This document shows, one piece after another, positions 1-64,000 of a stretch of DNA of 64,000 bases. Made by a program: the position numbers and the translations under genes. Within the stretch, counting starts at the first letter, position 1. Each line of letters opens with the position of its first letter. The notes beneath the pieces were generated by a model, which was given only the letters and a program-made list of their open reading frames with translations, was not told the origin of the DNA and searched no databases. The stretch covers positions 1 through 64,000 of the forward strand of contig NZ_RDQE01000006.1 in assembly GCF_003697845.1 (NCBI RefSeq), written 5' to 3'. This DNA comes from Halobellus captivus (lineage in GTDB: Archaea > Halobacteriota > Halobacteria > Halobacteriales > Haloferacaceae).

Positions 1-68
1 TTCTCAAACTGTTTCAGCAACGCCGAAGCAGAAACAGCAAACGAGTGGCTGAGATCGTTCGCATTCGC

Positions 69-1373
69 ATGGAATCAGCTTATCTGAACACTACCTCCTC
101 GAGCGGCTCGACACAAACGGTTTTTGTCGGCTCCCTTCCAAGCGGTGACATCGTGTGGAAACCGCGGGGATACGTCGTCGTCGTCGCGATCGGCTGTAGC
201 CTTCTGTTCGCCGCGATCGTCCATCACGGGGCCGAGATCGGAGCCGTCGAGGGGACGCTCGGTCCCGCACTCGCGCTCGTACTCGACGGCGGGATCGCCC
301 TCGGCGTGGTCTACGCGGGTGTGCGGCTCCGGGAGGCCGGCTTCACCCGGCACGAGGAGGAACGCGTCGCTCGGTGGACCGCGACCGGCACGCTCCTCGC
401 TGCCGCCGCGATCGGCGCGACGCTTCTCGTTCGGGTCGTCGAAGGCCGCCCCCTCGTCGAGCCCGTCTTTCCGCTGTTGGTCGCCGCCGGGTCGGGAGCG
501 CTCGGGGGCGCCATCGCGGGATACCTCGCCGTTCGCCAGGAGGCGGAGGCTCGGCGGGCACACGACGCGACCCGCGCGGTCTCGTTCGTGAACCACCTGC
601 TTCGTCACGACCTCCGGAACGACCTCTCGACGATCCGAGGATACGCGGACCTCGCCGGCTCGACCGACCGCGGTGACGGCGACGACGTCGACCTCGAGCG
701 TGGACGGGCCGGCGAGCACGACTCGCACGGCCCCGACGGACGCGACGCCGCCGCGGTGATCGCGTCCAAGGCCGACGAGGGACTCGACCGCCTGGAGACG
801 ACGAGCGCCGTCGCCGACGCGCTCCTCGGCGACTCGGACCTCCATCGGGTCGACCTCGCGGCCGTCACCCGGGAGATACTCGAGGGGCTCACGGAGCGCG
901 CCGACGTGGCCGTCGACGCCGACCTCGTCGAGGAGGCACCGGTCACGGCGAACGACGGTCTCCGCTCCGTCGTCGACAACCTCGTCGAGAACGCCGTCGA
1001 ACACGCGGGCGGCGACGCAACCCTCCGGATCTCCGTCCGCGACGGCGACGGAACGGTCACGCTGTCGATCGACGACGACGGGCCGGGGATCCCGCCCGAG
1101 CGGCGGTCCGCGCTGTTCGGCGGCGACCGCGAGACGACCGCCGCGAACGACGGCTCCGAGGGTGGCGGGCTGTTCATCGTCGGCAGCCTCGTCGAGGAGT
1201 ACGGCGGGACGATCTCGATCGAGGAGAGCGACCTCGGCGGGACGCGGTTCGAGGTGCGGCTTCCGCGGGCGGACGACGACGGATCGGCGGCCGGGGGAGC
1301 GTCGACTCGAGGTCCCGATCGAGGGTTCATCGACCGGGAACCGGCGGCGGACTCGGCCGCCTCCGACAGCTAG
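69..1373 (+). CDS. Membrane sensor histidine kinase
   Basis: Two-component sensor kinase that would autophosphorylate on His and pass phosphate to an unidentified response regulator. Counting from the ATG at 69, four hydrophobic segments (about residues 33-52, 62-85, 104-122, 130-155) form the membrane part. The H-box RHDLRND follows at about 179-185 with the phospho-His near 180, then an N-box (DNLVENAVEH, about 300) and G-boxes (DDDGPGIP, GGGLFIVG). There is no PAS or recognisable extracellular sensor, so the signal is probably sensed within or near the membrane. An in-frame GTG lies at 45 and the frame stays open to the window edge, so the start is uncertain. The 3' tail is low-complexity acidic. 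A MATE gene follows 29 nt downstream on the same strand, but a functional link is only inferred. Confidence 0.85.
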   Translation: MESAYLNTTSSSGSTQTVFVGSLPSGDIVWKPRGYVVVVAIGCSLLFAAIVHHGAEIGAVEGTLGPALALVLDGGIALGVVYAGVRLREAGFTRHEEERVARWTATGTLLAAAAIGATLLVRVVEGRPLVEPVFPLLVAAGSGALGGAIAGYLAVRQEAEARRAHDATRAVSFVNHLLRHDLRNDLSTIRGYADLAGSTDRGDGDDVDLERGRAGEHDSHGPDGRDAAAVIASKADEGLDRLETTSAVADALLGDSDLHRVDLAAVTREILEGLTERADVAVDADLVEEAPVTANDGLRSVVDNLVENAVEHAGGDATLRISVRDGDGTVTLSIDDDGPGIPPERRSALFGGDRETTAANDGSEGGGLFIVGSLVEEYGGTISIEESDLGGTRFEVRLPRADDDGSAAGGASTRGPDRGFIDREPAADSAASDS

Positions 1374-1402
1374 AACCCGACTGCATCCGTCGTCGGTGAC
1401 GC

Positions 1403-2815
1403 ATGGACCTCCCGCGGATCCGCCGCGTCTGGAAGCGCGTATTCGCGCTCGCCTGGCCGGTGATGGCCGAGCAGACGTTCCGGACCGCGATGCGGACGAC
1501 CGACGTCGTCGTCAGCGCGCTCTTCTCGCCGGCCGCGGTGGTCGCGATCGGCCTCGCGGACCTGTACGCGCGGTTCCCCCTTCGGATCGGGTTGGGGCTC
1601 GGCGGCGGCGCGATCGCGCTCTCCTCACAGGACACCGGGGCAGGGGAGACGACGATCCGCGACGAGGCGATCACGCAGGCGGTCCTGCTCGGGGCGCTCG
1701 CGGGGCTCCCCTTCGTCCTCTTCGGGCTGTTCCTCGGCGAGGCGGCGATCGACGTCTTCGGTCGGCTGATCGGCCGCGAGACGCCGTCCGAGGTCGTCGC
1801 CCTCGGCTCGGCGTACCTCGCCATCGTCTTCGCGACGGCCCCGGCGAGACACGTCGCGCTCGTGGCCGCGCGGGCGCTCCAGGGCACCGGCGACACGCGA
1901 ACGCCGATGTACGTGAACGTGCTCGCGAACTCCGTCAACATCGTCGGGTCGGCGGTCCTCGGCCTCGGGCTGTTCGGGCTCCCCCGCCTGGAGATCGTCG
2001 GCGTCGGGCTCGCGACCGCGACCGCGAACGTCCTCACGGCTGGACTCCTCTGTGCCGCGATCCTGGGCCCCTGGACCGACGCCGCGTTCGTCCGCCCTCG
2101 GGACCTCACGATCGCGAGACAGCTCCTCCGGGTGAGCGCCCCGCGGGTGGCCGAGGGGTTCAGCTCCGAGGCCGCGGAGTTCCCGTTCAACGCCCTGCTC
2201 TTGGGCTTCGGGGAGGCGGTCAACGCCGGCTTCCAGATCGGCCGCCGCGTCTACCAGCAGGTGACGGGACCGCTCTCCCGCGGCTACAACGTCGCCGCCT
2301 CGGTCCTGGTCGGGCAGGCGCTCGGCGCGGGCGACCCGGACGAGGCCCGCTTCGAGGGGTGGGCGGTCGCGGGGCTCGCCCTCGTCTCCGTCGGATCGAT
2401 CGGCCTCGCCCTCGTCGCGCTCGCGCCCCGGGTCGTTCGCCTCTTCACCTCCGACCCGGCGACCGTCGAGTACGCCGTCGACTTCGCCGGAGTGTACGGC
2501 CTCGCGGGCGGCGCGCTCGCCTGTTTCTCGTCGCTGTCGGGCGCGCTTCAGGGCGCGAGCGAGACCCGGATCCCGTTCGCGGCGCGGCTCACGGGCATGT
2601 TCGGGCTCTTCCTCGGCGCCTCCTGGGCGTTGAGCCGGACGGCGGGACTCGGCCCGCCGGGCGCGTACGTCGGGGTGTTCCTCGCGTACTGCTGGATGGC
2701 GCTCGTCGTCGCGCTCGGCTTCCGGCACTCGGGATGGGTCGCGCGGGCCGCCGGGATGATGGCGGAACGCGGCAGCGGCGAGGAGGCGGCCGCCGGCAAC
2801 GACGATCAGGCGTAG
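1403..2815 (+). CDS. MATE family multidrug/metabolite efflux transporter
   Basis: 470-residue integral membrane protein with about 12 hydrophobic segments in two homologous halves, as in MATE (multi antimicrobial extrusion) exporters, which move cationic drugs or metabolites out in exchange for Na+ or H+. The N-terminal pattern with AWPVMAEQTF and the internal stretch RALQGTGDTRTPMYVN are typical of the family, and the length fits. It begins 29 nt after the sensor kinase and may be co-transcribed with it. Its 3' end overlaps the convergent riboflavin synthase gene by 10 nt. Substrate cannot be deduced. Confidence 0.9.
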   Translation: MDLPRIRRVWKRVFALAWPVMAEQTFRTAMRTTDVVVSALFSPAAVVAIGLADLYARFPLRIGLGLGGGAIALSSQDTGAGETTIRDEAITQAVLLGALAGLPFVLFGLFLGEAAIDVFGRLIGRETPSEVVALGSAYLAIVFATAPARHVALVAARALQGTGDTRTPMYVNVLANSVNIVGSAVLGLGLFGLPRLEIVGVGLATATANVLTAGLLCAAILGPWTDAAFVRPRDLTIARQLLRVSAPRVAEGFSSEAAEFPFNALLLGFGEAVNAGFQIGRRVYQQVTGPLSRGYNVAASVLVGQALGAGDPDEARFEGWAVAGLALVSVGSIGLALVALAPRVVRLFTSDPATVEYAVDFAGVYGLAGGALACFSSLSGALQGASETRIPFAARLTGMFGLFLGASWALSRTAGLGPPGAYVGVFLAYCWMALVVALGFRHSGWVARAAGMMAERGSGEEAAAGNDDQA

Positions 2816-3432
2816 CCGTCGACCATGTTCTCGACGTACTTCGCGATCACGTCGACCTCCAGGTGGACCGGGTCGCCCACGGACTTCTCCGAGAGCGTCG
2901 TCAGGTCGTAGGTCGTCGGAATGATCGCCACGTCGAACTCCCGCTCCCGTTTCTCGGCGACCGTGAGCGAGATCCCGTCGAGCGTCACGGAGCCCTTGTC
3001 GACGAGGTAGCGGCCGTGTCCGTCCGGGATTGAGAAGGTGAACCGCCAGTCCTCGCCGACCCGCTCGATCCCGGTGACCTCCGCGACCGTGTCGACGTGA
3101 CCCTGGACGACGTGGCCGTCGAACCGCCCGTCGGCGGGCATCGCGCGCTCGACGTTGACCGCGTCGCCCTCGTGGAGGTCGCCGAGGTACGTCTTCGCGA
3201 CCGTCTCCGCGGCGAGGAACACCTCGAACCAGGCGTCGTCGACTGCTTCGGGTTCCTCGGCGATCCCATGTTTCTCGACGGTGAGACAGACCCCGCTGAC
3301 GCTTATCGACTGACCGTGGGCGAGGTTCTCGAACCCCTCGACGCCGTCGACGCCGATCCGCAGTCGGAGGCCGTCGGCCGTCTCGGTCCGCGTCCGGACG
3401 GTCCCGGTCCCCTCGACGATGCCGGTGAACAT
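2806..3432 (-). CDS. ribE: Riboflavin synthase (bacterial-type alpha subunit)
   Basis: Catalyses dismutation of two 6,7-dimethyl-8-ribityllumazine molecules into riboflavin plus a pyrimidinedione. The 208-residue protein begins with the diagnostic MFTGIVEGTG and has two tandem lumazine-binding barrels. The repeat motif occurs twice, as VSGVCLTV near residue 45 and LDGISLTV near 149. This is the bacterial-style enzyme rather than the RibC type of methanogens. Other pathway genes, ribB and the CTP-dependent kinase, lie apart at 16061-17544, so the pathway is split over two loci. The 3' end overlaps the convergent MATE gene. No obvious copy of the palindrome found upstream of the kinase gene is visible here. 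Confidence 0.95.
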   Translation of the reverse strand: MFTGIVEGTGTVRTRTETADGLRLRIGVDGVEGFENLAHGQSISVSGVCLTVEKHGIAEEPEAVDDAWFEVFLAAETVAKTYLGDLHEGDAVNVERAMPADGRFDGHVVQGHVDTVAEVTGIERVGEDWRFTFSIPDGHGRYLVDKGSVTLDGISLTVAEKREREFDVAIIPTTYDLTTLSEKSVGDPVHLEVDVIAKYVENMVDGYA

Positions 3433-3477
3433 ACGCGGAGTGAGAGCGGGCGACGGATAGCCGTTCTGGGTTCGTAG

Positions 3478-5301
3478 CTACTCCACCGTCACGCTCTTCG
3501 CGAGGTTGCGCGGCCGGTCGATCGGCCGGCCCTTCTCGTCGGCGACGTGGTAGGCGAACAGCTGCCAGTAGACGTTCGCGACGAGGGGCTCCAGCGCGCC
3601 CGTCTCGGGCACCGGGAGGTCGACGTCGACGTAGCCGTCGCCGAGCGACGTCTCGCCGTCGCCGTCGGTTCCCGTCGCCCCGATCACCGGCGCGCCGCGC
3701 GCCTGGACCTCCTTGACGTTGTTCAGCGTCTCGTGTGGCCGGGAGCCGTCGGTCAGAAGCGCGAGAACCGGCGTCTCCTCCGTCACGAGCGCGAGCGGCC
3801 CGTGTTTCAGCTCGCCGGCCGCGAAGCCCTCCGCGTGGTCGTAGGAGATCTCCTTGAGCTTCAACGCGCCCTCCAGCGCGACCGGGTAGCCGAGCTTCCG
3901 CCCGACGAAGAAGAACGCGTCCGAGTCGGCGTACTCGCGGGCGACCTCCCGAACGCGGTCCTCGCGGTCGAGGACGGCCTGGACCGCGTTCGGGAGCTTG
4001 CGGACCGACTCGAGCAGCTCCCGGGCCCGTCCGTACGACAGCGACCCGCGGGCGCGGCCGACGTGGACCGCGAGCAGCGTCAGCGTCGCCACCTGCGAGG
4101 CGAACGTCTTCGTCGCCGCCACGCCGATCTCCGGACCGGCGCGGATGAACACGCTGTCGTCGGTCTCGCGGACGATCGTGCTCCCGAGCGTGTTGGTGAC
4201 CGCGAGCGTCCGCGCGCCGGCGCGTTTCGCCCGACGGATCGCGGAGAGGGTGTCGGCGGTCTCGCCGCTCTGGGTCACCGCGACCACGAGCGTGCGCCAG
4301 GGGTCGCGCCCGCCGTCGAACTCGTACTCGCTCGCGACCTCCACCGTCGTCCGGACGTCGACGACCGACTCGAGCAGCTCCGCGGCGTACCGACCCGCGT
4401 AGTTGGAGGTGCCGCAGGCGACCACCTGGATCTCCTCGATGGAGTCGACGTACTCCGCGGGGAGGTCGACGTCGATGTCGACGGTGCCGGCGTCGGCGTC
4501 GATCCGCCCCGAGATCGTCTGTCTGAGCGCCCGCGGCTGCTCGTGGATCTCCTTGAGCATGTAGTGGTCGTAGCCGCTCTTCTCGGCGGCGTCGGCCTCG
4601 TACTCGAGCCGTTCGACCGGCGGATCGATCGCCTCGCCGTCGCGGTACAGCGTCAGACCGTCGTCGCCGATCACGGCGAAGTCGCCGTCCTCGATGTACG
4701 TCACGTCGCGGGTGTGCTCGAGGAAGGCGGTCACGTCGCTGGCGAGGAACGTCCCGTCGTCGCCGTGGCCGACCACGAGCGGGCTGTCGCGGCGGGTCGC
4801 GTACAGCTCGTCGACGCCGGCGATCGTCACGACGACCGCGTAGGTCCCCTCGAGCCGGTCGACGGCGGCCTCGACGGCCGCCCGCGGCTCCGCGCCCGCG
4901 TCGAGTTCCGCCTCGATCAGGTGCGGGACGACCTCGGTGTCGGTGTCGCTCGTGAACTCGTGGTCGGCGAGCTCCCCGCGAAGCGCGTCGTAGTTCTCGA
5001 TGATCCCGTTGTGGACGACCGCGACACGCCCCGTACAGTCCGTGTGCGGGTGGGCGTTCCCGTCGGTCGGCGGACCGTGCGTCGACCACCGCGTGTGGCC
5101 GATCCCCCGCGTGTGGTCGGTCGACTCGGGGAGGACCCCCTGGAGCTCGCTCACTTCGCCCGACTTCTTGTACACCGAGAGCGCGTCGTCGGTGAGCGCG
5201 ACGCCCGCGGAGTCGTACCCGCGGTACTCCAGGTTCGAGAGGCCAGCGGAGAGGATCGGGAGCGCGGGGCGACCGCCGACGTAGCCGATGATCCCACACA
5301 T
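3478..5301 (-). CDS. glmS: Glutamine--fructose-6-phosphate aminotransferase (isomerizing)
   Basis: Makes glucosamine-6-phosphate from fructose-6-phosphate and glutamine, the entry step to UDP-GlcNAc and surface glycans. The protein is 607 residues, the normal length. It starts MCGIIGYVGG, placing the catalytic Cys at position 2 after Met removal. The N-terminal glutaminase domain is followed by two SIS sugar-isomerase domains (about 285-410 and 455-590), and the family-typical C-terminus PRNLAKSVTVE is intact. The start codon lies 1 nt after the stop of the nucleotidyltransferase gene upstream, so the two form an operon that covers adjacent parts of amino-sugar nucleotide synthesis. Confidence 0.96.
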   Translation of the reverse strand: MCGIIGYVGGRPALPILSAGLSNLEYRGYDSAGVALTDDALSVYKKSGEVSELQGVLPESTDHTRGIGHTRWSTHGPPTDGNAHPHTDCTGRVAVVHNGIIENYDALRGELADHEFTSDTDTEVVPHLIEAELDAGAEPRAAVEAAVDRLEGTYAVVVTIAGVDELYATRRDSPLVVGHGDDGTFLASDVTAFLEHTRDVTYIEDGDFAVIGDDGLTLYRDGEAIDPPVERLEYEADAAEKSGYDHYMLKEIHEQPRALRQTISGRIDADAGTVDIDVDLPAEYVDSIEEIQVVACGTSNYAGRYAAELLESVVDVRTTVEVASEYEFDGGRDPWRTLVVAVTQSGETADTLSAIRRAKRAGARTLAVTNTLGSTIVRETDDSVFIRAGPEIGVAATKTFASQVATLTLLAVHVGRARGSLSYGRARELLESVRKLPNAVQAVLDREDRVREVAREYADSDAFFFVGRKLGYPVALEGALKLKEISYDHAEGFAAGELKHGPLALVTEETPVLALLTDGSRPHETLNNVKEVQARGAPVIGATGTDGDGETSLGDGYVDVDLPVPETGALEPLVANVYWQLFAYHVADEKGRPIDRPRNLAKSVTVE

Positions 5302-5302
5302 G

Positions 5303-6481
5303 TTACCCCCTCCGTACCGTCACGCCGTCCTCGATCCTCCCGCTCACCGACGCCCCGTCGCCGACGACCGCGTCGTTGCCGAGGACGGTCCCGGGCACGA
5401 GCGCCGCCGCCCCGCCCACGGCCGCGTCGTCGCCGACGACCCCGCCGAGTCGCACTCCCTCGTGGAGCTCGCCCGCGACGGCGACGGTCGCGGTCCCGCC
5501 CCTGACCGTGGCGTTCGCGCCGACCCTCGCGCCCGCGCCGACGACACAGTCCCGGACCACCGCCCCGGCCTCCACGGTCGCGTCGGGGAAGACGACGGAG
5601 CGCTCGACGGTCGCGTTCGGCCCGATCCGCGCGTTCGCGCCGAGGGTCGTCCCCGCGCCGACGACCGCGTTCCGTCCGACGGACGCGGTGGGGGCGACGA
5701 CACAGCGGTCGTCGACGCCCGCGCCGGGCGCGAGCGTCCCCTCGACGGTCCCGCCGTCGCGGTCGAGCACGTCGTCGGTGACCGCGAGCAGGTCCCAGAG
5801 GTACGAGACGTCGTGCCAGCCGCCGACGTACCTGACGGCGCGGACGCCGCCCTCGTCGATGAGCCGCTCGACCGTGTCGGGAAGCTCGTACTCGCCGTCG
5901 TCGGACGCCTCGGTGTCGCGGATAGCGTCGAACACCGCGGGGGTGAACGCGTACACGCCCGCGTTGATGACGTCCGAGTCGGCCCGCCGCCGCGGTTTCT
6001 CGACGATCGTCTCGACGAACCCGTCGCGGACGGTCACCACCCCGTAGGCCCGCGGGCGGTCGCTCCGGGTCACCGCCATCGCGGCCGCGGCGTCGCCGTC
6101 CGCCAGCGCGTCGCGGACGTCGGCGACCGCGGAGGGCTCGACGATCCGGTCGCCGTTCAACACGAGGAACGGCCCGTCGACGTGCGGCTCCGCCTGCGCG
6201 ACCGCGTGAGCGGTGCCGAGCCGCTTCTCCTGGACCACGTACCGGATCGAGACGTCCCAGTCGTCGCCGTCGCCGAAGTGGGTCTGGATGCGCTCGCGTT
6301 CGTAGCCCACGACGAGGGCCACCTCGTCGACGCCGGCCGCGCTCGCGGCCTCGATCACGTACTCGAGGAGGGGCCTGTTGGCGACCGGCATCATCGGCTT
6401 CGGCCGCCGGTTCGTCAGCGGGCTCAGTCGTCGACCCGCCCCGGCGGCGAGCACGACGGCGGTCGTCGGTCGGTCGGACAT
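5303..6481 (-). CDS. glmU: GlmU-like sugar-1-phosphate nucleotidylyltransferase/acetyltransferase
   Basis: 392 residues with two domains. The N-terminal nucleotidyltransferase domain (to about 235) has the signature VVLAAGAGRRLSPLTNRRPKP. The C-terminal left-handed beta helix (from about 250) is built of hexapeptide repeats such as GANARIGPNATV. This architecture matches archaeal bifunctional enzymes that acetylate glucosamine-1-phosphate and join it to UTP. The direct coupling to glmS, which starts 1 nt downstream, strongly supports an amino-sugar role over a glucose-1-phosphate thymidylyltransferase, though specificity is inferred. A weak TATA-like stretch lies about 25 nt upstream of the ATG, suggesting a leaderless transcript for the glmU-glmS operon. 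Confidence 0.88.
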   Translation of the reverse strand: MSDRPTTAVVLAAGAGRRLSPLTNRRPKPMMPVANRPLLEYVIEAASAAGVDEVALVVGYERERIQTHFGDGDDWDVSIRYVVQEKRLGTAHAVAQAEPHVDGPFLVLNGDRIVEPSAVADVRDALADGDAAAAMAVTRSDRPRAYGVVTVRDGFVETIVEKPRRRADSDVINAGVYAFTPAVFDAIRDTEASDDGEYELPDTVERLIDEGGVRAVRYVGGWHDVSYLWDLLAVTDDVLDRDGGTVEGTLAPGAGVDDRCVVAPTASVGRNAVVGAGTTLGANARIGPNATVERSVVFPDATVEAGAVVRDCVVGAGARVGANATVRGGTATVAVAGELHEGVRLGGVVGDDAAVGGAAALVPGTVLGNDAVVGDGASVSGRIEDGVTVRRG

Positions 6482-6591
6482 GTCGGAGGGGAAACGTCCG
6501 ATCGACTTGAAGGGTGGTGGTCGCCCGCCCGCCGTGGTGACCGCGGGACGCGTCCTGTATCCTTATCCCGGCCGAGGTGGTACGGGGACCG

Positions 6592-6861
6592 ATGAGTTTC
6601 GGGCTGTTCGACATGATCGGGCTGGCGGCGTCGCTGGCGTTCGCGCTGCCGCTCGCGAACTACGCGATCGTTCGCCTCCTCGCCGGCGAGACCGCTCTCG
6701 GCGGCGGGCTGCTCGTCGTCGCCGTCGCGATGGTCGTGTTGCCGCAGTACTTCCTCGATCCCGCGCGGATCTTCCGGGGGCTCGTCCGCGGGCTCCTCCC
6801 GCGACAGCTCCGCGGTGACGACGCGGAGTCGGAAACCGACCGCGACGCCGTCGAGAAGTAG
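6592..6861 (+). CDS. Small haloarchaeal membrane protein, function unknown
   Basis: 89-residue protein from the ATG at 6592. It has about two strongly hydrophobic segments (residues 5-25 and 35-57) and a short charged, acidic C-terminus. I do not recognise a functional family beyond small membrane proteins of haloarchaea. It is transcribed divergently from glmU, with 110 nt between the starts. An in-frame ATG 15 nt upstream is less likely because MSFGLFDMIG gives a clean membrane-protein start. Confidence 0.7.
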   Translation: MSFGLFDMIGLAASLAFALPLANYAIVRLLAGETALGGGLLVVAVAMVVLPQYFLDPARIFRGLVRGLLPRQLRGDDAESETDRDAVEK

Positions 6862-6886
6862 CTCCGTCGACCGGAGGTCCGGACGC

Positions 6887-7930
6887 TCAGTTCCGCCGGC
6901 GCGCGAGGAGCGCGGTCCCGAGGAGCGCGAGCGCGGCCACGACGACGCCGAAGCCGGGGACGCTCGTGTCGGTGCCGTCGTCGCCGTCGTCCGCGCTTCC
7001 GGTGCCGTCGTCACTCTCGCCGCCGTCGGTTCCGCTCTCACCGTCCTCGACGCCGATCGACTCGTCGGCGACGAGGACGGCGTGCTCGCTCTCGCCGTCG
7101 AGCCCGTCGTTCCCGCGGACCGTCAGCGTCGCCCGGTCGCCGTGGCTCGCCCGGCTCAGGTCGAACGTCGCGGTCGTCTCGCCGTCCTCGACGGTCGTCT
7201 CCTCGGTCAGGATGTACGCCGGGCTCGCGTCCGCGGCGGACCGCATCCGGAGGGTGACGCTCTCGCCGTCCGCGAGGTCGACCGGGACCGTCACGTCCGT
7301 CTCGGCCGGCTCGACCACCACGTCGGCCGCCTCGACGTCGGATTCGGTGACGACGGGCGAATCGTTCGAACCGTCCGTCGATCCGTCGTCGTCGGAGTCG
7401 CTCCCGTCGTCACTCGACGCGGGCTCGACCATCAGGCTCCCGACGTCGGCCGTTCCCTCGTCGTCGACGGCGACCTCGACGTCGTAGTTCCCGGGCGCGA
7501 TGGGCTCGTCGAGGTCGGTTTCGCTCTCGACGGAGACCGCGGCGTCGCCCTCGGCGGTCAGGGACGCGCCGTCGCCGTCCGTCGCGGCGTGGTCGAGGAC
7601 GAGCGACGTGACGCCGTCGTCGTCCGGCGTCACCGTCGCGCGGAGTTCGTATCCGCTCGCGGACTCGTCGCCGACCACGATCGAGAACTCGTCGACGCCG
7701 TCCGTCTCGACGCCGATGACGGCGGTGCCGCCCTCGGTCACGGTGACGAGGTCCGCGTCGAGGTCGGCCGTGCCGTCCGCGGCGGCGGTTCCCGCGAACG
7801 CGGTTCCGACGAGCGCGGCTCCGACCACCGCGAGCGCGGCCACGAGAACGGTGGCCGCGGCCGGAAGCAGTTTTCTCACGATTCGTCCGCTCGATCCGGT
7901 CTCGTCGGCCGTGGAGGGCTGTCTCGGCAT
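6887..7930 (-). CDS. Secreted surface protein with PGF-CTERM anchor
   Basis: 347-residue exported protein. An N-terminal hydrophobic signal segment ends near an AAADG cleavage-like site. It is followed by an acidic beta-rich ectodomain with patterns such as VTEGGTAVIGVETDG that resemble the repeated domain of haloarchaeal surface glycoproteins (BGTF-like). A Ser/Asp-rich linker (about 185-205) is a likely glycosylated spacer. The C-terminus carries an archaeosortase signal: VPGFGVVVAAL, a hydrophobic helix, then ARRRN. The start at 7930 is preferred because a TATA-like CTATATC lies 28 nt upstream. Probably a cell-envelope protein anchored to lipid after archaeosortase processing. Ligand or activity unknown. 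Confidence 0.8.
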   Translation of the reverse strand: MPRQPSTADETGSSGRIVRKLLPAAATVLVAALAVVGAALVGTAFAGTAAADGTADLDADLVTVTEGGTAVIGVETDGVDEFSIVVGDESASGYELRATVTPDDDGVTSLVLDHAATDGDGASLTAEGDAAVSVESETDLDEPIAPGNYDVEVAVDDEGTADVGSLMVEPASSDDGSDSDDDGSTDGSNDSPVVTESDVEAADVVVEPAETDVTVPVDLADGESVTLRMRSAADASPAYILTEETTVEDGETTATFDLSRASHGDRATLTVRGNDGLDGESEHAVLVADESIGVEDGESGTDGGESDDGTGSADDGDDGTDTSVPGFGVVVAALALLGTALLARRRN

Positions 7931-7954
7931 ACACGTCGGCGATCGGACGGGGAC

Positions 7955-7961
7955 GATATAG
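7955..7961 (-). promoter_or_regulatory. TATA box for the surface-protein gene
   Basis: On the minus strand this reads CTATATC, about 25-28 nt before the ATG at 7930, which fits a leaderless haloarchaeal promoter. Confidence 0.5.
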
Positions 7962-8017
7962 GGACGCCGGAGACTCAAACGACCGTCGTAGCTATGGCGA
8001 GATGGCGGGCGACCGCG

Positions 8018-9457
8018 CTACCGGTCCCCGGCGGACCGCTCGCGGTCGACCGGGACCGTGCCGAACGGGTACGCCGTGAGGAGCTCGTACCCGTCCTCGC
8101 GTACGACGACGACGTCCCCCAGCCGGACGCCGCCGGTCGCGGGGTCGTACACGCCGGGCTCGACGGCGAGGACGTGGCCGGGACGGAGGTCAGACCCGCC
8201 CGGCAGCGACGGCGGCTCCGAGCGGGACAGCCCGACCCCGTGGCCGGCGTCGTGGGTGAACCCGGGTTCTCCGGGCGACGCGTTCGGATCGAAGCCGTAC
8301 GCGGCCAGCTCGGCGGCGGCCTCCCCGTGGACGGTCGTCGCGGGAGCCCCCGGCTCCACCTCCGCGAGCGCGGCCTCGAGGGCCGCCTCGACGGCGACGT
8401 ACGCCCGGCGTTCCCAGCCGCCGTCGCCGTCGACGACGAACGTACGCGTGAGCGCGCCGTGGTAGCCGTCCGGCCCGCGTGGCGCGAGATCGATCACGAC
8501 CGTCTCGCCCGCCCGGATCCCGGCGTTTCGGTCGAGGGCGGCGGGACCGCCGGGTCCTCCCCAGCGAGGGGAATCGGCGGCATCCCGTCCCGCGGCGATC
8601 CTCGTGTTTCCGGCGTCGCGTACGCCCCGTGCGGCGAGCGTCGCGTTCACCGCCCGCCGGAGCCGCTCGATCGTGAGCGGCTCGTCCTCGAAACGGAGGA
8701 CGGGTCGCCCGTCCTCCTCGCTCCCGGAACCTCCCGGTTCCATCGACCCGCCGGCCGGGTCGCTCCGAGACGAGTCGCTCCGGGCGAGCATCGTCTCTGC
8801 GCGCGCCATTCCGGCCGCGGCGGCGCGCTGTGCCCGCCGGATCCGGTCCACCTCGTCCGAGGTCTTGACCGCCCGCGAGTCGGTGACGATCGGCGTCGAC
8901 GCGGGATCGTAGCCCGCCCGCTCGAGGTAGACGGCCGCGTCGTGGGGGACGGATCGCGGGACGAGGACGCGGCGATCGTCGACGGCGTCGCCGCTCCCGT
9001 GCTCGTCGAGGACCGCCGCGGCACGGACGCCGACCGGGACGCCGGCGCGGTCGGTCCGAACCGTCCGGAGGACGCCGTCGTGAAAGGCGGCGTCCGTGTG
9101 CGGCGCGTCGATCCTGGCGGCGTCGACGAACCCGCGTTCGGCCGCCTCGCCGGCGGACGCGGGCGCGAGGAGGGTCGCCCGCGCCGCCGACGATCCGGAC
9201 TCGGCGATCACGACGACGCCGTACGTCCCGTCAGGCTCGCCGACGCGCGTCAGATAGCGGAGGTCGGCGTCGAGGCGGTCGCCGACCGCGACGAACCCGG
9301 CCGCGTCCGCCTCCGCGACCGCCCCGACGACGGGGGAGAGGTCGGTTCGGAGCGGCCCGAGTTCGGGATCGTCGCCGCCCCGATCCGGGTCGTTCGGACG
9401 ACCGTCTCCGTCGCCGCCGTGGCCCGGAGCGGCAGAGCGCTCGTCCCCGCCGCTCAC
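8018..9457 (-). CDS. M24-fold (Xaa-Pro peptidase-like) protein with incomplete metal site
   Basis: 479 residues from a GTG start that overlaps the helicase stop codon (GTGA), so the two are translationally coupled. The C-terminal half has the creatinase/aminopeptidase P 'pita-bread' fold. Of the five metal ligands expected in active M24 enzymes, Asp323 (VVIDLAP), His406 (AGHGVGL) and Glu433 (AVEPGVY) are present. The second Asp is Ala335 (GYHGALTRTF, usually ..D.TRTF) and the final Glu is Gly447 (GVRLGDVV, usually R.ED). The protein may therefore be a non-catalytic or altered relative. The N-terminal 30 residues are low-complexity. Longer upstream reading would run through the helicase gene and is rejected. 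Confidence 0.85.
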   Translation of the reverse strand: MSGGDERSAAPGHGGDGDGRPNDPDRGGDDPELGPLRTDLSPVVGAVAEADAAGFVAVGDRLDADLRYLTRVGEPDGTYGVVVIAESGSSAARATLLAPASAGEAAERGFVDAARIDAPHTDAAFHDGVLRTVRTDRAGVPVGVRAAAVLDEHGSGDAVDDRRVLVPRSVPHDAAVYLERAGYDPASTPIVTDSRAVKTSDEVDRIRRAQRAAAAGMARAETMLARSDSSRSDPAGGSMEPGGSGSEEDGRPVLRFEDEPLTIERLRRAVNATLAARGVRDAGNTRIAAGRDAADSPRWGGPGGPAALDRNAGIRAGETVVIDLAPRGPDGYHGALTRTFVVDGDGGWERRAYVAVEAALEAALAEVEPGAPATTVHGEAAAELAAYGFDPNASPGEPGFTHDAGHGVGLSRSEPPSLPGGSDLRPGHVLAVEPGVYDPATGGVRLGDVVVVREDGYELLTAYPFGTVPVDRERSAGDR

Positions 9458-11298
9458 GGCTCGGGTTCGGGAACCGCCACCTCGTCCTGGACCTCCTCGA
9501 TGAGCTCCTGTGGCGGCTCGTCGCGGAGCTCGTTGAACAGCAGGACGCTGATCGGGAGCGTCGGCGCGCCGCCGATGAGGCTCTCCATGATCACGAGCCG
9601 CTCGCGGGCACGGGACATCCCGACGTAGAACACCCGTCGCTCGTTGTCGGTGAGCACCGGGACGGGGCTCGTGGTCTTCGTGAACTCGTCGACCCCGTCG
9701 ACGTCGGTCGGATCGTCGATGGAGGCCGCCATCTGCTCGACCACCTTCTCCGTCAGGTCCGTCGCGACGAACACGTGGTCGGCCTCGCGGCCCTTCGCGG
9801 AGTGGATGGTGCCGACGCGGACCCGGTCGGGCTCGACCTCCTGATAGTCGCCCGAGAAGTACGCCCCCATCGACTTCCGCTGGAAGCTCGTCACCTTCCG
9901 GACCATGTCGTCGGCGCTCGCGGCGTCCGGCATGAACGGGACCCGGTCGCGTACCTCGTCGGGAGCCACCTCGATCAGCGAGATGTCGTCGGCGTCGGCG
10001 GCCTCCTCGCGGTCGTCGACGAAGTCGTAGAACTCCTCGCGGTCGTGCGTGCCGAACGCCGACTCCTGAAGCATGTCCGCCAGCCGGCGCGCTTCGAGCA
10101 GCGTGATCGGCTCGTCGTCGTCGAGCTTCTCGATTGCGGAGACGTAGTCCTGGACGCGGTCGGTCCACATCCGTCCGTCAGTCAACATCGTGAAGGGGAT
10201 GCCGTGATCGATGAAGTCGTCGATGAAGTCGAACATCTGGTAGCGCGCGCGGAACAGACACATCACGCTGCCCTCGTCGTCCTCGACGGTGTACCGGACG
10301 TTCCGGACGAGTTCGAGCATCGACGGCGACTCGATCGCCTCGACGCTGCCGCCCTCCTTTCGCGGGTGGAGGTCCTTCTCCTGACGCTTGTCGATGTGGC
10401 GTATCTCGGCGTTGACGACGTTGAGGATCTCCGAGGGGAGCCGGTAGGAGTTCGGGAGGATCACGTCCTCGTCGACGTCGGTCTCCAAGAGGAGGTCGGG
10501 GTCCGCACCCTGCCACGCGTAGACCACCTGGTCGTCGTCGCCGGCGATGAGTACCTTCTCCATGTGGGGTTTCCACTCCTCGAAGACGCCGTACTGGAGG
10601 GTCGTGATGTCCTGGAACTCGTCGATGACCAGGTAGTCGACGTTGGGCACGAGCGAACGCTGAGCCACGCGTTCGAGCATGTCGGCGAAGCCGACGAGCC
10701 CGTGTTCGCCCTTGTAGGCCCGCCACGCGCGGATCGTCTCCGGGATGTCGATCCGGTCGTCGTCGGAGGGCCACGTCGGGGTGTACTTGTTCCCCTGCTG
10801 GGCGTTGGGGTCCTCCTCGGGCGGGAGCCTGACCTCCTCGACGTTCCACTGGAAGGGAACGTCGTACCAGTCGGCCACGTCGCGCTCGGTGCGCTGGAGC
10901 CACTGGGAGGTGGCGATGATCTTGTTGCCGATGGTCGTCGACCGCGCCGTTCGGCGGCCCGCCCCGCCGTGTTGGTCCTCGAACTCGATGCCGTACTCCT
11001 CACAGAACTCCTCCTTGTCGCTCTCGCCGACGACGTCGCCCCGCGAGAGGTCGAGCAGCTCGTACGCCTTCGCGTGCATCGTACAGACGTTCCCCTGGAG
11101 GCTCCGCGGGGAGACGTCGAGGCGCTCGGCGAGCCGTTCGCGGATCTCGGCGGCGGCCGCGCGGGTGTAGGAGACGACGAGCACGTCGCGGACCTCGGCT
11201 CCGTCGTCCTCGAGGATCCCTTCGACGCGGTCGAGGAGGGCGGTGGTCTTCCCGCTCCCGGGGCCGCCGAACAGTCGCGTTACCGTGGGGTCGTTCAT
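9454..11298 (-). CDS. UvrD/Rep-type superfamily 1 DNA helicase
   Basis: 614-residue SF1A helicase. The Walker A loop GGPGSGKTTAL is at residues 11-21, motif Ia VVSYTRAAAAEI near 41-52, and Walker B YLVIDEFQD at 222-230. Motif III is IAGDDDQVVYAWQGA, and the C-terminal motifs TIHSAKGREADHVFV and YVGMSRARERLV are present. It would unwind DNA 3'-5' using ATP, probably in repair or replication restart; the exact partner is unknown. It is somewhat shorter than bacterial UvrD (about 720), as is usual for this haloarchaeal family. It heads a two-gene unit with the downstream M24-like gene, whose GTG overlaps its TGA. Confidence 0.93.
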   Translation of the reverse strand: MNDPTVTRLFGGPGSGKTTALLDRVEGILEDDGAEVRDVLVVSYTRAAAAEIRERLAERLDVSPRSLQGNVCTMHAKAYELLDLSRGDVVGESDKEEFCEEYGIEFEDQHGGAGRRTARSTTIGNKIIATSQWLQRTERDVADWYDVPFQWNVEEVRLPPEEDPNAQQGNKYTPTWPSDDDRIDIPETIRAWRAYKGEHGLVGFADMLERVAQRSLVPNVDYLVIDEFQDITTLQYGVFEEWKPHMEKVLIAGDDDQVVYAWQGADPDLLLETDVDEDVILPNSYRLPSEILNVVNAEIRHIDKRQEKDLHPRKEGGSVEAIESPSMLELVRNVRYTVEDDEGSVMCLFRARYQMFDFIDDFIDHGIPFTMLTDGRMWTDRVQDYVSAIEKLDDDEPITLLEARRLADMLQESAFGTHDREEFYDFVDDREEAADADDISLIEVAPDEVRDRVPFMPDAASADDMVRKVTSFQRKSMGAYFSGDYQEVEPDRVRVGTIHSAKGREADHVFVATDLTEKVVEQMAASIDDPTDVDGVDEFTKTTSPVPVLTDNERRVFYVGMSRARERLVIMESLIGGAPTLPISVLLFNELRDEPPQELIEEVQDEVAVPEPEP

Positions 11299-11605
11299 TA
11301 CCGACTACTGATCGCGGCTCTCCTTAAACGCCGTGGCTCGGTGACGGGTCGTTCGGGCCGTCTACGCCCCCTGTCGGAGTGGAGGCAGAACCGTCAGGAC
11401 GAGCGTTGGATGGAGGGTCGAGCCGGCGAACGGAAGGGCCGGTCGGTGGATGGAGGGGTTAGTTGGTTGCGAGGGTCGGTCGGTTGGGTGGGCTGGTTGG
11501 TGGAGGGTTTCGGTCGGTTGGGAGGGCCGGTTGGTGGAGGGTTTCGGTCGGTTGGGTGGGCGGGTTGGTGGAGGCTCGATCGGTGGCGGGCGGATCGACG
11601 GGACG
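11299..11605. repeat. Intergenic region with G-rich 34-bp tandem repeat
   Basis: No convincing gene lies here. At 11477-11574 a 34-bp unit beginning CGGTCGGTTGGGTGGGC is repeated about three times (11477-11510, 11511-11544, 11545-11574), with small substitutions such as GGTGGGC versus GGAGGGC. Related sequence extends upstream to about 11420. The plus strand is rich in GG/GGG runs and could form G-quadruplex-like structures. The minus strand read as protein is proline-rich low complexity, which I take to be spurious. Confidence 0.75.
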
Positions 11606-11764
11606 TCAGTTGCTTCGGGTCGCGCGCGCTTCCCGCACGTCGGCACCGTCACGAACCAGGTCCTCACAGCCCGGACACACGCGAGGACGGTCCACGTCGT
11701 TCGGCGTGAACACCCGGACGTAGTCGGTCGTAACGAACGAACCGCAGTTCTGGCAGGTCGGCAT
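11606..11764 (-). CDS. Small zinc-finger protein (DUF7563-like)
   Basis: 52-residue protein starting MPTCQNCGSFVTTDYVRVF and ending at a TGA at 11606. Four cysteines are arranged as two CxxC pairs (Cys4/Cys7 and Cys30/Cys33), forming one zinc knuckle. The pattern PTC..C.....Y.RVF followed by RVCPGCE defines a widespread haloarchaeal mini-protein family of unknown role. A second member occurs at 36084. A strong TATA box at 11784-11794 is about 25 nt before the ATG, so the gene is expressed from its own leaderless promoter. Proposed roles such as nucleic-acid or protein binding are inference. Confidence 0.8.
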   Translation of the reverse strand: MPTCQNCGSFVTTDYVRVFTPNDVDRPRVCPGCEDLVRDGADVREARATRSN

Positions 11765-11783
11765 ACGCCCCACTAGCTAATCG

Positions 11784-11794
11784 TTATATATAAT
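11784..11794 (-). promoter_or_regulatory. TATA box for the 11764 zinc-finger gene
   Basis: Minus-strand ATTATATATAA is centred about 25 nt before the start codon at 11764. It is a very strong archaeal TATA box in GC-rich surroundings. Confidence 0.7.
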
Positions 11795-11853
11795 ACTGCC
11801 GCCCGGATCGGGCGGAAAGAAAACCGCTAACCGGTCGATCGGTGCCGTCGGCG

Positions 11854-12033
11854 TCAGGTCGGCCGCCAGTCGCAGACGGAGCAGCTGTCGGTTCCCTCGG
11901 GATGGAGCGCACCACACTCGGGGCACTGAAGCTTGTTATACGATCGCTCCCAGCGTACGATCTCCGTCTCGTGGCCCCGGTCGGACAGGAACTCGTCGAA
12001 CACGTCGTCGTTCGTGCTGGGTGCGCTAGACAT
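11854..12033 (-). CDS. Small zinc-ribbon protein (HVO_0416-like family)
   Basis: 59 residues from the ATG at 12033. An acidic N-terminal helix (DDVFDEFLSDRGHETE) is followed by a zinc ribbon with CPECGALHPEGTDSCSVC, that is, two CxxC pairs. It resembles the haloarchaeal HVO_0416-type mini zinc fingers; I am moderately sure of the family and do not know the function. The TATA-like ATACTTATG about 28 nt upstream (12058-12067) supports the chosen start and a leaderless transcript. Confidence 0.75.
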   Translation of the reverse strand: MSSAPSTNDDVFDEFLSDRGHETEIVRWERSYNKLQCPECGALHPEGTDSCSVCDWRPT

Positions 12034-12057
12034 TGCATGACAACGTATGCCACGGCA

Positions 12058-12067
12058 GCATAAGTAT
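12058..12067 (-). promoter_or_regulatory. TATA box for the 12033 zinc-ribbon gene
   Basis: Minus-strand GATACTTATG lies about 26-34 nt before the ATG at 12033. Confidence 0.5.
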
Positions 12068-12187
12068 CTTTCCGTGATTTCGGATCCGGCCGTTCCTCGG
12101 ATCGGATCCGACCGATCGGTCAGGGACACCCGAGACGGAACGACGATCCGTACTTTTTTGTCCCGTTCCCGCCCACGCACGGGTGTC

Positions 12188-12550
12188 ATGTCCACGGTCC
12201 TCGCGAGCGCCCTCCCCGAGAAGCCGGTGCTCAGCGCCGACGGCAGGAGACTCGGTACCGTCCGTAACCTCACCATCGATCCACGGTCGGGAGACTTCGA
12301 GACGCTCCTCGTCGATCCCGTCGTGGACGCCGCCGACCGCGGCGAGGTGACCCGCGGCGAGACGATCCGCAGCGACACGAACGAAAACGACGGCGTGAGC
12401 CGGAACGACGGTGCGACTCGGAACGACGATGCTACCACACACGACGCCGAGATCGCACACGACGACGAGACGATCCGGATCCCCGGCGACGCCGTCACCG
12501 CGGTGGGCGATCAGGTGATCGTCGACCTCTCGACCGATCGACCCCGATAG
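12188..12550 (+). CDS. PRC-barrel domain protein
   Basis: 120-residue cytoplasmic protein from the ATG at 12188. A PRC-barrel beta fold is indicated by the pattern VLSADGRRLGTVRNLTID and the C-terminal IRIPGDAVTAVGDQVIVD. PRC-barrel proteins in archaea are small adaptor-like proteins, several linked to RNA metabolism and cell division. The middle (residues 57-95) is an Asn/Asp/Thr-rich, low-complexity insert with repeated NDD/HD motifs that lengthens the usual 80-90 residue fold. It is divergent from the zinc-ribbon gene. An AT-rich patch (TACTTTTTT, about 12150-12158) is its likely promoter element. Confidence 0.75.
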   Translation: MSTVLASALPEKPVLSADGRRLGTVRNLTIDPRSGDFETLLVDPVVDAADRGEVTRGETIRSDTNENDGVSRNDGATRNDDATTHDAEIAHDDETIRIPGDAVTAVGDQVIVDLSTDRPR

Positions 12551-12627
12551 CGACCCGGGAAGTCGTCTCGAGCCGGAACGCGTCCCAGTGCCGGTCCGTC
12601 GAAGCACATCCGGCCGGGACTCGCCCC

Positions 12628-13170
12628 TCACCAGGGCTCGTTCTTCAGCCCGAGCGCGTAGGCGGCGACGTTCGTCACCACGTGGAGGACGGGCGTCATC
12701 ACGACCACGACGGCGAGAACGGGAAGCGTGAAGACGGCGGTCGTCCAGCCGGGTGCGACGAGGAGGGCGGAGAGGAGCGCGCCGACGACGAAGTCGAGCT
12801 GGTCGAGCCCGGGAAACGACGCCCCGCGTTCCCGTCCGGAGCGCCGCTTGAGGAAGGACGCGCCGATGTCGCCGATCATCGCGCCGAACGCCAGCCCCAG
12901 CGCCGCCCGGAGCTCGAACGTGGGGAGGTCCACGCCGAGCGCCGCGCTCGTGGGGTCGACGACGGCGTTGAGCGCGAGCGCCACGACGACGCCGACCGCC
13001 GTGCCGACGGCGGTCCCCCGCCACGTCTTCCCGTCGCCGAGCAGGCGCGCACCCCGCCACTCCCGGCCGCCGTCGATGGGCCGGCCGCCGCCGGCGAGTA
13101 CCGCGGCGTTGTTCGGCACGTACGCTGGCACCATCGCCCAGAACGCGGTCGCGACGAGGGAACCGACCAT
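12628..13170 (-). CDS. carS: CDP-archaeol synthase (CarS)
   Basis: 180-residue membrane enzyme that activates 2,3-bis-O-geranylgeranyl-glycerol-1-phosphate (DGGGP) with CTP to make CDP-archaeol, the precursor of polar ether lipids. About five hydrophobic helices are visible. The family pattern [11 protein letters not shown] is near residue 15, [12 protein letters not shown] near 46, and [12 protein letters not shown] near 97. The start at 13170 is preferred over an upstream ATG because the membrane protein begins [11 protein letters not shown] and a TATA-like TTTATATC is about 25 nt upstream. Convergent with the PRC-barrel gene. Confidence 0.92.
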
Positions 13171-13192
13171 GCCGGCATCACGCCCGTCCGCG

Positions 13193-13201
13193 TGATATAA
13201 A
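13193..13201 (-). promoter_or_regulatory. TATA box for carS
   Basis: Minus-strand TTTATATCA about 25-30 nt upstream of the carS ATG at 13170, consistent with a leaderless message. Confidence 0.55.
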
Positions 13202-13297
13202 CCGCGGATCCGACGGGGGACCGAAGCGCGAGGTCGCCGCCACGTCCGCGGGTCGGCCGGTGACAACGCTCAAGTCGGGGGGAACCCACCTCCGGGT

Positions 13298-14137
13298 ATG
13301 ATCCCCCCGATCGCGCGCCGGTTCGTCGCCGGCGAGAGCGTCCCCGAGGCGCTCGAGCACGCACGGGAACGCAACGAGGAGGGCATCGCCGTCATCCTGA
13401 ACCTGCTCGGAGAGCACTACGACGACCCCGCGGACGCCCGGGCCGACGCGGACGCGTACCATCGGCTCCTCGACGATCTGGCCGAGACGGACCTCGACGC
13501 GTGTATCTCCGTGAAACCCTCGCAGATCGGACTCGACGTCTCCGCCGACCTCTTCGAGGAGCAGTACCGCGACCTGGTCGCGTACGCTCACGAGCGCGAC
13601 GCGTTCGTCTGGTGCGACATGGAGGACGCCGACACGACCGACGCCACCCTCGACGCGTTCGAGTCGATCGCCGACGACTACCCCTGGAGCGTCGGCCAGT
13701 GCGTCCAGTCGAACCTCAAGCGAACGCGCGAGGACCTCGAACGGCTCGTCGACGTTCCCGGCGTGGTCCGGCTCGTGAAGGGCGCGTACGACGAGCCCGA
13801 CGCGATCGCCTACACCGACAAGGCCGACGTCGACGAGGCGTACCGCGGCGACATCGAGTTCCTCTTCGAGCGCCGCGATCGGGGAGTCGCCGTCGGCAGC
13901 CACGACCCGGAGATGGTCTCGCTCGCCAACCGGCTCGCGACCGAACACGACGTCGACTACGAGATCCAGATGCTGATGGGCGTCCGCGAGGACGCCCAGC
14001 GCGACCTCGCGAGACAGGGCGTCGACGTGAAACAGTACGCGCCCTACGGGGACAAGTGGCTCTCGTACTTCTACCGTCGCGTCCGCGAGCGCAAGGAGAA
14101 CCTGACGTTCGCCGTACGGGCGATCGCCGGGCGGTGA
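13298..14137 (+). CDS. Proline dehydrogenase
   Basis: 279-residue FAD enzyme that oxidises proline to pyrroline-5-carboxylate, the first step of proline catabolism. It has the TIM-barrel length of monofunctional enzymes (not fused to P5C dehydrogenase). Diagnostic features are CISVKPSQIGLD near residue 68, LVKGAYDEPD near 158, and the C-terminal substrate/FAD signature YAPYGDKWLSYFYRRVRERKEN. No P5C dehydrogenase or proline transporter is adjacent, so the second step must be encoded elsewhere. Transcribed divergently from carS with a 127-nt intergenic region. Confidence 0.93.
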   Translation: MIPPIARRFVAGESVPEALEHARERNEEGIAVILNLLGEHYDDPADARADADAYHRLLDDLAETDLDACISVKPSQIGLDVSADLFEEQYRDLVAYAHERDAFVWCDMEDADTTDATLDAFESIADDYPWSVGQCVQSNLKRTREDLERLVDVPGVVRLVKGAYDEPDAIAYTDKADVDEAYRGDIEFLFERRDRGVAVGSHDPEMVSLANRLATEHDVDYEIQMLMGVREDAQRDLARQGVDVKQYAPYGDKWLSYFYRRVRERKENLTFAVRAIAGR

Positions 14138-14230
14138 ATCGAGCGATCGTCGGCCGGTGAGCCGGTGGCGGGGACCGACGGCTACCCCTCGACGACCGCT
14201 GACGGGTGGACCGGGAGGTGGGTGGAAGCC

Positions 14231-14237
14231 CTTTAAG
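14231..14237 (+). promoter_or_regulatory. TATA-like element for the DUF502 gene
   Basis: CTTTAAG lies about 30 nt before the ATG at 14265, typical spacing for a leaderless promoter. Confidence 0.5.
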
Positions 14238-14264
14238 CGTCGCCGCCGCATAACGGCTCGATAG

Positions 14265-15005
14265 ATGTCCACGTGGAAACGCGACTTCGCCAGCGGGCTC
14301 ATCGTGTTGGCCCCCCTCCTCGTTCTGCTTCTCGTCATCCGGTGGATCTACCTGCACATCGCGTCGATCCCGCTCATCGACGCGCTCCAGCCCGAAGTCA
14401 TCCCCGGCCCGCTGGAGCCCGTCTCGCGGGTCGTAATCGCCATTGCGGTCTTCTCGACGCTCGTGCTCGCGGTCGGCTACTTCATGCGGACGACCCTCGG
14501 CCGGCTCGCGGAGGCGAAGGTCGACGACGCGATAAACCGGATCCCCGCGCTGCGCGTGGTGTACAACGCATCGAAGCTCGCGGCCGAGACGGCCATCTCG
14601 GGCACCGACGAGCTCCAGAACCCGGTGTACCTCGAGACGTGGCCCGGCATCCGGATGACCGCGTTCCGAACGGGCAAGAAGACCCGCGACGGGAAGATCG
14701 TCCTCTTCATGCCCACCGCGCCGAACATCACCACCGGCTTCGTCATCGAGGTCGAGCCCGAGCGGGTCGAGGACACCGGCGAGAGCGTCGAGGAGGGCAT
14801 GACCCGGATCCTCTCTGCGGGCTTCGGCGAGTCCGCCCACCAGATACCCGTCGAGGAGGAGCGCCCGCCAGCCGACGACCGGCCCGAGGACCACCGTCCC
14901 GGCGTCGGTCATCCGGGACGAACCGCCAGTGAGCGGTCCGACGGCGGCGAAAACCGATCCGACGATGACGGAGAGCGGTCGGGAGACGACCCACGCCCCG
15001 ATTAG
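14265..15005 (+). CDS. DUF502 family membrane protein
   Basis: 246 residues with two transmembrane helices (about 10-30 and 50-72). A conserved soluble domain follows, with IPALRVVYNASKLAAETAI and VLFMPTAPNITTGFVIEV, matching the DUF502 family found in bacteria and haloarchaea. Function is unknown; the domain faces one side of the membrane. The last 50 residues are a disordered acidic/Asp-rich halophilic tail. It stands alone, convergent with ilvE. Confidence 0.85.
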   Translation: MSTWKRDFASGLIVLAPLLVLLLVIRWIYLHIASIPLIDALQPEVIPGPLEPVSRVVIAIAVFSTLVLAVGYFMRTTLGRLAEAKVDDAINRIPALRVVYNASKLAAETAISGTDELQNPVYLETWPGIRMTAFRTGKKTRDGKIVLFMPTAPNITTGFVIEVEPERVEDTGESVEEGMTRILSAGFGESAHQIPVEEERPPADDRPEDHRPGVGHPGRTASERSDGGENRSDDDGERSGDDPRPD

Positions 15006-15021
15006 CGGGTCGTGAGCCGGT

Positions 15022-15951
15022 CTACAAATACGTGAACCACTCGTCGTGGTCGTCGGTCCGGCGCTCGATGACCTCGAAGAAGGCCTCCTGGAGCTCCTCG
15101 GTCACGGGACCGCGGCTGCCGTTTCCGATCTCCGTGTCGTCGACGGAACGGATGGGCGTCACCTCGGCGGCGGAGCCGGTGAAGAACAGCTCGTCGGCGG
15201 TGTAGAGCTGTCCGCGGGAGATGACCGCCTCGTCGTGGACGGTGTAGCCGCGCTCCTCGGCCAGGGTGATCACCGTGTCGCGGGTGATGCCCTCCAGGAT
15301 CGACTGGGCCTGGCCGGTGGTGTAGATCTCGCCGTCGTTCACCATGAAGACGTTCTCGCCGGGACCCTCGGCGACGTTCCCCTCCTTGTTCAAGACGATC
15401 GCCTCGACGTAGCCGTTCCGGCGGGCCTCCTCGCCCGCGAGCATCGAGTTGACGTAGAGGCCGGTGGTCTTCACGTTCGTGGGGACCTGCGAGGAGGCGT
15501 GTTTCCGCCAGGAGGAGACCATCACGTCGACGCCCTCCTCGAGCGCCTCCTCGCCGAGGTACGTCCCCCACGGCCAGGCGGCGAGCACGAGGTCGGTCGG
15601 GCAGTCGCCCGGCGAGACGCCGAGCGACTCGTAGCCGTAGTAGGCGATCGGCCGGATGTAACAGGAGGTGAGGTCCTGCCGGTCGAGGAGTTCGAGCGTC
15701 GCCTCCGTGATCTCTTCACGGGAGTGGCCGATGTCCATGTCGTACATCTTCGCGGAGTCGAAGAGGCGGTCGAGGTGCTCCTCGAGCCGGAAGATCGCGG
15801 GACCCTGCTCCGTCTCGTACGCGCGGAGCCCCTCGAACACGCCGCTCCCGTAGTGGAGCGCGTGCGTGAGGACGTGGGTCGTCGCGTCCTCCCAGTCGAG
15901 GAACTCCCCGTTCTTCCAGATCGTGTCGACGTCCATCTCGTCGAATCCCAT
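15022..15951 (-). CDS. ilvE: Branched-chain amino acid aminotransferase
   Basis: 309-residue PLP fold-type IV aminotransferase for the last step of Leu, Ile and Val synthesis, and for their breakdown. Visible features: THALHYGSGVFEGLRAYE near residue 30, RIx-style substrate arm CYIRPIAYYG, the PLP Lys in VPTNVKTTGLYVNS, and phosphate-binding FTGSAAEVTPI near the C-terminus. The start at 15951 is supported by the family N-terminus (MGFDEMDVDTIWKNGEF) and a TATA box (15977-15986) 26-35 nt upstream. No other branched-chain genes are adjacent. Confidence 0.95.
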   Translation of the reverse strand: MGFDEMDVDTIWKNGEFLDWEDATTHVLTHALHYGSGVFEGLRAYETEQGPAIFRLEEHLDRLFDSAKMYDMDIGHSREEITEATLELLDRQDLTSCYIRPIAYYGYESLGVSPGDCPTDLVLAAWPWGTYLGEEALEEGVDVMVSSWRKHASSQVPTNVKTTGLYVNSMLAGEEARRNGYVEAIVLNKEGNVAEGPGENVFMVNDGEIYTTGQAQSILEGITRDTVITLAEERGYTVHDEAVISRGQLYTADELFFTGSAAEVTPIRSVDDTEIGNGSRGPVTEELQEAFFEVIERRTDDHDEWFTYL

Positions 15952-15976
15952 ACTACCGGACTCGAGACGTCCGGGC

Positions 15977-15986
15977 TTAAATTTAT
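15977..15986 (-). promoter_or_regulatory. TATA box for ilvE
   Basis: The minus strand reads ATAAATTTAA about 30 nt before the ATG at 15951, flanked by GC-rich sequence. Confidence 0.65.
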
Positions 15987-16024
15987 GACATACCACCCCG
16001 CTCCGCCGGATTCGAAGGCGTTCG

Positions 16025-16041
16025 GGACTCCTTCGGAGTCC
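16025..16041 (-). terminator. Hairpin between ribB and ilvE
   Basis: GGACTCC-TTC-GGAGTCC forms a 7-bp stem with a 3-nt loop, 20-36 nt after the ribB stop codon. It could end or stabilise the ribB transcript. No strong U-run follows, so terminator function is tentative. Confidence 0.4.
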
Positions 16042-16060
16042 GACGCGGGTCGGGAGCTCC

Positions 16061-16795
16061 CTATCGGAGCGCGTCGACGAGGGCCGCGCCCTCGACGTAG
16101 GGGATCCCGCGTCGTTTCGCGTAGGCGGCGGCGTCCTCGGGCGTGAGCGCGTCGCCGGTCTCGTCGTCGAGCATCTCACACACCACGGCGGCGGGCGCGG
16201 CGTCGACCGCCGCGGCGAGCGCCAGCCCGAGTTCGGTGTGACCGACGCGGTCGTCGAGTCCCGCGACCGCGCCGCGAAGGACGTGAACGTGGCCGGGCGC
16301 GCGGAACGAGGCCGCGAAGTCGTCGGGGGTGTAGCCCTCGGGGTCGTTCGCGGCGGCCGCGGCCGCGTTCGCGATCTCCGTGATCGTCAGCGCGCGGTCC
16401 GCGTCCGTGATCCCCGTGAACGTCTCGCGGTGGTTCACCGGCAGCGAGAAGGAGGAACGGTCGTCGTAGGCGGGGTCGTCGTTGACTGCGGGGTGATCGA
16501 GCGCGTCCGCGAGGAACGGGAGCCCGAACGCGTCGGCGACCGTGTCGTCGACGGCGACGCAGATCAGTCCGCCGGCGTCGTTTCGCATGTGTGCCACGGC
16601 GGCCGCGTCCACGGCGCCCGCGGGATAGACGATGTCCGTCTCGCCCTCGCGGTCCGCGAAGTCGTGGACGCAGACCGGGTCGCCGGCGCGGAACGCCGAA
16701 AGCGCGCGGTCGACCGACGCGGTCGCGTCCGCGTCGCCCGCCGTGACCGGCGCGTCGGCCGGGTCGGGCTCGGAGCCCTCGGCGTCGGCGCGCAT
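16061..16795 (-). CDS. ribB: 3,4-dihydroxy-2-butanone-4-phosphate synthase
   Basis: 244 residues. Converts ribulose-5-phosphate to dihydroxybutanone phosphate and formate, supplying the four-carbon unit of riboflavin. The family pattern is clear: FRAGDPVCVHDFADREGETDIV (acid loop), MRNDAGGLICVAV, FTGITDADRALTI and APGHVHVLRG.....RVGHTELGL. The ATG shares its A with the TGA of the upstream kinase/regulator gene (TGATG), so the two are translationally coupled in one riboflavin operon. The N-terminal 30 residues are an acidic halophilic extension. Confidence 0.95.
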   Translation of the reverse strand: MRADAEGSEPDPADAPVTAGDADATASVDRALSAFRAGDPVCVHDFADREGETDIVYPAGAVDAAAVAHMRNDAGGLICVAVDDTVADAFGLPFLADALDHPAVNDDPAYDDRSSFSLPVNHRETFTGITDADRALTITEIANAAAAAANDPEGYTPDDFAASFRAPGHVHVLRGAVAGLDDRVGHTELGLALAAAVDAAPAAVVCEMLDDETGDALTPEDAAAYAKRRGIPYVEGAALVDALR

Positions 16796-17544
16796 CAGGC
16801 CACCTCCCCGAGCGCCTCGTCGGGAGCGTCCGGCGCGTCCGCCCGCGAGGTCGCCTCGACGCGGACCTCGACCGAGTCGCCGTCCGCGAGATCGAGTTCC
16901 GCCCGGAGCTCGTCGGGGGCGATCACCTCGAGCTTGTCGTCGTCGTGGTGGGTCCGGTCGGGGACGATCGCGTGGGCGTCCTCGTACCGCCCGCCGTCGG
17001 CGACGAGCGTGACGGCGTAGCACGCGGCCGCGCCGTAGGTTCGGTCCTCGTCCTCCCAGGCGTCGATCGGGACGGCGTCGATCCCCACGATCTCGCCGCG
17101 CCGACGGACGCTCTCCTCGTCGAGTTCGAGGTTGAGCGTCCCCGGGAACGGCTCGTAGCCCAGCCGGGAGGCGAACTGCTCCGCGTACCCCGGCAGGGTG
17201 ATGTAGTGGCGGCCCTCGCCCATGCCGCCGGTGACGCTCCCGCGGAGGACGAGTTCGACGTCGCGCTCGAAGAGCCGGCGGTAGTCGGCGTACTCGCCGC
17301 GCAGCGCGGCCTCGCCCGCGTCGGTGACCCGGACCCACTGGCCGTCGCCGACGACGTCGCGTTCGAGCACCCCCGCGGATTCGAGCGTCTGGAGGCGTCT
17401 GGAGGCGGTCTGCGTCGATGCGCCGAGGCGGTCGCCGAGCGCCGCACACGACACCTTCGTCTCCGTCAACCCGCCAGCGAGCGCGACGTGTTTCAACGCC
17501 GCCATCGCCGCCGGGTCGGGAGTCGCCGCCGTCGCTTCTGACAT
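16795..17544 (-). CDS. rbkR: RbkR-type CTP-dependent riboflavin kinase with N-terminal HTH
   Basis: 249 residues. The N-terminal winged helix (residues about 10-85, [27 protein letters not shown]) is fused to an archaeal riboflavin kinase that uses CTP to make FMN. The kinase part shows [35 protein letters not shown] and EVIAP..LR. In archaea this fusion is known as RbkR, a kinase that also represses riboflavin genes. It precedes ribB with a 1-nt overlap. A perfect inverted repeat, GCATA-N5-TATGC, lies 30 nt upstream of its ATG and may be its own operator, implying autoregulation. An ATG 33 nt upstream of the chosen start is less likely because it would fall at the promoter. Confidence 0.92.
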
Positions 17545-17573
17545 ACCCCGATCGAGGACCTCCGCACGCAAAA

Positions 17574-17588
17574 GCATAACGAATATGC
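17574..17588. promoter_or_regulatory. Palindromic operator candidate upstream of rbkR-ribB
   Basis: GCATAACGAATATGC is a perfect 5-bp inverted repeat with a 5-nt spacer, 30-44 nt before the rbkR start and overlapping the expected TATA position. Binding there would block TBP/TFB. Assignment to RbkR itself is inference from gene context. Confidence 0.5.
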
Positions 17589-17773
17589 GATGGATCTCAA
17601 AATCGTTACGTGAGTGGGATCCCGCGACGCGATCCCGCCGTTTCGGATCGAACTCGGGCCGGTGGCCACCTAAGGGCGTCGGTCACGGCGGTCGGCTCGG
17701 CGGGTGTGAACCCCTCGCGCGCGGATCGGCGAAAAGTAAGGTACAAGTACGGACGGGGACTGGTTTCGGGTGC

Positions 17774-17845
17774 GGGCTCGTAGATCAGCGGCAGATCGCT
17801 TCCTTCGCAAGGAAGAGGCCCGGGGTTCAAATCCCCGCGAGTCCA
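17774..17845 (+). tRNA. tRNA-Ala (CGC)
   Basis: 72-nt cloverleaf. Acceptor GGGCTCG/CGAGTCC contains the G3:U70 pair that marks alanine tRNAs. The anticodon loop is TTCGCAA with anticodon CGC, the T-arm is CGGGG-TTCAAAT-CCCCG and the discriminator is A. No CCA is encoded and no intron is seen. An AT-richer patch (AAAAGTAAGG) about 35 nt upstream is the likely promoter. The 3' end is the template for several partial copies found just downstream. Confidence 0.96.
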
Positions 17846-18041
17846 TGTTTTCGCGCCGCGAGCAATCTCGCGAGCGGCGCGACACTGTAACGAGCGGGGA
17901 TTTGAACCCTACCAGTCGCGCGCAGCGAGCGGAGCGAGCGAGCACGTCTGGTTTCGGTTCAAAATCCCCGCGAGTCCACTCACTTCGTTCGTTCACTCGC
18001 TTGGTCCCGTTCGCTCCGCTCACGGGACCCCCGCGAGTCCA
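17846..18041. repeat. Inverted and direct partial copies of the tRNA-Ala 3' end
   Basis: Right after the tRNA, TCGCGCCGC (17851-17859) pairs with GCGGCGCGA (17874-17882), and beyond it 17892-17910 carries the inverted T-arm (GCGGGGATTTGAACC). Direct copies follow: 17956-17978 repeats the T-arm and acceptor end with one extra A (GGTTCAAAATCCCCG then CGAGTCCA), and 18028-18041 repeats CCCCGCGAGTCCA. Between them, GTCCCGT/ACGGGAC (18004-18010 and 18022-18028) forms a stem around a TCGCTCCGCTC loop. The same layout follows the other tRNAs in this window. Confidence 0.85.
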
Positions 18042-18478
18042 TCCGGGTTTTACTCGACTCCTCAGGACCGAAGGGTCGTCTCTCGTCGGTTTCGGTTCAA
18101 CGTATCTATACACGATCCCGATCCCGTTGAGAGAGTTCACCGCGAATCCCGTCGCACTGATCCGTGGTGAAACGAACGGGACGCCCGGCTCGGGGTGGCG
18201 ATGGGGAACTTGGCGGGCGAGTCGTGGTTGAAGCTACTCACCCAGCTCGACGTCGATCGCGACCGCAACACGAGCGCGATCTCGTCCGGAGACGTTGATC
18301 GGTGGGCTCAGATCGACCCTGGGGGGTCGGCCGCGTGTTAGGGGTGTGGCTCACAGATTCTAAGGTACCGCCCCGTTTTGGCGAGAACGACTGTCTATCG
18401 TTAAAATAATATCACTCAACTCCGCTCAGAGTTAGCGATCACAGAAATGACTAAAATATAGTAGAGAATACAGAATAT
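18042..18478. other. Intergenic transition from GC-rich to AT-rich DNA
   Basis: No confident gene. Composition drops sharply from GC-rich to AT-rich near 18360. A possible 46-codon frame at 18201-18341 (+) encodes MGNLAGESWLKLLTQLDVDR and ends at TAG. It reads acidic and halophile-like but has no recognised match, and could be a remnant. A TATA-like ACTAAAATATA (18450-18460) serves the gene at 18479. Confidence 0.4.
18452..18460 (+). promoter_or_regulatory. TATA box for the DUF6414-like gene
   Basis: TAAAATATA is about 20-28 nt before the ATG at 18479. Because the whole area is AT-rich the match is less specific than elsewhere. Confidence 0.45.
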
Positions 18479-19321
18479 ATGCCCCAACTACGAGAATTCA
18501 TCTATCTTGATAATGAGCGATTGAATAACAATCTCTCATCACTTGGAAAAGGAATTCCTGCGGAGATTACCCACGCATCAGAGAATCAAACTGAAAAATC
18601 TGGAGAAGCAGGAGGGAACCTCTTGGGAATCCAGGCTGGCGGTCAGTATGGTGATCTCAGTCGAAAACAAGTAGAAACAAGGTTAGACATAACTGCTCCA
18701 TATCGATTTCAAGATTTACTCGATGAACTGGAAGACATAGATATTGACATATATACAAATCCAGATGTGAGACGGCTGAATCGGGGCGATGTAGTCAAAA
18801 TTGAAGCAGAAGTATATCCAATGTCAATTTTCAAAATTCAAATTGCTGTAGAGGCCTTTCAAACACTTGCTAACGATAACCTCAAGAATTCGTTACAAAC
18901 ACTAAATCAAGAAGCACCATATCAGGAACAAGAGATCAATGAGATGGAGGCATTATCTACGATGGTAAAGGAGTTCTTAGGATCTAAAATGCCTCTTCGA
19001 TTGGAGACCGACGAAGAAGTTTATTGTACATCATTAAAACAGAACGGAATGAGAACACCAGCAAGAAGAGCCTTTCTTGAGAACACAAATTTTACTGTTT
19101 TTGGTAGAGTAAATCGATGTATCCCAAGAAACGATAGGTGGGATCCAATTGATGCGATGAATATTGCTTCGCGTTTTCTTCCAGAAGGTGAAGATTCAGT
19201 TGAGAATTTCCGAGACGATGTTAGAAACGTGTCTAACAAATTGAATATTTCGATGGGAAATGAAGATTTCTTTGTAAAAGGACGCACTGCTGTGATCGAT
19301 CCTATTGCCGTATATTGGTGA
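18479..19321 (+). CDS. DUF6414-like protein on an AT-rich acquired segment
   Basis: 280 residues beginning MPQLREFIYLDNERLNNNLSS, which resembles the N-terminus of DUF6414 proteins (xFIYLDxxxLNSxLxxLxxG). A middle segment, VVKIEAEVYPMSIFKIQIAVE, and the C-terminal KGRTAVIDPIAVYW also fit that family as I remember it. Function unknown. There is no signal peptide or membrane span, so it is probably cytoplasmic. Composition is strikingly different from its neighbours: AT-rich, with A/T-ending codons such as AAA, AAT, GAT and ATA, and more Asn, Lys and Ile than the halophile norm. Together with the tRNA just upstream, this indicates horizontal acquisition. It stands alone, with a convergent frameshifted gene 9 nt beyond its stop. 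I infer a mobile-element cargo or defence role only from context. Confidence 0.7.
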   Translation: MPQLREFIYLDNERLNNNLSSLGKGIPAEITHASENQTEKSGEAGGNLLGIQAGGQYGDLSRKQVETRLDITAPYRFQDLLDELEDIDIDIYTNPDVRRLNRGDVVKIEAEVYPMSIFKIQIAVEAFQTLANDNLKNSLQTLNQEAPYQEQEINEMEALSTMVKEFLGSKMPLRLETDEEVYCTSLKQNGMRTPARRAFLENTNFTVFGRVNRCIPRNDRWDPIDAMNIASRFLPEGEDSVENFRDDVRNVSNKLNISMGNEDFFVKGRTAVIDPIAVYW

Positions 19322-19329
19322 AACTAATC

Positions 19330-19724
19330 TTACAATCGGAGCTTTGATTCGAGTATCTGCGCCTCCCACGAATGACTCCGATAGTGCGTCTCGCCCGGGT
19401 TTGTCCAGTTAGAGACCTCCAGATCCCGAGGGCGAACCGTCCGCGAAGACACGACCGTAACCTTCCGTCCCTCCGTCCGGTACCACCCGAGCGCCCGCCG
19501 TCAGCGTCCACCAGCGTCTCGTGTTGGTCCTCCCAGAGCTTGAACGTCGGTCGGACGTCGTTGGTCATCGAGCCCGTCACGTCCCACGGGCGGCCCTTCT
19601 CGTCGATCGCGTCGAACGTGAGCCCGTCCACCATCGGATAATCGAGCTCGAGCGGATACTTTTTCGCCGCCCACTTCTCGACGAGGTTTCCGTATCGACC
19701 GACGATCGCCGGGTCGTAGCTCAT
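19330..19724 (-). pseudogene. Frameshifted haloarchaeal gene (about 130 codons)
   Basis: From the ATG at 19724 the first 77 codons read well: MSYDPAIVGRYGNLVEKWAA, then DYPMVDGLTFDAIDE, WDVTGS and TFKLWEDQHETLVDADG. At about 19495-19505 the frame must shift by one base to continue as LGWYRTEGRKVTVVSSRTV, then RDLEVSNWTNPGETHYRSHS, ending LESKLRL at TAA 19330. Both halves look like one protein, so this is a frameshift mutation (or sequencing error) in a G/C run. Families with this N-terminus occur on haloarchaeal plasmids and proviruses, and a nuclease-like fold is possible but unproven. Confidence 0.65.
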
Positions 19725-20125
19725 GTCGATCCTCGTTTGGGTTGCGATTGGAGATCTCGTCGGCGACGCGGATCGATCAAGGAGGCGGACGCACACACTC
19801 AACGCGTCGGGGAGCGCGCGTACCTCGTGCGGTTCCCCGAGGACGGGGAAGTCCCCTCGTTGATCGAACTCGTGGGGCGAGCGTGAAACCCGCCGGAAGG
19901 GGGATCTCGGACCGACCCCGTGGGTTCGGACCTGGATGTATCGCCGAACCGCGATCTATGTACTTCGGTGGTCCTCGAGGACTGTCGAAGTACATAGAAA
20001 TCGGTTGTGTTGTGGGTGGCCGTCGTCGCGATCGTGGTCGAGCAGTTCGCACTACTTCAACACGGACCGGTTCAGTCAGCCGAGATCGGCGGGATCGCGA
20101 CCCCGGTACATACAGCGTGGTATAA
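19725..20125. other. Gene remnant and inverted-repeat region
   Basis: No intact gene. On the plus strand 19785-19886 reads as the end of a protein (RVGERAYLVRFPEDGEVPSL then IELVGRA, stop 19884-19886) without a plausible start, so it looks like a 3' remnant. Two inverted repeats follow, a 7-bp pair at 19923-19950 and the long palindrome at 19956-19997. The remaining sequence up to the gene at 20126 shows no feature I can name. Confidence 0.55.
19956..19997. repeat. 42-bp near-perfect palindrome
   Basis: Arms CTATGTACTTCG and CGAAGTACATAG enclose a second perfect palindrome, GTCCTCGAGGAC. Only the three bases GTG/TGT on each side fail to pair. A smaller inverted repeat, GGTTCGG/CCGAACC, lies just upstream (19923-19929, 19944-19950). 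It sits 129 bp before a ribbon-helix-helix-like gene and could be an operator, a recombination site or a strong hairpin in RNA. Confidence 0.85.
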
Positions 20126-20386
20126 ATGAGCCGCCGAACCAGTCTCAAGATCACTGACGAACGAGAGCGACAGTTGGAAAAGGCGAGCGAGATCGTGGCG
20201 AATGGTCCCGACGATGATCCCCCGATGAGCGTGGTGATTGATGCTGCGCTTGCGCATCTGATTCAGTCCAATAGGAACATGGGTGACGCCCGTGATGAAT
20301 TAGATCCCGTGACAATCCAACGGTTCAATACCGATGTTATCAGGTTGCGGTACCGGACGCGAATCGAAAGTCGGTGGCGGTCTTAG
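20126..20386 (+). CDS. Small ribbon-helix-helix-like protein (DUF7386-like)
   Basis: 86 residues. The N-terminus RRTSLKITDERERQLEKASEI gives a short beta strand and amphipathic helix, followed by a second helix (SVVIDAALAHLIQS), the layout of ribbon-helix-helix DNA-binding proteins. The C-terminal IQRFNTDVIRLRYRTRIESRWRS matches a haloarchaeal family I know as DUF7386-like. It probably acts as a dimeric DNA-binding regulator of an element. The TATAAATG string overlaps the start codon and so is not a standard -26 promoter. The large palindrome at 19956-19997 is a plausible operator. Codon usage is intermediate between the GC-rich core and the AT-rich island. Confidence 0.7.
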   Translation: MSRRTSLKITDERERQLEKASEIVANGPDDDPPMSVVIDAALAHLIQSNRNMGDARDELDPVTIQRFNTDVIRLRYRTRIESRWRS

Positions 20387-20473
20387 AATCGGACCGTTTC
20401 GTATCCAGTAGCTCACTAATACATCAATTATCGGACTTCAATAACAGAATAGGACTGAAATTAGAGACGCTTA

Positions 20474-20953
20474 CTATGCGAAGAGATCGGTATCGGTGTC
20501 GTACTGGAGATCGTTGACATCAAACGTACGATCTAAAAGGATCGAGTCGCTTGGGGTATGGATCAATCTAACACGAATTTCGCCGATAGCGGTGGTATCT
20601 CCACCGAAAGAGTCAGTTTCGACACTATCTCCGACAGATAGACGCTGATCAATCACGCCGTCAGAACTAGTGTCATTTCCAGTATCATCAACAATTACTC
20701 TAACCGTGTCTGACTCAAGAGAGTCACCACCGGTGTGCTCAATACTAACTGTGGCTGAGTTAGCAGCACTGTCTTCGTTAACATCGACACTTAATTGAGC
20801 CGTCGGCTGACTGTCTCCGAGCGAGTCCCCGAGCCCGAGCACGAACGTCCCGATGACGGCGGCCAGGATGACGGTAATAGCGACCATGAGTATGACCCCT
20901 ATAACAGGACTCACGGCGCGGTCGTCTGAGTTGAACAGGTTGCTTGGTTTCAT
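20474..20953 (-). CDS. Type IV pilin-like protein
   Basis: 159 residues. A class III signal (MKPSNLFNSDDRAVSPVIGV) is followed by a 20-residue hydrophobic helix. Haloarchaeal pilins are cleaved by the prepilin peptidase before AVSPVIG, after which the helix packs in the pilus core. The acidic ectodomain (about 50-159) is Ser/Thr/Asp-rich and beta-like. It would form an adhesion pilus subunit at the cell surface. GC content is visibly lower than in core genes, and the gene is alone, without a pilus assembly ATPase or membrane subunit. Such orphan pilins are common in haloarchaeal accessory regions. The transcript from the TATA box at 21048-21057 would have a leader of about 70 nt. Confidence 0.85.
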   Translation of the reverse strand: MKPSNLFNSDDRAVSPVIGVILMVAITVILAAVIGTFVLGLGDSLGDSQPTAQLSVDVNEDSAANSATVSIEHTGGDSLESDTVRVIVDDTGNDTSSDGVIDQRLSVGDSVETDSFGGDTTAIGEIRVRLIHTPSDSILLDRTFDVNDLQYDTDTDLFA

Positions 20954-21047
20954 GATTGAACCCAGCTGGGGCCGACGGGCGCGATCCCGGGAATCCCCCT
21001 GAGGCGCGTCGGTCGGGTTGCTGGCTATTTGAAAGGAAGGACGTTCC

Positions 21048-21057
21048 GTATATATAC
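21048..21057 (-). promoter_or_regulatory. Palindromic TATA box for the pilin gene
   Basis: GTATATATAC is a perfect palindrome about 100 nt upstream of the pilin ATG (20953) and 72 nt before the divergent gene at 21129. It could bind TBP in either orientation. Confidence 0.5.
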
Positions 21058-21128
21058 TTGATGTCCTGAATCTCAGTCTTGAATATTAGTTCGGTACGTT
21101 CAAACGCGAACCGATTGGATCACTGTAC

Positions 21129-21905
21129 ATGTCCCCCACGGCCCGGGCCCTCGCGCGGACCTACAGCGATCGTGAGTACGCGGACCCGTGGGAGAAGGTC
21201 CTCGACTACCGACGCGTTCGTGAGTACGCCGCCGACCACCCCAAACACGGCCGGACGCGCGTCGGGAACGCCCTCGAGCTCCCGCCGAGCCGCGTCCGTG
21301 CGTGGATCAACGGCGGGATGCCCGACCCCGTCCGCGGCATCCAGGCCGCCATCGCTCACGGGTGGATCGACCCCGATCCCGACGGCGAGACGGCGGCAGG
21401 GCTCGTCGAGTTGCTCGCGCACGTCCTCGCGGGCGGGAGCATCGCCGCCGACACGTTCGTTCCCGCCGTGGCTACCGCCCGCCGCGTCGATCTCGACGGG
21501 ATCCGGGAGGCGTTCGATCGCGTCGGCGTCGGGACGATCGTCCGTAACGACGACGCGGACGGACGGGCCACCGAGGTCGTCCCCGCCACCGACGCGTCGG
21601 TCCTCGGTCGGTGTCTCGTCACGATGGGGGCTCCGGCCGGCGAGAAGGTCGGTCTCGAAAGCTTCCCCGCGGTCGTGAGGGACGTTCCGGGGGAGGTGCG
21701 GGAGTCGTTCGCCCGGGTCTACGTCGCTCATCGGGCGGCCGAATATCCGGAAAAGCGGACCATGGTGATCCAGGAGGACCGATCGGAGGCGTATCTGCGT
21801 GGGTTGCGGGAGCTACTGGCGGACGTGACCGGGAAGACGGTGACCGTGGGGAACGGGACCGTCACGATCTCGGCGGATGCAGTCCGCGCGCTCGCTGCCG
21901 CGTAG
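21129..21905 (+). CDS. HTH protein with possible degenerate LAGLIDADG-like domain
   Basis: 258 residues. The N-terminal part (about 20-80, HGRTRVGNALELPPSRVRAW then NGGMPDPVRGIQAA) looks like a helix-turn-helix. The C-terminal part (about 150-255) has VLGRCLVTMGAPAGEKVG and AYLRGLRELLADVTGKTVTV, a layout seen in archaeal LAGLIDADG-like proteins, though the catalytic acidic motif is not obvious. The composition is normal GC-rich halophile sequence. Function is unknown: a DNA-binding regulator or an inactive homing-endonuclease relative. It marks the return from the accessory region to ordinary sequence. The domain assignment is tentative. Confidence 0.6.
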   Translation: MSPTARALARTYSDREYADPWEKVLDYRRVREYAADHPKHGRTRVGNALELPPSRVRAWINGGMPDPVRGIQAAIAHGWIDPDPDGETAAGLVELLAHVLAGGSIAADTFVPAVATARRVDLDGIREAFDRVGVGTIVRNDDADGRATEVVPATDASVLGRCLVTMGAPAGEKVGLESFPAVVRDVPGEVRESFARVYVAHRAAEYPEKRTMVIQEDRSEAYLRGLRELLADVTGKTVTVGNGTVTISADAVRALAAA

Positions 21906-22007
21906 CGATTCGAGTTCGACGGCGGTAAGTCGCCGGCGAGGTACGCCCGACCCCGGTCGTCCGTGAGTCACGGTAAGACTTTACGAACGCCACCCCGATC
22001 GGTCCGC

Positions 22008-22601
22008 ATGACCGAACGCACGCCGACCGACGTCTCCGACGACATCCGGTACGGGGGAAAGGCGATCGACGACCCGGCGTGGATCCCGGAGTTCCTGGCC
22101 GATCAGGAGGCCGGCGTGCTCGGGCTGGTCGACGACGACACGCCGCACCTCGTGACGCAGCTCTTCGTCTACGACCCCGAGGCGGGCGCGATCTACCTCC
22201 ACGGCGCACAGGCCGGGCGGGCGCACGACCTCGTCGAGGACGGCGACGAGCCGAACGCGACCTTCACGACGAGCGAGAAGGGTCGGTACGTCCCGGCCGA
22301 CGAGCCGGTGAACTTCACCGTGGAGTACTCGAGCGTCGTCGCCTACGGGACCGTCGATTTCGTCGCGGAGCGACCGGAGAAACGACGCGTCCTCCAACGG
22401 TTCATGGGGAAGTTCGCGCCCCAGTTGACGCCGGGCGAGGACTACGAGGAGATGGCGACGGAGTCCATCGATCGAACGGCCGTCTACCGCCTCGATGTCG
22501 ACTCGTGGAGCGGCAAGGAGGGCTGGAAGGAGCCCGACCACCCGGACGCCTACGATCTGGACGGGGTCGAGCGGGACGACGGGGGATCGGACGACGACTG
22601 A
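22008..22601 (+). CDS. Pyridoxamine 5'-phosphate oxidase family (FMN/F420-binding split barrel) protein
   Basis: 197 residues from the ATG at 22008. The split-barrel flavin-binding fold is indicated by AGVLGLVDDDTPHLVTQLFV, YLHGAQAGRAHDLVE and the strand VEYSSVVAYGTVDFV. Members bind FMN, F420 or heme; the substrate is unknown here. The C-terminal 40 residues are acidic and disordered. An in-frame ATG lies 45 nt upstream, but the chosen start gives the normal N-terminal length. It is convergent with the SMR exporter gene. Confidence 0.8.
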   Translation: MTERTPTDVSDDIRYGGKAIDDPAWIPEFLADQEAGVLGLVDDDTPHLVTQLFVYDPEAGAIYLHGAQAGRAHDLVEDGDEPNATFTTSEKGRYVPADEPVNFTVEYSSVVAYGTVDFVAERPEKRRVLQRFMGKFAPQLTPGEDYEEMATESIDRTAVYRLDVDSWSGKEGWKEPDHPDAYDLDGVERDDGGSDDD

Positions 22602-22614
22602 TCGGCCGCGAACC

Positions 22615-22938
22615 TCAGTGCCCGCCGGACGCCAGATGGAGCCCGACGATGCCGACGACGATCAGCCCGATACACCCGGCGCGGGCGAGCGTGGCCGGCT
22701 CGTCGAAGAGGACGACGCCGAGCGACGCGGTGCCGACGGCCCCGATGCCCGTCCACACCGCGTAGGCCGTGCCCACGGGGAGGTCCTCGACGGCTCGGGC
22801 CAGGAGCACCATGCTGATCACGATGGCGACGGCGGTCCCGAGCGTGGGGACCGGCTTCGAGAACCCCTCGGAGTACTGGAGCCCGATCGCCCACCCGATC
22901 TCGAACAATCCGGCGAGGATCAGGAGGTACCACGACAT
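22615..22938 (-). CDS. sugE: SMR family exporter, SugE/Gdx type
   Basis: 107 residues with four transmembrane helices. MSWYLLILAGLFEIGWAIGL contains the essential Glu13 of small multidrug resistance transporters. LPVGTAYAVWTGIGAVG is the hallmark of the family, and the overall pattern is closer to SugE/Gdx (guanidinium exporters) than to EmrE. It would work as an antiparallel homodimer coupling substrate exit to proton entry. It begins 28 nt after the histidine kinase gene on the same strand, so the two are probably co-transcribed. Substrate specificity is inferred from similarity only. Confidence 0.88.
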   Translation of the reverse strand: MSWYLLILAGLFEIGWAIGLQYSEGFSKPVPTLGTAVAIVISMVLLARAVEDLPVGTAYAVWTGIGAVGTASLGVVLFDEPATLARAGCIGLIVVGIVGLHLASGGH

Positions 22939-22966
22939 GTCGGATCGGAGTTCCGGCCCGACCGCG

Positions 22967-24811
22967 CTATAGGTTCGGGTCCCGGTCGCGGGACGACGGG
23001 TCGCCGGGAGCGTCGTCTCCGCCGTCCCCGGCACCTCCGCCGTCCTCGGCAGCCCCACCGTCCTCGTCGTCCGCCGCAGGGTCGTCCTCGCTGGATTCGT
23101 CCTCGCTCCCCGTGAGATCCGCCCGCTGGAGTTCGACGACGAAGGTCGCGCCCTTCGGCTCGTTGTCCTCGATCCACACGTCGCCGCCGAACTGTCGTAC
23201 CAGCACGTGGACGAGGTACAGCCCGATCCCGGTTCCGGGGCTGTCCAGTCCCTTCTCGCCTTTCCCGAAGACCGCCTCTTTTCGCTCGTCGGGAACCCCG
23301 GGGCCGTTGTCCCGGACCTCGAGGCGGACCGTTTCGCCCCGTCCCTCGATGGCGACCGTGACCTCCGGGATCCCCTCGTCGTTGTGTCGAACCGCGTTCT
23401 CGAGGAGGTTCCGGAGGACGGACGATATCATCCCGTTCGCTCTGACGTGGGCGGTTCCGGCGTCGTCGACGAGCCGGAACGTCGCCTCCGGGAACGTCTC
23501 CCGGACGGCCTCCAGCTCGGACTCGACCGACCACCGGAGGTCGACCGGGCGGAGGTCGACCGTTCCCTCCTCGGACAACGCGTCGGTGAAGTCCCGGACG
23601 GTTTCGGTGAGTTCCACGACGTCGTTCCCCTTGCGTAACACGCGGTCGAGCACCGCCTCGAGGTCGTCGTCGACGCGACCTCGGAACGTCTCCATCCAGC
23701 CGAGGATCACGGCCATGTCGTTGCGGATGTCGTGGCGGACGACGCGGTTCAGCGTCTCGAGCTGTTCCGTCCGCACTTCGAGACGACGACGATACGCCTC
23801 CCGGTCGGTCACGTCCGTGATCGTCACCAACCGTCCCGTCGGGACGTCGCCGGCGGTGAACGGCGTCGACGTCACCTCGTAGAAACGGACTCCCTCGTCC
23901 CGGGTGCCTCCCTCCCGGGAGTCCCCCTCTCGAGAGTCCCCCGCGTGTTCGAGCGTACACACGCCACCCCCGTCGAGCCGTTCCGCGATGGAGGCGTTCA
24001 CGAAGCCTATCGGCTCCCCGACGGACTCCTCGAGCGACGGGAGTATCCGCCGAGCCGACACGTTGTAATCGAGGACTCGGTCCTCCCGGTCGAGATAGAT
24101 CGCCGGCTTGTCCGACGTCCCGGTGAGTCGGATCGTCTCGAGGCGGTCGTGGTACACGAAGAGCGTCCCGACCGCGAAGATCGCGACCCCGGGCGGCTCG
24201 TACATCAGCGGAAGCAACCACTCCACCCGGTCACCGAAGACCGTCGCGACTGCCGGTATCCCGGTGAGGGCGACCAGGACCACGAGCGGACGGCTGTCGG
24301 CACCCGTGTAGTGGAACCGCTCGAGCAACATGAAGAAGCCGACGCCGATAACGACGTACGACAACCCGAGAACGAGCCAGTAGAGCACCTGATGGCGGAT
24401 CTCGAGGTGGGTGAACGGTTCCGTCGTCCACGCGGTCGTGAAGTAGAGCTCGTGTAACGGGTTCGTGATCTTGAGCGCGGTGAGGAGCCCGAACACGGCG
24501 AGGGCGACGTTTCGGTACGGCGCCTGCCGCGGCGGCCGGCCGGTGTAGGCGGCACAGAAGTACAGCCACGCGCCGACCGCGACGAACGCGAACACGAACC
24601 CGACCGTGTACCAAGCGGTACTGCCGGCGGCCGTCGGGGCGAGCAGGTACCCGACGTAGCCGACCGACCAGACGGCGACGGAGAGGAGGAGTCCGGCGAG
24701 CCCTCGGCGAGTGTCGGCGTGCCGGATGCGTCGCACGCGCGGGAGACTCGCCACGCAGGCGAGGGCGGAGACGGCGAAGACCGCCACGTGACTGAGCAGG
24801 ACCCAGTCCAT
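22967..24811 (-). CDS. 7TM-PAS sensor histidine kinase
   Basis: 614 residues from the ATG at 24811. Seven hydrophobic segments (about 1-225) form a 7TM sensor of the type named N-terminal 7TM region of histidine kinases. A PAS domain follows (about 235-345, KPAIYLDREDRVLDYNVSA). The kinase core has the H-box RVVRHDIRNDMAVILGW, N-box LRNLLENAVRHND and G-boxes DNGPGVPDERK and GTGIGLYLV. The C-terminal 50 residues are an acidic low-complexity tail. An in-frame ATG 57 nt upstream is possible, but MDWVLLSHVAVF starts the first helix directly. No receiver gene is adjacent, while sugE follows 28 nt downstream. Confidence 0.9.
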   Translation of the reverse strand: MDWVLLSHVAVFAVSALACVASLPRVRRIRHADTRRGLAGLLLSVAVWSVGYVGYLLAPTAAGSTAWYTVGFVFAFVAVGAWLYFCAAYTGRPPRQAPYRNVALAVFGLLTALKITNPLHELYFTTAWTTEPFTHLEIRHQVLYWLVLGLSYVVIGVGFFMLLERFHYTGADSRPLVVLVALTGIPAVATVFGDRVEWLLPLMYEPPGVAIFAVGTLFVYHDRLETIRLTGTSDKPAIYLDREDRVLDYNVSARRILPSLEESVGEPIGFVNASIAERLDGGGVCTLEHAGDSREGDSREGGTRDEGVRFYEVTSTPFTAGDVPTGRLVTITDVTDREAYRRRLEVRTEQLETLNRVVRHDIRNDMAVILGWMETFRGRVDDDLEAVLDRVLRKGNDVVELTETVRDFTDALSEEGTVDLRPVDLRWSVESELEAVRETFPEATFRLVDDAGTAHVRANGMISSVLRNLLENAVRHNDEGIPEVTVAIEGRGETVRLEVRDNGPGVPDERKEAVFGKGEKGLDSPGTGIGLYLVHVLVRQFGGDVWIEDNEPKGATFVVELQRADLTGSEDESSEDDPAADDEDGGAAEDGGGAGDGGDDAPGDPSSRDRDPNL

Positions 24812-24940
24812 CACTGAACCCGGGTTTCGCCACACGTCGTCAAAACGATTGTGATACTGAAACCGCACGACTTCGCCGTCCCGGCAACTCCGTCACCTAC
24901 CCACGGGATTATCCCCGCACCCGGAGAACTGCGGATCCAC

Positions 24941-26248
24941 ATGAACGCGAACGAGCGACGCATCGTCGCCTTCACGGCGAGCTCCCACGGGCTCGTCCAC
25001 ACCTACGAGCTGTCCATTCCGATCCTGCTCACGGTGTGGATCGCGGAGTTCTCGACCACGGCCGCGACCCTGGGAGCGCTCGTCACGGTCGGCTACGGCC
25101 TCTTCGGCGTCGGCGCGCTTCCCGGGGGGGTCGTCGTCGACCGCTTCGGCTCGAAGCCGGTCATCCTCGCGTGTCTGCTCGGCATGGGCGGCTCGTTCCT
25201 GCTCGTGGGGGCCGCACCGAGCCTCCCGGTGCTCGCAGTCGCGCTCGCGGTGTGGGGCGTCACCGCCAGCGTCTACCATCCCGCGGGCCTCTCGCTGCTC
25301 TCGAAGGCCGTCGAGCGCCGTGGAACCGCGCTCGGCTACCACGGCATCGGCGGCAACCTCGGGATCGCGCTCGGCCCGCTCGCGGCGGTCCTGCTGCTCG
25401 TCGCGTTCGACTGGCGGGTCGTCGCCGCGCTGCTCACGGTCCCGGCGTTCCTCGTCGCCGCCTACGGCTACACCGTCGACGTCGAGTCCGCACTCGTGGC
25501 CGCCGGCGACGACGGGGCCGGCGAGAGGGACGGCGACGACGCCGATGTCGCCGCCGACGGCTCCGACGACGCTACTGTCGACGCCCCCGACACGAGTCCG
25601 AACGGGTTCGCCGGCTTCCTCGACGACACGCGGGTGCTCCTGACGCTCGGGTTCGGGCTCGTCCTGGTGTTCGTCACGTTCAGCGGCCTCTACTACCGCA
25701 CGTTTCTGACGTTCCTTCCCGACCTCCTCGGCGACACGCTCGGCGGGTTCGCCGACCTCCAACTCGTCGACCCCGAGGGGCCCTACGCCGAGGAGTTCGA
25801 CCCGGCCCGGTACCTCTACGTCGCGATCCTGATGGTGGGCGTGCCGGGCCAGTACCTCGGCGGACGGATCGCCGACCGGATGCCGCCGGAGCGAGCGCTC
25901 ATGTACCTCATGTCGATACTCGCCCTCCTCGCGCTGTCGTTCGTGCCGGCGACCGGACGGGTCTGGTCGTTCCTGCTCGTCTCGGGACTGCTCGGCGTCG
26001 CGCTGTTCACGGTACAGCCGCTCTCGCAGGCGACCGTCGCGGCCTACTCCCCGCCGGGAACCCGTGGGCTCTCGTTCGGATACACCTACCTCGGGATCTT
26101 CGGCGTCGGCTCCCTCGGGGCCGGGCTCGCCGGCTACGTTCTCACGGTCGCGGGTACCCGGGAGCTGTTCCTCGTGCTCGCGGGGATCGCCGTCTGCGGC
26201 GCGCTCGCCTCGGGTTCCGTCCACCGGTTCGGCGAGTCGAGGGAGTGA
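24941..26248 (+). CDS. Major facilitator superfamily transporter
   Basis: 435 residues with about 12 transmembrane helices in two bundles, split by an acidic cytoplasmic loop of about 50 residues (around 185-235) rich in Asp, Gly and Ala. Between helices 2 and 3 the MFS signature appears as GGVVVDRFGSKPVILA, with an equivalent GGRIADRMPPERALM in the second half. Substrate unknown. The start at 24941 is preferred over an upstream ATG at 24851, which would add 30 non-membrane residues. It is divergent from the kinase gene. Confidence 0.88.
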   Translation: MNANERRIVAFTASSHGLVHTYELSIPILLTVWIAEFSTTAATLGALVTVGYGLFGVGALPGGVVVDRFGSKPVILACLLGMGGSFLLVGAAPSLPVLAVALAVWGVTASVYHPAGLSLLSKAVERRGTALGYHGIGGNLGIALGPLAAVLLLVAFDWRVVAALLTVPAFLVAAYGYTVDVESALVAAGDDGAGERDGDDADVAADGSDDATVDAPDTSPNGFAGFLDDTRVLLTLGFGLVLVFVTFSGLYYRTFLTFLPDLLGDTLGGFADLQLVDPEGPYAEEFDPARYLYVAILMVGVPGQYLGGRIADRMPPERALMYLMSILALLALSFVPATGRVWSFLLVSGLLGVALFTVQPLSQATVAAYSPPGTRGLSFGYTYLGIFGVGSLGAGLAGYVLTVAGTRELFLVLAGIAVCGALASGSVHRFGESRE

Positions 26249-26372
26249 GCCGCGGCGTGGCCGCCGGAACTGAGGTGCCGACACCGGACTACCGGAACTG
26301 GACTACCGGAGTCGGATCGGCGATCCGAGCGACCCCCGGAAGGGCTTAGTCGACGGCGGCGTCCCTCCCCGT

Positions 26373-27776
26373 ATGGACGACTCACACGGCGTGGGGGACG
26401 ACCCGTACGCCCCCGCGAAGGCGGTGCTCGACGGTGGCGGGTTCGGCTCGGACCCGGTCGAGACCGCCGCCCGGCTCGACGCGGACGACCCGCTCTCCGG
26501 CCTCGCGGACCGCTTTTTCACCCCCGACGACGGGCTGTACATGGACGGCAACTCGCTCGGCCCCGCGAGCGACGCCGCGCTCGCGAGCCTCGACCGCGTC
26601 GTCGACGAGTGGCGCGAGCACCTGATCGGCGGGTGGACCGACGCCGACCCGCCGTGGTTCGAGGTCGGCGAGCGGATCGGGGCGGCGCTCGCGCCGCTCG
26701 TCGGGGCGGCACCCGAGGAGGTCGTCATCGGAAACTCGATCACGGTGAACGTACACACGCTCGTGGGGACGTTCCTGGACGAGTTGCTCGCCGGGAACGG
26801 ACCGGACCGCGCCGACAGTGCCGCCGCGGACGGGAGCTGGGACCCGGACGTCGAGCCCGCGGTGCTGGTCAACGAACTCGATTTCCCCTCCGACCACTAC
26901 GCGATCCGGGCACAGCTGCGCCAGCGCGGGATCGACCCCGACGAGAAGCTCCGAGTCGTCGAGAGCCGGGACGGTCGAACGATCGATCCCGCCGACGTCG
27001 AGGCCGTACTCGAGGAACACGACGACGTGGGGATCGTCTTCATGCCGACCGCGCTCTACCGGTCCGGGCAGCTGTTCGACGTGGCGCGGATCGCCGAGGC
27101 GGCCCACGACGCCGGCGCGTACGCGGGGTTCGACGCCGCCCACTCCGTCGGGGCGGTACCGCACGCGTTCGACGACGCCGGCGTCGACTTCGCGGTGTGG
27201 TGTACCTACAAGTACCTCAACGCCGGACCGGGCGCGCTCGGCGCGCTGTTCGTCGCCGAGCGCCACCACGGGCTCACGCCCGCGCTCGCCGGGTGGTGGG
27301 GCCACGAGAAGGCGACGCAGTTCGAGATGAACCTAACGTACACGCCCGCGGACTCCGCGGGCGCGTGGCAGATCGGAACCCCGCCGCTGCTCGCGGCGGC
27401 CCCCCTAGAGGGCGCAGTCGAGACGCTACGCGAGGCGGGAATAGAACGGATCCGGGCGAAATCCCTCGCGCTCACCGACCTCCTGATCGCCTTAGTCGAC
27501 GAACGCCTCCCCGAGGTGGCGATCGGGACGCCCCGCGACCGCGACACACGGGGCGGCCACGTCGCCCTGGAGCATCCCGACGCCGAACGGTTGAGCAGGG
27601 CGCTGACGGACCGGGGCGTCGTCGTCGACTTCCGGCCGCCGAACGTCGTGCGCGTGTGTCCGGCCGCGCCCTACACCGCCTTCGCGGACGTGCTCGCGGT
27701 GGTCGACCGGATCGAGGCGATCCTCGACGCCGGCGCACACGAGGAGTACGCGGCGAGTGAGGGCGGCGTGACGTAA
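26373..27776 (+). CDS. kynU: Kynureninase
   Basis: 467-residue PLP enzyme cleaving kynurenine to anthranilate and alanine in tryptophan breakdown. The PLP lysine is Lys280 in WCTYKYLNAGPG. The conserved FDAAHSVGAVPH (about 253-264) binds the pyridine ring, and SGQLFD and GWWGH are family marks. Length is slightly above the usual 420-ish because of an acidic insert near 140-160. No tryptophan dioxygenase or kynurenine formamidase is visible within this window, so the rest of the pathway must be elsewhere. Its neighbour on the other strand, 44 nt away, is a cytochrome P450. Confidence 0.93.
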   Translation: MDDSHGVGDDPYAPAKAVLDGGGFGSDPVETAARLDADDPLSGLADRFFTPDDGLYMDGNSLGPASDAALASLDRVVDEWREHLIGGWTDADPPWFEVGERIGAALAPLVGAAPEEVVIGNSITVNVHTLVGTFLDELLAGNGPDRADSAAADGSWDPDVEPAVLVNELDFPSDHYAIRAQLRQRGIDPDEKLRVVESRDGRTIDPADVEAVLEEHDDVGIVFMPTALYRSGQLFDVARIAEAAHDAGAYAGFDAAHSVGAVPHAFDDAGVDFAVWCTYKYLNAGPGALGALFVAERHHGLTPALAGWWGHEKATQFEMNLTYTPADSAGAWQIGTPPLLAAAPLEGAVETLREAGIERIRAKSLALTDLLIALVDERLPEVAIGTPRDRDTRGGHVALEHPDAERLSRALTDRGVVVDFRPPNVVRVCPAAPYTAFADVLAVVDRIEAILDAGAHEEYAASEGGVT

Positions 27777-27820
27777 CGAGGACGGAAGGACGAAACCGGG
27801 GCTCGAGGAACGGAGCGACC

Positions 27821-29215
27821 TCACTTCTCGCGGATCCGCATCGGCACCGGGTGGTCGGGATGCATCGTCAGCGACCCGCGCAACGAGAGGTCGGGGCCCT
27901 CGTAGTCGAGCGCGTAGCGCGAGCAGACGCATGCGAGGATGAGCTTCGCCTCCAGGAGGGAGAACGCCTTCCCGATGCAGTGGCGCGGCCCGCCGCCGAA
28001 CGGGAAGTACGCGAAGCGGGGACGCGCGCTCCGGCGCTCGGGTTCCCACCGACCTGGATCGAAGGTGTCCGGATCGTCGTACCACCGCGGCGAGCGGTGA
28101 ACGACCCACTGTGAGCACATCAGCGCGGACCCCTCGGGGATCCGGTAGCCGTCGATCTTCACGTCGAGCTTCGGCTCGCGGAACAGCGTGTAGACCGGAG
28201 GGTACAGCCGCATCGACTCCGAGAGCACCCGACCCGTGTACGTCATCTCCCGGGCGTCCGCGGCGTCCGGCGGGCCGTCCGCGGTCGCGGCCGCGGCCTC
28301 GCGCTCCACGCGTTCGCGGGCCGCCGGGTGCTTCGAGAGGAGGTAGAACGTGTAGGTCAACGCGAGCGCCGTGGTGTCGTGGCCGGCCAGAAGCATCGTC
28401 ACCAGCTCGTCGCGCAGGTTCTCGTCGGTCTGCTCGCCGCGGTCGCGAGCGCGGAGCAGGACGGAGAGCAGGTCCATCGGCACGTCGCCGTCGGGGTCGC
28501 CCGGCGGACCGCCCACGGCGACTCCCTCGGAACCCGCCGGGTCCACCGCGGGATCGCGTTCGGTTCCCCGTCGTCGCTCGACGATCCCGTCGATCACCGA
28601 CTCCAGGGTGTCGACGGCGTCGGCGAACTCGCGGTTCTCGCGGGTCGGCACCCAGTTCGGGATCAGGAAGCGGCGCGGGTCCGGCTCGAACCGCGCGCCG
28701 AGCGGCTCCAGCTTCTCCTGGACCGTCCTGACCTCCTCGTCGGTAACGTCCGCACCGAACATCGCCGAAACGATGATCCGGACGGTGAGTCGTGCGATCT
28801 CGAGTTGGACGTCGACGACCGTGCCGTCCTCCCACTCGGCGATCTGCGACGCCGTGTGCTCGACCATCGTCCCCGCGAGCGCGCCGATCCGACGGCTGTG
28901 AAACGAGGGGTTCGCGAGCCGCCGCTGTCGACGCCACGTCTCACCCTCGCTCAACAACAGTCCCTCGCCGAGCAGCGTCCCCATCGCGTCGTCGCCGAAC
29001 TGCGGCTTGCGGTACCGCTCCGCCTCCGCGACGAGCACCCGCTCGATGTCGTCGGGGTTCGTGAGTAGGTACGTCTCGCGCGGTCCGAGGTCGAACCGAA
29101 CGACGTCGCCGTAGCTGTCGGCGCAGGCGCGCATGAAACCGAAGGGATCGTCGGCGTACTGGCGGCCGTTGCCGAAGAGGGGATCCCCGACCGGTCCGGG
29201 CGGCGTGGCGGACAT
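27821..29215 (-). CDS. Cytochrome P450
   Basis: 464-residue soluble monooxygenase. Heme-ligand loop FPFGGGPRHCIGKAF with Cys413; I-helix oxygen-activation motif AGHDTT at 277-282; ExxR as ESMR at 333-336; PERF-like segment DPGRWEPERR. There is no N-terminal membrane anchor. An acidic, Gly/Pro-rich insertion sits between helices G and H (about 217-246). Substrate is unknown, and no ferredoxin or reductase is adjacent. Upstream of the ATG, GAACG-N8-CGTTC (29232-29249) overlaps a TATA-like GTTTAAC and may be an operator. Confidence 0.95.
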   Translation of the reverse strand: MSATPPGPVGDPLFGNGRQYADDPFGFMRACADSYGDVVRFDLGPRETYLLTNPDDIERVLVAEAERYRKPQFGDDAMGTLLGEGLLLSEGETWRRQRRLANPSFHSRRIGALAGTMVEHTASQIAEWEDGTVVDVQLEIARLTVRIIVSAMFGADVTDEEVRTVQEKLEPLGARFEPDPRRFLIPNWVPTRENREFADAVDTLESVIDGIVERRRGTERDPAVDPAGSEGVAVGGPPGDPDGDVPMDLLSVLLRARDRGEQTDENLRDELVTMLLAGHDTTALALTYTFYLLSKHPAARERVEREAAAATADGPPDAADAREMTYTGRVLSESMRLYPPVYTLFREPKLDVKIDGYRIPEGSALMCSQWVVHRSPRWYDDPDTFDPGRWEPERRSARPRFAYFPFGGGPRHCIGKAFSLLEAKLILACVCSRYALDYEGPDLSLRGSLTMHPDHPVPMRIREK

Positions 29216-29296
29216 ACGATTTCTGGGGCCTGAACGGTGTTAAACGTTCGGCAGCCCGTGTTTCGACCGATCCGGAAAAGGAGCGTTTCGTCGCCG

Positions 29297-30922
29297 TCAG
29301 CGAGCGGCGTCGAGCCGCTCGACGCGCGCTATCAGCTCCGCCACCGCGGCCTCCTGGTCGTCGGTCGCGTCGACGATCCGTTCGGTCGCCGACTCCGTCC
29401 GGTCCGAACGGTCGCGGACGCTCTCGAGGGTCGCGGTGAGTTCCTCGACGGTCGCCGCCTGATCGTCGGTCGTCCGCGCGACCTCGGCGACGCCGTCGGC
29501 CGCTTCGTCGACCGCGTCGGCGATCTCCGACAGCGAGTCGAGAACCGTCTCTATCTCCTCGCCCGCGTCCTCGATCCGTTCGTGCGAGCGCTCGACGGCC
29601 GCCGACGTCTCGTCCGACTGCGCCTGAAGCTCGGCGAGGCTATCGGTGATCGCTTCGGTGTGTCCGCGGGTCTCGTCGGCCAGCTTCTTCACCTCCTCCG
29701 CGACGACCGCGAATCCGTTACCCTCCTCGCCCGCGCGGGCGGCCTCGATGTTGGCGTTCAAAGCAAGCAGGTTGGTCTGTTCCGCGACGTCCGAGATCAC
29801 TTCGATCACCTCCTCGATGTCGTCCATCCGGTCCGAGAGCGCGCCGACGCTGTCGACCAGCTCGTCGCCGATATCGACCACGTCCTCGGTCGCTTCGCGA
29901 GCGTCGCTGCTGGCGTCGAGCCCTTCCTCGGCGGCCTCCCTGGCGTTCGAGGCCGCCGCGTCGACCTGATCGGCGGTCGCGGCGACCTCCTCCATGCCGG
30001 CCGAGAAGGACTGCATCTCCGCGACGCCCTCCGCCAACAGTTCGTTCTGTTCGTCGACGTTGGTCGCGATCTCGCCCGCCGCCTCGCTCGCCTCCTCGAC
30101 GGTGTCGTCGATCTCGCGAGCCTGCTCGTGGACGCTCCGAGAGAGTTCCTCGAGGTTCTCGGCCATCCCGTCGACCGCGTCCACGACCCGGAGCAGGTCG
30201 TCGTCGAGCCGTTCGAAGGACTCCTCACGAGTGATCCGAGCCTCCAGATCACCCTCGCCGATCGCCTCGGCGGTCCCTCGGATCTCGGATATCAGCGCCG
30301 CGGTCGCCTTCCGTCCCTCGACGTTCTCCGTTCGGTCGACAACGACCTCGGTGACCCCCACGAGTTCGCCGTCGTCACCGTACAGCGGCGTCGCGGTGAA
30401 CTCGATGTGTCGCTCGTCGCCGTGGCGGTCGACCATCGTACTGGAGTCGCGGTAGCGGTTCCGGGCCGAGTCGGGACGTTCGACGCCGTACGCCTCGTCC
30501 GCGTCCTCCGGCGCGTCGAGTACCTTGTCGGCGAGCGTGTCGGCCCGGCGGCCGTCCGGATAGAACAGCTCGGAGACGTGTCCGGAACCGACCGCGTCCT
30601 CACGATCCACGCCGGTGAGTGTGGCTATCGACTCGTTCCACTCGACGACGCTACCCTCACGATCGAGGATGAACGTCGGGACGCTCGTGGCGTCGAACAC
30701 CTGTTCGAAGCCGGCTCGCTCGAGCGTCTCCGCTCGATCGACGCCGTCCTCGTCGGTGACGCCGCGTCCCTCGTTCGTTCGTTCCTCCGATCCGATCCCC
30801 GCGTCCGCCTCCGAGAGGTCCTCATCCGATGACCCGTCAACGACGACGCCACCGTCCGGGAGCGATCGTGAGTTTCGATCTCCTCCGAGCACGCGGCGGA
30901 GGAGACCTCGAAATCCCGTCAT
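29297..30922 (-). CDS. Cytoplasmic methyl-accepting transducer with PAS domain
   Basis: 541 residues without transmembrane segments, so a soluble Htr-type taxis receptor. Order: acidic N-terminal linker (1-65), PAS domain (about 70-185, VPTFILDREGSVVEWNESIA), a HAMP-like helical stretch (about 200-260), and the MCP signalling coiled coil with the conserved tip VAEQTNLLALNANIEAARAG. It would sense an internal signal such as redox or a metabolite through PAS and control CheA. A GTG 6 nt upstream is an alternative start. A strong TATA box (30948-30955) lies about 26 nt before the start, so the message is leaderless. Confidence 0.93.
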   Translation of the reverse strand: MTGFRGLLRRVLGGDRNSRSLPDGGVVVDGSSDEDLSEADAGIGSEERTNEGRGVTDEDGVDRAETLERAGFEQVFDATSVPTFILDREGSVVEWNESIATLTGVDREDAVGSGHVSELFYPDGRRADTLADKVLDAPEDADEAYGVERPDSARNRYRDSSTMVDRHGDERHIEFTATPLYGDDGELVGVTEVVVDRTENVEGRKATAALISEIRGTAEAIGEGDLEARITREESFERLDDDLLRVVDAVDGMAENLEELSRSVHEQAREIDDTVEEASEAAGEIATNVDEQNELLAEGVAEMQSFSAGMEEVAATADQVDAAASNAREAAEEGLDASSDAREATEDVVDIGDELVDSVGALSDRMDDIEEVIEVISDVAEQTNLLALNANIEAARAGEEGNGFAVVAEEVKKLADETRGHTEAITDSLAELQAQSDETSAAVERSHERIEDAGEEIETVLDSLSEIADAVDEAADGVAEVARTTDDQAATVEELTATLESVRDRSDRTESATERIVDATDDQEAAVAELIARVERLDAAR

Positions 30923-30947
30923 GTTCACTTCCCCCTCGCCGAACCGC

Positions 30948-30955
30948 CTATATAA
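30948..30955 (-). promoter_or_regulatory. TATA box for the transducer gene
   Basis: Minus-strand TTATATAG is centred about 26 nt before the starts at 30922/30928, with a purine-rich BRE-like segment (AAGGGAGGACC) next to it. Confidence 0.7.
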
Positions 30956-30967
30956 GGTCCTCCCTTG

Positions 30968-30994
30968 GAGAATCAGATCTGATACTCACGTGAG
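30968..30994. promoter_or_regulatory. Overlapping palindromes between transducer and uvrC
   Basis: GAGAATCAGATCTGATACTC (30968-30987) is a 20-bp palindrome with one mismatched pair. It overlaps CTCACGTGAG (30985-30994), a perfect 10-bp palindrome. GAGAATC occurs twice. The position is just upstream of the transducer BRE/TATA, suiting an activator or repressor site. Confidence 0.55.
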
Positions 30995-31065
30995 AATCGC
31001 GGATCGCTTCGGTGCTGCGGTTCCGCCCGCAGCGTTCAAGCGCGTCCGACGGCTACGTGTCAGCG

Positions 31066-32841
31066 ATGGACTCTGACGTCGTGAGAGCCCGTGCGGGCGA
31101 CCTCCCGACGGAACCCGGCGTGTACCAGTTTCGATCCGGTGAGACCACGCTGTACGTCGGTAAAGCGGTCGATATTCGGGACCGGGTCCGATCGTACGCC
31201 GACCCGCGATCGGCCCGGATCCGCGGCATGGTCGAGCGGGCGGATCGCGTCGAATTCGCCGTCACGGACACCGAAACGCAGGCGCTGCTGCTCGAGGCCA
31301 ACCTGATAAAGCGACTTCGGCCGCGGTACAACGTCCGGCTGAAGGACGACAAGTCCTACCCGCTCGTCGCCTTCTCCGATCACGAAGTCCCGCGGGTCGA
31401 GATCACACGTGACCCCGAGGAGGGCGCGGTCGCGTACGGCCCGTTCACGAACAAGGGCCGCGTCGAGACGATCGTGAAGGCGATCCGCGACGAGTACCGG
31501 CTCCGCGGCTGTTCGGACCACAAGTACGCGAACCGCGACCGGCCCTGTCTCGACTACGAGATGGGGATCTGCTCGGCCCCCTGTACCGGCGAGATCGACC
31601 CCGAGAGCTACGCCGAGGACGTCGCCGCCGCACGACGCTTCTTCGAGGGCGAGACGGGCGCGCTCGCCGACCCGCTCCGCCGCCGGATGGAGGCGGCCGC
31701 GGAGAACGCCGAGTTCGAGCGCGCGGCGAACCTCCGTGACCGGCTCGAGGCCGTCGAGGCGTTCCACGGCGAGGGCGGCGAGGCGGTGAGCGACCGCAAC
31801 GACGACCGCACCGTCGACGTGCTCGCCGCCGTCGTCGAAGGGGAGACCGCTCGAGTCGCTCGGCTTCACAGCGAGCGCGGCCAGCTCGTCGACCGGAGTC
31901 GACACCGGCTCGACACCCCGACGATCGAGGCGGCGGTCGACGACGCCGAGGAAGTCGTCGACGACGACGCTCACACGCCGGCGGCGGTGCTCTCGGCGTT
32001 TCTCGCCCAGTACTACGCCGAGCGTGAGTTCCCCGACGCGGTGCTCCTCGCGGAGCGTCCCGCCGACGCCGACGTGGTCGAGTGGCTCGAACGCGAGGGC
32101 GTCGCGGTCCGCGTTCCGGGCGCCGGGCGGGAGGCGAAGCTCGTCGAGCTCGCGCTGAAGAACGCCCGGAAACGCGGCGGACGCGACGATCCCGTGGGCG
32201 CGCTGGCCGACCGCCTCGGGATCGACCGCCCGGCGCGGGTCGAGGGGTTCGACGTGAGTCACGCGTCCGGGACCGCCGTCGTCGGCTCGAACGTCTGTTT
32301 CATCGACGGGAGCGCGCGGACGAGCGAGTACCGCCGGAAGAAGCTCACCGACCGCAACGACGACTACGCCAACATGCGGGAACTGCTCCGTTGGCGCGCG
32401 ACTCGAGCGGTCGAGAACCGTGACGACCGACCGGATCCGGATCTGCTTCTGATCGACGGCGGCGAGGGACAGCTCGGCGCGGCTCGCGACGCGCTCGCGG
32501 AGGTCAGCTGGGACGTGCCGGCGATCGCCTTAGCGAAGGCCGAGGAGCTGGTGGTGACGCCGGACGGCCCGTTGCGGTGGCCCGACGACGCGCCGGAGCT
32601 CCACCTGCTCCAGCGCGTCCGCGACGAGGCGCACCGTTTCGCCGTCCAGTACCACCAGACCGTCCGCGACGAGGTGAAGACGGTTCTCGACGACGTCCCC
32701 GGCGTCGGTCCCGAGACGCGGAGGGGACTGCTCCGACGGTTCGGATCGGTCGAGAACGTCCGTGACGCCTCCTTCGAGGACCTCACCGACGTCGAGGGCG
32801 TCGGCGACACGACGGCCCGACGGCTTCGGGAACGATTGTAG
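31066..32841 (+). CDS. uvrC: UvrABC excinuclease subunit C
   Basis: 591 residues. Makes the two incisions around bulky lesions together with UvrA and UvrB. GIY-YIG nuclease at the N-terminus (GVYQF at 18-22, LYVGKA at 29-34); cysteine-containing block [22 protein letters not shown] helical segment ([18 protein letters not shown]) for UvrB contact; RNase H-like 3'-5' region with [15 protein letters not shown]; and tandem helix-hairpin-helix motifs at the end ([18 protein letters not shown]). Haloarchaea are known to carry this bacterial repair set. The chosen ATG gives the usual N-terminus; an upstream start would add 18 residues. uvrA and uvrB are not in this window. Confidence 0.95.
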
Positions 32842-32997
32842 CGGGCCTCCCGGTCGTCGGTAATGGCGAACAGGCGACGCGTCACCGTCCCGGAACGACC
32901 GCCGCACGACCGCCTCCCGTTCCGGGCCTCGATCAGGCCACGAGGGCGGTGGCCGCGGCTTCGGGCATAAACGCTCGCCTCTCGAGTCGGTGGGTGC

Positions 32998-34062
32998 TCA
33001 GGCGTCGTTCTCGTTCGCGACGAGTTCGTCGTACCGCGCCCCGGTTTGTTTCAGCGTCTCGGTCGAGTAGAGCCGCTCGTGCTCGAACGGGAGGTGTTCC
33101 GCGGCGAGCTCGTCGATCTTCGCGTCGACCGCCTCGGCCTCTCGACCGTGGATCATCGTGAACAGGTCGTACGTCCACCCCTGCTCGGGACGGCGGGGTC
33201 GGTGGTAACAGAGGGTGACGTACGGGAGGCTCCCGACCGCCTCGCCGCGTGCGTCGAGTTCGTCGTCTGGCACGTCCCAGACCACCATACAGTTGTTCGT
33301 GAAGCCGGTGACGACGTGGTTGACGACGCAGCCGATGCGCTTGATACAGCCGTCGACGAGCAGTCGGTCGACCGCGGCGAGCACGTCGTCGAGCGGGGCG
33401 TCGATCTCGCTCGCCACGTCGGCGTAGGGGGTCGCCGACAGCGGGAAACCGTCCTGGATCGCCACGAGGAGGTCGGCCTCGAGCGCGCTCAGGTCGCCAC
33501 GAGCGTCCTCGGAGATCCGGGTGGCCGAGACCTCGGTTCCCTCAAGCGACTCTCTCGCGAACCGGTCCCCGTTGACCACGGGGAACTCGAGATCGATGTA
33601 GTAGTCCGTGAGCATCGGGAGGTTCAGCACCTCACAGCCGGTTTGCTCCTCGATCTCCGCGAGGATCGCGTCGCGCTTCTCGCGGGAGCCGGCGGTGACG
33701 ACGAACCACTGGTTCCACTCGTGGTCCCGCCGGTAGTTGTGGTTCACCTGCCGGTAGCCGTTGATGACCTCGGCGATCGCGTCGAATCGATCCGCCGGCG
33801 CACGCACCGCCGCCAGCGTCGAGGAGCCGATGACGGGCGGGTTGAGCACCGCGCCGAACCGCCGGAACACGCCCCGTTCGCGGAGGTCGCGGACGCGGTC
33901 GAGGACTCCGTCGGCGTCGACGTCGATGCCGGTTTCGGCCGCGATCCGCGCGGCGACGCGTTCGAACGGGCGCGCCTCGACGGGGAAGTCGCTCTGGTAG
34001 TCGTCGATGAGGACGGCGTCGACCGGGTCGAGGTCGGCCCGCCAGTCGGCGTCCAGACTCAT
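32998..34062 (-). CDS. ahbB: Fused AhbA-AhbB-type siroheme decarboxylase
   Basis: 354 residues made of two similar Lrp/AsnC-like halves (about 1-180 and 185-354). Each has a winged helix and an effector-type domain containing HNYRRDHEWNQWFVVT in the first and LCYHRPRRPEQGWTYDLFTM in the second. In the alternative heme pathway of archaea and sulfate reducers, AhbA and AhbB together remove two acetate carboxyls from siroheme to give didecarboxysiroheme. Here both are joined in one chain, as is common in haloarchaea. No other heme genes are adjacent. A transcription-regulator reading is less likely given the conserved His/Tyr/Arg motifs. Confidence 0.88.
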   Translation of the reverse strand: MSLDADWRADLDPVDAVLIDDYQSDFPVEARPFERVAARIAAETGIDVDADGVLDRVRDLRERGVFRRFGAVLNPPVIGSSTLAAVRAPADRFDAIAEVINGYRQVNHNYRRDHEWNQWFVVTAGSREKRDAILAEIEEQTGCEVLNLPMLTDYYIDLEFPVVNGDRFARESLEGTEVSATRISEDARGDLSALEADLLVAIQDGFPLSATPYADVASEIDAPLDDVLAAVDRLLVDGCIKRIGCVVNHVVTGFTNNCMVVWDVPDDELDARGEAVGSLPYVTLCYHRPRRPEQGWTYDLFTMIHGREAEAVDAKIDELAAEHLPFEHERLYSTETLKQTGARYDELVANENDA

Positions 34063-34119
34063 TGCCGGTAGAAGGGGTCGCGTGTACGTACGGGTTTCGG
34101 AGGGGCGCGAAAGGTAGCG

Positions 34120-34278
34120 TCAGTCGTCAGCGGGAGCCTCACCAGACGTCGGCGCGAACGCGCGGGCGCTCTCCTCGAGCTGTGCCACGGAGCAGCCGCC
34201 GACGGTGGCGGCCTGTTCGAGCGTCAGCGTGCGGGCACGATACAGCGTGAGTGCGGTCGCCACGGATTTGGACGTCAT
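34120..34278 (-). CDS. 52-residue haloarchaeal mini-protein (DUF7317-like)
   Basis: Starts MTSKSVATALTLYRARTLTL followed by EQAATVGGCSVAQLEESARA. The single predicted helix-turn-helix (TLEQAATVGGCS) resembles the small UPF0175/DUF7317-like proteins of haloarchaea, which look like antitoxin-type DNA binders. No partner toxin gene is evident next to it. It has its own strong TATA box (34306-34316) about 30 nt upstream. Confidence 0.65.
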   Translation of the reverse strand: MTSKSVATALTLYRARTLTLEQAATVGGCSVAQLEESARAFAPTSGEAPADD

Positions 34279-34305
34279 CAGGGTCAAGTCACATTTGGAT
34301 GGACA

Positions 34306-34316
34306 AATATATAATA
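34306..34316 (-). promoter_or_regulatory. TATA box for the 34278 mini-gene
   Basis: Minus-strand TATTATATATT lies about 28-38 nt before the ATG at 34278, in otherwise GC-rich DNA. Confidence 0.6.
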
Positions 34317-34536
34317 GTATCGGACATTAAGCCCTATTGCACAGATTAGATTCCATAAATAGTTCTGTAATTCCACTTCTGTTAGATCCTTTTGTATGTT
34401 CGATCGATCTTAATTTGGTAATGAGTGCCACGATCGGGGGTTGGGGCTCCTTCGCCGCGTCGCGCGCGATCGGTGATGACGCAGTCGTCAGTGTGTGAGC
34501 GCTGAATTTGGTCTTCCTCGCCGCACGCACCGCCCG

Positions 34537-34645
34537 CGACCGCAGCCTCACGCCTCCCCAGCCTCGGGCTCTGCGACCCGCCGGAACCGTCGGCGGGTCG
34601 CCTCGCCCTCCCTCGCGCGTTCCGGCTCGCGCCCGTCGGGCGCTC
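34537..34645 (+). repeat. Dispersed structured repeat, copy 1
   Basis: About 109 bp. Conserved blocks are CCTCACGCCTCCCCAGCCTC and TCGCCTCGCCCTCCCTCGCG. Between them GCGACCCGCCG (34573-34583) pairs with CGGCGGGTCGC (34591-34601), an 11-bp perfect stem with a 7-nt loop. The same element occurs in reverse orientation at 37253-37360. Confidence 0.85.
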
Positions 34646-34667
34646 GCGGGCGCACGCCACCGTACGC

Positions 34668-34733
34668 GTCCATCGCCCATGGCGTACCCATCCATCGCCC
34701 ATGGCGTACCCGTCCATCGCCCTTGGGGCACCC
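34668..34733 (+). repeat. 22-bp tandem repeat, three units
   Basis: Units at 34668-34689, 34690-34711 and 34712-34733, each starting GTCCATCGCCCATGGCG or a near variant and ending ACCC. The third unit has diverged (CCCTTGGGGC). Located directly upstream of the trpD-like gene. Confidence 0.8.
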
Positions 34734-34791
34734 TTCCCGCCGCGTGGGAGTCGAGCGGGAGGCTTTTCGTTCGAGAACCCGAACGACGCGT

Positions 34792-35922
34792 ATGGCTCAG
34801 GCGACCCAGGAGTTCGGCGAGTGGCCCCTCAAGCGGCTGATGACCGAGGTCTGCGGCTCCGGGCACAAGTCGTCGGACGACCTGACGCGCGCGCAGGCGA
34901 CCGAGGCGTTCGAGCGCATCCTCGCGGACGAGCCCGACCCGACGACGCTCGGGGCGTTCTGGCTCGCGAACCGCTGGAAGCGGAACACGCCCGAGGAGCT
35001 CGGTGCGTACGTCGACGTCATGTGCGAGCGCGTCGAGTACGCCGAGCCCGACTGTGACCCCGTCGACTGCGGCGCGAACTACGACGGGAAGGGCCGGACC
35101 GCGGTCCTCGGCGTGGCCGCGGGCGCGGTCGCGGCCGCGGCGGGAACCCCCGTCGTCGTCCACTCGGGCGACCGCGTCCCGACCCAGAAGCAGGACGCGT
35201 ACAAGCACGTCCTCGAGGAGTTGGGCGTCCACACCGAGTTGACGCCGTCCGACTCCGCAGACATGGTCGACGAGACCGGCTTCGGCATCTACTACCAGCC
35301 CGCGTTCAACCCCGCGATCGACGACCTGTTCGACCGCCGCGACCAGATGGGCGTCCGGACGTTCGTCAACACGATCGAGACGCTCGCGAACCCGGCCGGG
35401 GCCTCGGTCCACCTCGGCTCCTTCTACCACCTCGCGTTCGCGAAGAAGGTGGTCGACACGTTCGTCGAGAGCGAGTTCCACGACCTCGACCGCGTCCTGA
35501 TGTTCCAGGGAATGGAGGGGTACGACGACGTGCGTCCCGGCTACACCAAGGTCGCCGAGTGGGACGCGGCGGGGGGTGACGATGCCGGAGGGAGCGAGGC
35601 TGACGGCACCGCCGACGCCGGCGCCGGCAGCGAGGGAGCGTCCTTCGACGACTTCGAGATCGAGACCGCAGAGTACGGGATGGACCTCGAGGAGGACGAC
35701 CTCGCCGTCGACGACGTCGCCGTCGAGTCCGCACGGATCACGGAGGAGGTGCTCGCGGGAGAGCGCGACGGACCGTTCGCCGACGCGGTCGCCGTCAACG
35801 CGGCGCTGCGCATCTACGCCCGCGAGGACGCCGACTCGATCGAGGAGGGCCTCGAGGCGGCCCGCGCGGCCATCGACGACGGCTCCGCACACGAGGTCCT
35901 CGAGGCGCTTCGCGACCTCTGA
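34792..35922 (+). CDS. TrpD-like phosphoribosyltransferase (TrpD2 group)
   Basis: 376 residues with the nucleoside phosphorylase/anthranilate phosphoribosyltransferase fold. A helical N-terminal domain (DDLTRAQATEAFERILADEP) is followed by an alpha/beta domain with GKGRTAVLGVAAGAVAAAAG and VVVHSGDRVPTQKQDAYKHV. The classical TrpD glycine signature GTGGD is replaced (CGANYDGKGRT), so it is closer to TrpD2/YbiB-like relatives, and true anthranilate activity is doubtful. An acidic low-complexity insert is present near residues 260-285. No tryptophan operon genes are adjacent. The start at 34792 follows the repeat region and matches the family N-terminus. Confidence 0.8.
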   Translation: MAQATQEFGEWPLKRLMTEVCGSGHKSSDDLTRAQATEAFERILADEPDPTTLGAFWLANRWKRNTPEELGAYVDVMCERVEYAEPDCDPVDCGANYDGKGRTAVLGVAAGAVAAAAGTPVVVHSGDRVPTQKQDAYKHVLEELGVHTELTPSDSADMVDETGFGIYYQPAFNPAIDDLFDRRDQMGVRTFVNTIETLANPAGASVHLGSFYHLAFAKKVVDTFVESEFHDLDRVLMFQGMEGYDDVRPGYTKVAEWDAAGGDDAGGSEADGTADAGAGSEGASFDDFEIETAEYGMDLEEDDLAVDDVAVESARITEEVLAGERDGPFADAVAVNAALRIYAREDADSIEEGLEAARAAIDDGSAHEVLEALRDL

Positions 35923-36083
35923 TCACGCCGCACGAACGCGCTTTCTCCGCCCGTCGTCGTCCGTTCGTTCGACCGTCCCCCGTCGATCCGGGTCGAATTT
36001 GGGACGGAATTCGGAAAGCCGTCTTGAGGCTCCGGAGACAAGGGAACGTGTACCGAACATGACCCACGATACCTCGACACATC

Positions 36084-36233
36084 ATGCCGACGTGTGAACA
36101 CTGTGAGGCGCACGTCTCCGAACGGTTCGTCCGGGTGTTCTCGGACGCTCGCGGGCGGATACACGCGTGTCCGAACTGCTCCGCGAACGCCGGGATCGCG
36201 GAGGTCGCGAAGGAACGGGCCCCCGACGCCTGA
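36084..36233 (+). CDS. Small zinc-finger protein (DUF7563-like), second copy
   Basis: 49 residues: MPTCEHCEAHVSERFVRVFS, then HACPNCSANAGIAEVAKERA. Two CxxC pairs (Cys4/Cys7, Cys29/Cys32) form a single zinc site. It is clearly a paralogue of the 52-residue protein at 11606-11764, sharing PTC..C, F.RVF and the second CPxC. It is convergent with nadE. Function unknown. Confidence 0.78.
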   Translation: MPTCEHCEAHVSERFVRVFSDARGRIHACPNCSANAGIAEVAKERAPDA

Positions 36234-36269
36234 CCTCGAAACGGGACGTGCGACCCGCGATCGACTACC

Positions 36270-37103
36270 CTACCGCTCCGGTGCGGGCGGCATCGAGCGC
36301 TTGTGCGCGCTGCGTTCGTACAGCTCGACGACGCGATCGACGGCCGCCGCCGGCACGTCCAGTTCTCGCGTCGTCGCCGCCCGGGAGAGCCCGCCGTCGA
36401 CGTGGACCGCGAGGATCGCGTCGACCGTGTCGTAATCGAGGCCCATCTCCTCGGCGTCCGTCTGTCCCTCCCACATCCCGGCCGTCGGCTCCTGCATCAC
36501 GAGGTCGCGGGGGACGCCGACGCGGGCGGCCAGTTGGCGCACCTGCTGTTTGTAGAGGTTGCCGATCGGGTTACAGTCGACGGCCTGGTCGCCGTACTTC
36601 GTGAAGTAGCCCGTCATCGCCTCCGCGCGGTTGCCCGTGCCCAACACGATCCGGTCCTCCGCGTTGGCGACGAAGTAGTTCAGGACCGCCCGGGTGCGGA
36701 CGTACACGTTCCCCGCCGCCGTCCGGTCGTCGGCGGCCTCGGGGAACGCCGCGAAGAAGGACTCCGCGATCGGTTGGATCTCCACCACGTCGTACTCGAT
36801 CCCGAGGTCGTGAGCGACCCGCTCGGCGTCGCTCATCACGTCCGGGTCGTTCACCTCCGAGGGCATCGTGATCCCGTGCAGTCCGTCCTCCCCGAGCGCC
36901 TCGACCGCGAGGTGGGCGGTGAGCGTCGAGTCGATCCCGCCCGAGAGGCCCAGGACGGCTCCCTCCGCGCCCGCGTCGTCGACGAGGTCGGCGATGAACG
37001 AGATGATGCGCTCGCGCGTCTCCGCCAACTCCGCCTCCGAGAGGCGCAGGTCGAGCGGGGGGTCCTCCGACAACAACACAGACTGCTCCGGCGTCTGACT
37101 CAT
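36270..37103 (-). CDS. nadE: NAD+ synthetase (ammonia-dependent type)
   Basis: 277 residues. Converts nicotinic acid adenine dinucleotide plus ammonia and ATP to NAD+. The PP-loop LGLSGGIDST is at 51-60, LGTGNRAEAMTGYFTKYGD near 175 contacts substrate, and NPIGNLYKQQVRQLA follows. There is no N-terminal nitrilase domain, hence the ammonia-dependent form. A TATA-like CTATTAG about 28 nt upstream (37127-37135) suggests a leaderless promoter. The dispersed repeat copy 2 lies upstream at 37253. Confidence 0.95.
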   Translation of the reverse strand: MSQTPEQSVLLSEDPPLDLRLSEAELAETRERIISFIADLVDDAGAEGAVLGLSGGIDSTLTAHLAVEALGEDGLHGITMPSEVNDPDVMSDAERVAHDLGIEYDVVEIQPIAESFFAAFPEAADDRTAAGNVYVRTRAVLNYFVANAEDRIVLGTGNRAEAMTGYFTKYGDQAVDCNPIGNLYKQQVRQLAARVGVPRDLVMQEPTAGMWEGQTDAEEMGLDYDTVDAILAVHVDGGLSRAATTRELDVPAAAVDRVVELYERSAHKRSMPPAPER

Positions 37104-37252
37104 GGAGGGATCCAGGGGCCGAGACGACTAATAGCTCCCCGTCCCCGACTCGAACTGGACGTTCGTCGGATTTTATGCGGCCACTCCGACGCATCCGTCC
37201 GGGGACGATGCCGGCGAACCGAACGTCCGCGATCGCGGTGGCGCGCGCCTTC

Positions 37253-37360
37253 GAGCGCCCGTCGGGGCGCGAGGAGCACGCGCGAGGGAGGGCGAGGCGA
37301 CCCGCCGGCGGTTCCGGCGGGTCGCCGAGACCGAGGCTGGGGAGGCGTGAGGTGCGGTCG
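37253..37360 (-). repeat. Dispersed structured repeat, copy 2 (inverted)
   Basis: Reverse-complement copy of the 34537-34645 element, with the same conserved blocks and an internal 12-bp perfect stem (37297-37308 with 37314-37325, 5-nt loop). The stem is kept despite base changes, such as GCCGG/CCGGC replacing GCCG/CGGC. It ends 9 nt from the NUDIX stop codon. Confidence 0.85.
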
Positions 37361-37369
37361 AGACGTCGC

Positions 37370-38083
37370 TCAGGCACGGGTCGGGGAGTATCCGGAGGCC
37401 GATAGCAATCCCTCGTGGTCGGCCAACAGCAACCCCTCCAGCGTCGCGTCGTTCGTCGGCCGCTCCCGGACGACCGCCAGCGCCTCGTCGATCGGCACGG
37501 TCCGCGGAACGAGGAACTCGTTGCTGTCGGCCTCGACGTCGACCGGCTCCAGCCCCTCGGCGAACACGTAGCCGCGCCGGTGGCGCAACACGCCCGTCGA
37601 ACACCACACCTCCTGGAGCAGCGTCGTCGACGAGGGGGAGAATCCGGTCTCCTCGGCGAGTTCCCGGGCCCCCGCGGCGGTGTAGGACTCGCCGGGCTCG
37701 ACGATCCCGGCGGGCAACTCGAGTTGGATGTTCCGCACCGTCGGGCGGTACTGCTCGACGAACAACACCCGGTCGTCGGCGACCGCGACCACGACGGTCG
37801 CGGGCGGGAGCTCCGCCCAGTAGTAGTTCTTCTCCGTCCCGTCGGGCTGTTCGACCCGGTCGTAGCCGCCGACGAACCACCCGGGGTCGTACTCGACGGC
37901 GACCTCCCGGACCGGCCACTCCGGCTCGCCCGGCAGCGAGTGAAGCCGTCCGTCGGCGAAGGCCGGGAGGTCGCGCAGGTCGGCCGCGGCGCGGTCGTCG
38001 GTGGCGGGGCGGTCGTCCGCGGATGGATCGTTCAGGGACGTATCGTTCGCGGGTGCGTCGTCCGTCGGTCCGTCCTCTTTCAT
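37370..38083 (-). CDS. NUDIX hydrolase, ADP-ribose pyrophosphatase-like
   Basis: 237 residues. The Nudix box GIVEPGESYTAAGARELAEE followed by TGF (about 126-148) has the full G-x5-E-x7-RE-x2-EE-x-G pattern for Mg-dependent cleavage of nucleoside diphosphate compounds. The preceding QYRP and LELPAG motifs are typical of the ADP-ribose pyrophosphatase/NudF subgroup. The N-terminal 35 residues are acidic low-complexity. Its ATG overlaps the stop of the upstream membrane-protein gene by 4 nt (ATGA), so the two are coupled. Confidence 0.9.
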   Translation of the reverse strand: MKEDGPTDDAPANDTSLNDPSADDRPATDDRAAADLRDLPAFADGRLHSLPGEPEWPVREVAVEYDPGWFVGGYDRVEQPDGTEKNYYWAELPPATVVVAVADDRVLFVEQYRPTVRNIQLELPAGIVEPGESYTAAGARELAEETGFSPSSTTLLQEVWCSTGVLRHRRGYVFAEGLEPVDVEADSNEFLVPRTVPIDEALAVVRERPTNDATLEGLLLADHEGLLSASGYSPTRA

Positions 38084-38469
38084 GCCGGAGACTGCGTGAC
38101 CTCGACGTAATACGTTTCGCCGTCACGTTCGACCCGAACGCCCCCGTCCGTCTCGGCCGCCGGCGCGCGCCGAGCGAGCGCGTCGACCTCGTCGAACGGC
38201 GTGTGCGTGAACCACTCCTTCAGCCCGTACGGCCCCATCAGATACGGCTCCGAGCGGCCGTCGTCGCTCCCGATCGCGCCCGTCAGGTACGGGTAGCGAC
38301 GCTCGGAGAGGCCGGTGGCGTTCGCGGTCGGCTCGTCGGTCTCGATCGGCTCGGCGGTGAGGTAGTAGGGGTCGCCGCTCCCGAGGTAGCTCGGCAACGC
38401 ACCCAGCGCCAGCAGCGCGAGCGCGATCACCGCGATGGCGACGAGGAGGTTCCGCGTGACCGGGCGCAT
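38080..38469 (-). CDS. Small membrane-anchored protein, function unknown
   Basis: 129 residues: one N-terminal transmembrane helix (about 8-28, LLVAIAVIALALLALGALP) then an acidic soluble domain ending YYVEVTQSPA. No recognised family; one side is presumably extracytoplasmic. The start ATG at 38469 is 76 nt from the divergent gene at 38545. The stop overlaps the NUDIX start by 4 nt, forming a two-gene operon. Confidence 0.75.
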   Translation of the reverse strand: MRPVTRNLLVAIAVIALALLALGALPSYLGSGDPYYLTAEPIETDEPTANATGLSERRYPYLTGAIGSDDGRSEPYLMGPYGLKEWFTHTPFDEVDALARRAPAAETDGGVRVERDGETYYVEVTQSPA

Positions 38470-38544
38470 ACGCGAGCTAGGTGGCGGCGTCGAATACGGG
38501 TTTCGGCCGACGCGTTTTACTCCTCGCCGACCTCCCCCTCGAAC

Positions 38545-39501
38545 ATGGAGTTCCGGTTCGAGCTGGCCCTGTGTGCGGCCCTCGAGTCTCCCGACCGGGT
38601 GGTCGCCCGACAGCTCGGCGCGGGGGTGACGCGGCCGGGAGCGCGGATCGTCGACGTCTGTCTCCTCTCGCCCGGCCCCGACTTCGACGCGCGGGCCTCC
38701 CTGACGCCCGACCGGATCCCGGCGGCCGCGATCGAGGCGCGCGTCGGCCCGGGCGAGGCCGTCCCGGTCGCCGACGCGTTCGACCTCCCGCCGGAGCGCG
38801 CGAACGCCGTCGTCGACGCCGCCGTCGACGCGGGGTACCTCGAACGGGAGCGTCGCGACGGCCGCCCGTTCGTGCGCGCGACCGCCCGCTACCCCGACGA
38901 CTGGATCGGGTCGCTGACCGCGATCGAGAACAAGCCCGACCTCGGGACGCCGGGCGATCTGGCGGCCCAGCTCCGGTACGACGTCGCGCTCGGGCTCTTC
39001 GATCGGGTCGTGCTCGCGACCGCCTCCTACGTCACTCGCGCACACCTCAACCGGATCCCCGACTCGGTCGGCGTCTGGCGGTTCGACCCGGAGACGGGCG
39101 ACCGAGAGGTGGTCCGCGAGGCGACTCCGCTCGATCCCGACGCCCCCGGCGTCGAGATCCGCGAGGAGCGCTCGCTCCGGACCGAGGTCGCGCTCGTCTC
39201 CCTCGAGGCGAAGGCGCGGAAGCGTCGCCGGATCGCCGAGCGCGCCTACGGGAAGGGATGGCGACCGGAGCCGCCCGCCTGCGCGCACGCGACGCCCACG
39301 GCCGACGGCCGACCACGATGCGACCGGTTCGACCGGGTCGTCGATCCCGGTCGCGAGTGCGGCCCCGGCTGTCCGGAACGCGACCCCGCCGACCCGCCGG
39401 CGGTCGACCGGGACCGCCTCCGCGACGAGCGGACGGCGTGGGTGGCGGACCCGGACGGAACCGGCCCGCGCAGGCAGTCGGGACTCTCGCGGTTCCGGTG
39501 A
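38545..39501 (+). CDS. DUF5787-like haloarchaeal protein, possible PD-(D/E)xK fold
   Basis: 318 residues starting MEFRFELALCAALESPDRVV, as in the haloarchaeal DUF5787 family. The region WIGSLTAIENKPDLGTPGDL contains an ENK motif preceded by an acidic strand, similar to the E-x-K of restriction-endonuclease-like folds, and is followed by VALGLFDRVVLAT. A Cys-rich C-terminal segment (CAHATPTADGRPRCDRF, then ECGPGCPERD) could bind a metal. Function unknown; a nucleic-acid role is inference. A TATA-like TTTTACT (38513-38519) is about 30 nt upstream. Confidence 0.72.
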   Translation: MEFRFELALCAALESPDRVVARQLGAGVTRPGARIVDVCLLSPGPDFDARASLTPDRIPAAAIEARVGPGEAVPVADAFDLPPERANAVVDAAVDAGYLERERRDGRPFVRATARYPDDWIGSLTAIENKPDLGTPGDLAAQLRYDVALGLFDRVVLATASYVTRAHLNRIPDSVGVWRFDPETGDREVVREATPLDPDAPGVEIREERSLRTEVALVSLEAKARKRRRIAERAYGKGWRPEPPACAHATPTADGRPRCDRFDRVVDPGRECGPGCPERDPADPPAVDRDRLRDERTAWVADPDGTGPRRQSGLSRFR

Positions 39502-39553
39502 GAACCGATCCCGCGTGACCCGCCCCGATCGCCGGCGTTCCGCCGTGAGAACG

Positions 39554-39560
39554 CTTATAC
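39554..39560 (+). promoter_or_regulatory. TATA box for the CBS-domain gene
   Basis: CTTATAC is about 23-29 nt before the ATG at 39583, the expected leaderless spacing. Confidence 0.6.
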
Positions 39561-39582
39561 GGCGACGGCGGGATCCATCGGT

Positions 39583-39990
39583 ATGAACGGGATAGAAGAC
39601 GTCTTCGTCGCCCGACTGATGACGACCGACCTCCACACGGTGACTCCGGACACGCTCGTCGAGGACGCCGCGGCCGTCCTGCTCGACAACGACATCAGCT
39701 CCGCGCTCGTCGTCGAGGACGGTCGGCTGGTCGGGATCCTCACCACCACCGACTTCGTCGAGATCGTCGCGAAAAGCCAGCCGAAAGCCGAGACGACGGT
39801 CGAGCGCTACATGACCCAGGACCCGATCACGGCGGGTGCACAGGACGCCGTCTCCGCGGTCGCCGCCACCATGATCGACCACGGGTTCCACCACGTCCCG
39901 GTCGTCGACGGGGAGGGGACGCCGATCGGGATCATCACCACCTCGGACTTCGCGGCGTACGTCTCCGGCACCGAGCCGGTGAGCCCGTAA
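39583..39990 (+). CDS. CBS-domain pair protein
   Basis: 135 residues consisting of two CBS motifs: VARLMTTDLHTVTPDTLVED...LVGILTTTDFVEIV (about 8-65) and VERYMTQDPITAGAQDAVSA...PIGIITTSDFAAYV (about 70-128). Such stand-alone pairs form a Bateman module that binds adenine nucleotides or SAM and regulates partner proteins. The partner is unknown. A leaderless TATA box is present upstream. Confidence 0.92.
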   Translation: MNGIEDVFVARLMTTDLHTVTPDTLVEDAAAVLLDNDISSALVVEDGRLVGILTTTDFVEIVAKSQPKAETTVERYMTQDPITAGAQDAVSAVAATMIDHGFHHVPVVDGEGTPIGIITTSDFAAYVSGTEPVSP

Positions 39991-40095
39991 CCGACGCGGT
40001 CCTTCGCTTTTCGAGGCCGTTTCCTCCCCGTCCGCGATATCGTCAACATCCACCCCTTCCTCGGGGGTATTACGGAGGGCGACCCAACCGGGGCC

Positions 40096-41469
40096 ATGAG
40101 CGACCGTCTACACCTCAACCTCTTTACGATGACTTCGGTCGAGCACGTCTCGCCGGGGTCGTGGCGGTACCCCGGGGACCGATCGGCGGAGTACACCGAC
40201 GCCGAGTACTGGACCGAGGTCGCGCGCACGGCCGAGCGCGGCGGCTTCGACGCGGTGTTCTTCGCGGACGTCCGCGGGGTCTACGACGTGTACGGCGACG
40301 ACCGCGAGACGGCGGTCGAGCGCGCGGTTCAGACGCCCGCGAGCGACCCGCAGCTCGTCGTCCCCGCGATGGCCGCCGCCACCGACGACCTCGGGTTCGC
40401 CGTCACGCGCTCGACGACGTACACCCACCCCTACCAGCTCGCCCGCGAGTTCTCGACGCTCGACCACCTCACCGACGGCCGGGTCGCCATCAACGTCGTC
40501 ACCTCCTACCTGGAGTCGGCCGCCGAGAACCTCGGGCTCGACGAGCGGATGGAGAAGGGCGAGCGCTACGACCGCGCCGACGAGTTCCTCGACGTCTGTT
40601 ACGCGCTCTGGGAGGACTCCTGGACGGACGATGCCGTCGAGCGCGACCGCGAGAGCGGCCGGTACACGGACCCGGAGAAGGTCCGCGCCATCGACCACGA
40701 GGGCGAGCACTTCTCCGTGCCCGGTCCCCACGGCTGTGAGCCCTCCCCGCAGCGGACGCCTGTCGTCTATCAGGCGGGCTCGTCGGACCGCGGGCGGGAG
40801 TTCGCGGCCGCCAACGCGGAGGCGGTGTTCGCGAGCCAACCGACCGAGGAGGGAGTCAGAGAATACATCGAGGACGTGAAGGCACGCGCGGCCGAGTACG
40901 GTCGCGATCCCGACAGTCTGCGGTTCTTCATCGGCGTCGTCCCGATCGTCGGCGAGACCGAGGCGGCCGCCGAGCAGAAACACGAGCGGTACCGCGAACA
41001 CGTCGACGTCGAGGCGACGCTGGCGCTCCTCTCGGGATTCCTCGACATGGACCTGTCCGAACTCGACCCCGACCGGAAGGTCGAACACATCGAGACCGAC
41101 GCGATCCAGGGAACGATGAACGCGTTCACCCGGTCACAGCCCGACCGCGAGTGGACGGTCCGCGAGGTCGCGGAGTTCTGCGGGCTCGGGACCACCTCGC
41201 CGACGATCGTGGGGACGCCGGAACAGGTCGCCGACGAGCTCGAGTACTGGCACGGGGAGGTCGGCGTCCACGGGTTCAACGTGAAGGAGGTCGTTCGTCC
41301 CGACTCGCTGGTGGACTTCGTGGACCTCGTGGTGCCCGAGCTCCGCGAGCGCGGGCTTCTCGCGCCCGCCGACGCCGACCCGCCGGGGGACACCCTTCGC
41401 GAGCGGCTTCTCGGCGAGGGACAGTCGCGGCTCCGGGCCGACCATCCCGCGCGCTCGTCGTCCGAGTGA
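40096..41469 (+). CDS. LLM-class flavin-dependent monooxygenase (NtaA/SnaA/DszA group)
   Basis: 457 residues with the bacterial luciferase-like TIM barrel. Features: LHLNLFTMTSVEHVSPGSWR, WTEVARTAERGGFDAVFFAD near residue 35-55, and RSTTYTHPYQLAREFSTLDH then GRVAINVVTSYLESAAENLG, the hallmark of the NtaA/SnaA/DszA group, which oxidises chelators, sulfonates or sulfur heterocycles using FMNH2 from a separate reductase. No reductase gene is adjacent. The substrate is unknown. Downstream lies an unusual pair of hairpins. Confidence 0.9.
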   Translation: MSDRLHLNLFTMTSVEHVSPGSWRYPGDRSAEYTDAEYWTEVARTAERGGFDAVFFADVRGVYDVYGDDRETAVERAVQTPASDPQLVVPAMAAATDDLGFAVTRSTTYTHPYQLAREFSTLDHLTDGRVAINVVTSYLESAAENLGLDERMEKGERYDRADEFLDVCYALWEDSWTDDAVERDRESGRYTDPEKVRAIDHEGEHFSVPGPHGCEPSPQRTPVVYQAGSSDRGREFAAANAEAVFASQPTEEGVREYIEDVKARAAEYGRDPDSLRFFIGVVPIVGETEAAAEQKHERYREHVDVEATLALLSGFLDMDLSELDPDRKVEHIETDAIQGTMNAFTRSQPDREWTVREVAEFCGLGTTSPTIVGTPEQVADELEYWHGEVGVHGFNVKEVVRPDSLVDFVDLVVPELRERGLLAPADADPPGDTLRERLLGEGQSRLRADHPARSSSE

Positions 41470-41564
41470 TCGATCCCCCATGGTTATTAAGTAAACACTA
41501 ACCGTTAACACGACGTATCTGCCGCCCCCGGCACCGTTAAGTGGTTCACGCGTCTGGTGTCAGG

Positions 41565-41651
41565 TGACGCTTCGCTTGGAGGGCCGAAGCGTCAGCGGGG
41601 ACCTACTGAACGCTCCCGCGTGCCACCTTTTCCCGGCACGCGAGAGCGTTC
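41565..41651 (+). ncRNA. Two-hairpin element, possible small RNA
   Basis: Hairpin 1 pairs TGACGCTTCG (41565-41574) with CGAAGCGTCA (41585-41594), a 10-bp perfect stem. Hairpin 2 pairs 41608-41624 with 41635-41651, 16 of 17 positions with one C/A mismatch and a pyrimidine-rich 10-nt loop ACCTTTTCCC. TATA-like GTTATTAAG (41482-41490) and CGTTAAGT (41535-41542) lie upstream, the second about 26 nt before hairpin 1. It matches no RNA I recognise; a transcript end of the monooxygenase gene is the main alternative. Strand is assumed. Confidence 0.5.
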
Positions 41652-41723
41652 GTTCCTTTCGAACCGTGAGCGACCGTGTTCCGTAGATGACCGCGTTCTG
41701 TAGGCGACCGTGCCCCGTTCGGA

Positions 41724-42197
41724 TCAGAGACCCTCGGACTGGTAGTCGCCGTCGTACGTCCCGTCGTGGTCCGCACGCGCGAGCACCAGCTGGGCGATCC
41801 GCGCGCCGGGTTCGACGTCGAGCGCGTGTCCCACGTCGAGTCGACCCTCGCCGATCCCCTCGTAGCCGGCGTCCCAGACCGCGGTGTCGAGGGTACACGA
41901 GTTCCGCAGCAGCGTCGACCGCGGGAGGACGAAGCCGACGCGTCCCTCGGGGATCCGGACCGGCTCGCCGTAGCGGACCACGTACGTCCCGGCGTCGAGC
42001 CGATACGCGCCGTCGTCGGGCTCGATCTCGATTCGGTCGCCGACGCGTTTCCCGTCCCGACCGATCCGTCCCGGCTCCGTCTGTCGGAAGACGGCCCCGA
42101 CCGTGAGATCGACCCCGTTCGGCTGTCGCTGTTCCGGCTCGAGCGTCGCGCCCGCCGCCTCCAGGGCGGCCGCCACCGACTCCCCCGATTCGAACAT
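41724..42197 (-). CDS. dut: Deoxyuridine triphosphatase/dCTP deaminase family
   Basis: 157 residues. The beta-roll fold shared by dUTPase and dCTP deaminase shows as QPNGVDLTVGAVF near residue 24, VGFVLPRSTLLRNSC near 90 and the trimer-forming DAGYEGIGEGRL (about 112-123). Haloarchaeal genes of this kind are annotated as dUTP nucleotidohydrolases, which keep uracil out of DNA and provide dUMP. A bifunctional dCTP deaminase/dUTPase cannot be excluded. It starts at 42197 and is divergent from the aconitase gene. Confidence 0.85.
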   Translation of the reverse strand: MFESGESVAAALEAAGATLEPEQRQPNGVDLTVGAVFRQTEPGRIGRDGKRVGDRIEIEPDDGAYRLDAGTYVVRYGEPVRIPEGRVGFVLPRSTLLRNSCTLDTAVWDAGYEGIGEGRLDVGHALDVEPGARIAQLVLARADHDGTYDGDYQSEGL

Positions 42198-42366
42198 GTC
42201 CTCCCGGAGCCGCGGCGGCGGCAAAACCGTGTCGACCCCGCGTCGTGGGTGGGTCCGGGATCCGACGATCACGTCCGCGTTCGGCGTGCCATCACGGCAG
42301 TTTTCGCCCAAGTATTGCTCGATCCTTCGGGTCCAACACGGTCGATCCGGCGGGACACTCGCGGGT

Positions 42367-42374
42367 TTTATATT
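42367..42374 (+). promoter_or_regulatory. TATA box for aconitase
   Basis: TTTATATT is 26-33 nt before the ATG at 42400, in a GC-rich context. Confidence 0.7.
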
Positions 42375-42399
42375 CACGGGACGGCCATCTTCGACCGAT

Positions 42400-44382
42400 A
42401 TGGGAAAGACGATTACGGAGAAGATCCTCGGCGACCATCTCGTCGAAGGGGAGTTGACCCCCGGCGAGGAGATCGGCATCGAGATCGACCAGGTGCTCAC
42501 ACAGGACACCACGGGGACGATGGTCTGGCTCCAGTTCGAGGCGCTGGATCTGGACGAGGTCCAGACCGAACTCGCCGCGCAGTACTGTGACCACCAGACG
42601 TACCAGTTCGACTTCAAGAACACCGACGACCACCGCTTCCTCCGCTCCGCGGCCGGCACCTACGGCGCGTACTTCTCCCGGCCCGGCAACGGAATCTGCC
42701 ACCAGGTCCACAAGGAGAACTTCGCCGCGCCCGGCAAGACCCTCCTGGGCTCCGACTCGCACACCCCGACGCCCGGCGGGCTCGGCCAGCTCGCGATCGG
42801 CGCCGGCGGGCTCGACATCGCCGTCGCCATGGGCGGCGGCCCCTACTACGTCGAGATGCCCGAAGTCGTCAACGTCCACCTCGAGGGCGAGCTCCCCGAG
42901 TGGGCGACCGCGAAGGACGTCGCACTCCACCTGCTCGGCGAGCTGACCGTCAAGGGCGGCGTCGGCAAGATCTTCGAGTACACCGGCCCCGGCGCCGAGA
43001 AGCTCACGATCCCCGAGCGGACGACGATCACGAACCTCGGCACCGAGCTCGGCGCCACCTCCTCCATCTTCGGCACCGACGAGAAGACGAAGGACTGGCT
43101 CGCACGCCAGGACCGCGAGGAGGAGTTCGTCGAGCTCGAGCCCGACGACGACGCGGAGTACGCGGAGACGATCGAGGTCGACCTCGACGAGCTCGAGCCG
43201 CTCGTGGCCGCCCCGTCGATGCCCGACAACGTCGCCCCCGTCAGCGAGTACGAGGGTACCGACGTCGAGCAGGTCATCGTCGGCTCCTGTACCAACGGCG
43301 CCTACGAGGACATCCTCCCGAGCGCGAAGATGCTGGAGGGCCGAGAGGTCGCGAAGCAGACCGAGATGATCGTCGCGCCCGGCTCCAAGCAGGCCTCCGA
43401 GATGCTGGCCCGTGAGGGCTGGACCGCGGAGATGATGGCGGCCGGCGTCAACTTCTCCGAGGCGACGTGTGGTGCCTGCATCGGCATCGGCCACGTGCCA
43501 GCCTCCGACTCCGTCTCGCTGCGTACCTTCAACCGCAACTTCGAGGGTCGCTCCGGCATCGAGGACGACTCCGTCTTCCTCTGCTCGCCCGAGGTCGCCA
43601 CCGCGGCGGCCATCACCGGCGAGATCGTCGACCCGCGGGACCTCGCCGACGAGCTCGGCGACCTCGAGGCGCCCGGTCTCGAGATGGGGACGAAGTACGG
43701 CCCCGGGATGGGTCGCGACGACAACGACATCATCTCGCCCGAGGAGGCGATCGACGACGGCCTCGTCAAGGGGCCGAACATCGGCGACGTGCCGCTCAAG
43801 GACGGGATCGACGTGGACGGCGGCGAGGCGCTCCTCAAGATGGAGGACAACATCACCACCGACCACATCATCCCGGCGACGGCGGACATCCTGAAGTTCC
43901 GCTCGAACATCGAGAAGCTCTCGGAGTTCACGCTCTCGCGCGTCGACGACACGTTCGCACAGCGCGCGCTCGACGCCGACGGCGGCGTCCTCGTCGCCGG
44001 CGAGAACTACGGCCAGGGCTCCTCGCGCGAGCACGCCGCGCTCTGTCCGATGTACCTGGGAATCGAGGCCGTCTTCGCGCAGAGCTTCGCCCGCATCCAC
44101 AAGGCGAACCTGTTCAACTTCGGTATCGTCCCCCTCGCCATCGACGCGGAGACGTACGAGCGGATCGACCAGGGCGACGACATCGAGATCGTCGACGACG
44201 TGCCCGCCGGCGTCAACTCCGGGGAGACGGAGTTCACCGCCCGCGTCAACGACGAGTGGGAGTTCACGGCCGAGCTCGACGCCTCCGAGCGCGAACGCGA
44301 GATCCTCGCGTCCGGCGGCAAGCTCTCGTGGGTCAAACAGCAGCACGACGGCGGCTCCGGCGCCGCGCCCGCCGACGACTGA
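42400..44382 (+). CDS. acn: Aconitate hydratase
   Basis: 660 residues. Isomerises citrate and isocitrate in the citric acid cycle using a 4Fe-4S cluster held by Cys297 (GSCTNG), Cys357 and Cys360 (CGACIG). HTPTPGGLG near 125 and the C-terminal swivel domain with GGVLVAGENYGQGSSREHAA are conserved. Size and domain order match the short, mitochondrial-like aconitases of haloarchaea rather than the 900-residue AcnA. A TATA box is about 30 nt upstream. Pyrimidine-rich tracts after the stop may terminate transcription. Confidence 0.94.
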   Translation: MGKTITEKILGDHLVEGELTPGEEIGIEIDQVLTQDTTGTMVWLQFEALDLDEVQTELAAQYCDHQTYQFDFKNTDDHRFLRSAAGTYGAYFSRPGNGICHQVHKENFAAPGKTLLGSDSHTPTPGGLGQLAIGAGGLDIAVAMGGGPYYVEMPEVVNVHLEGELPEWATAKDVALHLLGELTVKGGVGKIFEYTGPGAEKLTIPERTTITNLGTELGATSSIFGTDEKTKDWLARQDREEEFVELEPDDDAEYAETIEVDLDELEPLVAAPSMPDNVAPVSEYEGTDVEQVIVGSCTNGAYEDILPSAKMLEGREVAKQTEMIVAPGSKQASEMLAREGWTAEMMAAGVNFSEATCGACIGIGHVPASDSVSLRTFNRNFEGRSGIEDDSVFLCSPEVATAAAITGEIVDPRDLADELGDLEAPGLEMGTKYGPGMGRDDNDIISPEEAIDDGLVKGPNIGDVPLKDGIDVDGGEALLKMEDNITTDHIIPATADILKFRSNIEKLSEFTLSRVDDTFAQRALDADGGVLVAGENYGQGSSREHAALCPMYLGIEAVFAQSFARIHKANLFNFGIVPLAIDAETYERIDQGDDIEIVDDVPAGVNSGETEFTARVNDEWEFTAELDASEREREILASGGKLSWVKQQHDGGSGAAPADD

Positions 44383-44399
44383 AACGAAACGACGACCCA

Positions 44400-44445
44400 C
44401 ACCTGTTTCGGTTCTTTCTCCCTTCCAGTTCTTTCTCCCTTTCGT
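44400..44445 (+). terminator. Pyrimidine-rich terminator candidate after aconitase
   Basis: Several T/C tracts (TTTCGGTTCTTTCTCCC, GTTCTTTCTCCCTTTCG) start about 20 nt after the stop codon. Archaeal transcription often stops at U-rich tracts without a hairpin. Tentative. Confidence 0.4.
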
Positions 44446-44583
44446 CACGGCCCCCGAGCGACGGCTCTCCGCGATCGTCGGTGGCAACGGTCGAGAAGTA
44501 GCGACGCGGATCGACGGCGCGGTCGCTCGCGGATCGAGGGGGCTCGAGAAACGGAAAAACCGCCCGTCGCTCGGTCTCCCGCG

Positions 44584-45237
44584 TCAGCGGGCCGCGGCGG
44601 CGACGCGCTCGCGCTCCTCCTTCTGTGAGATGGAGTAGGAGGCGTTGGCGTCGTAGTCGGCGGCCGCGATCAGCTCGTTCGCGAGCGCCTCGGCGGCCGA
44701 GGTGCTGGACTTGTACGTCGCGTTGGCGACGCCGTCGGAGATGAACAACAGCGCCTGGTCGACGCGGCGCTGGGGCGCGACGTCGACGGCCTTCGGGACG
44801 GAGATGCCGCCGTACTTCAGGCGGACCGTCTCCTCGCGCGGCGCGGCGTTCTCGACGGCGCGTACGAGGATCTGAACCGGGTTCTCCTCGGTGCGGTCGT
44901 GGATCACGTCGAACGCGTCACGGACGATCCGGGTCGTCTGCTGTTTCTTGCCCGTGTTCTCGTCGGTCTGCATCAGCCGGTTGATCAGCCGCTCGACGAG
45001 GGATATCTCGCTCTTCTGGAACTGTTTGGACGCGTGTCGCCCCATCGTGTGGGCGATCGGCGTCACCGTCATGTATCGCTTCGTCGAGGGGTCCTCGTAG
45101 GCGATCTCGGTGACGTCCCAGACGCCGAACAGCTCCGCGTTCTCGTTCGCGGCCTCGCTCGAGGCGGGCGCGTCCGGGTCCGGCTCGTCGGCGGCGACGT
45201 CCTCGTCGGACTCCGCCTCGACTTCCTCCCCGCTCAT
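44584..45237 (-). CDS. rps7: 30S ribosomal protein S7
   Basis: 217 residues. The S7 core begins near [39 protein letters not shown] and the C-terminal [14 protein letters not shown] are typical of archaeal uS7, which nucleates assembly of the 30S head. It carries an acidic N-terminal extension of about 38 residues, common in halophiles. The ATG overlaps the rps12 stop by 4 nt (ATGA). In many archaea elongation factor 2 follows; here the next gene is convergent aconitase, so the string ends with rps7. Confidence 0.96.
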
Positions 45238-45662
45238 CGGACCGGCTTCTCCGCGTTTCCGCGAACCAGTTCGATCATCGAGACGCCGTTGACCTTCTCG
45301 ACCTTGTAGTTGACGCCGGAGAGGTCGCCCATCGCGCGACCCTTCGCGCCGCCGATCCCCGCGATCGTGACCTCGTCGTGCTCGTCGATGAAGGAGATCG
45401 CGCCGTCGCCGGGACAGAAGGCCGTGACCTGCTTCCCGTTCTTGATGAGCTGAACCCGGACGCACTTCCGGATCGCCGAGTTCGGTTGCTTCGCCTCGAT
45501 CCCGACCTTCTCGAGGACGATCCCGCGAGCCTGCGGGGCACCCTCGAGGGGGTCGGACTTCTTCTTGAGCCCGCGCTCTCGCCGAGCGTACTCGGAGTCG
45601 GACCAGCGGCGCTTCTGCCGGTCCTTTTTGAGCTTACGGGCGGCATATTTGCCGTTCGCCAT
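45234..45662 (-). CDS. rps12: 30S ribosomal protein S12
   Basis: 142 residues. Decoding-centre protein uS12: [19 protein letters not shown] carries the universally conserved PNSA loop, and TVAGIG-like [20 protein letters not shown] follows. Basic N-terminus [24 protein letters not shown]-like TACTTAAG (45687-45694) is about 27 nt upstream, so rps12-rps7 may have its own promoter in addition to read-through from the polymerase operon. Confidence 0.97.
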
Positions 45663-45686
45663 CGTACGTTCCTTTCCGAACGGAGC

Positions 45687-45694
45687 TACTTAAG
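45687..45694 (-). promoter_or_regulatory. TATA box for rps12-rps7
   Basis: Minus-strand CTTAAGTA lies 25-32 nt before the rps12 ATG at 45662. Confidence 0.6.
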
Positions 45695-45898
45695 CGTCGT
45701 CTTTCCGCCCGGAGAAACGTGCACAGATCCGACGAGAGGTACCGCTCGAGCGATCTACGCGCGTTTCTCCGATCGATATCGACGGACGCTCCTGACCGTT
45801 GAACCGATAAGCCAGCCTGAGAGCCCGTCGTTGATCGAATTCCGTCGTCGACCGAAACCCGTCGTCAGCCGGGAGACGTCCCCGTCGTGGTTCCGTTC

Positions 45899-46750
45899 TC
45901 AGCCCTCCGTCTCGCCGCGCGCCTCCGCCGCCCAGTCGGGTTCCGTGACCGCCTCGCCCCGATCGCGGTACTCGATCTCGACCTCGACGGCCCCGGTTCC
46001 GTCGTCGTGTGGTCCCTCCCAGGACTGCTCGATCCGCGGGACGAACCCGGCCTCGAACACGTCGACGGTCGCCGACGCGGTCTCGATGCGCTCCGGAACC
46101 GACCGCTCGCCGTCGAAGGAGTCGGAGACGAACCGGGCGGTCGGCTGCCCCTCCATCTCCCCTTCCCCCTCGGCGCGCGGGTCCCAGTTCCCGAGCCCCT
46201 CGTACGCCGTCTCCCCCGAGCCGTCTCCCCGAGGTACCCGGATCCCGACGAGCGCCTCCGATCGAAGCGCCTCCTCGAAGTCGGCGGCCGTGCGGTCGAC
46301 CGCCTGCCGGCCGTAGCGGACCCCCTCCTCGGTGCGTTCACGGAGCAGCGCCTCCCCGTCCGCGACGTACCGCTCGAGCACGTCCGGCCCCTCGGTTTCG
46401 GTCACCTCCTGTCGAAGGTACGACCGTCCGTTCTCGAGGTCGTGGCTCGACTCGTACTCCTGTGAGGGGAGCCACGGGGTCGGGTCGCCGTCCCCGTCGT
46501 AGCTCGACGTAGCCGTCGAGAAGAGGGTCATTCCGCCCGCCTCGACCGCCGACTCGACGTGGTTCGTGGCCAGCGTCTCGACGTCGAGCCCGTCGCCGTC
46601 GCGCCACTCGGCGTCCGGGAAGGGACCGTCCACGCTCCCGCCGACACAGCCCGCGAGTCCGACGCCGGCGGCGGTGCCGAGCGCCGCCAGAAGGCGGCGT
46701 CTGTTCACGCGCCGGCCGACGCGCCGTTCGTTCGTGGATCGTTCGGTCAT
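45899..46750 (-). CDS. Tat-exported lipoprotein, function unknown
   Basis: 283 residues from the ATG at 46750. The twin-arginine signal RRVNRRRLLAALGTAAGVGL is followed by the lipobox LAGC with Cys at about 35, so the mature protein would be lipid-anchored outside the membrane, as is usual in haloarchaea. The acidic ectodomain, with repeated short helical and beta segments, resembles haloarchaeal lipoproteins of the DUF7537 type; I am only moderately sure. It lies between nusA and rps12, on the same strand as the polymerase operon. A start at 46810 would precede the signal by 20 residues and is less likely. Confidence 0.8.
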   Translation of the reverse strand: MTERSTNERRVGRRVNRRRLLAALGTAAGVGLAGCVGGSVDGPFPDAEWRDGDGLDVETLATNHVESAVEAGGMTLFSTATSSYDGDGDPTPWLPSQEYESSHDLENGRSYLRQEVTETEGPDVLERYVADGEALLRERTEEGVRYGRQAVDRTAADFEEALRSEALVGIRVPRGDGSGETAYEGLGNWDPRAEGEGEMEGQPTARFVSDSFDGERSVPERIETASATVDVFEAGFVPRIEQSWEGPHDDGTGAVEVEIEYRDRGEAVTEPDWAAEARGETEG

Positions 46751-46806
46751 ACCCGTCCGTGGCGACGGACGCGAAAAAGCCCGCCGAAGCCGTCCGCGAG
46801 TCGCGG

Positions 46807-47226
46807 TCAAGTCAGTTGGACGTCGTCGATGTCGTGGTGACGCTTCGCCAGCGTCCGCGCGGTCTCGATGTTCCGGCCGTCCGCGCCGATCGCGACGCCG
46901 CGGTCCGGCTCGGGGACCTCCACGTACGCGACCCGGTCGTTCTGCTCGGAGACGGTCACCGCGTTGACCGCCGCCGGCGCGAGCGCGCTCGCGACGAACG
47001 CCTCGGGCGTGTCCGCGTCCTCGACGAGGTCGATCGACTTGCCGAGCCGTCGTTCGGCCTCCTCGACGGTCTCGCCCGCCTGGCCGATCGCGGCCGCCAT
47101 CTCGCCGGCCGGAAGGAGGAACACGAGCCGGTCGCCCTCCACGAGGCAGTCCTTCGGCGCGACGCCGGTCAGCTCGTCGAACCGACCGATGTAGCGCCGC
47201 GCCTCGTCGGAGAGCTCGACGCGCAT
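46807..47226 (-). CDS. nusA: NusA-like transcription termination factor
   Basis: 139 residues, made up of the two KH domains typical of archaeal NusA, without the bacterial N-terminal and S1 domains. Motifs: GEMAAAIGQAGETVEEAERR (KH1, GxxG) and EVPEPDRGVAIGADGRNIET (KH2). It binds RNA at the polymerase exit. The ATG shares one base with the TGA of rpoA2 (TGATG), placing it tightly in the polymerase operon. Confidence 0.95.
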   Translation of the reverse strand: MRVELSDEARRYIGRFDELTGVAPKDCLVEGDRLVFLLPAGEMAAAIGQAGETVEEAERRLGKSIDLVEDADTPEAFVASALAPAAVNAVTVSEQNDRVAYVEVPEPDRGVAIGADGRNIETARTLAKRHHDIDDVQLT

Positions 47227-48458
47227 CAGTCGTCGCTCGGCGTGCCGCCGTCCGAGACGACCCGCGACCCCATCCGGAGGTCGACGTCGCCGGTTCCGAT
47301 CGAGATGGGTTTCCCGGCGATGACGTTCTCGATGACCCCGTCGAGCTCGTCGTACTCGCCGTGGACCGCCGCGTCGAGCAGGTGGTTCACCGTCACCTCG
47401 AACGCCGCGCGCGCGAGCACCGAGTCCTTCGAGCCGGAGATGCCGTGCCGGCCGATCGACTCGATCTCGCCGTTGTTCGTCATGATGTCCGCGACGAGCA
47501 TGAGGTGCCGGACGTTCACGTCGTCGAGCCCCTGCTCTTCGAGCGTGTTCTTCGTCTCGTCGATGATCGTCTCGCGGGCCGCCTCGACGCCGAGGTTCCG
47601 ATAGATCTCGTGGATGTTGTTACACGTCGTTCGCGAGGCGTCGACCCCCTCGATCTCCAGGGCGTCGCCGAAGGCGGACCCCTCGGTGTAGAGGACGAAC
47701 TCCTCGCCCTCCTCGAGTTCCTCCTTGCGGATGACGACCCGCTCGACCTCCTCGATCCCCTTGAAGACGATGTCGCGGAGGCGCTCGACGAGCTGTAACA
47801 GCTCGCGGTAGCTCGGCTCGTTGGGGCCGAACTCGATCACGGTCCCCGCCTGCCGGGCGTCGACGCCGAGCGAGTCCTCGATGGTCTCGGCGATGATCTC
47901 GGCGACCTCCGTGGGGTCCGAGTGGGTCGGCCACCGCTCCAACAGCGTGTCGTCGTTGAGGTCGATCCGTACGAGCATGTCCGCGACGTTGGTGGAGACG
48001 TCGCCGAGCGCTAAGATCCGCGTCGACTCGATCGACCAGACGACCTCGTGTGCCTTCTCGCGGTCGGTCGCGTACTCGCCCTCGAGATGAACCGTCATCA
48101 TCGGCGTGTCCGGCGTCTTCCGGGCGTCCACCAGCTCGATGAGCCGGGGGAGCCCCTGCGTGACGTCGATCTCCGCGACGCCGGCGTAGTGGAAGGTGTT
48201 CATCGTCATCTGCGTTCCGGGTTCCCCGATCGACTGCGCGGAGACGGTCCCCACGGGCTCTAACGGGTCCACCCGCGTCTCGATGTACCGGTTCTCGACG
48301 CCGGTCGCGATGTCCGTCGCCTGCTCGATCGAGATCTCGCCGTACTCGTCCGCCTTCGCCTCCAACGTCTCGTACACCTCCGTCTTCAACCGCTTCGGGA
48401 GCTCCGTCGCCTCCACGACGGCCTCCATGTCCTCGGTGACGTGTTCGTACTCAGTCAT
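47226..48458 (-). CDS. rpoA2: DNA-directed RNA polymerase subunit A''
   Basis: 410 residues forming the C-terminal third of the largest polymerase subunit, with the trigger loop and bridge-helix-following regions: [20 protein letters not shown]-type segment at about 65-85 (here [18 protein letters not shown]), then [14 protein letters not shown]. The family end [10 protein letters not shown] is followed by a short acidic tail. It overlaps rpoA1 by 8 nt and nusA by 1 nt. No intein is present. Confidence 0.97.
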
Positions 48459-51384
48459 CGGACTCCACCCCCAGCTCGTCCGCCTTGTTCAGGCCTGGAC
48501 CCGCGTGCTCCGAGAGGTTCGTCGGCGGCGTGCGCTCGCCGAGGAACCGCTCCTTCTCGTCGTCGGAGGCGAACTCCGACTCCAGGACGCGGTCGGCGAT
48601 CCCGTCGACGTCGATCCCGTCGCCCTCGCCGGAGGAGACCTTGATCGGCGAGGTGCCGTCCTCGCCGAACTCGAACTGGACGATCCGTCCGGAGGTGTCC
48701 CGGACGGTTCCGTCGTACTGCGCCTCCAGCTCCGAGAGCGCGTTGATGAGCCGCCGCTGGAGGTAGCCGGACTTCGAGGTCCGAACCGCCGTGTCGACGA
48801 GCCCCTCGCGGCCGCCCATCGCGTGGAAGAAGAACTCCTCGGGCGTGAGTCCGCCGCGGTAGGAGTTCTCCACGAAGCCGTGCGCCTCGGCCGAGAGGTC
48901 GTCCGCCTCGTAGTGGGCGAGCGTGCGGTCCTCGTAGCCGCGGTTGATGCGCTCGCCGCGAACCGCCTGCTGGCCGACGGAGCCGGCCATCTGCGTGAGG
49001 TTGAGCATCGAACCACGCGCGCCGGAGCGGGCCATCACGACCGCCGGGTTGTCGTCGCCGAAGTGCTGGTCGGCGATCTCCCCGGCGGAGTCACGGGCCT
49101 TCCCGAGCGTCTGCATGATCTTCATCTCAAGCGTCTCGTCGACGCTGCGGCCGGGCAGCGACTCCAGCTCGCCCGCGCGGTACGTCTCGATCAGTTCGTT
49201 GACGCGGTCGTACGCGCTGCCGATCGCCTCGTCGACCTGCTCTTCGGCCGCCGGCGGGATCGACTCGTCGTCGATCCCGATCGAGAAGCCGAAGTGCATG
49301 ATCGCCCGCATCGCGAGCGAGGCGATCTCGTTGATGAAGACGCGGGCGCGCGTCTCGCCGTACTGCTTGGTGAGCGTGTCGACGACCTCGCCGCCGAACG
49401 CCCCGACGGCGTCCTCGTCGATCGTTCCCTCGACGAGCTGGCCGTCCTCGATGAGGACGGCGTCGCCGGTCGAGGAGGTGAACTCTAAAGAGAGGTCGTC
49501 GGGAAGCAGCTCCGAGAACAGCGTCCGGCCGGTCCAGAACTCCCGTCCCTCGTCGTCGACGCCGTCGGCCTCGGGGAGCTCGTCCACCCGCGTCGCCCGG
49601 AGCAGGTCGAGCGCCTGCGTCTCCGTGAACTCGGGGTTCGCGTGAGTGAGCAGGTACGTCCCGGAGATGTGGTCCTGGATCGCGCCGATGATGTTCCCGC
49701 CGAACCGCGGCGAGAGGATCTGCTCCTGAACGCGCATGAGCACGCGCGCCTCCGCGCGGGCCTCCTCGTTCTGCAGCGCGTGCATGTTCATCTCGTCGCC
49801 GTCGAAGTCGGCGTTGTACGGCGGACAGACGACGGTGTTGAGCCGGAACGTCTTGTACGGCATCACGACCACCTCGTGGGCCATGATCGACATCCGGTGC
49901 AGCGACGGCTGGCGGTTGAAGATCACGATGTCGCCGTCGACGAGGTGTCGATTCACCTCCCAGCCGGGTTCGACCTTCTCCGCGAGCTCCTCGCAGTTCT
50001 TCTCGGTCACCTTCAGGCGGCGACCGTCGGGTCGGCGCACGTAGTTCGCGCCCGGGTGTGCCTCGGGACCGTTCCGGACGTACTGCCGTGCGTCCTCGAC
50101 GTTTCGCTCGGTGACGTTGAGCGTCTGGGTCATCTCCTTGGCCACGCGGTCGGGGACGCCGACCTCGTTCAGGGAGAGCGTGGGGTCCGGCGAGATGACG
50201 GTCCGCGCCGAGAAGTTCACGCGCTTCCCGGAGAGGCTCCCGCGGAAACGACCCTCCTTGCCCTTCAGCCGCTGGCTGAGGGTCTTGAGGGGCCGACCGG
50301 AACGGTGTCGCGCCGGCGGCGTTCCGCTGATCTCGTTGTCGACGAACGTCGTGACGTGGTACTGGAGGAGTTCCCAGAGGTCCTCGATGATCAGCTGCGG
50401 GGCACCCGCCTCGCGGTTCTCCATGAACCGCTGGTTGATGCGGATGATGTCGACCAGCTTGTGCGTGAGGTCGTCCTCGGAGCGCTGGCCGTTGTCCAGC
50501 GTGATGGAGGGTCGGGTCGTGACCGGCGGAACCGGAAGCACCGTCAGGATCATCCACTCGGGTCGGGAGTGTTCGGAGTCGATCCCGAGCACCTCCAGGT
50601 CCTCGTCGGGGATGTCCTCGAACCAGTCGCGGACGTCCGAGGGCATCAGCTTGTTCATGTCCTCCTCGGTGAGGTCGATGTCGAGCGCCTTCTCGATGGC
50701 GCGGCGGTCCTCCTTGCGCGGGCGGAACTCGCCGGCCATGATCTCGTTTATCCGCTCCAGCGAGATGTCCGTCTTCTCGGCCAGCTCCTGCGGGGAGGTG
50801 CCCGGGTCGTCCTCCTCCTCGTCGGGCTGCATCGCGGCCGCGATGTGCTCGGAGTAGTCGCCCGAGAGCACGTCCTGGACCTCGTAGTAGGTCGTCGGCT
50901 TCTCGTGTTTGATGTCCGCCTGCGGCTCGCCGCAGTACGGACACGTCGACGCCTTCCGGGCCTGCCGCACGGCCGCCTTCAACACGTCGTGGGGGTCCTC
51001 GCCGAGCTCCTCGGCGCGCTCCAGCCGCTCCTGGAACTCCTCGCGTTCCGCCTCGGTGAGCGCCAGCTTCCCGCACTCACGGCACGTCGACCGCAGCAGT
51101 CGGCGGATGAGCTTCGTGAAGCCCACGTGGATGACGGGGGCGGCCAGCTCGATGTGGCCGAAGTGGCCGTTACAGGACCCGGAGTGGGACCCGCAGGTCC
51201 GACACTCCAGTCCGGGGTCGATGACGCCGAGCCGCGGGTCCATGAGCCCCATGTCGATCGGGTAGCCGTCGTCGTCGTACGTGTCCGCCGTGATCACCTT
51301 CGTGGCCGACATGTCCCGGTACGTCTCCGGGTCCATGAGGCCGAAGTCGATCCCGCCGAGCACCTTCGGTGTTTGCATTGACAT
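48451..51384 (-). CDS. rpoA1: DNA-directed RNA polymerase subunit A'
   Basis: 977 residues, usual haloarchaeal length. Zinc-binding sites near the N-terminus ([20 protein letters not shown], then CRECG and CPYCG). The catalytic Mg loop [12 protein letters not shown] is at 524-535. The clamp and funnel regions are intact, with no intein. An ATG two codons downstream (MQTPKVLGG) is an alternative start. It begins 1 nt after rpoB1 ends and overlaps rpoA2 by 8 nt. Confidence 0.98.
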
Positions 51385-53214
51385 TTAAATCGCGTCCTCC
51401 AGTTCGAGTTTCGGTCGGATTCCGAGGGCGATCATCTCGTCGAGCAGCAGCTTGAACGCGTAGCTCACCTCGAGCTCGTGGATGTCGTCCTCGTCGCCCG
51501 TGACCGGGTCGTACACGCGGCGCTGCTCCCTGTCCTCGACGGCGACCAGGCCCGTCTCCGCGGAGACGTACACCTGTTCGGCGTCCGACGACTCGAGCAG
51601 CCGTTCGTTGAGCACCATCGACGCGCCGTGGCCGATGATCGTGTCGCGCTCCATCTCCCCGACGCGGAGCCCGCCCTCGCGGGCGCGCCCCTCGGTCGGC
51701 TGGCGCGTGAGCACCTGGACCGGCCCGCGCGAGCGGGCGTGGAGCTTGTTCGACACCATGTGGTACAGCTTGTGGTAGAAGATCGTTCCGACGAAGATCT
51801 CCGCCTCGATCTTCTCGCCGGTGACGCCGGAGTACATGACCTCCTTGCCGGAGGACTTGAATCCGTGCTCCTCCAGCCCGCCCCGGAGCTCCTCCTCGTC
51901 CTCGCCCTGGAACGGCGTCCCGTCGACGCGCGACCCGCGGAGCGAGCCGACCTTGCCGCCGAGCATCTCCAGCACGTGGCCGACCGTCATCCGCGACGGC
52001 AGCGCGTGCGGGTTCATCACGAGGTCGGGAACGACACCCTCCTCGGTGAAGGGCATGTCCTCCTGGGGCGCGAGGTGGCCCACGACGCCCTTCTGGCCGT
52101 GTCGGGACGCGAACTTGTCGCCGAGTTCGGGCACCCGCTGGTCGCGCACCTTCACCTTCGAGAGCTTCGAGCCGTCCTCGCCCTCCATCAGGGTGACCGT
52201 GTCGACGACGCCGGACTCGCCCGAGCGCATCGTCACGCTCGTCTCGCGGCGCTTCTGCGGGGAGAGCCCGCCCATGTCGTCGGGCTCCTCCAGGAAGCGC
52301 GGCGGGCTCGTCTTGCCGAGCAGCACCGAGGACTCGTCGACCCGTGTCTCGGGGTTGACGAGGCCGTCCTCGTCGAGGTGGGTGTACGCGTCCTCACCGC
52401 GTGCACCGCGAACGTCCTGGTCGGGGATCTCGAAGCGGTCCTCCTGGCCGCCGGGGTACCGCCGCTCCTCGCCCTCGTACGTCCGGAAGAAGTGCGAGCG
52501 GGTGAGCGCGCGGTCCACCGACCCCTGGTTCATCACGAGCGCGTCCTCGATGTTGAACCCCTCGTAGCTCATCACGGCGACCACGAAGTTCTGTGCCGCC
52601 GGCCGCTCGTCGAAGCTGATCTGGTCGGAGGTCTGCGTCTTCACCATCGCCAGCTGGGGGTAGTGCAGCAGGTGTTGGCGGGTGTCCGGCCGGATCCGGT
52701 AGTTGGCCGAGGGAAGCCCGAGCGACTGTTTCATCATCCCCGCGCCCATCGTGATGCGCGGAGACGCGTTGTGTTCGGGGTACGGGATCATTCCCGCGCC
52801 GATGCCGAACACGAGCTGCGGGTCGATCTCGAGGTGCGTGTGGTTCTCGGTCACGTCCTCCTCGTCGACGGCGACGAGGATGTCCTCCTCCTCCTCGGCG
52901 TCGATGAACTCGATGTAGCCGCGGTCGACGAGGTCCTCGAACTCGACGTCGCCCCGCTCGACGGCGGCGACCTCCTCGTCGCCCAGCAGCGGCTCGCCGT
53001 TCTCGACGACGATCAGCGGCCGGCGGGCCCGCCCCGCGTCCGCGTTGACGATGACCTCGCGGGTCCGTTCCTTCACCGAGACGTTCACCATCTCGCTCAC
53101 GTCGCCGCGTCGGCGCGCTTCGCGGATCTGGCCGGCGAGCTCGTGCGGGTCCGGGTGGGTCCCGACGAGGCTCCCGTTGACGTACACCTTCGCTTCGCGT
53201 TCTGCTTGTGCCAT
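51385..53214 (-). CDS. rpoB1: DNA-directed RNA polymerase subunit B'
   Basis: 609 residues corresponding to the C-terminal half of the second-largest subunit. [40 protein letters not shown] and the active-site [15 protein letters not shown] are intact. The C-terminal segment that usually carries a CxxC zinc pair in related archaeal and eukaryal subunits (here around [19 protein letters not shown]) lacks cysteines, which I believe is a halophile feature. The start at 53214 leaves a 1-nt gap after rpoB2. A longer start at 53271 would overlap rpoB2. Confidence 0.97.
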
Positions 53215-53215
53215 G

Positions 53216-54781
53216 TTAGTCGTCCGCCGTCTGTCGTTCGACGCCCTCGATGCCGGGGATCCCCTCGACACCCATCGACGCCAGTTCTCGTTTCAGCCCC
53301 TGTTCGTCCTCGACTGTCTGTGACAGCTCCATCGCCTGCGCGAAGTTCTTCACGAGTCCGCAGTTCGGCCCCTCCGGCGTCTCGGAGGGACAGATGCGAC
53401 CCCACTGGGTCGCGTGGAGGTCCCGCGCCTCGAAGTGCGGCTGGGAGCGCGACAGCGGCGAGCGCAGCCGGCGGAGGTGCGAGAGCACGCCCATGTAGTC
53501 GGTCCGGTCGACGAGCTGGGAGACGCCCGAGCGGCCGCCCACCCAGTTGCCCGTCGCGATCGGGTGTTCGAGCCGCTCGGTCAACACGTCCGAGCGGACC
53601 ACCGTGTTCACGGTGAGCTGCCGGTTCCGCATGTTCGCCCGCTCGAGCTGGTACTTCACGTCGCGCGCCAGCTTGTTCAGCGCGGTCCGGAACAGGTCGC
53701 GCATCAGGTCGCCGGAGACCTTCAGCCGCTTGTTCGCGTAGTGGTCCTTGTCGTCGGCCTCCCGGCGGTCCAAGGCGAGCTCGAAACACGCCTCGGCCAT
53801 CCGGCAGAGGTAGTACGCCTTGTTGATGCGGACGTCCTCCTCGTCGACGCCCTCCTCGTGGAGGTGCGGGAGGAGGTAGCGGTCGATGACGTAGTTCGCC
53901 CGCTTGAGCTGGTAGTTCTTCCCCTGCCCCGAGGCGACCCGCTCGCCGAGGGTCTCGATGGCCTCCTCCGTGGTCTGGACGGAGGCCTCCTCTAAGTTCT
54001 CCAGCATGAACTTCACGATCTCGGGGTCGTCGCTCACGCGGTGGACGATCTCCTCGTCGGACTCGAGCCCGAGCGCGCGAACGAGCGTCACGAAGTCGAT
54101 CGAACCGGACACCGAGGGGAACGACACCTCGAGCAGCCCCTCGCGGTTACGCTCACACAGCACCAGCGCGCGGTAGCCACGGCGCTGGGAGAACGTCTTC
54201 GCGACCTGGATCTCGTCGCCGTACTTCGAGTCGTACTCGGCGAGGATCTTGTTGGGCGCGAGGTCCTCCGAGGTCATCAGCACGCGCTCGGAGCCGTTGA
54301 CGATGAAGTAGCCGCCGGGGTCGACCGGGTCCTCGCCGATGTCGATCAGCTCCTCGTCGGTGAAATCGGCCATGTTACACTTGTCGGAGCCGACCATGAT
54401 CGGCATCCGGCCGACCTTCGTCTCCGTGCTGTCGACGACGGTCTCCGGCTCGTCCTCGCCGCCGCGCACGATGGACATCTCCATGAACACCGGTGCGGAG
54501 TAGGTGATGTTCCTGAGGCGGGCTTCCTGGGGGTAGAGGAGCTCCTCGGAGCCGTCGGCCTCGCGGACTCGGGGCGTGACCATCCGCACGTCGCCGAGTT
54601 CGACGTAGACGGGCTCCTGGCCCTCCTTGTCGCCGATGTCGGTCTCTATCGTCTCCTTTTCGTCGACGACTTCCTGCATCCCGCGACCCAGGAAGTTGTT
54701 GAACGATCGGAAGTGGTGTTCGGCGAGTCGTTCGTCGGAGAAGTACTCGCGTGACACCACGCGTCGGTCTTGCCTGTTCAT
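53216..54781 (-). CDS. rpoB2: DNA-directed RNA polymerase subunit B''
   Basis: 521 residues, the N-terminal half of the split beta-type subunit: [20 protein letters not shown], lobe with [20 protein letters not shown] near 165, and the fork region [20 protein letters not shown] then [14 protein letters not shown] near the end. Haloarchaea and methanogens split the subunit at this place. It starts with a 4-nt overlap (ATGA) with rpoH. Confidence 0.97.
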
Positions 54782-55008
54782 GAGACGACCAGTCGGAACA
54801 CGACCGCTTGGTCGGTCGTTCGTGAGTCACGAACGATCTTCACCACGTCCCCGACTTCGGCGTCGTCCGGGGTCGCGGGGTCGGTGCGTTTGATCTTCGG
54901 TAGGTTCGTCTTCTTCACGTCGTACTCGGTCAGGACCGTCTCGATCTCCTCGGGATCGTCGATCAGGACGTGGTCCGGAACGAGTTCGTGTTGGCTTACG
55001 TCTACCAT
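54778..55008 (-). CDS. rpoH: DNA-directed RNA polymerase subunit H
   Basis: 76 residues, corresponding to the C-terminal domain of eukaryal Rpb5: [20 protein letters not shown] and [13 protein letters not shown].....VFRLVV. It heads the polymerase operon. A TATA-like ACCTTATG on the minus strand (about 55068-55077) would give a leader of around 35-40 nt, unlike the leaderless genes nearby. Confidence 0.96.
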
Positions 55009-55201
55009 GGGTGGTGGTGGTGGGGAAAAGCTATCACGAGATACTACAGCGTGTTACCGACTCCAGCCGCATAAGGTTTGTCAACTCCGCCGCGCACGGC
55101 TCTCCGCGCCGGGGCGTCCCACGTTCTCACGCTCGGGAGTGACACACAAAAACGTACCGCCCGCCCTGTGAGCGTTCACCACCGCCGCCGCCGATGACAA
55201 G

Positions 55202-55209
55202 CCTTATTT
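55202..55209 (+). promoter_or_regulatory. TATA-like element for tRNA-Asp
   Basis: CCTTATTT is about 31-38 nt before the first tRNA-Asp. The second copy has no equivalent, so the pair is probably co-transcribed. Confidence 0.5.
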
Positions 55210-55239
55210 GCCAGACACGGGTACGACAGGTTGCGACGC

Positions 55240-55312
55240 GCCCGGATGGTGTAGTGGCCCATCATACGACCCTGTCACGGTCGTGACGCGGGTTCAAATC
55301 CCGCTCCGGGCG
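55240..55312 (+). tRNA. tRNA-Asp (GTC), copy 1
   Basis: 73 nt. Acceptor GCCCGGA/TCCGGGC, anticodon loop CTGTCAC (anticodon GTC) on stem CGACC/GGTCG, T-arm GCGGG-TTCAAAT-CCCGC, discriminator G. No CCA encoded. Identical to the copy 30 nt downstream. Confidence 0.97.
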
Positions 55313-55342
55313 TCCCCTATTTCGGGGCTTTCGTCGCTGTCT

Positions 55343-55415
55343 GCCCGGATGGTGTAGTGGCCCATCATACGACCCTGTCACGGTCGTGACGCGGGTTCAA
55401 ATCCCGCTCCGGGCG
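55343..55415 (+). tRNA. tRNA-Asp (GTC), copy 2
   Basis: Identical 73-nt sequence to copy 1. The spacer of 30 nt contains TTTCGGGGCTTTCG and no clear promoter, so both tRNAs are probably cut from one precursor. Its 3' end is the source of the repeats that follow. Confidence 0.97.
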
Positions 55416-55674
55416 TTCCGTTGCGACCAACAAACGAGCGGTGAGCATCGCGAACCGCGAGTCCGGTCGCAACGGAACCACGACTGAAGGGATTCGAACC
55501 AGGGAGTGAAGCGAGCGACGCGAGCGGAACGAGTGAGGTTCAAATCCCGCTCCGGGCGCTTTCTCGGAACGCAACGCGAACGAGGAGCGCAAGCGACGAG
55601 TGAGTCCGGCGTCGACGAATCGTTCAGAGGGACTTGATCCGCGGACGATCGAACGACGAGTGAGTCCTCGACCA
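55415..55674. repeat. Inverted and direct copies of the tRNA-Asp 3' end
   Basis: GTTCCGTTGCGACC (55415-55428), starting at the last tRNA base, pairs perfectly with GGTCGCAACGGAAC (55465-55478). Just beyond, 55489-55502 carries an inverted T-arm-like GGGATTCGAACC. A direct 22-nt copy of the tRNA end (GGTTCAAATCCCGC then TCCGGGCG) is at 55537-55558. The intervening sequence is made of GAGTGAAGCGAGCGACG-like palindromic words. No gene is seen up to 55674. Confidence 0.85.
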
Positions 55675-56679
55675 CTACAGCCCGAGCGCCGAGCGAAGGT
55701 CGTTGACGCGGGCCTCGGTCTTCTCGTCGACGTCGCCGTCCGGTTCGACCGGCGTTCGCCCGTCGTAGGTCTCGTGAACCATCGACACCCCCTCGGCCAG
55801 CGTGTCGAGACCGTATCCGCCCTCGAGGACGTACGCCACCGCGGCGTCGAGCCCCTCCGCGACCGTCCGGATCTGATCCGTCAACAGCGCGTATCCCTCC
55901 GAGGAGACGCGCATCCGCGAGATCGGGTCGTGGCGGTGGGCGTCGAACCCGGCCGAGACGATCACGAGATCGGGGGCGAACCGGTCGAGGGCCGGCTCGA
56001 TCGCCTCGTCGATCGCGTAACAGTAGTCGGCGTCACCCGCACCGGCTGCGAGCGGGAGGTTCACGGTCGTCCCCTCGCCGTCACCCTCGCCCGTTTCGGT
56101 GAGCTCGCCGGTCGCCGGGTAGAGCCCGTCCTCGTGGATCGACGCGTACAGCACGTCCTCGCGGTCGTAGAAGATGTCCTGGGTGCCGTTGCCGTGGTGG
56201 ACGTCCCAGTCGAGGATCGCGACCCGGTCGGCGCGGTCCCGATCGATGACGTGCTGGCCCGCGACCGCGGCGTTGTTGAAGAAACAGAAACCCATCGCGT
56301 CGTCGGTGACCGCGTGATGGCCCGGCGGACGACCGATCGCGAACGGGGTCTTTCGACCGTTCTCGCCGTCGAGCGCCGCGTCCGCCGCCCACTGCGCCAG
56401 TCCGGCCGCCGAGAGCGCGGCGTCCCACGTCCCCTCGCCGGCGACCGTGTCCGGGTCCCAGTTACCCCCGCCGTCCGCACAGAACGCCTCGAGTTCGTCG
56501 ACGTAGTCGTCGGCGTGGACCGCCGTCACCGCCCCGCGGTTCGCCGGCGACGCCTCGGTGTACTCGACGCCGTGTCGCTTCGCGAGGCCACGGCGGATCG
56601 CGCGTAGTCGGTCCGGGTTCTCGGGGTGTCGATCGCCCGTGTCGTGGTCGAGACACCGCTCGCTGTAGCCGAAGCGCAT
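55675..56679 (-). CDS. Histone deacetylase family protein
   Basis: 334 residues of the arginase/deacetylase fold (class II HDAC/AcuC/acetylpolyamine deacetylase group). Active-site RPPGHHAV (about 118-125), zinc-site DWDVHHGNGTQDIF (about 155-168), SAGFDAHRHDP, and catalytic Tyr in GGYGLDTL are all present, so it should be an active zinc amidohydrolase. The start codon lies directly next to the histone gene's stop (0 nt between), so histone and deacetylase are in one operon. Substrate could be acetyl-lysine on proteins or acetylpolyamine; the pairing makes protein deacetylation attractive but unproven. Confidence 0.93.
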   Translation of the reverse strand: MRFGYSERCLDHDTGDRHPENPDRLRAIRRGLAKRHGVEYTEASPANRGAVTAVHADDYVDELEAFCADGGGNWDPDTVAGEGTWDAALSAAGLAQWAADAALDGENGRKTPFAIGRPPGHHAVTDDAMGFCFFNNAAVAGQHVIDRDRADRVAILDWDVHHGNGTQDIFYDREDVLYASIHEDGLYPATGELTETGEGDGEGTTVNLPLAAGAGDADYCYAIDEAIEPALDRFAPDLVIVSAGFDAHRHDPISRMRVSSEGYALLTDQIRTVAEGLDAAVAYVLEGGYGLDTLAEGVSMVHETYDGRTPVEPDGDVDEKTEARVNDLRSALGL

Positions 56680-57111
56680 CTATTCGAACAGCGCGAAGTA
56701 CGTCTCGATGTCCTCGGCCTGTACGGTCCGGCGATCGGCGTGGCGGGCCAGCGTCGCCGCGGCGCTCGCCACGTTGTCGGCGTAGTCCTCGAGGATGTCG
56801 GCCAACGCGATCCGCGCGTCGACGCCGACGCGATACCGGTCGTCGATGCGGAGCCGCGCGATCCGATCGATGGGCGCGACGGGGAGGGACAGCTCCTCGC
56901 GGGGGATGACCTGCTTGACGCCGAAGTCCGACGCCATCAGCGTCTTCCGTCCGTCCGCCGTCGCGTGCTCGGCCGCGTCGATCGCCAGTTCCGCGCCGTG
57001 CGACTGGATCCGCCGGGCCAGCTCCTCGGCGGCGTCGGCACTGACCCGGAGCTCGCCGGCGTTCCGCCGGATGATCGTATCGACCGGCGCGAACGGCAAT
57101 TCGACACTCAT
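56680..57111 (-). CDS. Archaeal histone with two fused histone folds
   Basis: 143 residues. Two histone folds in tandem: ELPFAPVDTIIRRNAGELRV (1-68) and SLPVAPIDRIARLRIDDRYR (77-143), each with three helices and a DF/DI ending. The doublet is typical of haloarchaeal histones and would wrap DNA as an internal pseudo-dimer; it is acidic overall. A TATA box GTATAACG about 24-31 nt upstream supports the ATG at 57111 over a GTG at 57117. It is followed without a gap by the deacetylase-family gene and preceded by RPA on the same strand. Confidence 0.95.
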   Translation of the reverse strand: MSVELPFAPVDTIIRRNAGELRVSADAAEELARRIQSHGAELAIDAAEHATADGRKTLMASDFGVKQVIPREELSLPVAPIDRIARLRIDDRYRVGVDARIALADILEDYADNVASAAATLARHADRRTVQAEDIETYFALFE

Positions 57112-57134
57112 ACACACAGTCGGGTTCGTCCACC

Positions 57135-57142
57135 GTATAACG
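57135..57142 (-). promoter_or_regulatory. TATA box for the histone-deacetylase operon
   Basis: Minus-strand CGTTATAC, centred 27 nt before the histone ATG, matching a leaderless message. Confidence 0.65.
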
Positions 57143-57263
57143 CTTTCCGTTACCGGCGTCTACGTGCCCGAAAGACGGCCTCGAAGCCACTCAGCAGGTC
57201 GTTTCGCACCGACGATGCACGCCGTCCCGCCCCCTCCGCGCGAGAATCGCGCGGCGACGTAGC

Positions 57264-58724
57264 TTAGAACACGTCCTCGGCGTGGATCGTCCCGTCGCGT
57301 TCCGGGCCGCGAACCGTGATCTCCTCGCCGAGTCGCAGGCTCGCCCCCGTCTCGACGCTTTTCGTCCGCTCGCCGTCGTCCAACACGACCGGGTCTCCCG
57401 TCTGGACGACCGTCCCCGTGAACTCCACGTCGTCCGCGGCTCCGGATTCGACGGTCGCCGTCGGGGTGCCGTCGCCGTCCGCCACCGCCTCGGCCCCCTC
57501 GTCGGATCCCGACGAGTCGCCGAAGGCGTCCAGTCCCGCGTCCGTCGCCGACGCGTTCGTCGCGTCCGCCGCGCCGGCGTCCGAGCCGTCGCTCGCGCGT
57601 CCGGCACCCGCGCCGTCGCCGCCGGAGTCGAGCACGGAGACGGTCGAGCGCCAGTTCGCGGACGCCTCCAGGTCGTCCTGCCAGCCGTCCTGGATCTCCA
57701 CGTCGGTGAAGACGACGCGGTCGGCCAGGTCGATCTCGCGATCCGCCTTGTCGCCCCACAGCGCGACCCGGATCTCGCCCGTCTCGTCCTTGATCCGGAC
57801 GTTCCGGACCTGCCCCTCGCTCCCGTCGTCGCGGTCGAACGTCCGTGTCGGGTCCGTCTCGATGACCCCGCCCGCGACGTCGACGGTCTGACCGATCTCC
57901 AACTCGGCGATGTCCGTCGTCTCCGGGACGTACTCGACGTCCTCGTCGACGCGGTCGACGGTGCCGCGATCCCCGACGTGAAGCTCCAGGTCGCCGTCAC
58001 GCTCGCGGACGTAGCCGTCGCCCACCTCGACGACCTCGCCGGACTCGAACTCCTCGACGAGGTCGGCCTTGTCGTCCCACAGGGTGACCCGGACCCGACC
58101 GGTCTCGTCGCCGACGGTGAGGTTCGCCACTCGGCCCTCGCTGCCGTCGTCGCGGTCGAACGTCCGGATCGAGTCGGTGTCGAGCACCTTCCCGACCAGG
58201 TCGACGTCGGACGCGCCCAGAGAGAGGTCCTCGACGCGGTAGGTGTCGAGCACCTGCACGTCGACCTCGGCGTCCTCGTCCGGTTCGACCTTGTCCGCGC
58301 TCACCTCGAGGCCGCTGTATCCCTCCTTCGGCCGACCCATGACCCGCAGCACCTGGCCGACCTCCAACTGTTCCTCGGCCGCGGTCGCCATCTCGTCCCA
58401 GAGGGCGACCCGAACGGAGCCGGAGGCGTCCGCGACGTCGACGTTACAGACGCGACCCTCGTCGTCCTCGCCGTCGCGCTCGAACGTGCGGACGTCGCCG
58501 ATGGAGGTCACCTTCCCGAGGAACTTCACGTCGTTCATGCCGGGCTCGATGTCGGCGATGGTGTCGGCCTCCTCGTCGCGGAGCTCGTGGGCGATGAGCA
58601 TCGCGGCGGTCTCCTCGTCCGCGAGCCCGCCCATCTGCTCGACTTTGTCCTCGACGGCGGCCGCGAACTCCTCGAACTCGACGTCGGTCTCGAGGTCCTC
58701 GTAAACGTCCTCTATGGCTCCCAT
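57264..58724 (-). CDS. Replication protein A, multi-OB single-stranded DNA-binding protein
   Basis: 486 residues with at least three tandem OB folds (about 65-145, 173-258, 275-360) sharing the pattern RTFxRDxGxEGxVxNVxVxDxTGxxRVALWD, and a probable fourth at the C-terminus (430-486). The N-terminal helical part (1-60) is a UBA-like region. A low-complexity Ser/Asp/Ala linker (about 365-425) precedes the last OB. It coats single-stranded DNA in replication and repair. The start at 58724 is supported by a TATA-like GCTTATCC (58753-58760) about 30 nt upstream. It neighbours the histone operon on the same strand. Confidence 0.92.
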   Translation of the reverse strand: MGAIEDVYEDLETDVEFEEFAAAVEDKVEQMGGLADEETAAMLIAHELRDEEADTIADIEPGMNDVKFLGKVTSIGDVRTFERDGEDDEGRVCNVDVADASGSVRVALWDEMATAAEEQLEVGQVLRVMGRPKEGYSGLEVSADKVEPDEDAEVDVQVLDTYRVEDLSLGASDVDLVGKVLDTDSIRTFDRDDGSEGRVANLTVGDETGRVRVTLWDDKADLVEEFESGEVVEVGDGYVRERDGDLELHVGDRGTVDRVDEDVEYVPETTDIAELEIGQTVDVAGGVIETDPTRTFDRDDGSEGQVRNVRIKDETGEIRVALWGDKADREIDLADRVVFTDVEIQDGWQDDLEASANWRSTVSVLDSGGDGAGAGRASDGSDAGAADATNASATDAGLDAFGDSSGSDEGAEAVADGDGTPTATVESGAADDVEFTGTVVQTGDPVVLDDGERTKSVETGASLRLGEEITVRGPERDGTIHAEDVF

Positions 58725-58953
58725 ACGCGTACCTCGTAGGGTCGTCGACTCCGCGGATAAGCGTTGTCCTTGCGCCGTTTCCGTGCCGTCGTCGGTCGCG
58801 TTTTCTCCCCGCTCTCGAGTCGCGTTTTCGCTCGCCATGCGACACTCTCGCCTCGGTTCGATACAAAAACGTTCAGTCGATCCTCGGGTTCCCGGCAGCT
58901 CCGTAATCGGTCCGTGCGACCGTCGGGCACGGCGCACGCCGGACCGTAACCGT

Positions 58954-58961
58954 CTTAAGTA
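58954..58961 (+). promoter_or_regulatory. TATA box for tRNA-Arg
   Basis: CTTAAGTA is about 23-30 nt before the tRNA 5' end. Confidence 0.55.
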
Positions 58962-58983
58962 TCTCGGCGATACGTGTAATCGA

Positions 58984-59056
58984 GTCCTGGTAGGGTAGTG
59001 GACTATCCTCTTGGCTTGCGGAGCCAGGGACCGGAGTTCAAATCTCCGTCAGGACG
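58984..59056 (+). tRNA. tRNA-Arg (GCG)
   Basis: 73 nt. Acceptor GTCCTGG/TCAGGAC (G:U at the last pair), D-arm GGGT/ATCC, anticodon stem TTGGC/GCCAG around loop TTGCGGA (anticodon GCG), T-arm CGGAG-TTCAAAT-CTCCG, discriminator G. No encoded CCA. Reads CGC codons, which are frequent in this GC-rich DNA. Confidence 0.95.
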
Positions 59057-59381
59057 TTTCCTTCAGCACAACGCTGCGAGCGAAGCGAGCAGCACGTGCT
59101 GAAGGAAACTCCGCGGAGATTTGAGCAGAAAAGTCGCAACCGGGGAGCGAACGGAGTGAGCGACCCGGACCGTCTTTTCGAGTTCAGATCTCCGTCAGGA
59201 CCGAACGCAGCGGCTGTCTCACTTCGTTCGACAGCCGCAAAGTGAGCGTCCTGACGTGCCCTGCGCTCGCTTCGCTCGCGCAGGACTCCGTCAGGACGCT
59301 ACGAATGGTAAATAGCGGGGACCATCGAACGGTTCGGGGGTTCTTTGCGAGACCCTGGGTCGGTCGGTACGAGGGTGATAC
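59057..59381. repeat. Inverted and direct copies of the tRNA-Arg 3' end with hairpin array
   Basis: GTTTCCTTCAGCAC (59056-59069) pairs perfectly with GTGCTGAAGGAAAC (59096-59109), followed by an inverted T-arm (CGGAGATTTGA, 59113-59123). Direct copies of the tRNA end follow at 59180-59201 (GAGTTCAGATCTCCGTCAGG then AC) and 59286-59298 (CTCCGTCAGGACG). In between are hairpins with related loops, for example CGGCTGTC/GACAGCCG and CCTGCGC/GCGCAGG around TCGCTTCGCTC-like loops. No gene is visible. Confidence 0.85.
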
Positions 59382-59861
59382 TCATCGAGATGCCTTCATT
59401 CGTTTCGACATCCGATCAATGGCTACCCCGGCAGCGTATCCGCTCGATCCGAGGAGGACGGCAAACGGGAGACCGAACTGGACGCCGTATTCGACCCCAC
59501 CGAATAACTCGGCGCGTGCGGAGGTGTACCCGTATCCCAGCATTCTCGGGTGGTTATACCGGGTCGACCCCGCCCAGCTTCCGGTAAGGTACCCGACGAG
59601 CGGCAAGAAGACGAACCACCAGAGACCGATGAGCCACAGCGAACCGATCGTCGGTACGAGACCCGCACCGACGAGTCCCGCCACGATAGCGATCCCGAGC
59701 GTCAACACGATCCAGCCGAGGGAGAGGCCGACGTTCAGTCCGATCACGAACCCACCGGAGGCGAGCAAAAGGAGGCCGACCACTGCCAGTACGAGAAGAC
59801 TCCTACTCGAGGAGTCTCCAACGACGTGCGTCGAGCCGCGTACGTCCTCGAGGTAGCCCAT
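59382..59861 (-). CDS. Hypothetical membrane protein
   Basis: 159 residues with about four hydrophobic segments (residues 20-42, 46-68, 70-92, 130-148). A polar loop of about 30 residues (WAGSTRYNHPRMLGYGYTSA) sits between segments 3 and 4. No recognised family. It is on the same strand as the antiporter upstream, 85 nt from its end, but a shared function is not shown. Confidence 0.7.
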   Translation of the reverse strand: MGYLEDVRGSTHVVGDSSSRSLLVLAVVGLLLLASGGFVIGLNVGLSLGWIVLTLGIAIVAGLVGAGLVPTIGSLWLIGLWWFVFLPLVGYLTGSWAGSTRYNHPRMLGYGYTSARAELFGGVEYGVQFGLPFAVLLGSSGYAAGVAIDRMSKRMKASR

Positions 59862-59945
59862 TACCGTCGAATTCGTCGTCGTGTTCGGATAGTCGTTTTG
59901 GCGAACACATCGATCCCGAGCGGGAACGCCACCGCCGACCCTCGA

Positions 59946-61832
59946 TCAATCGTGCGGGTGGAACCGCTCCATCGCCCGCTTGACCGCGTCGGTGTCGCCG
60001 ATGAAGGTGACGTGGTCGCCGTACTCGAGCACGCTGTCCGCTGAGGGGACGTGGTTCTCGCCGTCGCGGCTGACGACGGCGACGAAGGTTCCGTCCGGGA
60101 TGTCCGCGTTGAGGTCGCGGATGCTCTTGCCGGCGAGCCTCTCGGAGGTCACCTCCACCTCCTGGACGTCGTGGTCGTCGCCGAGCTCGTTCATCCAGTG
60201 GGTGAGCGCCGGGCGCTCGATCTCGTCGTCGATGGCCACCGCGGTCGCCGTCGTGGCGTCGATAGCCTCGACGCCGATGCTCTCGAACGCGTCGACGTTC
60301 TCCGGCTCGTTCACCCGGGAGTACACCGACTCGACGTCGAACTTGGTGATCGCGAGCTGACACGCGAGGAGGTTGATGTCGTCGTCGGCCGTCGTCGTGA
60401 CGAACCGCTTGGCGTCCTCGATGCCCGCCTTGCGCAACGCTTCCGCCTCGCTTCCGTCGCCCTCGCGAACGGTGTATCCCTCGGCACGTGCGCGCTCGAC
60501 CACGTCCGCGTCGGATTCGACGATGACGACGAACTCGCCCCTGTTCTCCAGTCGTGTGGCGAGCGCCCGGCCGATCCGACCCCCGCCGATGATTATCGTA
60601 CGCATTGGTGACACTCCGAGGTACTCGCCGATCTGCCGCGCCATGCCCGCCTCGATCGCGACCGTCGCGAAGATGACGGCGAAGACCGTCCCGACGAGCA
60701 GCTGCCCGGCCGCGACGTTGCCCGCCAGCTCCAGCTCGATGGCGAAGAGCGTCGCCACGCTCGCCGGGATGATCCCCCGCGGGCCGACCGCCGCGATGAA
60801 CAGCCGCTCCGCTCGCGTGAACCGCTCGACGCCGGCCGTGGCGATGAACGCGCCCAGCGGCCGCAACACGAGCATGACCACGAGCACGAGCCCGATCGCG
60901 CCGACGCCGAGCCCGAGGATCGCCTCGACGTCTATCAGCGCGGCCAGCGAGATGAACACGAACGAGAGCACGACCAGCGTCGTGTTCTCCGCGAACCGTT
61001 CGATCTCCTCCCTGTTGTCGATGCCGAGGTTCCCGAGCAGCATTCCGCTCGTCGCCGCCGCGGCGATGCCCGCCTCGGCCGCGACGGCCTCGGCGGCCGC
61101 GAACGACCCGATCGCCGCGGCCAACACGAGGAACTGCGACGCCTGGACGTCGCGTTCGGGGACGAACTCGCTTTCCAGAAGGAGGTAGATGACGACCGTC
61201 GCGAGCACCCCTGCGGCGACGCCGACGCCGAACCGCTGGAGGAACGAGAGGAGCGTCGCGGGCACGCCGAGGTCGTCGAGCAGCAGCGTCTCGAAGACGA
61301 CCACGGCGACGATCGCCGCGGTCACGTCGTTGACGATCCCCTCCGTCTCCAGTGCGGTCGCCACGTGGTCCCGGACCCGGACGACGTTGAGTATCGGCGT
61401 GATGACCGTGGGACCGGTCGCGACGAGCAGGGCTCCGATCAGCAGCGCGATCTCCCAGGTGGACCCTTCGAGGAACCGGACCGCCACCGCGGTGCCGAGG
61501 AACATCACCAGGGCGCTGACCGTGACCAACCGGAGCGACACCGTCGACGCCCGGCGGATCCGGTCGACCTGCAGCGCGAACGCCCCCTCGAAGACGATGA
61601 TCGCGACGCTGAGGCCGACGATGATCTCGAGGCCGTCCCCGAACGTGTCGAGCGTCACGAGCCCGAGCACCTCGGGACCGAGGACGACCCCGATAGCGAG
61701 GTAGAAGACCACGCTCGGCACCTTCAGCCGATGCGCGAGCAGTTGCACGACGAGCCCCGAAACGAGGATGGCCGCGACGACCGGCAGGAGACTACTGGAC
61801 ACGTCTATCGGATTATTGTACCCACCGTACAT
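59946..61832 (-). CDS. Cation/proton antiporter with TrkA regulatory domains
   Basis: 628 residues. The N-terminal about 390 residues hold 12-13 transmembrane helices of a CPA-type Na+(K+)/H+ antiporter, including GALLVATGPTVITPIL and RLFIAAVGPRGIIPASVA. A Rossmann-type TrkA-N domain follows (IIIGGGRIGRALATRLENRG, about 397) and then a TrkA-C ligand-binding domain (about 540-620). Such fusions are gated by NAD(H) or cyclic dinucleotides and serve pH and ion balance. The ATG is 66 nt from a divergent gene, and both appear to share one AT-rich element. Confidence 0.92.
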   Translation of the reverse strand: MYGGYNNPIDVSSSLLPVVAAILVSGLVVQLLAHRLKVPSVVFYLAIGVVLGPEVLGLVTLDTFGDGLEIIVGLSVAIIVFEGAFALQVDRIRRASTVSLRLVTVSALVMFLGTAVAVRFLEGSTWEIALLIGALLVATGPTVITPILNVVRVRDHVATALETEGIVNDVTAAIVAVVVFETLLLDDLGVPATLLSFLQRFGVGVAAGVLATVVIYLLLESEFVPERDVQASQFLVLAAAIGSFAAAEAVAAEAGIAAAATSGMLLGNLGIDNREEIERFAENTTLVVLSFVFISLAALIDVEAILGLGVGAIGLVLVVMLVLRPLGAFIATAGVERFTRAERLFIAAVGPRGIIPASVATLFAIELELAGNVAAGQLLVGTVFAVIFATVAIEAGMARQIGEYLGVSPMRTIIIGGGRIGRALATRLENRGEFVVIVESDADVVERARAEGYTVREGDGSEAEALRKAGIEDAKRFVTTTADDDINLLACQLAITKFDVESVYSRVNEPENVDAFESIGVEAIDATTATAVAIDDEIERPALTHWMNELGDDHDVQEVEVTSERLAGKSIRDLNADIPDGTFVAVVSRDGENHVPSADSVLEYGDHVTFIGDTDAVKRAMERFHPHD

Positions 61833-61864
61833 TACTGTGTTGGTTCGTCGACGATCGAACTCGG

Positions 61865-61872
61865 GATTTATG
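61865..61872. promoter_or_regulatory. Shared TATA element between antiporter and DUF309-like gene
   Basis: GATTTATG on the plus strand is about 26-33 nt before the GTG at 61898. The reverse complement, CATAAATC, is 33-40 nt before the antiporter ATG at 61832. One element may serve both directions. Confidence 0.45.
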
Positions 61873-61897
61873 TTCGTCCCTGACCGAGACGCTCGAC

Positions 61898-62620
61898 GTG
61901 ACGCGTGACGGCCGCGGCGACCACGGCGACACGAACGACCACGGCGACGCGGACAGCCTCGGCGACGACGACCGCGGCGAACGGGTTGCCGCCGGGCTCG
62001 AGGCGGGAATCGCGCTGTTCAACGCCGGCTACGTCCTCGCGGCGCGCGACCGCTGGAGGTCGACACGGGTCGCGATCGCCGACGACGCACCCGCCGACGC
62101 CGGCACCGAACCCGGAGGCGAGCGGGTCCTCCGCGGGCTGGTTGCGGTCGCGACCGCGGCCGATCACGCGGGAAGCGGGGAGCGGTCCGGAGCCGCGGAC
62201 CACGGCACGCGCGCCGTGGACCTCCTCGAGGGGATCGACGACGCGTGCCACGGGACCGATCTCGAGCCGATCCGCGAGTGGTGCCGACGGCTCGCCGCGG
62301 ACCCGGGAGCGATCGGGGACGGCCCGCCGCCGATCCGGATCGACGGCGTCGCCGTCGGGTTCGAGGACCTGGATCTGGCGGCGACGCTCTCGGCCGCGTC
62401 CGCGCTTTCGGCCGTGGTCGACGCCGGTGACGAGGAAACGATGTCGGCCGCGGCGGCGCTCGCTCGCGAAGAGCACGGAACGGGCCGGACGCAGGTCACG
62501 GAGCTTCTGTTCGCGTATCTCCGTCGGCCGGAGGCGCGCCCGCAGATCGCGGCGCGGATCGCTGACCACGTCGACCGGGACCGTCGCAAGGGTCGGGACG
62601 TCTCGGGCCTGTTCGAGTGA
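61898..62620 (+). CDS. DUF309-like haloarchaeal protein
   Basis: 240 residues from a GTG start at 61898. After an acidic, His/Asp-rich N-terminus (1-35), the segment VAAGLEAGIALFNAGYVLAA then RDRWRS resembles the FNxGxYxxAHxxWE pattern of DUF309, although the His/Glu of that motif are altered. Helical throughout. Function unknown. It is convergent with azf, ending 9 nt before that gene's stop. Confidence 0.65.
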   Translation: MTRDGRGDHGDTNDHGDADSLGDDDRGERVAAGLEAGIALFNAGYVLAARDRWRSTRVAIADDAPADAGTEPGGERVLRGLVAVATAADHAGSGERSGAADHGTRAVDLLEGIDDACHGTDLEPIREWCRRLAADPGAIGDGPPPIRIDGVAVGFEDLDLAATLSAASALSAVVDAGDEETMSAAAALAREEHGTGRTQVTELLFAYLRRPEARPQIAARIADHVDRDRRKGRDVSGLFE

Positions 62621-62629
62621 GCGGGGGCG

Positions 62630-63436
62630 TCAGGGTTCGTCCGTCGGCGGATCCTCGGCGATCGGCTCGCCCTCGAAGGTGTAGTTCGCGGAGTTGTCCT
62701 GCGGGTCGTAGCCGAGGACCTCGCGGGCGCGCTCGATGGAGTAGTACTTCCGGTCGTTGTCGGAGATGCCGTAGACGATCTCGAAGCCGTACTCCGCCCG
62801 GAGACACCGGTCGAAGAGGTGCGCGCAGTCGCCGTGTGAGAGCCACATCGCCTGTCCGCGCTCGTACTCGCGCGGCGGGTGGTCCTTGGTGAGGTTGCCG
62901 ATGCGGACGCAGACGACGCCCATCCCGGTCTCGTCGTGATAGTACCGCCCGAGGAACTCGCCGGTCGCCTTCGAGACCCCGTAGAGGTTCCCCGGACGGG
63001 GGAGCTCCTCGCCGTCGAGCCGGTAGTCGTCGTCGGGGCGGTAGAGGTCGGGGGTCCGATCGTCGGTCTCGTAGCCGCCGACGGCGTGGTTCGAGGAGGC
63101 GAACGCGAACTTCTCGACGCCGGCGGCGGCGGCGACTCGCATCACCACCTGCGTCCCGTCGATGTTGTTCCGGAGGACGGAGTCCCACGGCGCGGTCTTC
63201 CGCGGGTCCCCCGCGAGGTGAATGACCGCGTTCACGCCCGTCATGGCCTCGCGGACGGCACGCTCGTCGGTGATGTCGGCGACGTACTGGTCGGCGTCGG
63301 TCACCCGGTCGGGCACCTTCGCGGCCGGGAGCGGCTCGCGGTCGAGGAGCCGCCAGTCGTACTCCTCGCCGATCCCGTCGAGGATGGCCTGGCCGACCCG
63401 CCCGCCCGCGCCTGTGAGTAGGACCGGATCGTCCAT
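62630..63436 (-). CDS. azf: NAD-dependent glucose-6-phosphate dehydrogenase
   Basis: 268 residues of the extended short-chain dehydrogenase fold. GAGGRVGQAI (9-18) binds NAD, the catalytic SNHAVGGYE...YGVSK pair supplies Ser/Tyr/Lys, and IGNLTKDHPPREYERGQAMW and YGISDNDRKYYSIERAREVL match the haloarchaeal enzyme Azf. In Haloferax this enzyme starts the oxidative pentose phosphate pathway with NAD. Alternative annotation would be a generic epimerase, but the match over the whole length is strong from memory. A TATA-like CATATATGCC is about 27 nt upstream. Confidence 0.9.
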   Translation of the reverse strand: MDDPVLLTGAGGRVGQAILDGIGEEYDWRLLDREPLPAAKVPDRVTDADQYVADITDERAVREAMTGVNAVIHLAGDPRKTAPWDSVLRNNIDGTQVVMRVAAAAGVEKFAFASSNHAVGGYETDDRTPDLYRPDDDYRLDGEELPRPGNLYGVSKATGEFLGRYYHDETGMGVVCVRIGNLTKDHPPREYERGQAMWLSHGDCAHLFDRCLRAEYGFEIVYGISDNDRKYYSIERAREVLGYDPQDNSANYTFEGEPIAEDPPTDEP

Positions 63437-63462
63437 TCAGCCTACTATGGACGCGAGGACGG

Positions 63463-63472
63463 CATATATGAC
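63463..63472 (-). promoter_or_regulatory. TATA box for azf
   Basis: Minus-strand TCATATATGC is about 27-36 nt before the azf ATG at 63436. Confidence 0.6.
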
Positions 63473-63512
63473 ACGGTTCGGCCGCCGAGACGTCGACGGC
63501 CGCTCCGCGTCC

Positions 63513-63866
63513 TCAGGAGAGCTTCTGACGCGAGACGGTCACGCCGGTCGGCGCCACCACGAGCTGGTCGTCCCCCTTCTGGACGATGTCTCCGTCGACC
63601 TCCTCCGCGACCTGGCGGAGCTCGTCGATGATGTGTTCCACGGTCCGGTCGGACGTCGAGTGCCGGGTGATGTCCGCGATGACGAAGTCGCCGTCGTAGA
63701 CCGCGTCCTTGATCGGGATGACGTCGCTCTGGTCGCCGATCTCCGCGATGTGTACCTTCATTCCCGCGTCCGCCTTCGCCTCGGCGAAGTCGTCTATGTC
63801 GAGTTCGACGTAGTCGTCGACGGAGCGCTGTCCGCCCCCGCCGAGGATCTTGCTCATAATACCCAT
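63513..63866 (-). CDS. sepF: Cell division protein SepF
   Basis: 117 residues: MGIMSKILGGGGQRSVDDYV (membrane-targeting amphipathic start and linker), then the SepF fold with VHIAEIGDQSDVIPIKDAVY and VTVSRQKLS. In haloarchaea SepF anchors FtsZ1/FtsZ2 to the membrane at mid-cell. Start at 63866 or at the Met three codons in; upstream in-frame starts lack similarity. A TATA-like AACTAATG about 27 nt upstream supports it. The last 134 bases of the window show no gene. Confidence 0.92.
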   Translation of the reverse strand: MGIMSKILGGGGQRSVDDYVELDIDDFAEAKADAGMKVHIAEIGDQSDVIPIKDAVYDGDFVIADITRHSTSDRTVEHIIDELRQVAEEVDGDIVQKGDDQLVVAPTGVTVSRQKLS

Positions 63867-64000
63867 ACCAGTGTTACGACGAGGTCGCACATTAGTTCTT
63901 ACGTCAGACACGGCCGTTGCGTTCTCGTTCGGACGAGGCCGCCGCGTCGGTCGCTCGAACGCGGTCACACACGACGACGAACCCGCCGCGCGGCCGTCCG

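Follow-up and report, generated by a model that had tools for sequence, protein, structure and literature searches.

Palindromic units that repeat the 3′ end of the neighbouring tRNA form arrays behind tRNA genes of Halobacteria

Behind the tRNA-Ala(CGC) gene of Halobellus captivus we found two short palindromic units, each terminating in a copy of the 3′ end of the tRNA, which together are inserted exactly between the tRNA gene and the native chromosomal flank. The core of the longer unit recurs behind many different tRNA genes across the class. Our best explanation, to which we give about an even chance, is that the two units form an array belonging to a class-wide family of site-specifically inserted, tRNA-anchored palindromic cassettes.

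Results

Architecture of the array

The window analysed here is a stretch of 64,000 nucleotides from the 3.59-Mb genome (G000) of H. captivus. The features of the tRNA-Ala(CGC) region, some of them described by comparison with the relative G002, which has an empty site, are as follows.

17774-17845, plus strand: tRNA-Ala(CGC) gene, called by ARAGORN and Rfam; the array is anchored at its 3′ end, GGTTCAAATCCCCGCGAGTCCA
17846-17978, plus strand: unit A, 133 bp, made up of a linker, hairpin H1 and long palindrome H2, with a tRNA 3′-end copy at its end; absent from G002
17851-17882, plus strand: palindrome H1 (TCGCGCCGC..GCGGCGCGA); H1-type palindromes occur in related units
17894-17971, plus strand: long palindrome H2; single-strand fold with z of about -5; covariation
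17894-17909, minus strand: inverted T-arm copy, the 5′ arm of H2; 16 of 16 positions complementary to 17823-17838
17910-17955, plus strand: core of unit A (TACCAGTCGCGCGCAGCGA..GAGCACGTCTGG..), conserved and present behind tRNA genes throughout the class
17956-17978, plus strand: first direct copy of the tRNA 3′ end, the 3′ arm of H2, with one extra A
17979-18041, plus strand: unit B, 63 bp, with 13 nt of the tRNA 3′ end at its end; one to four copies in relatives
17996-18037, plus strand: palindrome of unit B (CTCGC..GGTCCC / GGGACC..GCGAG), read from the sequence
18029-18041, plus strand: second direct copy of the tRNA 3′ end, 13 nt, CCCCGCGAGTCCA, an exact repeat
18042-18071, plus strand: native chromosomal flank; at the empty site of G002 it comes immediately after the tRNA

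An earlier note on this DNA had described an inverted T-arm and two direct 3′-end copies behind the tRNA, and these were confirmed as exact repeats. The best matches between the tRNA and the 300 nt downstream of it were 17 nt in direct orientation (17962-17978, extended to 23 nt at 17956-17978 with one additional A) and 16 nt in inverted orientation, whereas in 2000 dinucleotide-preserving shuffles the maximum was 13 for direct and 13 for inverted matches; a chance origin of these matches was thus rejected. The same note had found the inverted copy unexpected. The copy is indeed present, but it is no oddity of this locus, being one arm of a class-wide palindromic unit that stands behind many tRNAs. 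What had been missed is that the inverted copy and the first direct copy pair up as the arms of a single long palindrome (17894-17971), that there are two further palindromes, at 17851-17882 and 17996-18037, and that the whole 196 bp (17846-18041) is missing in a relative with an empty site.

Unit A contains two palindromes and unit B one, and in the latter the outer arms hold the acceptor-end copy and its inverse. Neither unit contains a gene, 63-133 bp being too short for any. Within 17600-18600, Rfam gave no match at the gathering score except the tRNA itself.

The stems of the units covary strongly, and the palindrome is constrained. In an alignment of H2 from 58 sequences behind 13 tRNA types, 97.5% of cells were paired and 10 of the 24 pairs had changed on both sides; the covariation score was 0.233, as against 0.111 for shuffled alignments and at most 0.069 when the partners were slid. 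RNAalifold, run without a supplied structure, recovered the same stem. Some columns hold fixed T.T and C.A mismatches, adjoining the invariant AGTCGCGC / GCACGTCT. As DNA, the plus and minus strands of H2 fold equally well.

In the apical loop of H2 (for example 17920-17945), GCGAGCGAAGCGAGC covaries (GC/AT/CG at the closing pair), and many copies carry GCGAAGC, a very stable DNA mini-hairpin. Similar loops are also found in other haloarchaeal intergenic hairpins.

Empty site and array variation in relatives

In G002 (locus L010) the tRNA is directly followed by TCTGAATTTTACTCGACTCCTCAGGACCG, which in the window comes after the last copy, at 18042, and the two genomes are collinear on both sides of the empty site. 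The region is, then, a two-unit array inserted exactly between the tRNA 3′ end and the native flank, in support of the insertion at the tRNA 3′ end that the earlier note had proposed. That note had also stated that an empty site in a close relative, lacking the inverted copy, would speak against its interpretation. Such a site exists; it counts against an essential processing signal, since units that are absent at the G002 site cannot be essential there, and in favour of insertion. Recombination between the repeats, with loss of the units, would also yield an empty site, so the polarity of gain and loss is not proven.

The number and order of units differ between species. In Halorubrum genomes the same tRNA is followed by A-B, by B only, by four identical B, by B-A-B, by A only, or by a large integrative element. 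The four identical B units stand in tandem (L253), and L212 holds two units. Each unit fits exactly into the junction of the native flank with the tRNA 3′ end or with a preceding unit, and the arms of the long palindrome consist of the local T-arm and its inverse.

The AT-rich gene downstream

The array had been described as lying directly before an AT-rich foreign gene. Such a gene is present (18479-19321, plus strand, 280 aa, DUF6414, Pfam E 2.6e-41), in a segment of about 1.5 kb that G002 lacks, but the conserved native flank (18042-18071) intervenes, and the window holds no distal att copy beyond the gene; we therefore regard its arrival as a separate event. Between the array and this gene, 18251-18369 matches a hypothetical gene of Halorubrum pleomorphic virus 9 (73.8% over about 120 nt). 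Farther on, an archaeal type IV pilin (Pilin_N) is encoded at 20474-20953 on the minus strand, in DNA that matches G002 downstream of the empty site.

A class-wide family behind tRNA genes

The core of unit A was found in 314 of 391 Halobacteria genomes (72 of 86 genera) and in 47 of the 52 Halorubrum genomes. A scan of 84,980 prokaryote genomes with the exact core pattern returned 57 stretches, every one assigned to haloarchaea by its record title. Among 130 distinct copies gathered by core similarity, 118 lie directly behind a tRNA gene on the same strand, although a few of the tRNA calls near repeated ends may be spurious. The tRNAs preceding the copies are of types Ala, Gly, Asp, Ser, Leu, Arg, Val, Lys, Glu, Pro and Phe. 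Several of the remaining copies lie at a contig edge, or behind either a fragment of a tRNA or a tRNA-end copy that an integrative element had left. The comparison of tRNA-downstream regions that the earlier note had suggested thus reveals copies behind many tRNAs across the class, and not a peculiarity of one locus.

Named genomes gave a similar picture: 46 of 60 exact core matches lie within 400 nt of a tRNA and one further match within 900 nt, while 13 are without a full upstream tRNA; at several of these there is part of a tRNA, a copy of a tRNA end or the edge of the contig. No reversed core was found behind a tRNA gene among the 60 exact matches. A pattern independent of the core (inverted T-loop, 30-58 nt, direct T-loop) occurred in 32 of 53 Halobacteria versus 0 of 242 other genomes of the phylum, and its reversed control gave no match.

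Because the copies were collected by core similarity, the conservation of the core is partly ascertained. The tRNA-end copies, which were not ascertained in this way, are conserved at 0.90-0.99, and the 40 nt behind them at 0.67-0.88.

In a survey of all tRNAs of the H. captivus genome, based on fetched loci, 14 of 44 tRNA loci repeat their own 3′ end in the 400 nt that follow, at a level exceeding the 99% control. For one of these 14, the second gene of a tandem tRNA-Asp pair accounts for the match, and the sole upstream match is that same tandem. Within the window, a tandem tRNA-Asp pair (55239-55416 and 55490-55547) is followed by an inverted/direct T-loop palindrome with a different type of core (AGGGAGTGAAGCGAGCG..GGAACGAGTGA), and tRNA-Arg(GCG) (58984-59056) has two near-copies of its 3′ end downstream, an array of the same kind. 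Elsewhere, a stretch with no tRNA on it (L250; G017:C66:7000-13000) holds six copies of CCCCGCGAGTCCA in less than 500 bp, in an assembly made uncertain by single N bases.

Searches of the open-licence full-text literature and of Rfam turned up no account of units copying the tRNA beside them, and the family is apparently undescribed.

Unit ends vary with the local tRNA

The match between the direct arm and the local tRNA has a median length of 22 nt, compared with a mean of 8.3 for other tRNAs. As the T-loop is nearly universal, the last 12-13 nt are the informative part of this arm. Variants of the T-loop are informative too: in unambiguous cases, the local type was present in 104 of 105 direct arms and 88 of 96 inverted arms.

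H1 is common to units behind tRNA-Asp and tRNA-Ser (84-94% identity among the pairs listed), whereas their tRNA-specific ends differ, so units must have moved, or swapped parts, from one tRNA locus to another. The nearest relative of a core, however, stands at the same tRNA in another genome in 48% of cases versus 16% at random, so that inheritance looks mostly local and moves between tRNAs rare. This comparison speaks against spread between tRNAs within a genome, even though the shared H1 shows that moves or exchanges have taken place.

Integrative elements and the tRNA-end copies

In relatives, elements encoding a tyrosine integrase (PF00589) are bounded by CCCCGCGAGTCCA, with the PF00589 genes adjoining the distal CCCCGCGAGTCCA; the element of L244 also encodes a DUF1424 rep protein. 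The search for an integrase by its att core, which the earlier note had advised, was therefore productive, CCCCGCGAGTCCA being the att core of these elements, and its view of the site as an integration hotspot is supported by elements at tRNA-Ala(CGC) in several relatives.

The homologous ends of one element type begin immediately after the last base of the tRNA in three genomes (G018, G054, G011) and immediately after a unit-B copy in two others (G043, G003). For a second type, the start lies no more than about 20 bases from the tRNA in G015, G010 and G008, and equally close to a unit-B copy in G012. Judging by these junctions, unit copies seem to be used as attachment sites; alternatively, the element could have entered at the tRNA first and unit B been inserted between them later.

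An exact 16-mer search of viral contigs did not find the unit-A core, its 16-mer matches falling in unrelated sequence with no tRNA or att context; nor was the core found in phages, where matches cover the low-complexity loop only. Plasmids gave a single weak match. Thus, no free form of the core was seen, and a viral or plasmid origin of unit A was rejected.

Discussion

The explanation we prefer, a class-wide family of inserted, tRNA-anchored cassettes, suggests the following mechanism. Units would be inserted by site-specific recombination at an attachment site formed by the tRNA 3′ end; the palindrome, when single-stranded, would rebuild this site as a duplex, and the tyrosine integrase of resident elements could act on the folded palindrome in trans. 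Recombination between the 13-22 nt repeats would lengthen and shorten the arrays, and these repeats would then double as extra attachment sites for integrative elements. We consider the insertion part of this mechanism likely, and the folded-att part, drawn by analogy with integrons, possible. Against the cassette reading count that no enzyme for the units was identified, that they contain no gene, that the core was not seen in a free form, and that its inheritance looks mostly local. In its most far-reaching form, which we offer only tentatively, the proposal is of an integron-like tRNA system, in which tyrosine integrases would recombine folded hairpin cassettes into tRNA 3′ ends, the cassette ends would adopt the sequence of the tRNA entered, and tRNA genes would become extendable att arrays.

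Integron attC arrays consist of tandem units with a palindromic site, complementary outer arms, a covarying stem and junctions that repeat the target, and integrons have reportedly been found in archaea. The units described here share the tandem arrangement, the palindromic end with complementary outer arms, the covarying stem and the target-repeating junctions, and they combine an imperfect palindrome and conserved pairing with variable sequence. They differ in having no cassette genes and in ends that vary with the neighbouring tRNA; moreover, on reading 17846-18041, a GTTRRRY crossover is absent from the unit junctions, which read GAGTCCA. Casposons integrate at tRNA 3′ ends with a target duplication of 14-15 bp. 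Their target and duplication length are similar and tandem insertions are possible, but our units, by reading, have no fixed terminal inverted repeats.

It is well established that archaeal tyrosine integrases use att sites located at tRNA 3′ ends, for example the 13-14 nt sites of SNJ2 type (PMC8371274). The likeness lies in the tRNA 3′-end target, the 13-nt core and the copies apparently used by PF00589-integrase elements, and a direct tRNA 3′-end repeat does border the insert. The units differ in being 63-133 bp palindromes of the local T-arm and its inverse, stacked in arrays and without an integrase: no integrase gene lies within the units, and the only integrases found were those of larger, separate elements in other genomes. 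Haloarchaeal PATEs and SMRs are small palindromic repeats, with repeat-mediated deletion seen in Haloquadratum and no target duplication (PMC3119063). Our units are likewise short, non-coding and palindromic, with the dynamics of short-repeat recombination, but they stand behind tRNA genes and each repeats 13-23 nt of the local tRNA end. The units thus resemble integron arrays and tRNA att scars, while lacking, for each, a defining feature that was tested.

A role in RNA would explain some of the same observations. A hairpin in the read-through transcript might sequester the extra tRNA 3′ end or guide 3′ processing, with selection keeping the inverted T-arm matched. All tRNA-associated copies do lie behind the tRNA on the same strand, the stem covaries strongly, and in the inner pairs of H2, read on the tRNA strand, hand-summed G.T pairs outnumber A.C mismatches 45 to 17. 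(An apparent A.C excess in an initial wobble tally was rejected, being largely due to one fixed C.A mismatch.) However, there is almost no G.T, and no comparable surplus over A.C, in H1 (6 versus 4 A.C) or in unit B (0 versus 8), unlike most conserved RNA stems; no Rfam family other than the tRNA is present, and the same tRNA in G002 is without units. Of the earlier proposal that the T-arm could pair with its inverted copy in RNA, the conserved pairing stands, but the wobble counts do not point consistently to selection on RNA, and G002 lacks the units at this site. We therefore think a function of this kind unlikely.

We hold it equally unlikely that the units are a passive by-product, that is, fragments of past att duplications maintained as palindromes by template switching, kept like the tRNA by gene conversion, and amplified and lost through short-repeat recombination, with neither a function nor a dedicated recombinase. 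The tandem identical units (four B in L253; the two units in L212) are consistent with such a history, as are the deletions between repeats documented in Haloquadratum (PMC3119063) and the inner-stem changes, which are nearly always paired with few intermediates. Arguing against it are a core that is nearly invariant across the class, albeit in copies chosen by similarity, and confined to tRNA genes, and tRNA-end copies better conserved than the linkers.

An ordinary scar, formed of attL/attR remnants from repeated insertion and loss of one integrative element, is suggested by the CCCCGCGAGTCCA-bounded elements at tRNA-Ala(CGC) in several relatives. We rate it as quite improbable, because the same core stands behind many different tRNAs and because, at most inspected loci, element ends abut att copies without unit A or B as their own terminus (less clear are L241 and L242, with unit A at a distance of 1.9 kb from the tRNA). 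The repeat structure alone might raise the suspicion of assembly duplications, which the earlier note had allowed for, but we dismiss an assembly artefact as having next to no probability, since the same units recur in dozens of independent genomes, including the one-contig G050 and G062 and named complete chromosomes.

What emerges is a family that is present in most sampled Halobacteria, is tied to tRNA genes and copies the sequence of the local tRNA; under either reading, as cassettes or as RNA-acting elements, its units can confuse the annotation of tRNAs and att sites. If the units act as RNA, they would add a new layer to the biology of tRNA 3′ ends. If they are inserted att-like cassettes, they would help to explain the frequent insertion at haloarchaeal tRNA genes by providing several landing pads per tRNA, and would offer a tractable case of a mobile palindrome that switches its target while the tRNA is kept intact.
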